Virus record (IMG/VR): IMGVR_UViG_3300020056_001723
Location: 1 to 26,227 of that record
DNA: 26,227 nt
Strand: one strand, 5' to 3'
Origin: a virus
Positions within the stretch are counted from its first letter, which is position 1; the number at the start of each line of letters is the position of its first letter. The notes under the pieces were generated by a model. It had not been told where the DNA came from. It saw only the letters and a program-made list of their open reading frames with translations, and did not search any database. The translations under genes were made by a program, and so were the position numbers. This document shows, piece after piece, positions 1 to 26,227 of this stretch.

Positions 1-70
1 TAACGACATCAATATCATCGCATACATTCCAACAACTCATTATATCTTGTTCTAAATCAAATATCTTCAT
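1..70 (-). CDS. small phage protein, C-terminus outside the window
   Basis: An open frame starts at ATG (68-70) and runs off the left edge, giving 23 residues that begin MKIFDLEQDIMSC. It overlaps the end of the preceding gene by 14 bases, the dense packing seen throughout. The N-terminus resembles a short protein I associate with marine T4-like phages, but I cannot name a function. It is probably real because of the coupling and the good codon pattern. Confidence 0.6.
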   Translation of the reverse strand, partial: MKIFDLEQDIMSCWNVCDDIDVV

Positions 71-230
71 GTTCCATTGCACTCTCTAACTGTTGAAGGT
101 AGATTTCAAACTTCTCAATCATTCCTTGTGCAGCATCCACCGCACGTTCATCACCCATTTCTTTGTATGTCTGAATGTTACTTTCACACGCAGCGATATA
201 TCCTTGGAGTTCTGAAATCATTCCTTGCAT
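57..230 (-). CDS. small hypothetical phage protein (57 aa)
   Basis: The protein is short, acidic and helical, with no recognised family. I start it at the ATG at 228-230 (MQGMISELQGYI). The frame stays open up to a GTG at 293, but that stretch holds a perfect sigma70 promoter whose -10 lies at 261-266, so transcripts begin too late to include the longer form. A purine-rich AAGAAAGA precedes the chosen ATG as a weak ribosome site. The gene overlaps the next one downstream by 14 bases. Function unknown; a host-takeover peptide is possible because it sits directly behind a strong host-type promoter. Confidence 0.65.
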   Translation of the reverse strand: MQGMISELQGYIAACESNIQTYKEMGDERAVDAAQGMIEKFEIYLQQLESAMEHEDI

Positions 231-260
231 TTTTCGATCTTTCTTTGTTACTACTCTCTT

Positions 261-289
261 ATTATAGAGAAAGTGCAAGAACTTGTCAA
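261..289 (-). promoter_or_regulatory. perfect-consensus sigma70 promoter
   Basis: On the minus strand TTGACA (284-289) is followed by exactly 17 bases and TATAAT (261-266). Both hexamers match the bacterial housekeeping consensus fully. It points into the small gene at 57-230. In a T4-like phage this is the expected form of an early promoter read by unmodified host polymerase. Confidence 0.9.
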
Positions 290-310
290 GCACTTTCTTA
301 GAGAAAATAG

Positions 311-340
311 AAAAATTTACGGGCGTAACCGCAGGGCGGT
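311..340 (-). terminator. possible weak terminator after the DUF262 gene
   Basis: Read on the minus strand, two short hairpins follow the stop at 350: ACCGC-loop-GCGGT (328-340) and TTAC-GCCC-GTAA (317-328), then a run of five T (311-315). Each stem is only 4-5 bp and they share a base, so termination would be weak. It lies between the DUF262 gene and the perfect promoter for the next gene. Confidence 0.35.
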
Positions 341-349
341 CACAGGCGG

Positions 350-1864
350 TCAGGTCAAATTGACAGAACCATTTGATCTATTCTCCCCAGAGTCTTGAAG
401 AACAAGATTCTCAGTAGAGTTAGATCCCCCATTATGTTTAGAGATTATGTGACCTCTATCATAGCGATTCAAATCACGAACAGATACTCGTTTTCCTTTT
501 AAGTCTTTCCGATTGTTCGCTTCCCATACGACTTCTTTCTGTGGCATTGGCATTGAAAGAGCAGCATCGATAATGATGTTGTCATCTTTCAAATGTTCCT
601 CTTTTTCAATGAATTTTTTGCAGAGCAATTCTACCCGACAACGAATAAACTCATCTTTGATTTCAGAACATGCCCAGAAGAAACCATAAGGTACTTTTGT
701 TGGTGTTGATAGTTTTTTCCCATCTGTACCATGAGTGATACGTCCAGCAGGATCATCCCTCAGTACTTTTTGTATTGCGGCATACTCTTTTACAAAAGCT
801 TCTACATCTTTTATTTTCCATGAAGGAGTTGTAATATCCGTATATACCCGATTGTCCAGTTGATAACGGAAATAGATATAGTTACGCAGCATTACATTGT
901 TATAGGTTTTTTTAGAACCAGCTGTTTTCATTCCTTCTGCAAACTCACGAAGATATCCTTTTATTTGATCTACTTGTTTGTTTGTAACAGGCGGTGTACC
1001 AGTAAACATGGATTCATGGGCACTGATTTTTGATGAAGACGGCTGCGTACCTTTTGCAATCCAATGATACACTTCTGATAAAAACAATTCATGTCCTGCA
1101 AGGTCTTCACTATATGTTTTCCCAGAAACACTTTGCAGTGCAGTAATTGCAAGTTTGTCTTCAAGAACTGATGAAATTTGACGGCGATATGTTGAGAACC
1201 AGAAACGTGTAAGCATTTTCTGCCATTCTGTCCATGGATATCCTTCATTTTTCGCAATCAATGCATTTACGAGATCTTGAATTTCACCCTCTTCTGCAAC
1301 CATGTACAACAATTCGATGTTCAAAAATGAATTTCGAAGTGATTCATGCAACTCTTTGAAATATTTTCCTTGTGCATACTCTACAATTTTTCCATTCTCA
1401 TCTACAACTGGAATATCTGCAGCACCAAGAGGAAATTCGTTATTGATAAACGGAACAATCGCATTTAAAATTCTGTTTTGTCCGTCAATGATATAGTTTT
1501 CAACACCACCGGCAATATCTTTGCGAATTTCTTCAATCTCTTGTGCAAGAGCAGTTTTCCGTTCTTTATCAATAGTGCGGTTGTTTTCGTTGATTAAACT
1601 TTGTAATAGAAGATTCGCAGGCACAACGATAATTTTGTCCAAGTATTCCAATCCTTGAATTACAGTGTTGAGATAGGACTGCCTACGATGGTTGTCCCAT
1701 GCAGATTCTTGTAATTTTCGTTGGAGTAATCCTGCCGCAGTGTCTAATGCTGCGTATGGAGTGTTGTCTCCTTTTTCATCTGTTATTGGTGTTGCAAGTT
1801 CTGCCAACTTACCAACAGTAATATTATCCAGAAAAAATCTAGTTTTTTTTGCGAATTCCAACAT
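350..1864 (-). CDS. DUF262-HNH nuclease (GmrSD/BrxU-like)
   Basis: A 504-residue protein with the DUF262 ParB-like signature DGQNR at about 127-131 (usual form DGQQR) inside a YIIDGQNRILNAI context, a long helical middle, and a C-terminal HNH-type nuclease patch at about 469-499 (DRGHIISKHNGG, then NLVLQ, then ENRSNG; H472, N486 and N495 are candidate catalytic or metal residues). DUF262 proteins use nucleotides to control attached nucleases in type IV restriction (GmrSD) and in BrxU/SspE defence. Here it may target rival phages or host DNA; a homing endonuclease is the alternative. AAGGAG lies 6 bases before the ATG. The final HNH histidine appears to be Asn495. Confidence 0.75.
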   Translation of the reverse strand: MLEFAKKTRFFLDNITVGKLAELATPITDEKGDNTPYAALDTAAGLLQRKLQESAWDNHRRQSYLNTVIQGLEYLDKIIVVPANLLLQSLINENNRTIDKERKTALAQEIEEIRKDIAGGVENYIIDGQNRILNAIVPFINNEFPLGAADIPVVDENGKIVEYAQGKYFKELHESLRNSFLNIELLYMVAEEGEIQDLVNALIAKNEGYPWTEWQKMLTRFWFSTYRRQISSVLEDKLAITALQSVSGKTYSEDLAGHELFLSEVYHWIAKGTQPSSSKISAHESMFTGTPPVTNKQVDQIKGYLREFAEGMKTAGSKKTYNNVMLRNYIYFRYQLDNRVYTDITTPSWKIKDVEAFVKEYAAIQKVLRDDPAGRITHGTDGKKLSTPTKVPYGFFWACSEIKDEFIRCRVELLCKKFIEKEEHLKDDNIIIDAALSMPMPQKEVVWEANNRKDLKGKRVSVRDLNRYDRGHIISKHNGGSNSTENLVLQDSGENRSNGSVNLT

Positions 1865-1963
1865 CGCATTCTCCTTTTTAATAAGCGTCTTCGATATTCG
1901 ATAGACTGTCCAAATACTTGGATATTTTTTTAGGTCGTTACCAAGTTTATCGACTCAAAGTGT

Positions 1964-1982
1964 GGGGGGCATTGCACCCCCC
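1964..1982. other. G6/C6 hairpin
   Basis: GGGGGG (1964-1969), a 7-base loop and CCCCCC (1977-1982) form a very stable stem between the small DNA-binding gene and the DUF262 gene. On the plus strand it is followed by TAGTTTTTT, as in an intrinsic terminator. On the minus strand, where the genes lie, an A-tract precedes it and no T-run follows. It may protect the 3' end of the upstream mRNA or partly separate the two genes. Confidence 0.6.
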
Positions 1983-1995
1983 TAGTTTTTTATTA

Positions 1996-2268
1996 TTATG
2001 CAGCTTGTGCAGCCAATGCCCTATAACCAGCAGCAACAACTGAACGAGGCGGAGTACCAAGACGATAGAAAGTCTTAGTGCGTCCCTTAGTATCAGTGTG
2101 CTGGTTTGCAAAAATTGCAAAACCCTTCATACGAAGGCTAGATACTGTTGCACGAGCATTTCCAACCTTGAATTGGTTTTCAATCTGAGCAGCAGTCAAA
2201 CCTTTATCATTATTACGAAGAGCCTCAAGGACTCGATCTTGTTTTGTCACAACATTTGCATTAGTCAT
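1996..2268 (-). CDS. small winged-helix-like DNA-binding protein
   Basis: A 90-residue basic protein. Residues about 10-55 (QDRVLEALRNNDKGLTAAQI, then a helix with ATVSSLRMKG) look like a helix-turn-helix, followed by a basic wing (TDTKGRTKTFYRLG) and an Ala-rich tail. The pattern suggests a winged-helix regulator; I recall similar short proteins in marine T4-like phages, without a known role. Its promoter (2329-2358) carries a perfect 7+7 inverted repeat at the start of the transcript, which fits self-repression. GGAG lies 10 bases before the ATG. The DNA-binding assignment is inferred from sequence pattern only. Confidence 0.65.
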   Translation of the reverse strand: MTNANVVTKQDRVLEALRNNDKGLTAAQIENQFKVGNARATVSSLRMKGFAIFANQHTDTKGRTKTFYRLGTPPRSVVAAGYRALAAQAA

Positions 2269-2300
2269 GTTTTACATTCTCCATTTTAAGTTTACGAAAT

Positions 2301-2321
2301 GTTAACACTTCACATGTTAAC
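2301..2321. promoter_or_regulatory. inverted repeat, candidate operator
   Basis: GTTAACA (2301-2307), 7 spacer bases, TGTTAAC (2315-2321): perfect 7-bp arms. It begins about 8 bases downstream of the -10 box at 2329-2334, so it covers the expected transcription start and early leader, a classic repressor site. It could also act as an mRNA leader hairpin. Confidence 0.6.
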
Positions 2322-2328
2322 TACAGAC

Positions 2329-2358
2329 AGTATATCACAAATAATTCCTCTTTGTCAA
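2329..2358 (-). promoter_or_regulatory. sigma70-type early promoter
   Basis: TTGACA (2353-2358), 18-base spacer, TATACT (2329-2334) on the minus strand, reading into the small DNA-binding gene. The -35 overlaps the first bases beyond the stop of the gene at 2364-2573. Confidence 0.8.
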
Positions 2359-2363
2359 GAAGT

Positions 2364-2573
2364 TTATTCATCAATATACTGAATTATTTTAGACTTTACT
2401 GTTCCACCAGCAAGTCTAAGACTGACAACATACGATTCAGCATCATCATATGAGTCAAATATTACAGGCACCATGTTAAAGTCACATCTGCCAGTATCTT
2501 CGGTTATATACATCCAAGTATCCTCTCTATCAGAAGGATTAATCATAACAACATATCTATTATCATTTGACAT
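2364..2573 (-). CDS. small hypothetical phage protein (69 aa)
   Basis: Starts MSNDNRYVVMINPSDRED. The alternating hydrophobic pattern and aromatic residues suggest a small alpha/beta fold, but I recognise no family. AAAGG precedes the ATG by 8 bases, and the start overlaps the stop of the 47-residue gene before it (2563-2706), so translation is probably coupled. It is the last gene of the unit opened by the promoter at 3462-3490. Confidence 0.7.
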   Translation of the reverse strand: MSNDNRYVVMINPSDREDTWMYITEDTGRCDFNMVPVIFDSYDDAESYVVSLRLAGGTVKSKIIQYIDE

Positions 2574-2706
2574 TTTCTTTACCTTTTAGAAATTTGTACA
2601 GTTTTACATAGTATGCAAAACTTTTTGGATAATGTACAGGACTTGGATGATGAGGAAACATCAGTAGAAATTTTTTATATTCTAATTCTGCTTCCTCATT
2701 CGACAT
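2563..2706 (-). CDS. small hypothetical phage protein (47 aa)
   Basis: A 47-codon frame starting MSNEEAELEYKKFLLMF, basic and aromatic at the C-terminus. Its ATG (2704-2706) shares one base with the TAA of the preceding gene (TAATG), and its TGA lies 8 bases inside the next gene. Both ends are therefore coupled to neighbours, which argues strongly that it is translated. No family recognised. Confidence 0.7.
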   Translation of the reverse strand: MSNEEAELEYKKFLLMFPHHPSPVHYPKSFAYYVKLYKFLKGKENVK

Positions 2707-2981
2707 TATACAACCAATCCACTAGTCTGTTCTGTCCACGCCTTTTGGACTTCTTCATTCGCCTCTGTAATGAATACGGCATGACGAATTTTCATTTCTT
2801 TAGGGTCTGAAATACCAGTTGCAGCAATACCGTGTGCGAACCCCATGTTTTGATTTTCACCAAACACAATCATTCTGGGATTACTAAGAGTAATACCAGT
2901 GGCATCATCTTCAACTAATCGTCCAATAAACTCACCAACAGGTGTCACTACAGTGATAATTTGATTTTTTTCATAACTCAT
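2706..2981 (-). CDS. hypothetical protein with Sm-like sheet pattern
   Basis: 91 residues starting MSYEKNQIITVVTPVGEF. I take the ATG at 2979-2981 because AAAGGA lies 8 bases upstream; the longer reading to 3056 would run deep into the cupin gene. The opening resembles the bent-sheet pattern of Sm/Hfq-like folds (ITVVTPVGEFIGRLVEDD, then an ITLSNPRMI strand), with a long loop and an acidic C-terminus. An Sm-like RNA-binding role is possible but not demonstrated. Stop and next start overlap as TAATG. Confidence 0.7.
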   Translation of the reverse strand: MSYEKNQIITVVTPVGEFIGRLVEDDATGITLSNPRMIVFGENQNMGFAHGIAATGISDPKEMKIRHAVFITEANEEVQKAWTEQTSGLVV

Positions 2982-2992
2982 TTTAGTTTCCT

Positions 2993-3433
2993 TTAAGTAT
3001 TTAATCTTGATTGGGTTTGCATTCTCTCTTTTAGATAAGTTTGATAGTGAACCCATTCACCATCTTTGATAAATCCCCATTCTTTCTTCTTACCAAATCG
3101 AAAGAACAGTGTCCATGCCGAACCACCTTGAGGAATTTCCAAATAGTGCAGACTTCCTGCCTTTGAAAATCTCATGTGTCCAGGCCCTCTCCAAAACTTA
3201 CCTTCTGGAGTGTGTTCCCAATAACCACCTTTTAGGATGATGGTAAAATAATCCCATGGATGGTCATGAAAAACTGGTTCATCGGATAAAACTATTTTGT
3301 GTAGATAAGCGTTAAAAGGAACTTTTCTTCCCTTTGAAAAATTATCTACTTTATCTCTAAACAACAAATGCCAGCGATGCATATATGGTGTAATACCATC
3401 TCTGTCATAGATAATTCTTTTCCTACCGAACAC
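2993..3433 (-). CDS. cupin-fold protein
   Basis: 146 residues with a cupin-like metal motif FHDHPWDYFTIILKGGYWEH near residues 57-76 and a second strand-rich half ending in a possible ligand (SLHYLEI, about 93-99). Cupins bind a metal and act as dioxygenases, isomerases or sugar-binding proteins; the substrate cannot be read here. It starts at GTG (3431-3433) with GGAG 6 bases upstream, directly behind a sigma70-type promoter, and heads a four-gene unit. Confidence 0.7.
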   Translation of the reverse strand: MFGRKRIIYDRDGITPYMHRWHLLFRDKVDNFSKGRKVPFNAYLHKIVLSDEPVFHDHPWDYFTIILKGGYWEHTPEGKFWRGPGHMRFSKAGSLHYLEIPQGGSAWTLFFRFGKKKEWGFIKDGEWVHYQTYLKERMQTQSRLNT

Positions 3434-3461
3434 TTAAGTCTCCAATTCAAATATTACGTTT

Positions 3462-3490
3462 ATACTACACTAAACATTATATAATGTCAA
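3462..3490 (-). promoter_or_regulatory. sigma70-type early promoter
   Basis: TTGACA (3485-3490), 17 bases, TAGTAT (3462-3467) on the minus strand, about 30 bases before the cupin gene. Confidence 0.75.
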
Positions 3491-3497
3491 TATGTTT

Positions 3498-4010
3498 TTA
3501 TAAAATTCTTTCGTATGCCCATTCTGGTGTGTCTGTTCTACTCTTACCATTTACTACACCATCTGCACCAAAAGATGCAGCCCAACTATTTGGTTTTAAC
3601 TTTGGTTCAATACCAGTCATACCAAGAACATAACCCGCCGCCTCTGATGCAGCACAATTAGAACCATATTGTGGATTTGTATTAATGTCCAAATGTATTT
3701 CAATATCAAACTCATCGATAAAAGGTATTACTTGTGTATATAATTCACATACCTTTCTCACTTCGTTTAACATTCTCATTTTAGGTCTGTCTTTCTTTAA
3801 ATCATAATCATCTTCATATGATATATTAGAGAATATCCGACAACCACTGTTTCCATTCATATGGACAATACACACTGCAGCGTATCTGGCCTTTTTCTTT
3901 CCTTTTTTAGTAAGAAAACGAACACTGTCACACCCTAGATATATCTTTGTTCGATTATCTAGGGCGGATAACAGTTCTACCATATCCTCTATTTGAGTTG
4001 CTGATAACAT
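3498..4010 (-). CDS. DUF458/YkuK-like RNase H-fold protein
   Basis: 170 residues. The opening strand holds IYLGCDSVRF (about 23-32) with the acidic residue expected in an RNase H core, then YAAVCIVHMNG, and later a second acidic patch IEIHLDINTNPQYGSN (about 103-118) before ASEAAGYVLG. This matches the DUF458 (YkuK) family, predicted RNase H-like nucleases often seen in T4-like marine phages. The substrate is unknown. Its start is joined to the stop of the oxygenase gene as TAATG, so the two are co-translated. Confidence 0.75.
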   Translation of the reverse strand: MLSATQIEDMVELLSALDNRTKIYLGCDSVRFLTKKGKKKARYAAVCIVHMNGNSGCRIFSNISYEDDYDLKKDRPKMRMLNEVRKVCELYTQVIPFIDEFDIEIHLDINTNPQYGSNCAASEAAGYVLGMTGIEPKLKPNSWAASFGADGVVNGKSRTDTPEWAYERIL

Positions 4011-4636
4011 TATTGTAACATGGCCCTTAAATTAAACGACATTGTTATTCTTTCATCACCAGTATGTTCTGCAACCCCATGTTCATAATCAGCGGGGAAG
4101 ATTGCAACATAACCGTCTTTTCCACTATACTGAACCTCATTATTAAAATTTGTTGGAGAAGATTCAGTATTTTTTACATATAGAACACCAGATAGTTGGC
4201 CAACATGAGTATGCATCGGATTTACATCACCAGCATTTGCATAATTAATCCAAACACCCCAGTCATAATGATCTTGAGTTCCATAAAAAGAAACTCTATG
4301 GCGTAAAATTTCTAACCTTTCTCCCATACTCCTTTTTAGCAATGGTGGAAATGTTTTTGCAATATACAACTTTCCAAGTGTAATCAAATATGCCTGTGTA
4401 AAAGAAGACTCCTGTAAATGTTTAGGAACACTAATTTGATAGCTGTTTAGTCCAGCATTAACATGTTCTAATAATATACTTAACTCATGATCTTTAAACT
4501 TTCTACAATGTTCAGTCCACTCCAGCAATTCTTGGTGTATCGCAGTTGGAAGTTTACCAACAAAAACTGGAGTATTTTCTAAGAACTGAAAACCTTCATA
4601 GATGTTTAACAGATCCTTTACAGATTGTTGTTTCAT
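4010..4636 (-). CDS. putative 2OG-Fe(II) oxygenase
   Basis: 208 residues. A double-stranded beta-helix core holds the iron motif MHTHVGQLSGVLYV (H142, H144), then H186 (YEHGVAEH) and R196, the Arg that would hold the 2-oxoglutarate carboxylate, 10 residues later. This fits the phage-rich PF13759-type oxygenases, which couple O2 and 2-oxoglutarate to hydroxylation of an unknown target (protein, sugar or base). Such genes are common in ocean T4-like phages. It is coupled by TAATG both to the gene before and the gene after. Confidence 0.8.
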   Translation of the reverse strand: MKQQSVKDLLNIYEGFQFLENTPVFVGKLPTAIHQELLEWTEHCRKFKDHELSILLEHVNAGLNSYQISVPKHLQESSFTQAYLITLGKLYIAKTFPPLLKRSMGERLEILRHRVSFYGTQDHYDWGVWINYANAGDVNPMHTHVGQLSGVLYVKNTESSPTNFNNEVQYSGKDGYVAIFPADYEHGVAEHTGDERITMSFNLRAMLQ

Positions 4637-4992
4637 TACATACCGTTTTCTGGATACTTTTCTGGTTCTTGCTCATCCTCATCAACGACAACTTCAGCAT
4701 CTTCCACTACAGTTTCGTCAAGGGCTTCTGAATTGACAAATACTTCCTTTTCAATTTGTGTCTCAGCACCGTCAGTTTCCACCATATTAATTTTAGCGGA
4801 TGGTTGCGGTGCCATTTGCATTCCCTGAGTTCTCATTGCATGAGCGATCATTTTTCTAATCCGCCTTTCTTGCAATTTTTGGTTGTTTTCAGCAACTTTT
4901 AACGCAAGCCGATGTTTTCTGCGTTTAGTGTTATGCAATCCATGTTTTTTTGCCCTTCTTGCAACACCAGCTCTATCTTTTAGTTTATACAT
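4636..4992 (-). CDS. hypothetical basic/acidic bipartite protein
   Basis: 118 residues of strongly split charge: residues 1-55 are rich in Lys and Arg (RRAKKHGLHNTKRRKHRL), while about 75-115 are rich in Asp and Glu. There is no hydrophobic core or signal, so it is likely largely disordered. The basic half could bind nucleic acid. It overlaps the preceding gene by 8 bases and the oxygenase by TAATG. No family recognised. Confidence 0.65.
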   Translation of the reverse strand: MYKLKDRAGVARRAKKHGLHNTKRRKHRLALKVAENNQKLQERRIRKMIAHAMRTQGMQMAPQPSAKINMVETDGAETQIEKEVFVNSEALDETVVEDAEVVVDEDEQEPEKYPENGM

Positions 4993-5209
4993 TTAATTCT
5001 TCTCCAAGTTTTTTAATTCCAAGTGCCCAATTTTCTGCAGCATCCTCTACATAGTTTATAGATTTTTGCGGAAAATCTTCTGTGAAAAATAACAATCCTT
5101 CATTGTCAAAATATTTGATAAGATTGATATTTTGTACAAAATCGACATGCACTTCTGCATATCCTTTTTGATTATCAGCGTAATAGGTAGATATTTTTCG
5201 TGTTTTCAT
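4985..5209 (-). CDS. hypothetical phage protein (74 aa)
   Basis: Starts MKTRKISTYYADNQKGYAEV. I choose the ATG at 5207-5209 because GGGAGA lies 7 bases upstream; the longer reading to 5236 starts inside a palindrome beside the terminator. It has mixed strands and helices and no known motif. It heads a four-gene coupled run ending with the RNase H-like gene. I found no clear promoter directly before it. Confidence 0.65.
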   Translation of the reverse strand: MKTRKISTYYADNQKGYAEVHVDFVQNINLIKYFDNEGLLFFTEDFPQKSINYVEDAAENWALGIKKLGEELNV

Positions 5210-5229
5210 TTTTTTCTCCCTGTATAAAC

Positions 5230-5242
5230 TGCACATTGTGCA
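5230..5242. repeat. 13-base palindrome
   Basis: TGCACATTGTGCA is a perfect palindrome around one central base. It lies between the terminator at 5244-5275 and the ribosome site of the gene at 4985-5209, where it could be a protein-binding site or a leader hairpin. Confidence 0.4.
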
Positions 5243-5243
5243 T

Positions 5244-5275
5244 AAAAAAAGGGATGTAGAAATTTACATCCCTTT
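5244..5275 (-). terminator. strong intrinsic terminator
   Basis: On the minus strand an 11-bp perfect stem (AAAGGGATGTA with TACATCCCTTT, loop of 6) runs into seven T. It lies 5 bases past the stop of the gene at 5280-5537 and closes the late block that begins at 6736. Confidence 0.9.
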
Positions 5276-5279
5276 GTCT

Positions 5280-5537
5280 TTAATTCTTATTCTTAGTCGT
5301 AATCCGATTCATCATATCATTAAATTCATTGGGATCTATTAACTGATCTCTATTTTTTTCAAAATGGTTGTCTAATATTTCTATCCTAACTAACTCCATT
5401 AGAGTTTCTGCAATCTGTCTTTTTCTTGGCGAACATGAAGTCAAATATATTCTCAATTCAGCTTGTGTTGTACAACTCCACAATTCGTCCATTATACCAT
5501 GATATTTTTTTGGTATGTTATCGACTCTAAATTCCAT
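5280..5537 (-). CDS. hypothetical phage protein (85 aa)
   Basis: Starts MEFRVDNIPKKYHGIMDELW. I use the ATG at 5535-5537, which has GAGGAG 6 bases before it; upstream ATGs in frame lack a site. The protein is largely helical and charged, with no recognised family. It follows the SleB hydrolase and may also be read from the late-like octamer at 5555-5562. A strong terminator follows at once, so it is the last gene of its unit. Confidence 0.7.
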   Translation of the reverse strand: MEFRVDNIPKKYHGIMDELWSCTTQAELRIYLTSCSPRKRQIAETLMELVRIEILDNHFEKNRDQLIDPNEFNDMMNRITTKNKN

Positions 5538-5554
5538 ACTAGTCTCCTCATTCA

Positions 5555-5562
5555 TATTTATT
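5555..5562 (-). promoter_or_regulatory. late-promoter-like octamer (AATAAATA)
   Basis: AATAAATA on the minus strand, 17 bases before the start of the gene at 5280-5537 and overlapping the stop of the SleB gene. It differs from the T4 late consensus TATAAATA at the first base only. Confidence 0.45.
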
Positions 5563-6127
5563 ACCATTTTGCCCGATAAAATATATGAGAACCAATACGG
5601 CCAATACGATCTTTTTTAGTTGACCAATACGGTTTGACATAGGTGGCATGATAGTGAGTTGCACCCTCAGTCAATCCACGATATGAACCAAGATAAAAAT
5701 CTCTTGCAAATTTTCTAGAGCGATCCCATGCAGTGATATCACTTGGAACATCAGATTTTCCATCACAATACCAAGAGAACTGACATCGATTTCGAACCAT
5801 TACCATTTTATCAGGATTTTTCCAAGATGGTTTTTTTTCACCTTGATAAATAACATCACAAATTGTATCTGGGAAATGTTTGTGGTTTACCCTGTTCTGA
5901 ACAACATCACTAACGGCCATAGCATCAGCGAGCGAAACTGCTCTTGTCTCCCAATATATATTAAGTGCAAGACACTCAATGGATGCAATATCATCAACAG
6001 TCATCTCTCTTTTTTCGTCCATGTGTGTCGCTGCGGATGCGACTGAGAGCATACTAACAACTATAAGTCCATTTAATGCAATAGTTGCAGTATTTTTAAT
6101 CTTTCTTCCGAATTGTGTAAGTGCCAT
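5561..6127 (-). CDS. SleB-type cell wall hydrolase, exported
   Basis: 188 residues. A signal peptide-like start (hydrophobic 15-32, ending SVASAA) is followed by a Hydrolase_2/SleB domain: ECLALNIYWETRA with the likely catalytic Glu60, then QFSWYCDG (about 116-123) and GATHYHATYVKPYW (about 155-168). The family cleaves peptidoglycan glycan strands. With its own export signal it could act as an endolysin that reaches the periplasm without a holin, or it could be virion-associated. AGAGG lies 6 bases before the ATG, and its start lies inside the AbrB-like gene (32-base overlap). Confidence 0.85.
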   Translation of the reverse strand: MALTQFGRKIKNTATIALNGLIVVSMLSVASAATHMDEKREMTVDDIASIECLALNIYWETRAVSLADAMAVSDVVQNRVNHKHFPDTICDVIYQGEKKPSWKNPDKMVMVRNRCQFSWYCDGKSDVPSDITAWDRSRKFARDFYLGSYRGLTEGATHYHATYVKPYWSTKKDRIGRIGSHIFYRAKW

Positions 6128-6329
6128 GATGTGCCTCTTCCCATATTAAATCATCACCAATATCCCAACCCATCTGATTTAGTAATTCAGTAGGTAGGGG
6201 CAGTACAAGATTTCCTTCATCGTCTTCTTCTAATTGTACTGACATCAACTCTCCTTCTTTCGCCTGTTCTTCTCTAAGACGCCGGCCCATATAATCCCAA
6301 TAAGATTCTCGCCTGATATTGTCAACCAT
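6096..6329 (-). CDS. AbrB/SpoVT-like small protein
   Basis: 77 residues. The C-terminal part (about 33-75: GNLVLPLPTELLNQMGWDIG, then a strand pair ending YTIRKKD) has the swapped-hairpin AbrB/MazE pattern. Such domains bind DNA, often as autoregulators or antitoxins. Two starts are possible: the ATG at 6327-6329, coupled as TAATG to the gene before, and an internal ATG at 6243-6245 with a perfect AAGGAG 5 bases upstream, giving a 49-residue AbrB-only form. Both may be used. No toxin gene is adjacent. Confidence 0.7.
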   Translation of the reverse strand: MVDNIRRESYWDYMGRRLREEQAKEGELMSVQLEEDDEGNLVLPLPTELLNQMGWDIGDDLIWEEAHHGTYTIRKKD

Positions 6330-6700
6330 TAACTGGGTTCTCCATCCTCTACTTTGTTATATGGTATAAAATTATTACCATTTAGTATGAGACAACCATA
6401 TCCATTTGGAAATACTGCAATAATACTGTATGAACCTTTCTCTGGATTCATTAACCAAAAAGTCTCAACCTTAATCCACTGTCCATTCAATAATCTTATA
6501 GTTGATATAGAACTACCTAATGGCAATTCTCCATATTTGTTTTGAACTAACTCAAATAGGTAATTTGATTCAGTATCACACCCATGCATGGTTGCCAGTG
6601 GTGTTGGTGTTGGCCTCGGCGTTGGTTGAATCTCTTGTCCGTTTGCAATCCCTGCTGTCATAAAGAGCAGGGGTAACGCTAATACTGCTCTTTTGAACAT
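6329..6700 (-). CDS. secreted protein with Pro/Thr linker
   Basis: 123 residues: signal peptide (about 1-21, ending GIANGQ), a low-complexity PTPRPTPTP linker (about 27-35), then a compact globular domain with two cysteines (C41, C102) that could form a disulfide outside the cytoplasm. No known family. It is the first gene behind a late-type octamer and shares its unit with the SleB hydrolase, so it probably acts in the envelope late in infection. AGAGAGG lies just upstream of the ATG. Confidence 0.7.
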   Translation of the reverse strand: MFKRAVLALPLLFMTAGIANGQEIQPTPRPTPTPLATMHGCDTESNYLFELVQNKYGELPLGSSISTIRLLNGQWIKVETFWLMNPEKGSYSIIAVFPNGYGCLILNGNNFIPYNKVEDGEPS

Positions 6701-6735
6701 CTTGATACCTCTCTGTAGGGGGAATACCCATCTAA

Positions 6736-6743
6736 TATTTATG
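6736..6743 (-). promoter_or_regulatory. late promoter (CATAAATA)
   Basis: CATAAATA on the minus strand, 35 bases before the secreted-protein gene. It matches the NATAAATA form of T4-type late promoters and overlaps the stop codon region of the gene at 6739-7278. Confidence 0.65.
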
Positions 6744-7278
6744 CGGCATCATATTCCTTATATGAAACCACATTGAGAAGACGGTTTACCAGTTCACGAC
6801 CATAGTCTGTAAACAGAATACCTTGATTGTATACCCAATGTTCCACATCTTGCGAATGATAAAACTCTTCACTTTGAGTTAACCAACGAAGTGCAGTTTC
6901 TTCATCACCGGCACCCATCTCAATTGTATTCTGCACTAGAGATTTAAACTCGGCCAAAGCTTTAGACTTACGAGCTTCTTCACGCTCAACTTCACGAGCA
7001 ACCTCTTCGGATAACTCATCAGCCCACTGATTCAGTTCATCCATAGTCATGGCATCCCAGTCGTAGCCACGAGGCCGGAAACCATATGCATCTTTATGTG
7101 CATCTGAGATATAACCAACTACTTGATGCCTCTTATAATCTTCAACAGTAAACACGCCCATCTCCGCCCAATGTGCAGGATCGGTAACAGTGGTAGTATA
7201 CCACTCTGCACCATTGGCCTGACACTCTGCAACCCACTTGGCATTTTCGGTTTCGATGTATTGTTGAAGTTCTGTCAT
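6739..7278 (-). CDS. hypothetical phage protein (179 aa)
   Basis: An acidic, Trp- and Tyr-rich, mostly helical protein with a Glu/Arg-rich coiled-coil stretch at about 88-108 (EEVAREVEREEARKSKALA). No signal or catalytic motif is visible. AGGAG precedes the ATG by 6 bases. It is the last gene of the run of small genes behind the promoter at 8245-8273, which suggests early expression. Confidence 0.75.
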   Translation of the reverse strand: MTELQQYIETENAKWVAECQANGAEWYTTTVTDPAHWAEMGVFTVEDYKRHQVVGYISDAHKDAYGFRPRGYDWDAMTMDELNQWADELSEEVAREVEREEARKSKALAEFKSLVQNTIEMGAGDEETALRWLTQSEEFYHSQDVEHWVYNQGILFTDYGRELVNRLLNVVSYKEYDAA

Positions 7279-7287
7279 AACTTTCTC

Positions 7288-7497
7288 CTAGTAATCAATC
7301 GGGTCTTCATTATTATCATAACGAATTGGGTCGAAGTTGTCAAGCATTTTTTCACTATTTGACGAAAAATAATCTTCCCAATATTCAATGACGTAATCTT
7401 CGAAAAGATCTTTATTAAAATGGCTATACTTCTTAGTAATCCATTCTTGGATATCATCGTATACCATTTCTTCTAGTGTTTTTTCGATAATACTCAT
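7288..7497 (-). CDS. hypothetical phage protein (69 aa)
   Basis: Starts MSIIEKTLEEMVYDDIQEW; very acidic and aromatic, mainly helical. Its ATG overlaps the stop of the preceding gene as ATGA, showing translational coupling. Small acidic proteins of this sort often bind host enzymes or mimic DNA, but nothing here proves that. No family recognised. Confidence 0.7.
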   Translation of the reverse strand: MSIIEKTLEEMVYDDIQEWITKKYSHFNKDLFEDYVIEYWEDYFSSNSEKMLDNFDPIRYDNNEDPIDY

Positions 7498-7703
7498 CGA
7501 ATCATTCCTTCTCCAATACCATCAAGATAGATAAGGGATTGTTCTTCAACCCATGCATCATATGCCTCTACCTCTACCAATTTCTGATTCAACAGATTTT
7601 CCAGAGTAACAAGTGCCATTCGTTTTTCATCACTAGCACCCTCTTTAAATGCAATGATTGCATTCTCCAAAACCTCAACTTCTTCAAACATACCAACAGT
7701 CAT
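7494..7703 (-). CDS. hypothetical phage protein (69 aa)
   Basis: Starts MTVGMFEEVEVLENAIIAF. Acidic and helical, with heptad-like spacing of hydrophobic residues through about 5-60. GGGAG lies 7 bases before the ATG. It is coupled by ATGA to the gene that follows. No family recognised. Confidence 0.7.
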   Translation of the reverse strand: MTVGMFEEVEVLENAIIAFKEGASDEKRMALVTLENLLNQKLVEVEAYDAWVEEQSLIYLDGIGEGMIR

Positions 7704-7706
7704 GCG

Positions 7707-8015
7707 TTAACTCCCACAAAAAAGTTCCAAATTTCCATCATCAGTCATATCAAAATTTTCAATGAAGATATGATGGGTATCACCAGATTTTTCAACTGCC
7801 TCATTGGCAGCACGATATAAATCTAACCAAGTATTTCCTTCAACCTTAACTTCCAGTCCTTCATAAAGAACATAACGAGTCTTGGCTTTGAGAGGCATCT
7901 CTTCATTACAACTATTGATATGGTCGTAAATACTCCAACGAGCAGTGAAGTCATTTGCATCCTTTACGCCATCCCAATATTGCATTTGACGTTCAAAAGG
8001 TAATTGACTTAACAT
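7707..8015 (-). CDS. hypothetical phage protein (102 aa)
   Basis: Starts MLSQLPFERQMQYWDGVKDA. The C-terminal half has a strand-helix-strand pattern (YVLYEGLEVKVEG, WLDLYRAANEAVEKSG, HHIFIENFDM) typical of small alpha/beta phage proteins. Its ATG is joined to the previous stop as TAATG. No family recognised. Confidence 0.7.
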   Translation of the reverse strand: MLSQLPFERQMQYWDGVKDANDFTARWSIYDHINSCNEEMPLKAKTRYVLYEGLEVKVEGNTWLDLYRAANEAVEKSGDTHHIFIENFDMTDDGNLELFCGS

Positions 8016-8212
8016 TATACAAACTCCACATTATTTTCGAACATGTCGAAAGCAGATACGAAATCGATCTCCCCACTAGGGAGTTCAACAGTAAATTGAA
8101 TATCGGGTTGTGAACCGAATTTAACACGGCGGTCAACAACCGTGTTACCTGAGATTGATGAAGCAGTCCAAACTGCTTCCATGAAAGATTTGAGTTCTGG
8201 AGTAACTGTCAT
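8015..8212 (-). CDS. hypothetical phage protein (65 aa)
   Basis: Starts MTVTPELKSFMEAVWTASSI. I choose the ATG at 8210-8212 with AAGGA 6 bases upstream; the open frame continues to 8266 only because it reads through the promoter repeat, whose -10 box is at 8245-8250. First gene behind that promoter. Mixed alpha/beta pattern, no known family. Confidence 0.7.
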   Translation of the reverse strand: MTVTPELKSFMEAVWTASSISGNTVVDRRVKFGSQPDIQFTVELPSGEIDFVSAFDMFENNVEFV

Positions 8213-8224
8213 AACGAATCCTTT

Positions 8225-8280
8225 TTTATCAACCTTACATGTATAATATAAGGGTTTTCGAACCAAATGTCAAGCTTTTT
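8225..8280 (-). repeat. 56-base promoter repeat, copy 1
   Basis: This block matches 9122-9177 at 55 of 56 positions (the difference is 8241 against 9138). On the minus strand it contains TTGACA (8268-8273), 17 bases, TATATT (8245-8250) and the start of the leader. It drives the genes from 8212 down to 6739. Confidence 0.9.
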
Positions 8281-8311
8281 CTTCAAAAAAGAATCGTTTA
8301 AAATCAATGAC

Positions 8312-8470
8312 TTATGATTTTTTTTGATCTTTTTTTCGAAAATCTTTTTCCCATGGAAGAGGGATTCTTTTCCCTCTTTTTTTCTCTTCAACAACATGAG
8401 CACTCATGTATGCAAAGAATCCCATGACAATCACTAAGAAAATAGAGAAAATTGTCTCTAAAATTTCCAC
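8312..8470 (-). CDS. small membrane protein, GTG start (52 aa)
   Basis: A 52-codon frame starting GTG at 8468-8470. Residues about 5-26 (ETIFSIFLVIVMGFFAYMSA) form one membrane helix, followed by a highly basic tail (EEKKRGKRIPLPW, then a KK-rich end). The start lies 2 bases after the stop of the preceding gene, so reinitiation is likely. The positive tail should stay cytoplasmic. It could be a host-membrane or superinfection-exclusion peptide; no family recognised. Confidence 0.65.
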   Translation of the reverse strand: MEILETIFSIFLVIVMGFFAYMSAHVVEEKKRGKRIPLPWEKDFRKKDQKKS

Positions 8471-8472
8471 AA

Positions 8473-8799
8473 TTAGATTTCCTCAAATCCAACTGCAGCA
8501 ACACGGTACTTTGTAGTACCCATCAACATCTGGTCACCAACACTGGTTGAACGCAATCCCATGTGAGTCTGGTGTCGTTCACTCCAATGTAGAGGAGCCA
8601 TGACAGTAACATCATCATTGTAATCTCCATTTTTTTCTCCTCCAAGAAACTGTTCTTTGATACTCCAAGAACCCATTACATTGTTAGTCCAACGATACGC
8701 ATATTCTAGAGCGTCATCACCTGTTCGTTCACCAACCTCAACAAACGCCACTGTTTGTGGCACATCTTCAAAGGCGGTATGTATTACTGCAACTTGCAT
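8473..8799 (-). CDS. hypothetical phage protein (108 aa)
   Basis: Starts MQVAVIHTAFEDVPQTVAFV. Strand-rich with Trp and His clusters (APLHWSERHQTHMGL) and a final strand TTKYRVAAVGFEEI. AGAGG lies upstream of the ATG, which is joined to the stop of the 58-residue gene as TAATG. No family recognised. Confidence 0.7.
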   Translation of the reverse strand: MQVAVIHTAFEDVPQTVAFVEVGERTGDDALEYAYRWTNNVMGSWSIKEQFLGGEKNGDYNDDVTVMAPLHWSERHQTHMGLRSTSVGDQMLMGTTKYRVAAVGFEEI

Positions 8800-8975
8800 T
8801 ATTGTATTTCCTCTTTACGATAAACTTTAACTGCACCATCTTCATACATGACGGTAACTAGTTCGTCACCACTCTCATCAGTATGAAGAGATGTTACTTC
8901 ACCATTCACTGTCCAGTACCCATAATCAGTAATGATAGGGGCACCAATTTCCAACTCTTGGAACATCACATTCAT
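8799..8975 (-). CDS. small hypothetical phage protein (58 aa)
   Basis: A 58-codon frame starting MNVMFQELEIGAPIITDYGY, rich in beta strands and resembling a small barrel-like domain. Both ends are coupled: its ATG shares a base with the previous TAA, and its own TAA shares a base with the next ATG (TAATG twice). This tight fit makes it convincing despite its size. Function unknown. Confidence 0.75.
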   Translation of the reverse strand: MNVMFQELEIGAPIITDYGYWTVNGEVTSLHTDESGDELVTVMYEDGAVKVYRKEEIQ

Positions 8976-9112
8976 TATGCTACATCCAATTCTGCATATG
9001 TTACTTTGGGGGATTTGCGGATCTTGTGAAAGAACTTTTTTGCCTGTTCATACGATTCAAATGAATAGACATGGGAGTACTTTCCGTAGATTTTGTATAT
9101 CACTTTGTACAT
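8975..9112 (-). CDS. small hypothetical phage protein (45 aa)
   Basis: Starts MYKVIYKIYGKYSHVYSFES. Three ATGs occur in a row (9110-9118); the last has AAGGA at the best distance. The frame stays open to 9163 only through the promoter repeat. It has a Tyr-rich strand pair and a basic helix (EQAKKFFHKIRKSPK). First gene behind the second copy of the duplicated promoter. Confidence 0.65.
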   Translation of the reverse strand: MYKVIYKIYGKYSHVYSFESYEQAKKFFHKIRKSPKVTYAELDVA

Positions 9113-9121
9113 CATCATTCC

Positions 9122-9177
9122 TTTATCAACCTTACATATATAATATAAGGGTTTTCGAACCAAATGTCAAGCTTTTT
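9122..9177 (-). repeat. 56-base promoter repeat, copy 2
   Basis: Near-identical to 8225-8280 (one mismatch). It holds TTGACA (9165-9170), 17 bases, TATATT (9142-9147) and drives the gene at 8975-9112 and those after it. The identity covers the promoter and leader but not the flanking genes. Confidence 0.9.
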
Positions 9178-9191
9178 GGAGAAAAAAGTTC

Positions 9192-9220
9192 AAAAAAAAG
9201 TCCTTGAAAAACAAGAACTT
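9192..9220 (-). terminator. intrinsic terminator after the Fe-S carrier
   Basis: On the minus strand AAGTTCTTG and CAAGGACTT pair over 9 bp (one G-U) around a 5-base loop, followed by eight T. It ends the unit holding the cyclase and the Fe-S carrier. Confidence 0.8.
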
Positions 9221-9241
9221 ATAATTTTTTTTAAAAAAATG

Positions 9242-9577
9242 TTAAATATTTACACTAACACCGCAACCGCAAGAGCTCTTTGCCTGTGGGTTGTCTACTA
9301 CTAACATACTACCAGTAAGACTTTCTTGATAGTCAATAGTACTACCTAATATATACATTAAACTGTGACTATCTATTGCGAGAACCTTTCGGTCTGACAA
9401 TTCTATAATTTCATCTGAGTCTTTTATGGGCTCTTCACTACCAAGTTTCCAAAAGTATTCAAACCCAGCGCATCCACCACCTTGCATTCCAAACATTATA
9501 TGAGTTTCATTGTTTTTAGATAAAACATCCAATAGGTACATTTTTGCACTTTCGGTAATTGATAGTACTCTTGTCAT
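9242..9577 (-). CDS. A-type iron-sulfur carrier (IscA/SufA/HesB family)
   Basis: 111 residues, the usual length. The three family cysteines are present: C36 in GGGCAGFEY and C103/C105 in SSCGCGVSV near the end. A-type carriers receive Fe-S clusters or iron from scaffold proteins and hand them to enzymes in the cytoplasm. Such genes are known in ocean T4-like phages, probably to support Fe-S proteins during infection. The ATG overlaps the previous stop as ATGA; the ribosome site is weak, so coupling probably matters. Last gene before a terminator. Confidence 0.9.
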   Translation of the reverse strand: MTRVLSITESAKMYLLDVLSKNNETHIMFGMQGGGCAGFEYFWKLGSEEPIKDSDEIIELSDRKVLAIDSHSLMYILGSTIDYQESLTGSMLVVDNPQAKSSCGCGVSVNI

Positions 9578-9882
9578 TTGTTCTTCTTTCTTAGTTTTTC
9601 TCGCAACGAGTCCATTTCACTACTGGTGTCCTTTTTCTCGTCCCTCTTTTCCACTTTAGTAGACTGTTCCCGCCGTAAGGAATGAATATAGTCTGTTTCA
9701 GTGAGTCCTTTTCTAAGTTCTGCAACTTTTCGTTTAATATCTTCTGTTCTTTCTTGAAGTCCATAGGCTGGTTCACTTCGTTGTTGCTCTAAAAATTCCG
9801 TCCCAATCTTCTGGGAGATCTTGCGTTGACATGAAATCACAACGTTCCATCCACATATCGTAATATCCATCCATTTTGCCAT
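9574..9882 (-). CDS. hypothetical charged coiled-coil protein, start uncertain
   Basis: The second half (about 36-102) is highly charged and helical (LQERTEDIKRKVAELRKGL, then a KLRKKNK end) and ends in ATGA with the Fe-S carrier. The frame has an ATG at 9880-9882 with AAAGGA 7 bases upstream, but that places 110 bases inside the cyclase gene in another frame. A GTG near 9838-9840 would shorten this. A third frame (9591-9776) is also open, but its codons end more often in G or C, so I prefer this one. Function unknown. Confidence 0.5.
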   Translation of the reverse strand: MAKWMDITICGWNVVISCQRKISQKIGTEFLEQQRSEPAYGLQERTEDIKRKVAELRKGLTETDYIHSLRREQSTKVEKRDEKKDTSSEMDSLREKLRKKNK

Positions 9883-11815
9883 CAAATTGTCCTTTCAATA
9901 ACTCGCACAGTTCTATTGCCTTATCGAACTGTTTCTTTCTATAAAACTTTAACATATTTCTGTGTACCAGTTTATACTTTGGCCAATCGGCCCTTTCATC
10001 GTCTAAAACTGTGTATATCGGCAAACCAATACTTTTTCCTTTTACCGCAAGGTCGTCTAATTTTAAATAAAAGAAATCTTCTTTAGTTCTTCTATATGTT
10101 TCTGGGCCAATAATCAACAGTACACCATATGCCTTACACTGTCCCTCTAATCGTGCGGTAGTAGAAACCGAATCACCAAGAACATCATAACTATATCTTT
10201 TAGTCGAACCCATCTCTCCAATATAACCAACACCAGTATTAATACCAGCACCCATACCAACTGGTGGTCTTCCATCGGCAACAAGTCTATCGTTAAACTT
10301 TTCAACCGCCTTTAACATTTCCAATCCTGTTCTTACAGATGTATGTGCGTGTGATTCATCATCAACTGGTGCGTTATGAATATGCATAGAAGCATCACCA
10401 ATATACTTAATTATCATTCCGTTATTTTTTAATACTGGCTCTGTAATTGCATCCATATATCCATTCATTATTTCCGTTAGTCCCTGCACATCATCACCAA
10501 AAGATTCTCCTAGCGGAGTGAATCCTCTCAAATCAGAAAAACATATACTGATCTCTCTTTTCGTACCTTTCTTTACAAGGTCTGGATTATTTTGTAATAA
10601 TTTTACTACAGCAGGCGATGCATATCCCTCAAATTGTTTCTTGATAGCCTGTTTCTGTAAGAACTCATCTAAAAATTTTGCAAGATATCTACTAAGTCCA
10701 ACCAATAGTAAAAATGCAGAAATGGTTGCACCATCAATGAGTAGATTTTCTGTTCTAAATGCATATATCGATCCACCAACAAAACCTACCATAGATACAA
10801 CATAAAATCCTAACCCTAGATATGTCCACTTTGATAATAATATGATAAGAAGTCCTGCAATCACTAATGCACTAATTTCTCCCCACGCCTTTGCGTCTGG
10901 ATGTCTTACTATATTAGATTCATTGAATACAGTTCCTAACATCGCTGCCTGTATTTCGTGTGGCCACACCCCACCTTTCGCAGTAGAAATTGGTTGTGTG
11001 GTTGATGATGCACTAACTCCGACAAATACAACCGCACCATCAAAATTATCTGGCAAATCTACAACACTCGCACTTCTGTATCCCTGCGACCAATCAATCC
11101 AAACTTCTCCCAATTCATTTGTTTGGATAGGCCCATATTGTGGTATTCTAAGTTTATCTACCCCTAATGGTGATAACTTAATTTGGAAGGATTTGTCGCC
11201 GGCAAGTACTCTCAATACTTCCATCGTCAAACTAGGATATAAGACACCACCAGACTCAAAAACTAGTGGAGCTCTTCGTGTAACACCATCAATTTCTGGA
11301 TAAGTATCAACTATCCCTGAACCAAGTGCATAAGTTTCAAGTAATTCAATATTAGATGTGATGCCAGATACACTTGGAATGAGATGCATAAACTCAGAAT
11401 TAATAATTCCAGCGCCAGGGTTGATCGGTTCATTTTTATTCTCCTCAGATCCTATAATACTCAGAATGACTGGATTTTCCATCATTGTTCTTGACAGAAC
11501 TTCGTCCTGCTCAAATCTATCATTTTCACTCATGAGTACATTAAACACAACTAATCCTGCACCTCTGTCGTACAGGTCTTTAATTATATCTGCATATATG
11601 TTTCTTGGAAATGGCCATTGTCCATATTGATTGATAGTTGCATCATCAATATTGACTGTGTAGATATTATTTTCTTGGATTGGTTGATTGACTATAAGAC
11701 TATCGAAGTATCTAAGTCTTAAACTTTCTAATAAATTTGGATTTGTATAGTATCCGTAAGTACATAAAAGAAGTATAATAATACTCCATATGGGAGACAG
11801 TAAGAGTTTTTTCAT
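9773..11815 (-). CDS. CHASE2 class III adenylate cyclase, membrane-bound
   Basis: 680 residues from the ATG at 11813-11815, which overlaps the stop of a tiny gene as ATGA. Order: an N-terminal membrane helix (about 5-22), an exported CHASE2 sensor domain (about 30-305), three membrane helices (about 313-375), a linker, and a cyclase domain (about 420-605). The cyclase has metal Asp428 (FSDLRGFT) and Asp474, Lys470 and Asp544, the adenine-selecting pair, and Arg555. The usual transition-state Asn is Ser551 (GDSVSTTARLE). It would make cAMP from ATP in response to a periplasmic signal, if the Ser permits. A C-terminal helical tail follows. Class III cyclases are very unusual in phages. Confidence 0.9.
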   Translation of the reverse strand: MKKLLLSPIWSIIILLLCTYGYYTNPNLLESLRLRYFDSLIVNQPIQENNIYTVNIDDATINQYGQWPFPRNIYADIIKDLYDRGAGLVVFNVLMSENDRFEQDEVLSRTMMENPVILSIIGSEENKNEPINPGAGIINSEFMHLIPSVSGITSNIELLETYALGSGIVDTYPEIDGVTRRAPLVFESGGVLYPSLTMEVLRVLAGDKSFQIKLSPLGVDKLRIPQYGPIQTNELGEVWIDWSQGYRSASVVDLPDNFDGAVVFVGVSASSTTQPISTAKGGVWPHEIQAAMLGTVFNESNIVRHPDAKAWGEISALVIAGLLIILLSKWTYLGLGFYVVSMVGFVGGSIYAFRTENLLIDGATISAFLLLVGLSRYLAKFLDEFLQKQAIKKQFEGYASPAVVKLLQNNPDLVKKGTKREISICFSDLRGFTPLGESFGDDVQGLTEIMNGYMDAITEPVLKNNGMIIKYIGDASMHIHNAPVDDESHAHTSVRTGLEMLKAVEKFNDRLVADGRPPVGMGAGINTGVGYIGEMGSTKRYSYDVLGDSVSTTARLEGQCKAYGVLLIIGPETYRRTKEDFFYLKLDDLAVKGKSIGLPIYTVLDDERADWPKYKLVHRNMLKFYRKKQFDKAIELCELLKGQFDGKMDGYYDMWMERCDFMSTQDLPEDWDGIFRATTK

Positions 11816-11916
11816 TCTGGTAATTCTCCATCCAATGACTTCCAAATAAACACATGCAGTGATGTGTTTACAATTATTAAAGTTACGAAAAATAAATATC
11901 CCGCTAAAGTCTCCAT
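11812..11916 (-). CDS. tiny membrane peptide coupled to the cyclase (34 aa)
   Basis: A 34-codon frame starting METLAGYLFFVTLIIVN. Residues about 5-25 form one membrane helix, with a short charged tail ending DGELPE. GAGG lies 5-6 bases before the ATG, and its TGA overlaps the cyclase ATG (ATGA). It is the first gene behind a perfect late octamer at 11936-11943. It may be a membrane partner of the cyclase or mainly a leader that delivers ribosomes to it. Confidence 0.65.
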   Translation of the reverse strand: METLAGYLFFVTLIIVNTSLHVFIWKSLDGELPE

Positions 11917-11935
11917 TAGTACCTCATTTCGTGAC

Positions 11936-11943
11936 TATTTATA
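11936..11943 (-). promoter_or_regulatory. late promoter (TATAAATA)
   Basis: A perfect T4 late octamer on the minus strand, 20 bases before the tiny membrane gene and abutting the T-run of the terminator at 11944-11970. It starts the cyclase and Fe-S carrier unit. Confidence 0.85.
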
Positions 11944-11970
11944 AACAAAAACCCGCATTAAGCGGGTCTT
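11944..11970 (-). terminator. intrinsic terminator
   Basis: On the minus strand ACCCGC-TTAAT-GCGGGT is followed by TTTTGTTT. It lies just past the stop at 11975 and ends the short unit with the 56-residue membrane protein. Confidence 0.9.
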
Positions 11971-11974
11971 GTTT

Positions 11975-12145
11975 TTAGTTGTAACTCCAATAAATTATGA
12001 AGTAAGGAATAGCGAAAGGCAAAGTCATTAAACTCATCATTTGTAGTAATTCGCAGAATTTACACACTTGTTCATTCTGTTTCACTTCCTCAAACTTTGT
12101 ATCAATGATCTTCGCAGCCCGCTCGAACGCAACTGCTGTAGTCAT
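11975..12145 (-). CDS. small membrane-tail protein (56 aa)
   Basis: Starts MTTAVAFERAAKIIDTKFEE at the ATG at 12143-12145, with a perfect GGAGG 6 bases upstream. The N-terminal half is an amphipathic helix, two Cys (C28, C31: VCKFCELL) follow, and about 35-53 form a membrane helix. It has its own late octamer before it and a terminator after it, so it forms a single-gene late unit between the curli genes and the cyclase. No family recognised. Confidence 0.75.
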   Translation of the reverse strand: MTTAVAFERAAKIIDTKFEEVKQNEQVCKFCELLQMMSLMTLPFAIPYFIIYWSYN

Positions 12146-12196
12146 TATAGCCTCCAAGTATGAAATGATACATGTGATTGATATAATCACGAAACA

Positions 12197-12204
12197 TATT
12201 TATA
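12197..12204 (-). promoter_or_regulatory. late promoter (TATAAATA)
   Basis: A perfect T4 late octamer on the minus strand, 51 bases before the ATG of the 56-residue membrane protein and 13 bases past the stop of the second curlin-like gene. Confidence 0.85.
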
Positions 12205-12216
12205 AAAAAAATAACC

Positions 12217-12900
12217 TCAATTGTTTCCGTTTATAGTTACCGAGCATCCCGCCGAATTTGTACAATATCCTGTAACACTATAAGAGCCTGCAGATGAAGT
12301 TACATTTTGAGTCAAGTTTAAGGTATATGCACCACCAGAGTTAGTTAGATCTATTGCGGCTGTTGCACTTTGGCTGCCTCGTTGTTCAACATCTACTGTA
12401 TGGCCATCTCCAGTAAGTACAATATCTGTCCATTTCTGGCCACCATTCCCTCTTTGATATAGGTCTACTGTGTTACTGTCGCCCTGTATCTCTACAAAAC
12501 CATCGTGTCCAGCCTTACCCATTTGTATATGTTCTACTGTATTACTATCACCATTTACTATATTTGCTAAGTGGTGTGCTGCACCACCGCCACCACCTCT
12601 ATTGGTATCTGTTTGATAACTTGCAACTGTATTCCCATCACCAGTTACAGTCCAATATGCCTCATGCCCACCAGTTTCGTCACCATCATATGTGTTATCA
12701 TCGTGGATACCTTGCCGTATAGTAATGTCATTATTTGGCCCTGTAGAACTTAGATTAATATAGTTATTTTCACTGCGCTGTTGAATCTCCAAAGTGAGAT
12801 TGTCTCCACTTTGAGTAATATAGATTTCGTTACTACTGACTTTGGGTGATATCGATAGTGTTAGTACCAACACCAAGGCGGTAATCGTATACTGCTTCAT
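12217..12900 (-). CDS. curlin-repeat amyloid subunit 2, exported
   Basis: 227 residues. A signal peptide (about 1-23) leads into a mature start NEIYITQSGDN shared with the other curlin gene. Repeats of the curlin kind follow: GDGNTVASYQ, GDSNTVEHIQ, GDSNTVDLYQ and GDGHTVDVEQ, plus more divergent strands with TGPNND, a Gly-rich turn (GGGGGAAHH) and a C-terminal pair of cysteines (YCTNSAGC). Curlin strands stack as a beta-helix and polymerise on the cell surface after passage through CsgG. The ATG lies inside the FecR gene (68-base overlap), with GGAG upstream. Last gene of the operon. Whether it polymerises is not shown. Confidence 0.85.
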   Translation of the reverse strand: MKQYTITALVLVLTLSISPKVSSNEIYITQSGDNLTLEIQQRSENNYINLSSTGPNNDITIRQGIHDDNTYDGDETGGHEAYWTVTGDGNTVASYQTDTNRGGGGGAAHHLANIVNGDSNTVEHIQMGKAGHDGFVEIQGDSNTVDLYQRGNGGQKWTDIVLTGDGHTVDVEQRGSQSATAAIDLTNSGGAYTLNLTQNVTSSAGSYSVTGYCTNSAGCSVTINGNN

Positions 12901-13957
12901 CTCCCTGCTCCACGTTTATTGTGTATCCATTTTCTTGATGCAATTTCAAATCTAGTCTTTGAGTAACACCAGCATCTTCTCTTATAATTCTCCACATAGG
13001 ATTAATATCTTCTATAGTGATTCTTGTCGTTTCATCATACCCATAAACCCTTTGTGCAAAAAATTCTTCATTTTGTTTATCTAATTCATCTCTAAATATT
13101 TCCGCAAGTGCCAAATTTAACTGATCTAACATGTCGTGTAATAGTTCTTGTAGATAATAATTAGAATCGTGCAATTCAGTTACCCATATATTTTTAATAT
13201 CATCAGTTAATGCATCTTGATCTAAATCATCAAATTCAAGAAAATCTATATCCAGAAAATCAAACATTTTTCTGGCCTTCCTCATAATTTCTTGTTCTTC
13301 TTCCTCATAAGGTGACTTTTTTCTTAACATTAATAAATTATTAATATCGCCTTCAGATATATCTAGTGTAATTGGCGGTAATGGTTTCGACCACATACTC
13401 TTCACAATGGTAGATTGAAACGCCTGAGTCATTATAACAAACCCTGTATCAGTTTCAACCAAAATTTCACCAGTGACACAATAACCATCTATATCACAAC
13501 TTGGCAGTAATGTAATCATACTGCCGCCAATTTCATCAACAACCATAATAAAATCAGTACCCCTTACACTAATCTTTGCACTTGGAGTTCTGATATTAAC
13601 TCTTTGTCTACTGTTTGTGGCGATTTTACCACTTGCGTAACGAATAGTGCCTAATGTAGCCCTCAATCCAAGAGAACCAGTTCCACTATTGGGGTCATAA
13701 ACAAAATCATCTATTAATAGTCTGGTATGTTCTGTCAAATCTACTCTAGTATTATCAATGAAATCTATTCGCATCTTACCACTTTCAGTAACTGCGACAT
13801 CCATAGACTCAACACCTATGCCGTAATCACCAATAATAACATCAGTATCTCTTTCCAATACTCCACTTCCACTCAGGTCAGTTATAGTCCCTGCAGCACC
13901 ATATAGGTTATGTGGAAAACATAACACTAAGAGTAATAAGAAAATGTACCTAAACAT
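12833..13957 (-). CDS. FecR-domain exported protein with curlin-like C-terminus
   Basis: 374 residues. A signal peptide (about 1-20) is followed by a FecR domain (about 22-180): FIDNTRVDLTEHTRLLIDDF, then VNIRTPSAKISVRGTDF and a DEIGGSMITLLP strand. An acidic helical region (about 200-320) follows. The last 40 residues switch to strands ending GTNTIDITQSQ, very like the ITQSG and NTV-type curlin strands of its two neighbours. FecR domains of this kind sit in the periplasm or on the surface and are often encoded near CHASE2 cyclases in bacteria. Here it could anchor or nucleate the fibre. Start joined to curlin 1 by TGATG. Confidence 0.85.
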   Translation of the reverse strand: MFRYIFLLLLVLCFPHNLYGAAGTITDLSGSGVLERDTDVIIGDYGIGVESMDVAVTESGKMRIDFIDNTRVDLTEHTRLLIDDFVYDPNSGTGSLGLRATLGTIRYASGKIATNSRQRVNIRTPSAKISVRGTDFIMVVDEIGGSMITLLPSCDIDGYCVTGEILVETDTGFVIMTQAFQSTIVKSMWSKPLPPITLDISEGDINNLLMLRKKSPYEEEEQEIMRKARKMFDFLDIDFLEFDDLDQDALTDDIKNIWVTELHDSNYYLQELLHDMLDQLNLALAEIFRDELDKQNEEFFAQRVYGYDETTRITIEDINPMWRIIREDAGVTQRLDLKLHQENGYTINVEQGDEAVYDYRLGVGTNTIDITQSQ

Positions 13958-14691
13958 CAGTCTCGTTGTGTTATATTAACGTCTGCGTTATCACCAGAAA
14001 AAGTGGCGTCAATTAAGTTATCATAAATTCCTGATTGGGAAATTTTAAAATTTCCACCGCCACCAGTAATGTCTAGTGTAATACTGTGTCCGTTAATATC
14101 CCCATTTCCAGTTTGATCTATATCAATGTAGTTTCCTGGCGCACTTGTAGAAAGTCCTGTAGTTGCATGTGTGATTGTACCAGATGCAAGACTTGAAGAA
14201 GAATCAACTGTAACAGTGATATCTGCCTCTGTTCCGTCCTGTACTAAATCGATTACATTACCGTCACCAGTAATTGTGAAATCTGCAACTAAATTTTCTG
14301 CGTCATTGTTCTCGCCGATATACATCTGAAATTGGTTATCATCCCCAGTTGTCGTAATATCTAAAGTAACAGTTTCACAGTTTACACCCGAAGTAGTATC
14401 ACAAGTCAAGTCCACTGTATTTGTATCTCCAGTAAATACCCATGTTCCTGTATAAGTATTACCTTTAATTACAGCGTCAATTTCATTGAAATTGCCCGTT
14501 TGGGTAATATCAAATGTCATTGTATCGCCTTGCAATGTCATATCAGTAGTCGAATCACCAATTTTATTGTCTTGTCCATCTTGTACAATATCTAAGTCCA
14601 GATCATCGCCAGATTGTGTAATGTAGATTTCATTAGCGTATACTGGAATAGTGTACAGAAGTGCAAAAATTATTAGTATTTTTTTAAACAT
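13957..14691 (-). CDS. curlin-repeat amyloid subunit 1, exported
   Basis: 244 residues: a signal peptide (about 1-19, ending PVYA) and a mature start NEIYITQSGDD nearly identical to subunit 2. At least six strand units follow, such as ITQTGNFNEIDAVI, TGDTNTVDL, TGDDNQFQMYI, TGDGNVIDLVQ, IDQTGNGD and ISQSGIYDN, with a C-terminal NITQRD. Two Cys (CDTTSGVNC) may bridge. Strongly acidic, unlike E. coli CsgA. It lies directly after csgG with GAGG close to its ATG, the position of a main secreted substrate. Confidence 0.85.
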   Translation of the reverse strand: MFKKILIIFALLYTIPVYANEIYITQSGDDLDLDIVQDGQDNKIGDSTTDMTLQGDTMTFDITQTGNFNEIDAVIKGNTYTGTWVFTGDTNTVDLTCDTTSGVNCETVTLDITTTGDDNQFQMYIGENNDAENLVADFTITGDGNVIDLVQDGTEADITVTVDSSSSLASGTITHATTGLSTSAPGNYIDIDQTGNGDINGHSITLDITGGGGNFKISQSGIYDNLIDATFSGDNADVNITQRD

Positions 14692-14692
14692 A

Positions 14693-15511
14693 TTAGTCCT
14701 CTTGATTTAATTCCATTTTCCAGAGTTGTTTTCTTACTCCACCATAAACTAACTCGATCACGCCCTGTTCTATTGCTGCTCTGACAGCATAATTAACAGG
14801 TTCATTCGATGAAAAGCCGGTTTCAGTTTCTACGAGTTTTGTACCAAGATCTAAAAATTTAAATATATCTGCTCCACTTCGATAACTTGCAATGGTTTTA
14901 TCCGTTGCGATACTCATCAACACCTTACCTGTACTAACACTTACTAGTCGCATAACCACAGTAACAGTATCTATTCTATATTCTGTTTGTGCGCCAACTC
15001 CTAAGTATCTAGCGCCGACACCGCCTGTCGCCGTATTTGAATCATAACCAACCACTCCCCCCTCAAGGATAAGTCCTGCAAAAATCATAGGACTTAGTGG
15101 TTCTGGGCCTCCTGGCCGATTTTTGTCATAGACATCTCTTGTTTGTCTAATCAATTGTCTTTCTTTTATTAAATTGTCCATACCAACACGTTCTACAACT
15201 TCAAACCATGTACCATTACCTACATCTTGAAGTGCCTTTATAACCCAAACCTCTGATCCTTGAGTTACTGCAGAACTTAAACTTGCAATATTAGATGCAG
15301 ATTTTCTTTGTCCAGTCTTATCTAAAAACTGATAAACAGCAATCGTAATTTTTGGCCCATCAATTGGGGGAACCGCCGCAAGACGTTCCTTAATAGGACT
15401 CTCCTGTAGTTCTGGAGAAGTATTAACATCCCACAAAGTTTCAAGACTTTTTTGAGTTGCACATCCAGATAAAACTAAAAGAGAAAATATTAATGGTACT
15501 AATTTTATCAA
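14693..15511 (-). CDS. csgG: CsgG, outer-membrane curli secretion channel
   Basis: 272 residues (E. coli CsgG has 277). A lipobox LSGC gives lipidation at Cys17. The CsgG core follows: ITIAVYQFLDKTGQ, then EVVERVGMDNLIKERQLIR, GGVVGYDSNTATGGVGARYL, VSTGKVLMSIATDKTI and FSSNEPVNYAVRAAIEQGVI, all matching the family. Nine such subunits build a channel that exports unfolded curlin. The pore-loop segment (KSASNIASLSSAV, about 70-82) has no aromatic residue, unlike Tyr/Phe of the E. coli constriction. The start is TTG (15509-15511) overlapping the csgF stop, with GGGGAG 8 bases upstream. Confidence 0.95.
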   Translation of the reverse strand: MIKLVPLIFSLLVLSGCATQKSLETLWDVNTSPELQESPIKERLAAVPPIDGPKITIAVYQFLDKTGQRKSASNIASLSSAVTQGSEVWVIKALQDVGNGTWFEVVERVGMDNLIKERQLIRQTRDVYDKNRPGGPEPLSPMIFAGLILEGGVVGYDSNTATGGVGARYLGVGAQTEYRIDTVTVVMRLVSVSTGKVLMSIATDKTIASYRSGADIFKFLDLGTKLVETETGFSSNEPVNYAVRAAIEQGVIELVYGGVRKQLWKMELNQED

Positions 15512-15969
15512 AAACCAAACTCCCCTGTTGGAATTGTTATTTCAGTAACACTTCCATCTTCTTCAACGACAGTTAGTGTTATAGTACCAGCAATTGGATC
15601 CTTTACCCAAGTTATAGTAGAACCTTCGATATCGGCCGTCCCAGTATTAGAACATGTATCTCCACAATCAGCAAACATTGCATCTACCATCTGTTTAGAT
15701 AATGTTGCATAAATTCGAGATTCAATGTTTCTTAAAAACTTAGCAAGAGTTGTATTTTCAAGTTCTCTCTGAATTCTTGCCGCTTCTGCTTCTGCCTCTT
15801 TTCTTAAATCTTCTTTTCTGTTGTGTTGTAATTGTTCAACACTTAATACATGTGTCGAATAACCATTTCCATAATGGAAGGCGGGATTCTTAAATCCCCA
15901 AGTTAATTCTGAAGCATATAAATTACCGCTCAAAAATGTTAAACCTATTGTCATAAGTATTTTTTTCAT
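15508..15969 (-). CDS. csgF: CsgF, curli assembly factor
   Basis: 153 residues. A signal peptide (about 1-19) leads to ELTWGFKNPAFHYGNGYST, the family's mature start (E. coli has FQFRNPNF), which inserts into the CsgG pore. A helical neck (about 45-95) and a C-terminal beta domain follow (DPIAGTITLTVVEEDGSVTE). CsgF couples secretion to fibre nucleation outside the cell. One Cys pair (CGDTC) is unusual. AGAGG lies upstream of the ATG. The gene is joined to csgG through TTGA. Confidence 0.92.
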   Translation of the reverse strand: MKKILMTIGLTFLSGNLYASELTWGFKNPAFHYGNGYSTHVLSVEQLQHNRKEDLRKEAEAEAARIQRELENTTLAKFLRNIESRIYATLSKQMVDAMFADCGDTCSNTGTADIEGSTITWVKDPIAGTITLTVVEEDGSVTEITIPTGEFGF

Positions 15970-15979
15970 AAGTTTTCCT

Positions 15980-16273
15980 CTAGGAATTTTCTTTTCGTTT
16001 TTTTATAACTTCTTCTACTTCTTCATCAGATGGGACAACAACTCCCTTCTGTTGTAAAATCATATTTAACTTTGTATTCAATCTAATCAAATCATTATCT
16101 AACATTCTAACCCTATCGATTAGTGCTATCAGAGTCATATGTGATTCTTCAATAACAGGATCTACCTCTTCTGTTACCCAATGCCAGATATAGTATATGA
16201 AATAACCCAGTCCAAATGCGGCTATGATAGGAAATCCATATTGTCCTATTAATGATCCTAATTCTAAGTCCAT
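15980..16273 (-). CDS. membrane/coiled-coil protein, type A copy 2
   Basis: 97 residues: one membrane helix (about 12-30, GFPIIAAFGLGYFIYYIW), an acidic stretch, a coiled coil (about 45-75, IDRVRMLDNDLIRLNTKL) and a charged tail. It shares GFPI, DRV and a M-x-N-(D/E)-L-(L/I)-R core with the gene at 16657-16944, so the two are paralogues. The layout is like BhlA/UviB-type small phage membrane proteins, sometimes called holins. Its place directly before csgF suggests a membrane role in the late unit. Confidence 0.75.
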   Translation of the reverse strand: MDLELGSLIGQYGFPIIAAFGLGYFIYYIWHWVTEEVDPVIEESHMTLIALIDRVRMLDNDLIRLNTKLNMILQQKGVVVPSDEEVEEVIKKRKENS

Positions 16274-16274
16274 T

Positions 16275-16475
16275 TTACTCTCTATTTACACCGTCATCGC
16301 CAGAGATATGACATAACCAACCCTTTTCGTTCACACGAAAAAGGTCTCCAGGCTTATACAGAAAGTGTTCTTTCTCACTTCCGTCTGCATCTATTCCCAT
16401 GAGTTCACCTTCCCATTCGCCACGAACTTTAAAGTTCCTTCCAGCTTGCTCGATGACATATTCTAACCAAATCAT
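16275..16475 (-). CDS. small hypothetical protein, type B copy 2
   Basis: 66 residues starting MIWLEYVIEQAGRNFKVRGE. A short beta-rich protein whose core YKPGDLFRVNEKGWLCHIS lines up with the neighbouring copy's LQIGDLYQVGPNGYFEKIG. It is joined to that copy by ATGA. No known family. Confidence 0.7.
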   Translation of the reverse strand: MIWLEYVIEQAGRNFKVRGEWEGELMGIDADGSEKEHFLYKPGDLFRVNEKGWLCHISGDDGVNRE

Positions 16476-16657
16476 GTCGTAGTATCCTCTGCAACACTTC
16501 CAATTTTTTCAAAATAACCATTAGGCCCAACTTGATATAAATCACCAATCTGTAACTCAACATCATCAATAACAAAAAATTTATCGTCTGGATCTTTTGC
16601 CGATGTAATTCTAAATCCGTTTTTAAATTTCATTAATAGTAAGTCTTTCCAAAGCAT
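16472..16657 (-). CDS. small hypothetical protein, type B copy 1
   Basis: 61 residues starting MLWKDLLLMKFKNGFRITSA, a paralogue of the gene at 16275-16475 (shared GDL-(Y/F)-x-V and aromatic-x-x-I end). The ATG shares a base with the stop of the gene before (TAATG). It is probably a small beta domain; function unknown. Confidence 0.7.
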   Translation of the reverse strand: MLWKDLLLMKFKNGFRITSAKDPDDKFFVIDDVELQIGDLYQVGPNGYFEKIGSVAEDTTT

Positions 16658-16944
16658 TAATCTTTCCTCGCATCTGTTTGTCCATCCGCTCTTGCAATTC
16701 TATTAAGATCTGCAGGCAATAATGGAATGTTAAATGATCTACACATTAGTATATCAATTCGCAAGAGTTCATTATTCATGGTCTTCACTCTATTATCTAA
16801 AGATTGCACAAACCCTCTTTGTGTTTTGATATTATCCAAAACCCCAGCAAGAATAAATTTTAATGTTAAGAAAACGAAAAAACCTCCGGCAAGAGCAGAG
16901 GCAATCGGAAACCCGACATCGGCTACTAAAGATAAAAAGTCCAT
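16657..16944 (-). CDS. membrane/coiled-coil protein, type A copy 1
   Basis: 95 residues: a membrane segment (about 8-36, VGFPIASALAGGFFVFLTLK), then a coiled coil (about 48-66, LDNRVKTMNNELLRID) and a soluble tail. First gene of the late operon that contains csgF and csgG, 19 bases after a late octamer, with GAGAGG as ribosome site. It is paralogous to 15980-16273. Holin-like by layout only; it could equally help build or place the secretion channel. Confidence 0.75.
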   Translation of the reverse strand: MDFLSLVADVGFPIASALAGGFFVFLTLKFILAGVLDNIKTQRGFVQSLDNRVKTMNNELLRIDILMCRSFNIPLLPADLNRIARADGQTDARKD

Positions 16945-16963
16945 AAAAGAATCCTCTCACCTG

Positions 16964-16971
16964 TATTTATG
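16964..16971 (-). promoter_or_regulatory. late promoter of the curli operon (CATAAATA)
   Basis: CATAAATA on the minus strand, one base off the T4 late consensus and matching the NATAAATA form of marine relatives. It lies 19 bases before the first gene and 21 bases past a terminator, so the operon 16944-12217 appears to be a late unit of nine genes. Confidence 0.7.
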
Positions 16972-16991
16972 ATTTTGATTCATTCTAGGCC

Positions 16992-17021
16992 AAAAAAAGG
17001 GCAGTAATAATACCACCCTTT
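16992..17021 (-). terminator. intrinsic terminator ahead of the curli operon
   Basis: On the minus strand AAAGGGTGGTA and TACTGCCCTTT pair over 11 bp (two G-U) around TTAT, followed by a run of seven T in total. It ends the GMP reductase/lipase/protease operon. Confidence 0.85.
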
Positions 17022-17042
17022 GTAACATTTGTCAGATTTGCA

Positions 17043-17207
17043 TCAAGTTATATACCATATTACCAAAGATGCAAGAACAATCCATAAAGAATACTGGAAA
17101 CCAAACTTAATGAAACCAAATACGATACTAAGAAATATTCCTATAGAAACACCTATCACTGCAAGTATTGATATCACATCAAGTGCTAATTGTAAGTCTC
17201 CACCCAT
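17043..17207 (-). CDS. small two-helix membrane protein (54 aa)
   Basis: A 54-codon frame starting MGGDLQLALDVISILAVIGV, with AGGAG 6 bases before the ATG. Two membrane helices (about 10-31 and 38-53) with a short FIKFGF loop cover nearly the whole protein. It is the last gene of the operon, between the protease and the terminator. A holin or envelope peptide is possible; no family recognised. Confidence 0.7.
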   Translation of the reverse strand: MGGDLQLALDVISILAVIGVSIGIFLSIVFGFIKFGFQYSLWIVLASLVIWYIT

Positions 17208-17216
17208 TTCAAACTC

Positions 17217-18524
17217 CTAATCTATGATGATTGGTCTATCCAATCTTTCTATTTCTCTAACAGTTGCAGCTGCGTCATTCCTATATTTATTGTCATCATT
17301 AATAAGAGATACATCATATCTCACTCTGTTAATTGCATATGCAGTATCCGTAATTTGTCGATTCCCTGCAATATCTTCTGGTATATTTCTAGATGCATCG
17401 CCAAGAATTTGTCCACAAGTAAGTAACGAATTACTATGAAAATTGTCCCAATATCCATAAGACATTATATCATCATGTTCTCCACACACATCATTCCACC
17501 CATGACCAAACTGTGGAAATATATAACCAGAGTTTGGAAATCCTTGATTTTCTGGGCCGTGGGCAAGTCCTATCGAATGTCCGATTTCGTGTAAATCGGT
17601 TTTCCATGTACAAGCTGCCATTGAAACAATAGGATACCCCTCATAAAATCTAGTGTTGGGATATGCAACACCGCAAGTGTTTACATATGTGGTTCCTGCA
17701 CCCAATACAATGTCTGTATTAACTTCTGTTGCAATTTTTTCTAAATTATATAATCCGTGATAATGGGCTATCCAAATTTCTTTGAGTACAAATCTAGCAA
17801 AGACGCCAGAATCTTCATACAGTTTGTTAAATTTTTCAACTCTTGTATTCCACTTCACCCACAATCTAGAAGGGTCGTCATTCGGGTCTATATTTGAAAT
17901 AAGGCCTGGTTCCATGTCATCACCCTCAATATGACGTTCATATTCAAAAATAGTTAATTCAAAATTAACAATAGATTCATCATCTTCACCATAAAAAATA
18001 AATCCTTCTTCTGGTGAATTTCTCGACACCGCATATCCAAGACAATCTACAAGACCTTCATGGGCACATCTTGGTTCATCTTCTATAGTGTAAAGGAATT
18101 CTTCATCATTTAAAATAATCGTACCTTCACCAATTCTTCCATCACCATAAATTAAAAGTGTATACTCATCGGGAGTTTCAACCCGCCCTATTGTTTCTTT
18201 TGTAGTTTCATACCACCAATCTAATATAATATCTTCTACTGGTTCACCAAACTGTTCATATGAAACTTCAACCACAACGGGGTTGAATCTATCACCAGTT
18301 GGCAAAGTCATTTTAAAAACGACAACTGGTTCCTCATAACCACAATCTTCTGATAACTTTTCTTCTACTACATAAGTTCCGCCCTTACCATCGTGGTATT
18401 CTTGAAACTTAGAGTAGTTTTGACACCAATAATCTGCAACTGGTGTCCCGGCTAGGGGATATGATTCCCCACTACTACATGCACTCAAAAAAAGTGCAAG
18501 TACTACAATATACAATCCTTTCAT
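17217..18524 (-). CDS. metzincin-type zinc metalloprotease, lipoprotein
   Basis: 435 residues. The lipobox LSAC places lipid on Cys16. A long Cys-containing N-terminal region precedes a zinc protease domain with HEIGHSIGLAH (H312, E313, H316, H322) and a Met-turn at M354 (DDIMSYGY), the two hallmarks of metzincins. Several cysteines (about C284, C305, C347, C370) suggest disulfides outside the cytoplasm. It would cut proteins at the cell envelope or on the surface. It sits in an operon with a lipase, so the pair looks like an envelope-attack set. The exact metzincin family is uncertain. Confidence 0.85.
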   Translation of the reverse strand: MKGLYIVVLALFLSACSSGESYPLAGTPVADYWCQNYSKFQEYHDGKGGTYVVEEKLSEDCGYEEPVVVFKMTLPTGDRFNPVVVEVSYEQFGEPVEDIILDWWYETTKETIGRVETPDEYTLLIYGDGRIGEGTIILNDEEFLYTIEDEPRCAHEGLVDCLGYAVSRNSPEEGFIFYGEDDESIVNFELTIFEYERHIEGDDMEPGLISNIDPNDDPSRLWVKWNTRVEKFNKLYEDSGVFARFVLKEIWIAHYHGLYNLEKIATEVNTDIVLGAGTTYVNTCGVAYPNTRFYEGYPIVSMAACTWKTDLHEIGHSIGLAHGPENQGFPNSGYIFPQFGHGWNDVCGEHDDIMSYGYWDNFHSNSLLTCGQILGDASRNIPEDIAGNRQITDTAYAINRVRYDVSLINDDNKYRNDAAATVREIERLDRPIIID

Positions 18525-18530
18525 ACAAAT

Positions 18531-18926
18531 TTATGTCCTAGTAATTAATTCAACAAGATTTAAAGCAACAGAAGTACCAGATATAGAACTACCTATCATA
18601 ATTGCCCTGTCGCCCCATTGCATTCCTACTACTACCCATCCTATACTTGCAACTACATATAAGATTTGTCCTACCATTTCAAAACCAGCACTCAGAGAAA
18701 AAATACCAAAAACTGCAAAGATAGTAGACATCCATTTAACATACCAGTCAAATGTGCCGACTGGTGTTGTTGGAGTAAGGTCGTCCACTTCACTTTGCAG
18801 TTGGGCAAGTTCTTCCCTAAGTCTTTTTCTTTCTTGAGAAAGTTCCATAGCGATTTTTCCCGCCTTGGACATTTGACTTTTTTCAAACTTTTCTTTAATG
18901 TCTGATGAAACATCCACATCACTCAT
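18531..18926 (-). CDS. coiled-coil membrane protein (131 aa)
   Basis: Starts MSDVDVSSDIKEKFEKSQMS at the ATG at 18924-18926, with AGGTGAG just upstream; a GTG three codons earlier has no site. Residues about 20-50 form a coiled coil (SQERKRLREELAQLQSEVDD), a TPTTPVG linker follows, then three hydrophobic stretches (about 66-125). No catalytic motif. The layout resembles small phage membrane proteins such as Rz-like or exclusion factors, without a clear match. Confidence 0.7.
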   Translation of the reverse strand: MSDVDVSSDIKEKFEKSQMSKAGKIAMELSQERKRLREELAQLQSEVDDLTPTTPVGTFDWYVKWMSTIFAVFGIFSLSAGFEMVGQILYVVASIGWVVVGMQWGDRAIMIGSSISGTSVALNLVELITRT

Positions 18927-18931
18927 AGAAC

Positions 18932-19210
18932 TCACCTGTTTTCTAATTTTTTAAGTCTTTCTTCCAGTTCGTCAATCTTGCCAGTCATTTTAGGATATCT
19001 TTTACGCCAGGCATCTGGTGGTTCTTGCAACCAAGTAATGTCCCACCTCTCCGCAAGATACGCCATAAAAGTATCGAACTTGGCGTATCCCCATAGTCCC
19101 ATACGAGTATCTTTGAACCACATTAAAAATGCAGCACCAAAAAGACTTCCTGCAATGCCTGTATAAATCCACAACCTATCGGTTGCCATCCTCTCTATCA
19201 TTTCCCACAT
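18932..19210 (-). CDS. single-helix membrane protein with coiled coil (92 aa)
   Basis: Starts MWEMIERMATDRLWIYTGIA. One membrane helix (about 13-32), an aromatic middle (WGYAKFDTFMAYLAERWDIT) and a C-terminal coiled coil (IDELEERLKKLENR). GGAG lies 7 bases before the ATG, and the start overlaps the previous gene by 35 bases. It looks like a phage membrane component; I cannot assign a role. Confidence 0.7.
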   Translation of the reverse strand: MWEMIERMATDRLWIYTGIAGSLFGAAFLMWFKDTRMGLWGYAKFDTFMAYLAERWDITWLQEPPDAWRKRYPKMTGKIDELEERLKKLENR

Positions 19211-19373
19211 TTGTATTCTCCAATATCTTTAGTACTTTGTCATATCCAGATATTTCGCCTAACAAATGTGATCTAATGTGATCTGGAATTGCCTTTACAA
19301 GGGTTTTACCATCTAATTTTTTGCGGTTAAGATCCCTCAATCTTTGTATATCTGCAATCATTTTTGCAGTCAC
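19176..19373 (-). CDS. hypothetical protein (65 aa), GTG start
   Basis: Starts at GTG (19371-19373), overlapping the lipase stop as GTGA, with GGAG 7 bases upstream. Basic and helical (IADIQRLRDLNRKKLDGKTL), with a GYDKVLKIL helix near the end. Such small proteins beside lytic enzymes are sometimes chaperones or regulators, but nothing here shows that. Confidence 0.65.
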   Translation of the reverse strand: MTAKMIADIQRLRDLNRKKLDGKTLVKAIPDHIRSHLLGEISGYDKVLKILENTNVGNDREDGNR

Positions 19374-20137
19374 GGTTTGTCTCCTATGGATTCTTTGAAC
19401 CCTTCCGTATATCTCATATAATATTTCATACCATGGTCATAAGCACCATCAAAAAATTGTCTTTTCTTTAGGGCAGCCCATCGTCCTCTCATCTGATCTT
19501 TAAATCTTTGCCATGGTGTCATTTTACGAATATTGCCATAAAAATTAATATAACACAACTCACCATGATGTTTATAAGTAAAGATTGCAGGCGGTACACT
19601 TGGTACTATATCATTATTGTTTACAACTCGAATATGATTTGAAATATTAGATTTGCAGTATTCACGATTGCCGACTCTTGGCGAACCAAATGTACATAAA
19701 CAAGTTACCGATGGTAATCTGCCGGCGACAATGGTGGCCATCGCACCACCTAATGAATGTCCAGTCACAAACAACTTTCTATTTTTTTGAAGTGTCTGAT
19801 TAAATCTCACATCTAAAACTTGTTGTTTTACCAATTCCCATAATTTGGAAACTTCTTTTTCAAATCCTAAATGAACTCTTCCTGCAAGAAGTGATTTCTT
19901 CGGCCATGCTTTAAGGTCTGCCTTGATATCATTGAATTGGTCTGGTTCTGTTCCCCTAAATGCGACAATAACATTATCCTCGTTCCAAACTACATATGCT
20001 TGGGCCCCCGAATTATCATAGTATCTTACATGCGGATATCCCATTTTATAAAACTTAGGGTCTGCTTCGTTTTTTGTTAAATATGCATAACTTGCCGCCT
20101 TGGCCATATCATGCACAGTTAATGTGTACTCATACAT
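19370..20137 (-). CDS. class 3 lipase (alpha/beta hydrolase)
   Basis: 255 residues from the ATG at 20135-20137, with GAGG 6 bases before it; a longer reading to 20170 lacks a site. Family marks are AFRGTEP (about 59-65, oxyanion region), the nucleophile elbow GHSLGGAMA with Ser128, Asp176 in NNNDIVPSVPP and His235 in DHGMKYY: a full Ser-Asp-His triad. It hydrolyses ester bonds in lipids. No signal peptide, so it acts in the cytoplasm or is released at lysis; attack on host membranes or lipid recycling is plausible. Overlaps guaC by 8 bases. Confidence 0.88.
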   Translation of the reverse strand: MYEYTLTVHDMAKAASYAYLTKNEADPKFYKMGYPHVRYYDNSGAQAYVVWNEDNVIVAFRGTEPDQFNDIKADLKAWPKKSLLAGRVHLGFEKEVSKLWELVKQQVLDVRFNQTLQKNRKLFVTGHSLGGAMATIVAGRLPSVTCLCTFGSPRVGNREYCKSNISNHIRVVNNNDIVPSVPPAIFTYKHHGELCYINFYGNIRKMTPWQRFKDQMRGRWAALKKRQFFDGAYDHGMKYYMRYTEGFKESIGDKP

Positions 20138-21275
20138 TTTTTGCCTCGTATACTCTATTATGTGTATCATTACACAAAATAAAAGTTGTACATTTACTTA
20201 GTCTTTTCAACTTATCTGCGCCAACATAAGTACATGCTGATCGCATTCCGCCAAGAATATCTTGAACAGTAGATGCAACAGTACCCCTGTATGGAACGAG
20301 TACTTCTCTACCCTCACTTGCACGATAGTCTTTCAGTCCACCAAAGTGTTTTGTGTTTGCTGCATCTGAACTCATTCCATAAAACTTCACAAATTTTTTC
20401 ACTTCTACTTTGCGTGTACGGTTATCTAAATGATCGCCTACTTCATATACAACTTCGTTTGTCTCGTAATATTTATTTATAACCTCTCCACCACCCTCAA
20501 TATGTCCAGCGAGCATACCGCCAAGCATTACAAAGTCTGCACCAGCAGCAAATGCCTTTACAACATCACCAGCTGTCGTACACCCACCATCAGCAATAAT
20601 ATGCCCGCCAAGGCCATGAGCGGCATCAGCACATTCGATAACAGCGGAGAGTTGAGGATAACCGACTCCAGTTTTAATACGAGTAGTACACACACTGCCA
20701 GGGCCAATACCCACTTTAACAATATCTGCTCCATTTAAGATTAACTCCTGTGTCTGATCTGCAGTAACAACATTTCCTGCAATAATTACAATTCTTGGAT
20801 AGTTTTGACGAAACAGTTTTACAAACTCTACAAATCTTTCCGTATATCCATTTGCAACATCAATACAGACATATTTTAAAAGTGTACCGACTTGTTCATA
20901 AACATTACGAAACTTCATTTCGTCTGCATCTGTTATTCCAATAGACATGGCAACACATTCAGTTCTTTCTTGCATGTCGTTATCAAAATAAGAAACAAGT
21001 TCATTCACTGTATATGTTTTAACGAGACATGTAAAAAGGCCACCCTCTGCGAGTTTGTCTGCCATGTCAAAAGTACCCACCCCATCCATATTTGCAGCCA
21101 TGATGGGCACACCTTCGTAATGCACATCACTTACATTATCTGGGAAATCTGCAGAATAGTTTCTATATGTAAACCTTCGTGCAAGGTCAACTTCCCTTCT
21201 AGAAGTTAGTGTACTTCTTTTGGGGCGAATGAGGACATTGTTGTAATCCAGTTTTACTTCACTGTCGATTCTCAT
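20130..21275 (-). CDS. guaC: GMP reductase
   Basis: 381 residues, slightly longer than E. coli GuaC (347). IMPDH/GMPR barrel: PIMAANMDGVGTFDMA, the catalytic loop KVGIGPGSVCTTRIKTGVGYPQLSA with Cys196 and Thr198, the IADGGCTTAGDVVKA phosphate site, and FYGMSS with YRASEGREV later. It lacks the CBS domains of IMP dehydrogenase, and the loop fits GMP reductase, which makes IMP from GMP with NADPH. In infection it would move guanine nucleotides toward IMP and adenine nucleotides, fitting an AT-rich genome. Coupled by ATGA to the gene before it and by overlap to the lipase. Confidence 0.9.
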   Translation of the reverse strand: MRIDSEVKLDYNNVLIRPKRSTLTSRREVDLARRFTYRNYSADFPDNVSDVHYEGVPIMAANMDGVGTFDMADKLAEGGLFTCLVKTYTVNELVSYFDNDMQERTECVAMSIGITDADEMKFRNVYEQVGTLLKYVCIDVANGYTERFVEFVKLFRQNYPRIVIIAGNVVTADQTQELILNGADIVKVGIGPGSVCTTRIKTGVGYPQLSAVIECADAAHGLGGHIIADGGCTTAGDVVKAFAAGADFVMLGGMLAGHIEGGGEVINKYYETNEVVYEVGDHLDNRTRKVEVKKFVKFYGMSSDAANTKHFGGLKDYRASEGREVLVPYRGTVASTVQDILGGMRSACTYVGADKLKRLSKCTTFILCNDTHNRVYEAKNV

Positions 21276-21907
21276 GCAGTTTCACCAATTGCATGTTCAT
21301 TGCGCCATTCTTTCAGACTTACGACAAAGTTTGCCGCATCTTCCCATTGACGATCACTCAATGATTCCCACATAACATCTTGGAAAAAATCTGAAGATTC
21401 GTCATCTTCCCATTCCAAGTCATCAAAATTGTATTTTCCATGCAACTCTTTAGGGTATTCTGCAATCACAGCGTCAACGATCTCTTCGTATTCGTCTTCC
21501 CATCCATCATATAATTCATCTCCGTCATATACATAGGCCCCTGCAAAATTGGGTGCCTCATCTTCATATGTAAAGATAGTAATCATTTCTGGGTCGAGTT
21601 CACTCAATTCTTCTAAAAGATAATTTAATGCACCTTCTGGTGGACTCCATGCAGATTCACCGTTTAAATATCCTTCATCGGCATCCATGTCTTCAATATA
21701 ACTCCATTTGGGCCCGACATGTTCAGTAGTCCAACTATACTGTTCTGTCTCTTCATATGTTATTGAACTGGTAGGGTCTACAAAAATATCTCCTAACCAT
21801 TGATGGGATGTATCAGTTCTAACACGCCCTAGAATTTCTTTTAATTTTTCTTTTGCTGCATCATTCATCGAATCGAATGTAATGCTCCAGTGTACATGAT
21901 TTGCCAT
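21272..21907 (-). CDS. Api92/YubB (DUF1281)-like protein
   Basis: 211 residues, very acidic. The start MANHVHWSITFDSMNDAAKE, the segments GPKWSYIEDMDAD and GESAWSPPEGALNYL, and the later FTYEDEAPNFAGAYVYDGD follow the pattern of the ferredoxin-like Api92/YubB (DUF1281) proteins of phages and plasmids, whose role is unknown. The last third is full of Asp, Glu and Trp and might mimic DNA. Coupled to guaC by ATGA. Confidence 0.6.
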   Translation of the reverse strand: MANHVHWSITFDSMNDAAKEKLKEILGRVRTDTSHQWLGDIFVDPTSSITYEETEQYSWTTEHVGPKWSYIEDMDADEGYLNGESAWSPPEGALNYLLEELSELDPEMITIFTYEDEAPNFAGAYVYDGDELYDGWEDEYEEIVDAVIAEYPKELHGKYNFDDLEWEDDESSDFFQDVMWESLSDRQWEDAANFVVSLKEWRNEHAIGETA

Positions 21908-21909
21908 TA

Positions 21910-22107
21910 TTAATCTCCAAAAGGTCTATCAGTTTTAAAACATAGTACTTCATAGTTCATCGGCTCCCCAAGATTGGAAACAATAAAAGATTTTGCTTCC
22001 TCGCATCTCTGTTCGGTTTCGTATAGTTCTTGATCGAAGATTGTAACTTCGCCAGTGGGGCCAGACATTAAGAATACTAAAATCCAATATAAAGGTAATT
22101 CAACCAT
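21910..22107 (-). CDS. small exported or membrane-tethered protein (65 aa)
   Basis: Starts MVELPLYWILVFLMSGPTGE: a hydrophobic N-terminus (about 4-15) that is a short signal or anchor, then a charged helix with Cys (ETEQRCEEAKSF) and a strand with Cys (YEVLCFKTD), allowing a disulfide outside the cytoplasm. GGAG precedes the ATG. First gene behind the promoter at 22135-22163. Similar short phage proteins exist, but the role is unknown. Confidence 0.65.
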   Translation of the reverse strand: MVELPLYWILVFLMSGPTGEVTIFDQELYETEQRCEEAKSFIVSNLGEPMNYEVLCFKTDRPFGD

Positions 22108-22128
22108 AAAGTAATCTCCAAATTTTCA

Positions 22129-22158
22129 ATAACCATAATATATCATTTTATTGGTTAT
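22129..22158. promoter_or_regulatory. inverted repeat across the promoter, candidate operator
   Basis: ATAACCA (22129-22135) and TGGTTAT (22152-22158) are perfect 7-bp arms 16 bases apart, spanning the -10 and spacer of the promoter at 22135-22163. The arms lie almost on one face of the helix, a common layout for a dimeric repressor. Confidence 0.5.
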
Positions 22159-22163
22159 GTCAA
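22135..22163 (-). promoter_or_regulatory. sigma70-type early promoter
   Basis: TTGACA (22158-22163), 17 bases, TATTAT (22135-22140) on the minus strand. The -35 overlaps the last codons of the MazG-like gene. It opens the nine-gene operon from 22107 to 17043. Confidence 0.85.
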
Positions 22164-22424
22164 GAATATATTTGAGTATTTTTTGAGTTTTTCTTTCTTT
22201 TGATGTGCTCTTTCATCAATCTCGTTGAAAGAAACTAAATCAAATTCGTGCAAAAGGTCGATCATACATTGAATATCGCCTATTTCTTCTGCAAGTTGAT
22301 CTGTTTTATCAGCATCTCTTCCAAATCTAATTATTTTAGATGCAACTTTTTGCAATTCTGAACACTCTTCGATTAAAATTACCAACATTTCAATCTCTGG
22401 ATCTGTAAGTCTAGGTTTATTCAT
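22155..22424 (-). CDS. MazG-like nucleotide pyrophosphohydrolase
   Basis: 89 residues, all helical, with the metal motifs LIEECSELQKVASK (E19, E20, E23) and LAEEIGDIQCMIDLL (E47, D50) of the MazG/all-alpha NTP-PPase superfamily. These enzymes cleave NTPs, dNTPs or alarmones to monophosphates. MazG-like genes are frequent in marine phages, where a role in nucleotide supply or ppGpp signalling has been proposed. GAGG lies 6 bases before the ATG. Shorter than the classic two-domain MazG. Confidence 0.85.
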   Translation of the reverse strand: MNKPRLTDPEIEMLVILIEECSELQKVASKIIRFGRDADKTDQLAEEIGDIQCMIDLLHEFDLVSFNEIDERAHQKKEKLKKYSNIFLT

Positions 22425-22432
22425 TTTTTACC

Positions 22433-22582
22433 TCAATGAAGTGTTTTTGGGCGATTCCTGATTAGATACTCAAGTACTTGAGACCAATATTGGTATCCCC
22501 AACTAGATTTATTATTTTCAAATTTTTCAACTATTCTAGCCACACTTTCTATGCGTCTGTCCATTAATTGTTCATATGTCAT
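22433..22582 (-). CDS. small hypothetical phage protein (49 aa)
   Basis: A 49-codon frame starting MTYEQLMDRRIESVARIVEK, helical with an aromatic middle (SSWGYQYWSQVLEYL). I take the ATG at 22580-22582 with GGAG just upstream, over one four codons earlier. First gene behind the promoter at 22603-22631 and followed by the MazG-like gene. I recall similar short proteins in marine T4-like phages; no function is known. Confidence 0.7.
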   Translation of the reverse strand: MTYEQLMDRRIESVARIVEKFENNKSSWGYQYWSQVLEYLIRNRPKTLH

Positions 22583-22602
22583 TGGTCTCTCCATTTTCAG
22601 CT

Positions 22603-22631
22603 ATACTACCACCATTCGTCATTTCTGTCAA
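22603..22631 (-). promoter_or_regulatory. sigma70-type early promoter, divergent from a late promoter
   Basis: TTGACA (22626-22631), 17 bases, TAGTAT (22603-22608) on the minus strand, reading toward the MazG-like gene. Its -35 touches the late octamer on the opposite strand. Confidence 0.85.
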
Positions 22632-22639
22632 TATAAATA
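22632..22639 (+). promoter_or_regulatory. late promoter (TATAAATA) of the tail-fibre genes
   Basis: A perfect T4 late octamer on the plus strand, 28 bases before the tail-fibre ATG. It begins one base after the -35 of the divergent early promoter. Confidence 0.9.
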
Positions 22640-22667
22640 GTAGAAAATTTTAAATATTGGGCAAAAG

Positions 22668-25157
22668 ATGGCAACAAACTATACAGATTATGTAAATCCA
22701 AGTAACTTTCAAACAGTTTGGATTCACCATTTAGAAAGTTCGGATATTGATGGAGCAGTTAATACACTGGTTCCATCACTAACAGTTAACGCAAGCTCTT
22801 TAAAAGGAACTTGGTCTTTAGTAGTAGATGGTGTTGTAATATTGAGAAATTATGATTTCGGTTCTAGGGCACCAACACTAACCTTATTAAATGGCAACTC
22901 CTATGAGGCTGGAGATGTAATCGACTCTTCATCATATAATGAATTTACAACGAGTACTATTACAGAAAATGTTACTGTGTTTGGAGAAGACTTTCAAAAT
23001 GTGTTGCTGGGTAGTCCTGCAACTGGTACATTAAGTTCTGGATGGGTAGAAGCGACTGCAAGTGCAGAACAGGGAACCACTACAAATGGTTTTACTGGAC
23101 TACAAAATGTTTTTGGTGGAATTACAACTCAATTTAGTTCATTTGGTGTTGGCAGTTTTACTGGTGGGGCTGGAACTTGGTATTCTGCACCTTCATGGGC
23201 ATATGACTCAAATGGAAATGTAAGTTTATGGTCTCCTGATTATGTTTTAATGATGACACCAACCGAATTTGATGATATGATAACTGAAGGCCTAGCAGTT
23301 GGAGATACTATCATTTCACCTTCAGTTTTGGCCGGAAGAAAAATAAAATCATTAATCAATTATACAGACTCAAGTGATCAATTTAGAGGAGTTATCATAG
23401 ACGGAAGAGTTGGAGATACTTTATGGAATTATACAACAACTCCAACCGCAATTTCGGGAGTAACAGACCAACTACAACATCAACAATGGATGCAGGGAAT
23501 TGGTTCTAGGCCTGCAAATATGACATACAGCATTTTTGATGATTGGAACAATCAAACTATTATTACTACATCAAGGCCATTTGGGGGGTTGACTGATGGT
23601 ACTGTAGGAAGTTGGGGAATAATTGAAAATAATAGTATTATAACTAGTCAAAACACACCAAGTGCAACTACCCACACAACTACTTCGAATTCTACATATA
23701 CAAGAAAACAATTAGTTTCTCAATATCAAGGTTATAATGTATATAGAATGGATATTGATAATCCTGATACTACAATATCCAGAACTAGAGATGTTACTAT
23801 AGCAGAAAGTTCTGACTATCGTTATTACGATGTCATGGCAACTGCCAAAGAAGAATTAGAAAATTTTGAAGCGCAAGTTGCCGTTGTCTTTCCAATTGAT
23901 ATAATGATGCGAAGATTAGAGACTGCATTTGGAGGCAACCAACTCGATTGGAGTTTTATCAAAGTCGCAGAAAATATGAACGCAGCAAACGCTGAAGTTC
24001 TACATTTAAAAGAAACATATGGAGTAACTGCAGTTGCAGTACCCCTAAAAATGACAGTAGGAGCAAATTTCGTGAAAATCACATCAAATCAATTAGAAGA
24101 TTTTGACACATTCGGTGCTCAAACAGATGACATTCTTCAATATTATGAAACAGAAAATCTACAAAAAGTTTGGAGAAATGTAACTCTGGACTATGCACTG
24201 TCAGAAACATATCCAAATAAAATTTTCATGGATTATGACACCCCATCAGATAGAGCAAACAATCTTGCATTTAGTTCAGTCCAATCCATTTGTATGTTTT
24301 TAGATACTAACAATAATGAAGCAAATAATTATCTTGCATTATTCAATAACTATAATACTGATACATCTCTAAGTAAAGAGGATGCAATCTTTAGAGTAGA
24401 TGAAAACGGCGACATTATCGGAACAAATGATTTAACTATTGCGAATGATGCGACTATCTCTAATAATTTAACTGTACAAAACGAATTGATTTTTAATGAA
24501 GGTGCGAGTATCAGTGAATTTGGTGGAGAGTTATTAATTAATGCAAGTTCAGAAGGAAGTAAGGTTGAATTTTTTGTACCAAGTGCAGATTCTGTAACTA
24601 TTAACAACGATCCAATCGCAACACATTCTCATGTATCCAGTGCAATTGCAGCACTAGTGGATGGCGCACCAGAAGCACTAGATACATTAAACGAACTTGC
24701 AGCTGCAATCAATGATGACGCATCAGTTTACGATACAATCGTAGATGCACTTGCACTTAAACTAGACGCCGAGGATGCAGTTATCTCGACAGTTGGAACA
24801 ACCGCACCATCAGACCCCTCTACTGGAGATTTCTGGATGGACACTGGTGGTGGTGAGTTCTATGTAAGAAACAACTCAAACGCATGGACGCAAGTAAATA
24901 TTTCAGATATAAATCAACTAAGTGATGCATCTGGACTTTTGAGTAGTGGGGGGATAACAGGAATTGGTTCTACGACTACTCCTGCGAATGGAAACAACTC
25001 AACAGTAACAGTTGCAGCGGCTGCAGGACGCACCGTTGTTGCATGGTCACCTAATCTCACTGGCAGATCGCAAACACTAACAGCTGATGCAAATGGTTCA
25101 TTTACAATCGGTGGGATTAGTGCGTCTGACCCTGTTGCATGGTATTATATTTATTAA
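22668..25157 (+). CDS. tail fibre / structural protein
   Basis: 829 residues, Ser/Thr/Asn-rich and strand-rich, the only complete plus-strand gene. About residues 600-640 hold a run of ITNDAT-like short repeats (LTIANDATISNNLTVQN) of a fibre shaft, and about 655-690 hold ALVDGAPEALDTLNELAAAI, a helical motif common in receptor-binding fibres of marine T4-like phages. GDFWMDTGGGEFYV follows (about 722-735), then a Gly/Ser-rich tip. Late promoter in front. The 10-base gap to the next fibre gene implies co-transcription. The receptor is unknown. Confidence 0.85.
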   Translation: MATNYTDYVNPSNFQTVWIHHLESSDIDGAVNTLVPSLTVNASSLKGTWSLVVDGVVILRNYDFGSRAPTLTLLNGNSYEAGDVIDSSSYNEFTTSTITENVTVFGEDFQNVLLGSPATGTLSSGWVEATASAEQGTTTNGFTGLQNVFGGITTQFSSFGVGSFTGGAGTWYSAPSWAYDSNGNVSLWSPDYVLMMTPTEFDDMITEGLAVGDTIISPSVLAGRKIKSLINYTDSSDQFRGVIIDGRVGDTLWNYTTTPTAISGVTDQLQHQQWMQGIGSRPANMTYSIFDDWNNQTIITTSRPFGGLTDGTVGSWGIIENNSIITSQNTPSATTHTTTSNSTYTRKQLVSQYQGYNVYRMDIDNPDTTISRTRDVTIAESSDYRYYDVMATAKEELENFEAQVAVVFPIDIMMRRLETAFGGNQLDWSFIKVAENMNAANAEVLHLKETYGVTAVAVPLKMTVGANFVKITSNQLEDFDTFGAQTDDILQYYETENLQKVWRNVTLDYALSETYPNKIFMDYDTPSDRANNLAFSSVQSICMFLDTNNNEANNYLALFNNYNTDTSLSKEDAIFRVDENGDIIGTNDLTIANDATISNNLTVQNELIFNEGASISEFGGELLINASSEGSKVEFFVPSADSVTINNDPIATHSHVSSAIAALVDGAPEALDTLNELAAAINDDASVYDTIVDALALKLDAEDAVISTVGTTAPSDPSTGDFWMDTGGGEFYVRNNSNAWTQVNISDINQLSDASGLLSSGGITGIGSTTTPANGNNSTVTVAAAAGRTVVAWSPNLTGRSQTLTADANGSFTIGGISASDPVAWYYIY

Positions 25158-25167
25158 GGAAAATTAA

Positions 25168-26227
25168 ATGGCAAACTTTCCTTCTACACCTTCTAATGAT
25201 GATGAACATACTATAGGAAGTAGAACTTGGGTATATAACTCAAGTAAAGTTGCGTGGTTAAGAAAGGCAATAATAGAAGGCCCAGCACCAGTGGCACCGC
25301 CACCACCACCAACTGATCCTGCTCCAGAACCAAGTATAGATAGTTTTTCTCCAGACTCTACAAGTATATCAGAAGGACAGACTGTAACATTTACAGTAAC
25401 AACATCTAATGTACCAGACGGCACAGTATTTAATCTTTCTCTTGTGGGAACCTCTTCAAGTGCAGATTATCCAGCAGCAGTACAAATCGGCGATCCAGTT
25501 CCAAGTACTATTACTATCAATTCTAACACTGCACTTTTCAGTATTACATTCGAAGATGATGGATTGAATGAAGGAACCGAAACATTAATTGCAACTATAA
25601 GTGGAAATGTTACCTTTACTGATGGTGCGAATACTATAACTAGAGCATTATCAGAGACTGCAGATACAGTTTCAATTTCTGATGTAGATGTTCCTACTTA
25701 CTCAATTTCAAGTCCTGCCTCTATCAATGAAGGAGACACCAGAACATTTGTAGTCAATACAACACTTGTTCCAAACAATACAACTTTGTGGTTTACTGTA
25801 AGTCCTTCAACAGACCTTTCCCCAGAAAATGGTTCATTTACGATTAACAATGATGCAGGAAGTTTTGATATTTCTGCAACTGAAGATGCAACTACTGAAG
25901 GAACAGAACAAGGAACAGTTGAAATTAGAACTGGAAGTGTAACAGGTACAATTGTGGCGACTGATGCATTTGCTATTAATGATACTTCTACTTCACCAGC
26001 AACTTATACAGTAACAGCGCCAGATTCTATTAACGAAGGTTCTTCTGGTACAATTAATGTAACAACAACTGATGTTCCAGACGGAACAACATTATATTGG
26101 GCCGTAAGTCCATCAACACAATTTATGCAATCATCTGGTTCTTTTAGTATCACAAACAACTCAGGTTCATTTACCGTTGTACCTACTGCTGACTCGTTGA
26201 CAGAAGGAGATGAGAATGCGGTCATCC
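25168..26227 (+). CDS. Calx-beta repeat adhesin, C-terminus outside the window
   Basis: 353 codons up to the right edge, starting MANFPSTPSNDDEHTIGSRT with AAGGA 7 bases before the ATG. A short head (about 1-35, TWVYNSSKVAWLRK) resembles fibre attachment ends, then a Pro-rich linker (VAPPPPPTDPAPEP), then Calx-beta-like units about 100-125 residues long starting near 65, 184 and 285, each with S-I-(N/S)-E-G and a later DxxxEGxE calcium loop. Such repeats bind calcium and extend adhesins. It follows the tail fibre and is probably a virion adhesin that can grow or shrink by repeat number. Confidence 0.85.
   Translation, partial: MANFPSTPSNDDEHTIGSRTWVYNSSKVAWLRKAIIEGPAPVAPPPPPTDPAPEPSIDSFSPDSTSISEGQTVTFTVTTSNVPDGTVFNLSLVGTSSSADYPAAVQIGDPVPSTITINSNTALFSITFEDDGLNEGTETLIATISGNVTFTDGANTITRALSETADTVSISDVDVPTYSISSPASINEGDTRTFVVNTTLVPNNTTLWFTVSPSTDLSPENGSFTINNDAGSFDISATEDATTEGTEQGTVEIRTGSVTGTIVATDAFAINDTSTSPATYTVTAPDSINEGSSGTINVTTTDVPDGTTLYWAVSPSTQFMQSSGSFSITNNSGSFTVVPTADSLTEGDENAVI

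Follow-up and report, generated by a model that had tools for sequence, protein, structure and literature searches.

The window, by which we mean the whole stretch of DNA that was analysed (26,227 bases), is an IMG/VR record of a marine bacterial virus. It carries a curli gene cluster in the order csgF-csgG-curlin-FecR-curlin-cyclase, with the cyclase gene last. The features of this region are as follows.

9773..11815, minus strand: CHASE2-transmembrane-class III nucleotide cyclase, 680 aa (ORF, Pfam, AlphaFold2 and Foldseek)
11813..11917, minus strand: 34-codon ORF (METLAGYLFFVTLIIVNTSLHVFIWKSLDGELPE), its stop codon overlapping the start codon of the cyclase (ATGA), read from sequence
11936..11943, minus strand: TATAAATA, an octamer resembling a T4-type late promoter (sequence; not conserved)
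11948..11970, minus strand: terminator-like hairpin directly before the octamer (sequence)
12217..12900, minus strand: curlin-repeat protein 2 (Pfam Curlin_rpt, E 3.7e-8)
12833..13957, minus strand: FecR-domain protein, 374 aa, with a signal-like N-terminal helix and C-terminal curlin-like strand repeats (Pfam FecR, E 2.7e-8)
13957..14691, minus strand: curlin-repeat protein 1 (Pfam Curlin_rpt, E 1.6e-5)
14693..15511, minus strand: CsgG outer-membrane curli secretion pore (Pfam CsgG, E 6e-49)
15508..15969, minus strand: CsgF (Pfam CsgF, E 9e-12)
15980..16273, minus strand: small membrane protein, 97 aa, which precedes csgF in many related phages (ORF; no Pfam family above cut-off)
16657..16944, minus strand: small membrane protein, 95 aa (ORF; no Pfam family above cut-off)

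The cyclase gene is a complete open frame (11815..9773, minus strand) with its ATG at 11815. The Pfam CHASE2 model matched it with an E-value of 1.5e-34 (120 bits; cut-off 26.3) over residues 26-334 counted from an upstream TTG, that is, about 16-324 from the ATG, and Guanylate_cyc (PF00211) matched with an E-value of 9e-17 (61.6 bits against a gathering score of 21.9). In the AlphaFold2 model (mean pLDDT 89.6), read together with hydropathy, a transmembrane helix at about 8-24 is followed by a CHASE2 fold from about residue 26 to about 304, membrane helices at about 308-380, a cyclase fold at about 418-605 and a helical tail at 611-662. In Foldseek, the cyclase domain matched CyaB of P. aeruginosa (TM 0.89, scaled to the target length) as well as CyaC of Spirulina. 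The protein thus has the CHASE2 receptor-cyclase layout, in which membrane helices flank an N-terminal CHASE2 domain, predicted to be periplasmic, and the output domain is cytoplasmic. The original prediction of a complete sensor-membrane-cyclase protein on a phage, next to curli genes, was borne out on both counts.

A cluster of this kind has been described before. The curli genes csgF and csgG were reported in pelagimyophages and in phage Melnitz (PMC7029224, 2020; PMC9004378, 2022), and FecR and adenylate cyclase genes were then found in the phage curli cluster of both myo- and podoviruses (PMC9599517, 2022), where an alphaproteobacterial origin and transfer between viral families were argued and a regulatory role was proposed. 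The core finding of a curli-FecR-cyclase cluster in phages was therefore already in print in 2022, which the original prediction had overlooked. The window holds the genes by which the published cluster is defined (csgF, csgG, curlin repeats, FecR and cyclase as neighbours in a phage), in the same order as the pelagiphage T8SS/curli cluster (PMC9599517; HTVC008M gp19, NC_020484; Melnitz gp104, MZ577097; phrog_35576). Its cyclase belongs to phrog_35576 (E 3e-171) and is 48% identical to the Melnitz protein and 34% identical to that of HTVC008M. A text search of PMC9599517 returned no mention of CHASE or CHASE2, and the CHASE2 sensor, an altered active site and the adjoining fusion of sensor and amyloid domains appear not to have been described previously. 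What is added here is the CHASE2 sensor, the strength of the curli linkage, the curlin-like tails of the FecR proteins, and a bacterial FecR-CHASE2-cyclase pair that stands apart from curli genes.

In the published cluster, one or more histidine kinase genes lie ahead of csgF (PMC9599517). The two window genes in that place encode membrane proteins of 95-97 aa without a Pfam kinase domain, set beside the published kinase genes by description only; such a pair of small membrane proteins (15980-16273 and 16657-16944) lies upstream of csgF in many curli phages. Farther out on the minus strand, the window holds a gene at 17217-18524 whose product begins like a lipoprotein and weakly matches reprolysin-like metallopeptidases, a class 3 lipase gene (19370-20170), which some relatives also have close to their curli cluster, and a GMP reductase/IMPDH-like gene (20130-21275), which shares 53% identity with one from a 290-kb record listed as Salmonella Infantis in a phage collection. 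On the other side, an IscA/HesB-type iron-sulphur protein gene (9242-9577, minus strand) adjoins the cyclase; it occurs in 16 of 144 loci of the subfamily to which the window cyclase belongs (A, below) and in 0 of 64 loci of the other (B).

We surveyed phages for CHASE2 cyclases with FecR and csgG, as the original prediction had suggested. Of the 114 phage cyclase loci that had 6.5 kb or more of sequence upstream, 110 carried csgG on the same strand; these loci are partly non-independent, as some contigs entered through more than one search. Of the remaining four, three (L079, L182 and L184) have csgG nearby on the opposite strand, with the cyclase gene inverted or moved, and the fourth (L096) ends at a contig edge, yet holds FecR and curlin genes. 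The reverse test gave the same picture: FecR and the cyclase were both present in 49/49 csgG loci with at least 6.5 kb downstream, and no phage cyclase stood apart from curli genes in the loci examined. The curli linkage is obligate, in that it holds in every phage locus with enough flank. Its persistence through inversions indicates more than operon inertia.

The cluster also occurs in contigs of 221 kb (L019), 245 kb (L078) and 300 kb (L398) that carry T4-type gp23 and portal genes and exceed the cultured pelagimyophages in size. The two long contigs closest to the window (129-136 kb) gave no match to T4 gp23, portal or terminase, so its placement goes through more distant relatives. Matches in a record named Acinetobacter phage MD-2021a were set aside; there the cyclase sits amid mfd, isc and hsc genes, and the record looks to contain bacterial DNA.

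The original prediction placed the cyclase behind its own late promoter. A single TATAAATA octamer does follow the hairpin, and the 34-codon ORF (11917..11813) lies between it and the cyclase start. As a conserved promoter the octamer did not hold up: it occurs four times in the window against 2.9 expected by chance, lies within 220 nt ahead of the cyclase in only 4 of 107 relatives, and was found in 6 of 41 gaps before the cyclase against 4.2 expected, which is no enrichment. On these counts we rejected a conserved late promoter. In subfamily B the cyclase usually starts a few bases after the curlin gene (median 5 nt). In the window phage, hairpin and octamer could set the cyclase apart as a late unit of its own; since the octamer is not conserved and the subfamily B genes follow so closely behind curlin, late expression is possible for this phage and is not a family trait. 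A conserved short ORF before the cyclase was also rejected, as the peptides differ between relatives and none is common among those listed. A second TATAAATA octamer (12197-12204, minus strand) lies ahead of a 71-aa ORF (12190..11975) that is an ORF in very few of the compared loci. The window contained no riboswitch or other known RNA.

The FecR protein has a feature that had escaped the original prediction, namely its curlin-like tail. Phage FecR proteins are open frames of 333-404 aa with a signal-like N-terminal helix, a FecR domain, a helical middle and curlin-like C-terminal repeats. The FecR part matched the PupR structure 6ovk in Foldseek, and for residues 306-372 of the window protein AlphaFold2 predicted a row of short strands, most of it at pLDDT values of about 83-92. 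The motif N-x-I-x-I-x-Q occurred within the last 40 residues of 132 of 150 phage FecR relatives and was absent from all control stretches, taken 200-240 residues from the end. Q372 is invariant, and Y345, Q351, G362, N366, I368 and I370 are nearly so. No mention of such a FecR-curlin fusion was found in the main texts of the papers searched.

We next consider the active site. The original prediction listed D428, K470, D474, D544 and R555; all five lie at exactly those positions, and each is invariant in the window's subfamily. Reduction of 238 phage cyclases at 90% identity left 125 representatives, 77 in subfamily A (the window and Melnitz) and 48 in subfamily B (HTVC008M). Whereas D428, K470, D474 and R555 are invariant in all 238 phage sequences and in 79 bacterial relatives, two other positions separate the groups. 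Subfamily A has Asp544 and Ser551 in 77/77 representatives, and the window cyclase is of this Melnitz-like D544/S551 type; the 48 representatives of subfamily B have Ser544 and Asn551, and in the bacterial relatives (79/79) Asn551 comes with Thr or Ser at position 544. The transition-state Asn is thus replaced, by Ser551, only in subfamily A, together with the change at the base-reading position 544. Measured against the class III residues, the window protein keeps the metal-binding Asp428/Asp474, the base-reading Lys470/Asp544 and Arg555, and the transition-state Asn is absent, a change that had escaped the original list of kept residues. This substitution of one residue of six lowers confidence in cyclase activity, which might be weak or altered; by its fold, its metal site and its family scores the domain remains in class III.

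Selection was examined by comparison with five close relatives. Omega was 0.07-0.09 (about 0.08) for the whole protein, 0.06-0.17 for CHASE2 and 0-0.03 for the cyclase domain, where 0 to 4 replacement changes stand beside 22 to 34 silent ones. Purifying selection therefore acts on every domain of the window cyclase, and the catalytic residues are invariant down to about 30% identity. Loss of catalytic residues in relatives, together with a lack of activity on ATP or GTP, had been named beforehand as a refutation; D428, K470, D474 and R555 are kept throughout, and 551 is Ser in subfamily A.

To place the phage genes among bacterial ones, we scanned genomes and obtained 80 loci. One of them (L254, contig JADHSL010000081.1 in a Pirellulales MAG) has a cyclase that groups within the phage clade, so we took it for phage DNA that apparently ended up in a planctomycete bin. 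Upstream sequence of 1.5 kb or more was available for 69 bacterial CHASE2 cyclase loci. In 18 of them a FecR ORF immediately precedes the cyclase in the same orientation, in most cases overlapping it or lying within about 20 nt of it, and 28 of the 69 have FecR somewhere in the locus; the expectation that the two genes are often neighbours in bacteria thus held. Neither csgF nor csgG occurred in any of the 69, and when 20 of these genomes were searched in full for CsgG, most gave no match. The bacterial FecR partners instead end in TPR repeats, RTX repeats or cadherin-like domains. In the tree, the phage cyclases formed one clade on a long branch (SH-aLRT 100) among alphaproteobacterial and SAR86 cyclases, with the nearest sister not resolved; a single viral group in a set with alphaproteobacterial cyclases agrees with PMC9599517, and our set also includes SAR86. 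The phage cyclases descend from bacterial CHASE2 cyclases that are often paired with FecR, and a bacterial FecR-CHASE2-cyclase pair without nearby curli genes is the likely source of the phage genes. The bacterial neighbourhood makes uptake of the two genes as a set, as the original prediction had it, plausible. It also suggests an order of events, which we infer to be that the FecR-cyclase pair is older and that a phage lineage joined it to curli, FecR gaining a curlin tail.

Two bacterial systems offer comparisons. The S. meliloti CHASE2 cyclases CyaD1, CyaD2 and CyaK produce cAMP in answer to a protein signal, for which NsrA in the outer membrane is required, and their effect runs through Clr, a Crp-type regulator (PMC13001267, PMC7529298). 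They share the CHASE2 plus class III cyclase layout with the window protein, and there, too, a sensor in the periplasm receives an outside signal jointly with a second envelope protein, as we read the phage case. They differ in that S. meliloti has Clr whereas the phages searched lack a Clr-like cNMP-binding protein, and, unlike the phages, the Rhizobium relatives examined have no curli genes beside the cyclase. In the Burkholderia biofilm operon (BiofilmReg), a FecR/LysM protein is encoded with a CHASE2 histidine kinase (PMC5192318). As in the phages, the gene for a periplasmic FecR-domain protein adjoins that for a CHASE2 membrane sensor, with a link to biofilm; however, the output is a histidine kinase and not a cyclase, and the operon is without curli genes.

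Starting from the computed domain make-up, catalytic residues, purifying selection, curli linkage, FecR-curlin chimera and bacterial descent, we infer an active enzyme for which FecR would be the activator, curlin the ligand, cAMP the product and a host receptor the reader. As a whole, we give a probability of roughly 50% to the reading that the protein is a phage transmembrane receptor cyclase, in which a cue from the FecR-curlin protein passes through CHASE2 into a cyclic nucleotide, most likely cAMP, that is read by a host protein. The CHASE2 domain would sit in the periplasm and, cued by the neighbouring FecR-domain protein, would switch the cytoplasmic class III cyclase, whose output would be cAMP or possibly a related cyclic nucleotide. 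By analogy with the bacterial pairs, the FecR-curlin protein is the best candidate for a partner of the phage CHASE2 domain. Because the phage FecR protein ends in curlin-like repeats, the likeliest cue would be the presence or export of phage curlin subunits at the CsgG/CsgF pore, and the cyclase may then monitor curli assembly or the state of the envelope; it is gene order and domain make-up that point to FecR-CHASE2 contact and to curlin sensing. No cNMP-binding domain or effector was found in 25 phage records of up to 300 kb, many of them fragments, so the signal would need a reader in the host, probably a Crp-type or other cNMP-binding protein. All 60 sampled genomes of Methylophilaceae, which we take to be the family of Melnitz's OM43 host, contain at least one cNMP-binding domain. 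A more specific version, which we consider rather unlikely, is a phage-encoded relay: the FecR-curlin fusion in the periplasm would inform the CHASE2 cyclase, its active site rebuilt (D544/S551), of amyloid export, and the infected cell would receive a cyclic-nucleotide signal tied to the assembly of phage curli.

The kept catalytic residues, the strong purifying selection and the presence of cNMP-binding proteins in all sampled Methylophilaceae would also suit general host reprogramming, in which the cyclase raises host cAMP and alters transcription via Crp-type regulators, and its proximity to curli reflects joint acquisition. We consider this unlikely, though it deserves serious attention; the CHASE2 sensor is conserved alongside the cyclase domain (omega 0.06-0.17), and the cyclase remains with curli where gene order is broken and was never seen away from curli in the loci examined. 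If instead the cyclase were a leftover of an acquired module, without present function, it would be hard to explain why every domain is under purifying selection, why the catalytic residues do not vary down to about 30% identity and why the gene is kept wherever the flank is long enough to tell. That the role of curli genes in the phages themselves is not known (PMC7029224, PMC9004378) leaves some room for such a passenger, a reading that we strongly disfavour and regard as highly improbable.

The paired changes from Thr or Ser to Asp544 and from Asn to Ser551 raise another question, whether they shift the product or slow the enzyme, so that it makes another cyclic nucleotide or serves mainly as a switch. 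Both changes are fixed in the 77 subfamily A representatives and absent from the 48 of subfamily B and the 79 bacterial relatives, and the domain shows weak similarity to Pycsar PycC models. However, the best PADLOC PycC match of the window cyclase (E 2e-14) is weaker than that of a bacterial CHASE2 cyclase (1e-30), and the HTVC008M cyclase also matches better. A relationship to Pycsar was therefore rejected in favour of a shared class III domain only; the ORFs and Pfam matches of the window included no Pycsar effector gene. Lys470/Asp544 is also the adenine-reading pair of class IIIa adenylyl cyclases. We regard such altered chemistry as rather doubtful, somewhat more so than host reprogramming.

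Curli genes are widespread in marine phages, and the known hosts are without curli. That these genes are so strictly paired with a FecR-curlin protein and a CHASE2 cyclase suggests a phage which monitors amyloid secretion or signals it. If true, this would be a rare example of a virus that equips a bacterium with a viral cyclic-nucleotide receptor enzyme, and it would offer a route to learning what CHASE2 domains sense.

Follow-up and report, generated by a model that had tools for sequence, protein, structure and literature searches.

A late-controlled curli-type operon in a marine T4-like phage that may let the infected cell display curlin fibres around lysis

A 26,227-nucleotide fragment of a marine T4-like phage (the whole stretch analysed, hereafter the window) carries csgF, csgG, genes for two exported curlin-repeat proteins (cur1 and cur2) and a FecR-domain protein gene (fecR) as one tight, contiguous operon on the minus strand. 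Computation established the identities of these genes, their order, the late motifs that accompany them and their linkages to neighbouring genes. We put at slightly better than even (a probability of about 0.55) the reading that this is a late operon through which the infected cell displays curlin fibres around lysis.

Secretion, fibre formation, signalling, coupling to lysis and a benefit to the phage are what we infer from these data. Late transcription would give the infected cell a reduced curli (type VIII) secretion system, with the operon products exported by Sec, lipoprotein-anchored CsgG acting as the outer-membrane channel and CsgF as its cap. Both curlin-repeat proteins would cross CsgG and then, at lysis or just ahead of it, form surface fibres on a host that itself lacks curli. 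A core or nucleating role may fall to the conserved, constant-length cur1, with the fast-evolving, variable-length cur2 as the exposed subunit. The exported FecR protein could be the periplasmic partner of the CHASE2 sensor of a cyclase, as in bacterial chromosomal pairs, and together they may report envelope or fibre state as cAMP, with a holin-like pair at the operon head (tmA1 and tmA2) coupling the operon to the lysis programme. Most likely, the phage would benefit because debris, daughter cells and progeny are held together, or because the cell is shielded against rival phages.

Gene content and order of the operon

The first-pass annotation had recognised csgF, csgG, a pair of curlin-repeat proteins and a FecR-domain protein in a gapless arrangement. 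Pfam searches bear out these assignments (Table 1), and neighbouring genes overlap (csgF/csgG, cur1/fecR and fecR/cur2) or sit 1 nt apart (csgG/cur1). Two corrections apply: four small genes, and not csgF, stand at the head of the unit, and the functional cluster extends beyond the limit given at 12217 to a CHASE2 adenylate cyclase. Our comparative set comprised about 165 viral loci. The order csgF-csgG-curlin-FecR-curlin-cyclase seen in the window (gene map and synteny) recurs in almost all of 80 viral loci as csgF-csgG-cur1-fecR-cur2-cyclase, and synteny identifies the CHASE2 cyclase as a constant module member. Scanning the window with Rfam and for tRNAs returned no matches.

Table 1. Features of the curli-type region, listed in the direction of transcription
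Feature	Coordinates	Strand	Description
T4-type late octamer CATAAATA	16964..16971	-	20 nt upstream of first gene tmA1
tmA1, 95 aa	16657..16944	-	one TM segment with GFPI motif, coiled coil; phrog_18771
sh3B1, 61 aa	16472..16657	-	small protein, often accompanies tmA pair (synteny)
sh3B2, 66 aa	16275..16475	-	small protein, often accompanies tmA pair (synteny)
tmA2, 97 aa	15980..16273	-	one TM segment with GFPI motif, coiled coil; phrog_18771
csgF, curlin-channel accessory	15508..15969	-	Pfam CsgF (PF10614) E 9e-12; signal-peptide-like N-terminus
csgG, outer-membrane curlin channel lipoprotein	14693..15511	-	Pfam CsgG (PF03783) E 6e-49; lipobox Cys17
cur1, conserved exported curlin-repeat protein	13957..14691	-	Pfam Curlin_rpt E 2e-5
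fecR, FecR-domain protein	12833..13957	-	Pfam FecR E 3e-8; signal-peptide-like N-terminus, helical linker, beta C-terminal tail
cur2, fast-evolving exported curlin-repeat protein	12217..12900	-	Pfam Curlin_rpt E 4e-8, 3 stretches
Late octamer TATAAATA	12197..12204	-	precedes 71-aa ORF (11975-12190), start of second unit
Intrinsic-terminator-like hairpin	11948..11970	-	end of second unit (71-aa ORF)
Late octamer TATAAATA	11936..11943	-	precedes cyclase unit
34-aa hydrophobic leader ORF	11812..11916	-	overlaps cyclase start (ATGA)
CHASE2-domain class III adenylate/guanylate cyclase, 680 aa from ATG	9773..11815	-	Pfam CHASE2 E 1.5e-34, Guanylate_cyc E 9e-17

The late octamer tracks the first gene

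A late octamer had been reported at the start of the unit, and the motif is indeed present; CATAAATA differs from TATAAATA by one base. Octamers in the window alone do not exceed chance (about 1.2 expected per strand), so we used comparative promoter data, and the significance of the motif comes from that cross-locus comparison. Among non-redundant loci, the late motif precedes tmA1 in 9 of the 10 that open with tmA1. It is found at csgF in 26 of 34 loci with csgF first, compared with 1 of 12 in which csgF is not first, and never upstream of csgG or fecR. Across the 48 non-redundant loci compared, its occurrence at the first gene lies far above shuffles. Whatever gene stands first in the operon, the T4 late octamer lies ahead of it; in loci with a changed arrangement, the promoter has moved to the new first gene. 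By following the first gene from locus to locus, the motif gives late control of the curli unit much better support than before. That the curli set is switched on late as an operon, as these promoter motifs suggest, is new relative to published descriptions.

A holin-like pair travels with the curli module

The small membrane proteins tmA1 and tmA2 are paralogous (hhalign probability 98). Weak matches to the holin family phrog_4898 were obtained in 8 of 12 tmA1 relatives (best E 2.5e-4) and 11 of 15 tmA2 relatives (best E 8.5e-5). The curli module accompanies the pair in 68 of 80 loci gathered by tmA1 alone, and this joint travel is a new observation. A class-level genome search, run without a positive control, did not find tmA in 289 alphaproteobacteria.

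The pair occupies the position, before csgF, at which PMC9599517 places one or more histidine kinases. The tmA pair of the window has no kinase domain, Pfam finding none in tmA2, and an HTVC023P-type podophage contig (L264) likewise has a tmA pair without a kinase domain before csgF. The published 'histidine kinase' is probably the tmA pair, and the label, which pointed to regulation, probably needs correction.

Channel and substrate proteins

E. coli CsgG structures match the window CsgG at 171 bits. At the constriction, the phage consensus reads KPxDxIANLSSAV, compared with KPYPASNFSTAV in E. coli; the set Y51, N55 and F56 is not preserved, aromatic Y51 and F56 being replaced in phage CsgG. 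These constriction residues characterise the E. coli pore and are not shared by every family member. The absence of csgE, also claimed earlier, was confirmed by HMM search of the window and ten other phage records, with E. coli as a positive control. The literature (PMC7029224) describes CsgE as helpful, not essential.

Both curlin-repeat proteins exceed the Pfam cut-off. Only the N-terminal repeat of cur1 scores, and 15 of 25 cur1 relatives match at E ≤ 0.01. Signal peptides of the curlins were assigned by eye; on inspection, the mature proteins start directly with the repeat and have no obvious N-terminal leader like the E. coli N22. cur2 diverges faster than the other module genes (mean pairwise identity 0.37 versus 0.54 for cur1) and varies in length, whereas cur1 is constant. 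The AF2 model of cur1 is all-beta, predicted with good confidence (pLDDT 80, pTM 0.79), and Foldseek retrieved nothing significant for it among solved structures.

FecR protein and CHASE2 cyclase

In the FecR protein, the FecR domain comes directly after a signal-peptide-like stretch; a cytoplasmic N-terminal anti-sigma part before a membrane span is absent. Judged from its sequence, this 'FecR regulator' looks exported and devoid of an anti-sigma part. Its AF2 model matches anti-sigma periplasmic domains in Foldseek (E 1e-4), and its C-terminal tail is conserved in 39 phages. Within the cyclase catalytic motifs, Ser replaces the usual transition-state Asn, which makes cyclase activity uncertain. 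FecR and CHASE2-cyclase genes adjoin in many bacterial chromosomes, including those of SAR11, without curli. The Burkholderia BiofilmReg operon (PMC5192318) similarly places an exported FecR protein beside a CHASE2 sensor and is tied to biofilm control, loss of its response regulator abolishing biofilm. It differs in having a kinase rather than a cyclase, a LysM domain in the FecR protein and no curli genes.

Hosts and previously described systems

CsgG was absent from three SAR11 genomes tested. Among 197 SAR11-family genomes there were two CsgG matches, both on contigs with the whole phage module; one contig carries podophage terminase and connector genes, and the other has two short matches to a podophage. 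Chromosomal alphaproteobacterial csgFG/curlin loci lack FecR, the cyclase and tmA. In the podophage record MW574966, no curli cluster is annotated in the first 50 kb.

The first-pass annotation had suggested that a phage-borne channel-plus-substrate set under late control would be a distinct system. The set and its late control are supported, but not its novelty as a separate system, because pelagimyophage, Melnitz and pelagipodophage sets have been published. Reports exist of csgFG in pelagimyophages (2020, PMC7029224) and of csgGF in the OM43 phage Melnitz (2022, PMC9004378); PMC9599517 (2022) describes the complete csgF-csgG-csgA/B-FecR-csgA/B-cyclase set for podo- and myophages and adds seawater transcripts of curli genes from phages. 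Proposals of aggregation ('sibling capture') and of superinfection defence likewise predate this work. The pelagiphage T8SS cluster of PMC9599517 has identical genes in identical order, in marine podo- and myophages of a curli-less host; in the accessible part of that paper there is no description of a late promoter, of the CHASE2 domain or of how the FecR protein is built.

At the DNA level, Melnitz (MZ577097) comes nearest among the isolates, being 68% identical across one third of the region. Its GenBank record holds the gene set of the window, including two curlin proteins, FecR and the cyclase, whereas the text of the paper counts only csgGF (PMC9004378). The HTVC008M/pelagimyophage operon has csgF, csgG, a curlin, a FecR-like gene and a cyclase in order (PMC7029224), with a CsgG 49% identical to that of the window; in the available text of that paper, FecR and the second curlin are hypothetical, and a late promoter and a lysis link are not described. 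With the E. coli csg operons the window shares the CsgG and CsgF families, curlin repeats and Sec export; it differs in lacking CsgE, in its altered constriction residues and in adding FecR, the CHASE2 cyclase and the tmA pair.

Alternative readings and significance

Fibre display is supported by the gene identities, their conserved order, the late octamer at the first gene, the ocean transcripts, curli-less SAR11, the FecR-CHASE2 pairs, the tmA linkage and cur2 divergence. We count against it the missing CsgE, the lack of an N22-like leader, the non-conserved Y51 and F56, the cur1 Foldseek result, the cyclase Ser and the report that clumping was not observed in Melnitz-infected cultures (PMC9004378). 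A more ambitious version, which we offer only tentatively, is a lysis-coupled surface-amyloid cassette that unites the holin-like pair, channel and fibres, and a FecR-CHASE2 cAMP sensor in one late programme; if true, amyloid would be deposited on the host envelope exactly as the cell is about to open and would keep virions and neighbours in place in dilute seawater. Equally tentative is a module that primarily times lysis, with tmA as holin/antiholin, CsgG/CsgF perforating the outer membrane, curlins serving as plug or cargo and not as fibres outside the cell, and FecR and the CHASE2 cyclase sensing the envelope. Paralogous one-TM proteins are frequent in holin/antiholin pairs, and the phrog_4898 matches point the same way. 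Endolysin or spanin genes adjoin the tmA pair in three loci (L115, L161 and L264), in the orders endolysin-Rz-Rz1-tmA1 (L115) and tmA-curli-Rz-Rz1-lysozyme (L264), and SleB hydrolase, endolysin or lipase genes lie nearby in others. The Melnitz paper, which reports one lysin-like gene only, proposes that CsgGF forms a pinholin-like pore (PMC9004378). However, holins are inner-membrane proteins, whereas CsgG has a lipobox and belongs to an outer-membrane family; two exported curlin proteins with conserved repeats are left unexplained; and no spanin or endolysin was recognised within 10 kb in most T4-like loci.

It is unlikely that the infected cell uses the channel to take up nutrients or cofactors, with an iron-related regulatory role for FecR and the curlins left as remnants, as already proposed in PMC7029224 and PMC9599517. 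The lack of a CsgE gate would allow an ungated channel, but the curlin genes are in order and repeat-bearing in most loci, FecR looks exported without an anti-sigma part, and late timing just before lysis fits uptake poorly. Least probable by far, and already disfavoured, is a horizontally acquired, hitchhiking cluster with no function in infection: frames and order are intact across very divergent phages of two morphotypes, the promoter is re-placed upon rearrangement, and oceanic transcripts are documented in PMC9599517.

Curli-bearing SAR11 and OM43 phages are ocean-wide, and late timing together with a constant holin-like partner narrows the question to what happens near lysis. Should the amyloid be real, phages would be equipping planktonic bacteria with surface fibres that these do not make themselves, with effects on aggregation, virus encounter rates and the sinking of dissolved and particulate matter. 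The cultured representatives HTVC008M and Melnitz make the operon directly testable.

The FecR C-terminal tail

By eye the FecR tail looks attractive as a curlin repeat, but we rejected that assignment: Pfam reaches at best E 0.04, in only 2 of 39 tails; profile-profile alignment is insignificant (probability ≤7%); an unrelated Eap/MAP domain scores equally (E 0.006); and a curlin-type regular expression matches only 7 of 128 tails. Also set aside was a weak match of the FecR model to the 'cell surface anchoring domain' of PDB 5ix9 (E 0.013), for which no literature was found. A tail HMM scored a mean of 2.7 bits on curlins, compared with 0.4 on reversed and -2.6 on shuffled sequences, and its best non-FecR matches were all cur2 (best E 0.0034), a resemblance to the curlin repeat that is suggestive only.

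Conservation of the phage curli module

The window record, 26,227 bases long, has T4-like marine phages as relatives; the nearest isolates are Pelagibacter phage HTVC008M and Methylophilales phage Melnitz, the latter at 68% DNA identity across one third of the region. Its minus strand carries, in transcription order, tmA1, two small open reading frames (ORFs), tmA2, csgF, csgG, cur1, fecR, cur2, a 71-aa ORF and a CHASE2-domain cyclase gene; cur1 and cur2 encode exported curlin-repeat proteins. The first-pass annotation had proposed a phage curli-like secretion operon under a late promoter. This operon belongs to an already known kind of phage cluster, because papers from 2020 and 2022 describe such clusters. 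Pelagimyophage csgFG operons appeared in 2020 together with a 'sibling capture' proposal (PMC7029224), and in 2022 the full set (csgF, csgG, csgA/B, FecR and adenylate cyclase) was reported from podophages and myophages, present at 65/65 ocean stations analysed and transcribed (PMC9599517). The 2022 Melnitz paper proposed a pinholin-like role and described cultures without visible clumping (PMC9004378).

Positions and Pfam matches of window features
Feature	Position	Strand	Details
CHASE2-domain cyclase	9773-11815	-	CHASE2 domain, E 1.5e-34; cyclase domain, E 9e-17
34-aa hydrophobic leader ORF	11812-11916	-	after TATAAATA octamer; overlaps cyclase start codon (ATGA)
CsgG			E 6e-49
CsgF			E 9e-12
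FecR domain			E 3e-8
Curlin repeats, both genes flanking fecR			E 4e-8 and 2e-5
Late octamer	16964-16971	-	before tmA1
Metalloprotease-like lipoprotein, two small membrane proteins, class 3 lipase	17217-20170	-	ahead of the curli unit

Using a CsgG scan, we collected 80 viral loci, nearly all of which retain the csgF-csgG-cur1-fecR-cur2-cyclase order within contig reach. The tmA pair occupies one of two places: immediately upstream of the module and in the same orientation, which is the window's arrangement, or downstream of the cyclase gene and oppositely oriented. Five inspected chromosomal alphaproteobacterial csgFG loci contained curlins; FecR, cyclase and tmA were absent from them. The lipase and a 92-aa membrane protein from the region ahead of the window's operon also occur near the module in other phages. 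Contigs with all or much of the module (L166-L170, L175, L264, L265) are filed under bacterial genomes labelled Rhodobacteraceae, Pirellulales, Flavobacteriaceae, Pelagibacter and SAR11-family; these are phage contigs binned into bacterial genomes.

The late motif tracks the first gene

Octamers within the window alone were no more frequent than chance. We sought NATAAATA within 100 nt upstream of start codons in 48 non-redundant loci and compared the counts with shuffles. In counts inflated by the shared ancestry of the loci, the motif preceded tmA1 in 9 of 10 loci with the tmA pair upstream (shuffle mean 0.5) and csgF in 26 of 34 loci with csgF first (shuffle mean 2.4, maximum 6), while only 1 of 12 loci with tmA upstream carried it before csgF. 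Among non-redundant loci, it was found upstream of neither csgG (0/47) nor fecR (0/45), and its positions were concentrated 20-30 nt ahead of the start codon. Late transcription of the unit as a whole finds its strongest support in the way the motif moves with whichever gene comes first when the order is rearranged, a switch that shared ancestry leaves unexplained. Gene identities, order, late motifs and linkage were established computationally.

The tmA pair and the published kinases

Searching with tmA1 alone, we found at least one other module gene in 68 of the best 80 loci; in 7 the sequence ends within 1 kb, and in 5 (L101, L115, L128, L132, L163) sequence is available and the module is absent. 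The pair can occur apart from the module, since L128 and L132 carry it with no curli gene in 3.6 and 10 kb of downstream sequence, respectively. tmA1 and tmA2 are paralogous (hhalign probability 98) and mostly 80-125 aa long; by inspection, they have one membrane segment and a coiled coil. No member searched matched a kinase domain; weak matches to phrog_4898 'holin' were obtained for 8/12 tmA1 and 11/15 tmA2 members, with E values of 2.5e-4 and 8.5e-5 at best. The podophage and myophage study places a 'histidine kinase' ahead of csgF, in podophages 'always' and 'sometimes two' (PMC9599517). Judged by position, these podophage kinases are probably the tmA pair.

In contig L264, the terminase shares 61% identity and the connector 49% with an HTVC023P-type podophage; this contig has the pair immediately ahead of csgF and Rz, Rz1, nuclease and lysozyme genes after the module. 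Locus L115 reads endolysin, Rz, Rz1, tmA1, with no curli genes within reach, and other loci have SleB-type hydrolases, endolysins or a lipase nearby. The tmA pair may couple the operon to lysis.

FecR, cyclase and curlins

In 39 phages, the FecR protein runs from a signal-peptide-like stretch through the FecR domain and a helical segment to a conserved beta tail. A structural search with the domain model matched it to periplasmic domains from anti-sigma regulators (E 1e-4); the phage protein has no cytoplasmic anti-sigma part. FecR genes lie near CHASE2 cyclases in several bacterial phyla and on SAR11 chromosomes, with no phage-type curli genes near these loci. On SAR11 chromosomes L201-L205, L208, L182, L188 and L238, CHASE2-cyclase, TPR-like and FecR-domain genes stand in a row, distant kin of the phage pair. 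Because bacterial FecR-CHASE2 pairs occur without curli and a FecR/CHASE2-kinase operon controls Burkholderia biofilm (PMC5192318), the phage combination looks like a bacterial pair for envelope sensing that has been combined with a curli channel, and FecR and CHASE2 would signal together.

The cyclase most likely starts at ATG 11815, giving 680 aa as in relatives. Its metal-binding motifs are retained, and its motif LGDSVSTTARLE has Ser in place of the usual transition-state Asn of class III cyclases, a change shared by most phage CHASE2 cyclases, which may have altered activity or substrate.

Mean pairwise identity is 0.54 for cur1, which is conserved and stable in length, 0.37 for cur2, which is variable (ORFs of 112 to 484 aa, some clipped by contig ends), and 0.66 for csgG. 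The divergence of cur2 is as expected of a putative exposed variable subunit. The predicted cur1 model is confidently all-beta, and a structural search with it gave no significant match. The curlins would form surface fibres near lysis, with a possible benefit via retention or shielding.

The CsgG channel

Window CsgG aligned to solved E. coli CsgG across almost all of its own length (171 bits), and the lipobox cysteine is invariant; products would be exported through CsgG/CsgF. The phage pore may handle cargo differently, as constriction residues Tyr51 and Phe56 of E. coli are missing from the aligned phage proteins, except for one Phe in locus L082. CsgE was found neither in the window nor in 10 other phage records by a search that did recover it from the E. 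coli control. In Brevundimonas jumbo phages, including Kabachok (L004), a distant CsgG-like gene (27-29% identity) stands alone, with no recognised csgF or curlins nearby. The unannotated 1.5-kb 'Salmonella phage' record OR851715.1 encodes a CsgG 42% identical to that of the window and may be host DNA.

Follow-up and report, generated by a model that had tools for sequence, protein, structure and literature searches.

What would a FecR-domain protein do in a phage-encoded curli operon, where its gene sits between two curlin genes and behind csgF and csgG? Curli are sticky surface amyloid fibres. The question arises from a 26,227-nt stretch of viral DNA (positions 1 to 26,227 of IMG/VR record IMGVR_UViG_3300020056_001723; hereafter the window) whose minus strand carries, in order, csgF, csgG, curlin 1, the FecR-domain gene, curlin 2 and a gene for a CHASE2 cyclase (Table 1). 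The csgF-csgG-curlin 1-fecR-curlin 2 order is kept in essentially every locus with enough flanking sequence, and the cyclase usually belongs to the same gene cluster as the phage curli genes. Neither csgE nor csgC was recognised in the operon of the window (ORF list and Pfam). The T8SS/curli operon of pelagiphages and of phage Melnitz is already published (PMC9599517, PMC7029224, PMC9004378); in the passages of these papers that deal with the operon, two give csgA/csgB as missing or unidentified and the third reads FecR as an iron regulator.

Table 1. Features of the curli gene cluster, with positions counted from the first nucleotide of the window.
Feature	Position	Strand	Evidence	Remarks
csgF	15508..15969	-	PF10614 E 9.2e-12	curli secretion/anchoring accessory protein
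csgG	14693..15511	-	PF03783 E 6.3e-49	outer-membrane curli pore, lipoprotein
curlin 1	13957..14691	-	PF07012 E 1.6e-5	C-terminus ...NADVNITQRD
FecR-domain protein with curlin-like C-terminal tail, 374 aa	12833..13957	-	PF04773; phrog_37870 over residues 6-373	
FecR domain, residues 54-142	13532..13798	-	PF04773 E 2.7e-8	within larger beta domain, residues 20-197
helical acidic linker, residues 202-300	13058..13354	-	structure prediction, mostly low confidence	
C-terminal beta tail, residues 302-374	12836..13054	-	AF2 of tail alone	seven strands
terminal strand NTIDITQ	12842..12862	-	curlin kernel N-x-Psi-x-Psi-x-Q	
curlin 2	12217..12900	-	PF07012 E 3.7e-8, three stretches	C-terminal ~48 residues like FecR tail (hhalign)
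CHASE2-sensor adenylate/guanylate cyclase	9773..11845	-	PF05226 E 1.5e-34, PF00211 E 9.2e-17	

Near the curli genes and on the same strand, positions 17217-18524 encode a putative lipoprotein metallopeptidase whose metzincin zinc motif reads HEIGHSIGLAH; its reprolysin matches fall below threshold, and it could act on surface proteins. An ORF at 9242-9577 resembles, by eye only, an A-type iron-sulphur carrier (IscA/ErpA-like) with CGCG near the C-terminus.

The FecR-domain protein has a three-part predicted architecture. A Pfam scan gave no domain besides FecR, phrog_37870 carries the annotation 'unknown function', and a putative signal peptide was judged by eye at the N-terminus. The first-pass annotation had described the ORF, its FecR domain and its C-terminal end as they stand here, and had proposed that the last 40 residues switch to beta strands. 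In the predicted structure, residues 20-197 are beta-rich, residues 202-300 form mostly low-confidence helices and seven strands follow (306-308, 313-318, 321-327, 334-340, 345-351, 354-361 and 366-372). Strands are thus present at the end of the protein, over about 70 residues (302-374) rather than 40, because the predicted strands run from residue 306 on and place the start of the beta tail near 303. Predicted by itself with AF2 from a 65-sequence alignment, the tail gives an all-beta model of high confidence (pLDDT 92.4, pTM 0.78); because it folds so well without the FecR domain, the tail appears to be a separate domain that need not pack onto the FecR domain.

No solved structure is a good match for this tail fold. 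A fold search against the PDB returned no solenoid and no CsgA among the matches listed (best Z 3.3), the solved curlin 8c50 being present in the PDB sequence set, and the neighbours found are weak, non-significant and mostly antiparallel beta folds. Searching solved structures with a tail profile gave no significant relative; the staphylococcal Map/Eap domains (1yn3, 8d4u) were considered and set aside at non-significant profile E-values of 0.12-0.15. The same tail fold recurs at 17% identity in a FecR protein of an uncultured phage (TM 0.72, probability 1.00, E 0.05). Covariation within the tail (Neff 82) is mixed, with three antiparallel pairs (strands 2-3) together with pairs 21-25 residues apart, the spacing expected of stacked rungs.

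The fusion of FecR domain and tail is real, old and universal among the phage curli operons examined. A first search yielded 79 viral loci, and more seeds extended these to 463 sequences whose 3' end is intact; judged over the last 150 residues, 222 of these are distinct. The motif [NS]-x-Ψ-x-Ψ-x-Q lies no more than 8 residues from the C-terminus in 217 of the 222, three carry the terminal strand plus a 12-residue extension, and two are interrupted by stops; the tail is present in 220/222. Every phage curli locus examined carries the fusion, including those of the isolated phages HTVC008M and Melnitz, and no intact homologue lacks the terminal strands, even though identity to the FecR protein of the window falls to about 41%. 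Four tail residues (Y345, Q351, G362 and Q372) are invariant in a 39-sequence alignment. The apparent exceptions, L153/L346 (one contig) and L278, were rejected as tailless homologues: their genes are broken by stops in the linker, and in L153 the downstream frame still encodes the tail. The extended tails (L397, L415 and L384) continue beyond the terminal strand with CDxGCSNDxLFx, 12 residues with two cysteines.

Conservation of the motif does not follow from the arrangement of the genes. The FecR and curlin 2 genes overlap by 68 nt (12833-12900), such that the last 22 FecR codons, read in another frame, encode the curlin 2 signal peptide. Among 160 homologues the junction varies from overlapping genes (down to -98 nt) to genes set apart (up to +43 nt), and in 35 loci the overlap is <=4 nt (automated start choice); 159/160 have [NS]-x-[IVC]-x-[IV]-x-Q at their end. 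Because the motif stays constant while the length of the overlap varies, the tail is not a by-product of gene overlap, and the overlap was rejected as a source of the motif, which is equally constant in loci without it.

The tail is restricted to phages in the material searched. Its profile gave 0 matches in 398 proteobacterial genomes, except for two phage-derived contigs binned in one genome. A bacterial origin of the fusion was rejected: the bacterial matches listed reach at most profile positions 1-229, and the tail profile matches phage contigs only. The first-pass annotation had also suggested a look at bacterial FecR proteins beside csgG, and none was found in the 19 kb surrounding three alphaproteobacterial curli loci. 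Bins labelled Rhodobacteraceae, Pirellulales and Flavobacteriaceae hold the phage curli operon (L083, L084, L085 and L086); these are probably phage contigs binned with bacteria.

The end of the tail resembles curlin strands, as the first-pass annotation had suggested. The curlin kernel is defined as N-x-Ψ-x-Ψ-x-Q in the relevant passage of PMC10192328, and the terminal strand NTIDITQ fits it. There is one C-terminal copy, with N or S in first position, preceded at a distance of 21 residues by the degenerate Y-T-I-N-V-E-Q. The tails of 67 non-redundant homologues contain the kernel pattern 67 times, whereas residue shuffling yields a mean of 3.4 and a maximum of 9; the rest of the protein has it 7 times. 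The last ~43 residues of the tail align with the last 60 of curlin 2 at an hhalign score of 24.7 (P 1.2e-4), above the maximum of 20.7 reached in 450 permutations of single, double and fourfold column blocks. This profile alignment is collinear, C-terminus to C-terminus, and the C-terminus is picked first when the tail profile is compared with the whole of curlin 2; the similarity is modest (probability 45-55%). The terminal strand motif also ends all 52 non-redundant curlin 1 homologues, the C-terminus of curlin 1 lying one or two residues past such a strand. A Pfam curlin repeat in the tail was rejected, since PF07012 matched 0/39 homologues outside the FecR domain (hmmscan, E up to 10), and an internal 21-residue repeat was rejected with an hhalign score no higher than those of permutations. 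Judged from sequence, the likeness is probably one of common descent or of mimicry of a curlin end, and not of membership in the repeat family.

Curlin 2 is itself variable. With lengths of ~110 to 500 aa across loci, it may serve as a variable tip or adhesin. A C-T-N-x-x-G-C cysteine pair precedes its last strand in most loci (window positions 12217-12260), and the second curlin of HTVC008M (L081:7067-8392) combines a PA14 domain with curlin repeats (PF07691 E 2.7e-6, PF07012 E 5.2e-8).

The FecR half matches the PupR signalling domain (6ovk; Z 11.1, 111 residues, rmsd 2.6) and, through residues 19-113, the anchoring domain of MpAFP (5ix9; Z 7.2 over 73 residues), which Foldseek returned with a probability of 1.00 and an rmsd of 1.1 over 62 columns at an E-value of only 0.019. 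As modelled, this half shares its fold with the MpAFP domain, which lies at the N-terminus of the M. primoryensis adhesin and serves in cell-surface anchoring. The NCBIfam model retention_LapA did not match the phage FecR protein (E up to 0.1). Among the bacterial matches to the FecR profile are short secreted proteins and regions near the start of very large ORFs, of which some give weak LapA retention-module matches.

An anchor-type FecR domain joined to a subunit-like C-terminal domain makes a fibre base or tether plausible, rather than an iron regulator, and the likeliest role of the FecR-tail protein is that of anchor or base of the phage fibre, with a probability of roughly 0.4. In this reading the protein would be exported and would serve the phage curli system as an adaptor. 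Its N-terminal beta domain of FecR type would fold in the periplasm and be the module for retention or anchoring, at the CsgG-CsgF pore or beneath it; the helices would act as a spacer, and the C-terminal beta tail, with its curlin-like end, would dock with curlin subunits and so tether, cap or seed the fibre. Because only its C-terminal face would be free, the protein could serve as an end (base) subunit only, and never as an internal one. We infer its location at the pore, its contact with curlins and its anchoring function from these features; nucleation is the least supported part. The earlier proposal that the fusion could anchor or nucleate the fibre is supported in part: it stands with respect to the anchoring-domain fold, the conserved fusion and the curlin-like, self-folding tail, and falls short with respect to nucleation and membership of PF07012. 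The two outcomes it had named as refuting did not appear, as every intact homologue has the strands and the tail can fold without the FecR domain. Its further suggestion that the protein acts in place of CsgB is unsupported, since the part of CsgB could also fall to either curlin of the operon.

Divergence among loci is consistent with the anchor or base reading. In partial correlations of distances across 41 loci, with FecR-domain divergence held constant, the tail tracks curlin 1 (partial r 0.50) more closely than csgG (0.23), csgF (0.30) or the cyclase (0.32), and the excess for curlin 1 over the other genes is above zero in 97.5-100% of bootstrap samples. With tail divergence removed, distances of the FecR domain correlate with those of csgG and csgF (r 0.54). 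This pattern suits a protein that meets the pore at one end and the fibre at the other and, given the shared operon history of these genes, is suggestive only. In a more elaborate version, which we regard as doubtful, a folded periplasmic retention domain with its curlin-like end threaded through the CsgG-CsgF pore would form a plug that, in place of a CsgB subunit, bolts the fibre to the pore; it would be wired to the CHASE2 cyclase through the FecR domain and would represent a phage-specific class of amyloid base proteins.

Ranking next after the anchor or base is a strong rival, unlikely in absolute terms, in which the fibre is sensed and not anchored: the FecR domain would be the periplasmic partner of the CHASE2 cyclase, the tail a receptor for curlin or fibre, and cAMP/cGMP would report the state of secretion. 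The cyclase does lie in the phage curli gene cluster, and of ten bacterial loci whose short FecR proteins come closest to the phage one, 5 have a CHASE2 protein within a few kb, a share that is not unbiased because the ten loci were chosen by similarity to the phage protein. The bacterial neighbours are cyclases and one SpoIIE phosphatase, and short FecR proteins near CHASE2 proteins with such differing outputs (L193, L194, L196, L200 and L201) suggest a general pair in bacteria. This pairing points to signalling, as does an operon of FecR-LysM and a CHASE2 histidine kinase that is linked to Burkholderia biofilm formation in a passage of PMC5192318. Against sensing, FecR and tail are kept in loci that have no cyclase within 5 kb downstream (L015, L074), the survey passages of PMC9599517 report FecR always and the cyclase only often, and the divergence of the tail follows that of curlin 1 more closely than that of the cyclase. 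It is a good deal less probable that the protein stays in the periplasm as a chaperone or gate, its tail binding unfolded curlins, blocking early polymerisation and delivering them to CsgG in place of CsgC/CsgE. That csgE and csgC went unrecognised in the operon of the window, that passages of PMC9599517 note the absence of CsgE, and that the sequence reveals a signal peptide and no further membrane segment would all suit such a role; fold searches showed no likeness to CsgE or CsgC, although such searches are no test of absence, and a chaperone has no need for a subunit-like terminal strand.

Slightly less probable again is that the tail, though a conserved beta domain, has no relation to curlins, and that the N-x-I-x-I-x-Q strand arose by convergence in a beta-rich exported protein. 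The missing Pfam curlin match, the mostly antiparallel character of its nearest, non-significant fold neighbours and the lack of a significant solved relative for its profile agree with convergence, but a collinear similarity to the curlin 2 C-terminus that beats all 450 permutations, and the occurrence of the tail in curli operons only, argue for a link to curlins. The reading proposed in the literature, an iron-responsive regulator, is the least probable and by a wide margin. In FecR iron-signalling anti-sigma regulators, a sigma-binding portion in the cytoplasm is followed by a single membrane span. The phage protein has just three residues before its hydrophobic signal segment and therefore lacks a cytoplasmic anti-sigma part, and what it shares with PupR is the periplasmic beta domain alone (residues 50-180). 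A FecR Pfam domain is present and the gene is so called in passages of PMC9599517, but FecR domains occur also in surface adhesins and anchoring domains, and an iron regulator leaves the tail unexplained.

The anchor or base reading can be set against several known systems. The operons published for pelagiphages and Melnitz have the same genes in the same order as the window, FecR included; their published descriptions, as far as the relevant passages go, leave FecR hypothetical or read it as an iron regulator and do not describe a link between its tail and curlins. A search of the openly readable literature combining FecR, curlin and CsgG found no paper, and in the passages of the phage-curli literature the curlin-like tail is an undescribed feature of a known system. 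E. coli CsgB is both nucleator and anchor; it nucleates the major subunit and depends on CsgF. Like the phage tail, CsgB has a Ψ-x-Ψ-x-Q strand at its end, in its case one residue before the C-terminus (...MAIRVTQR), whereas it is built of curlin repeats and has no FecR domain, and the tail has no curlin-repeat match. The degenerate last repeat of CsgB is implicated in contact with CsgF in a passage of PMC10192328. Bacterial FecR-CHASE2 pairs resemble the phage cluster in that a FecR domain neighbours a CHASE2 protein, and differ in that the bacterial FecR proteins have no tail and, in the ten loci, no adjacent curli genes were seen. To our knowledge, retention modules are known from type I secretion and not from CsgG. 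Passages of PMC13090378 give their make-up as β-strands and then a helix, and those of PMC12077191 state that they fold inside the cell and, being unable to pass the channel, hold adhesins. The retention domains of RTX adhesins (MpAFP 5ix9, LapA) share with the phage protein an N-terminal FecR-like beta domain, a helix and an outward part, but RTX adhesins use type I secretion through TolC-like pores and carry huge passengers. The FecR-curlin-like fusion, universal in the operons examined, is a candidate fibre base for ocean-phage curli, by which the question of whether abundant ocean phages build surface amyloid becomes directly testable on one protein; if the anchor or base reading is true, the fusion would be a second way of tethering amyloid to a secretion pore.
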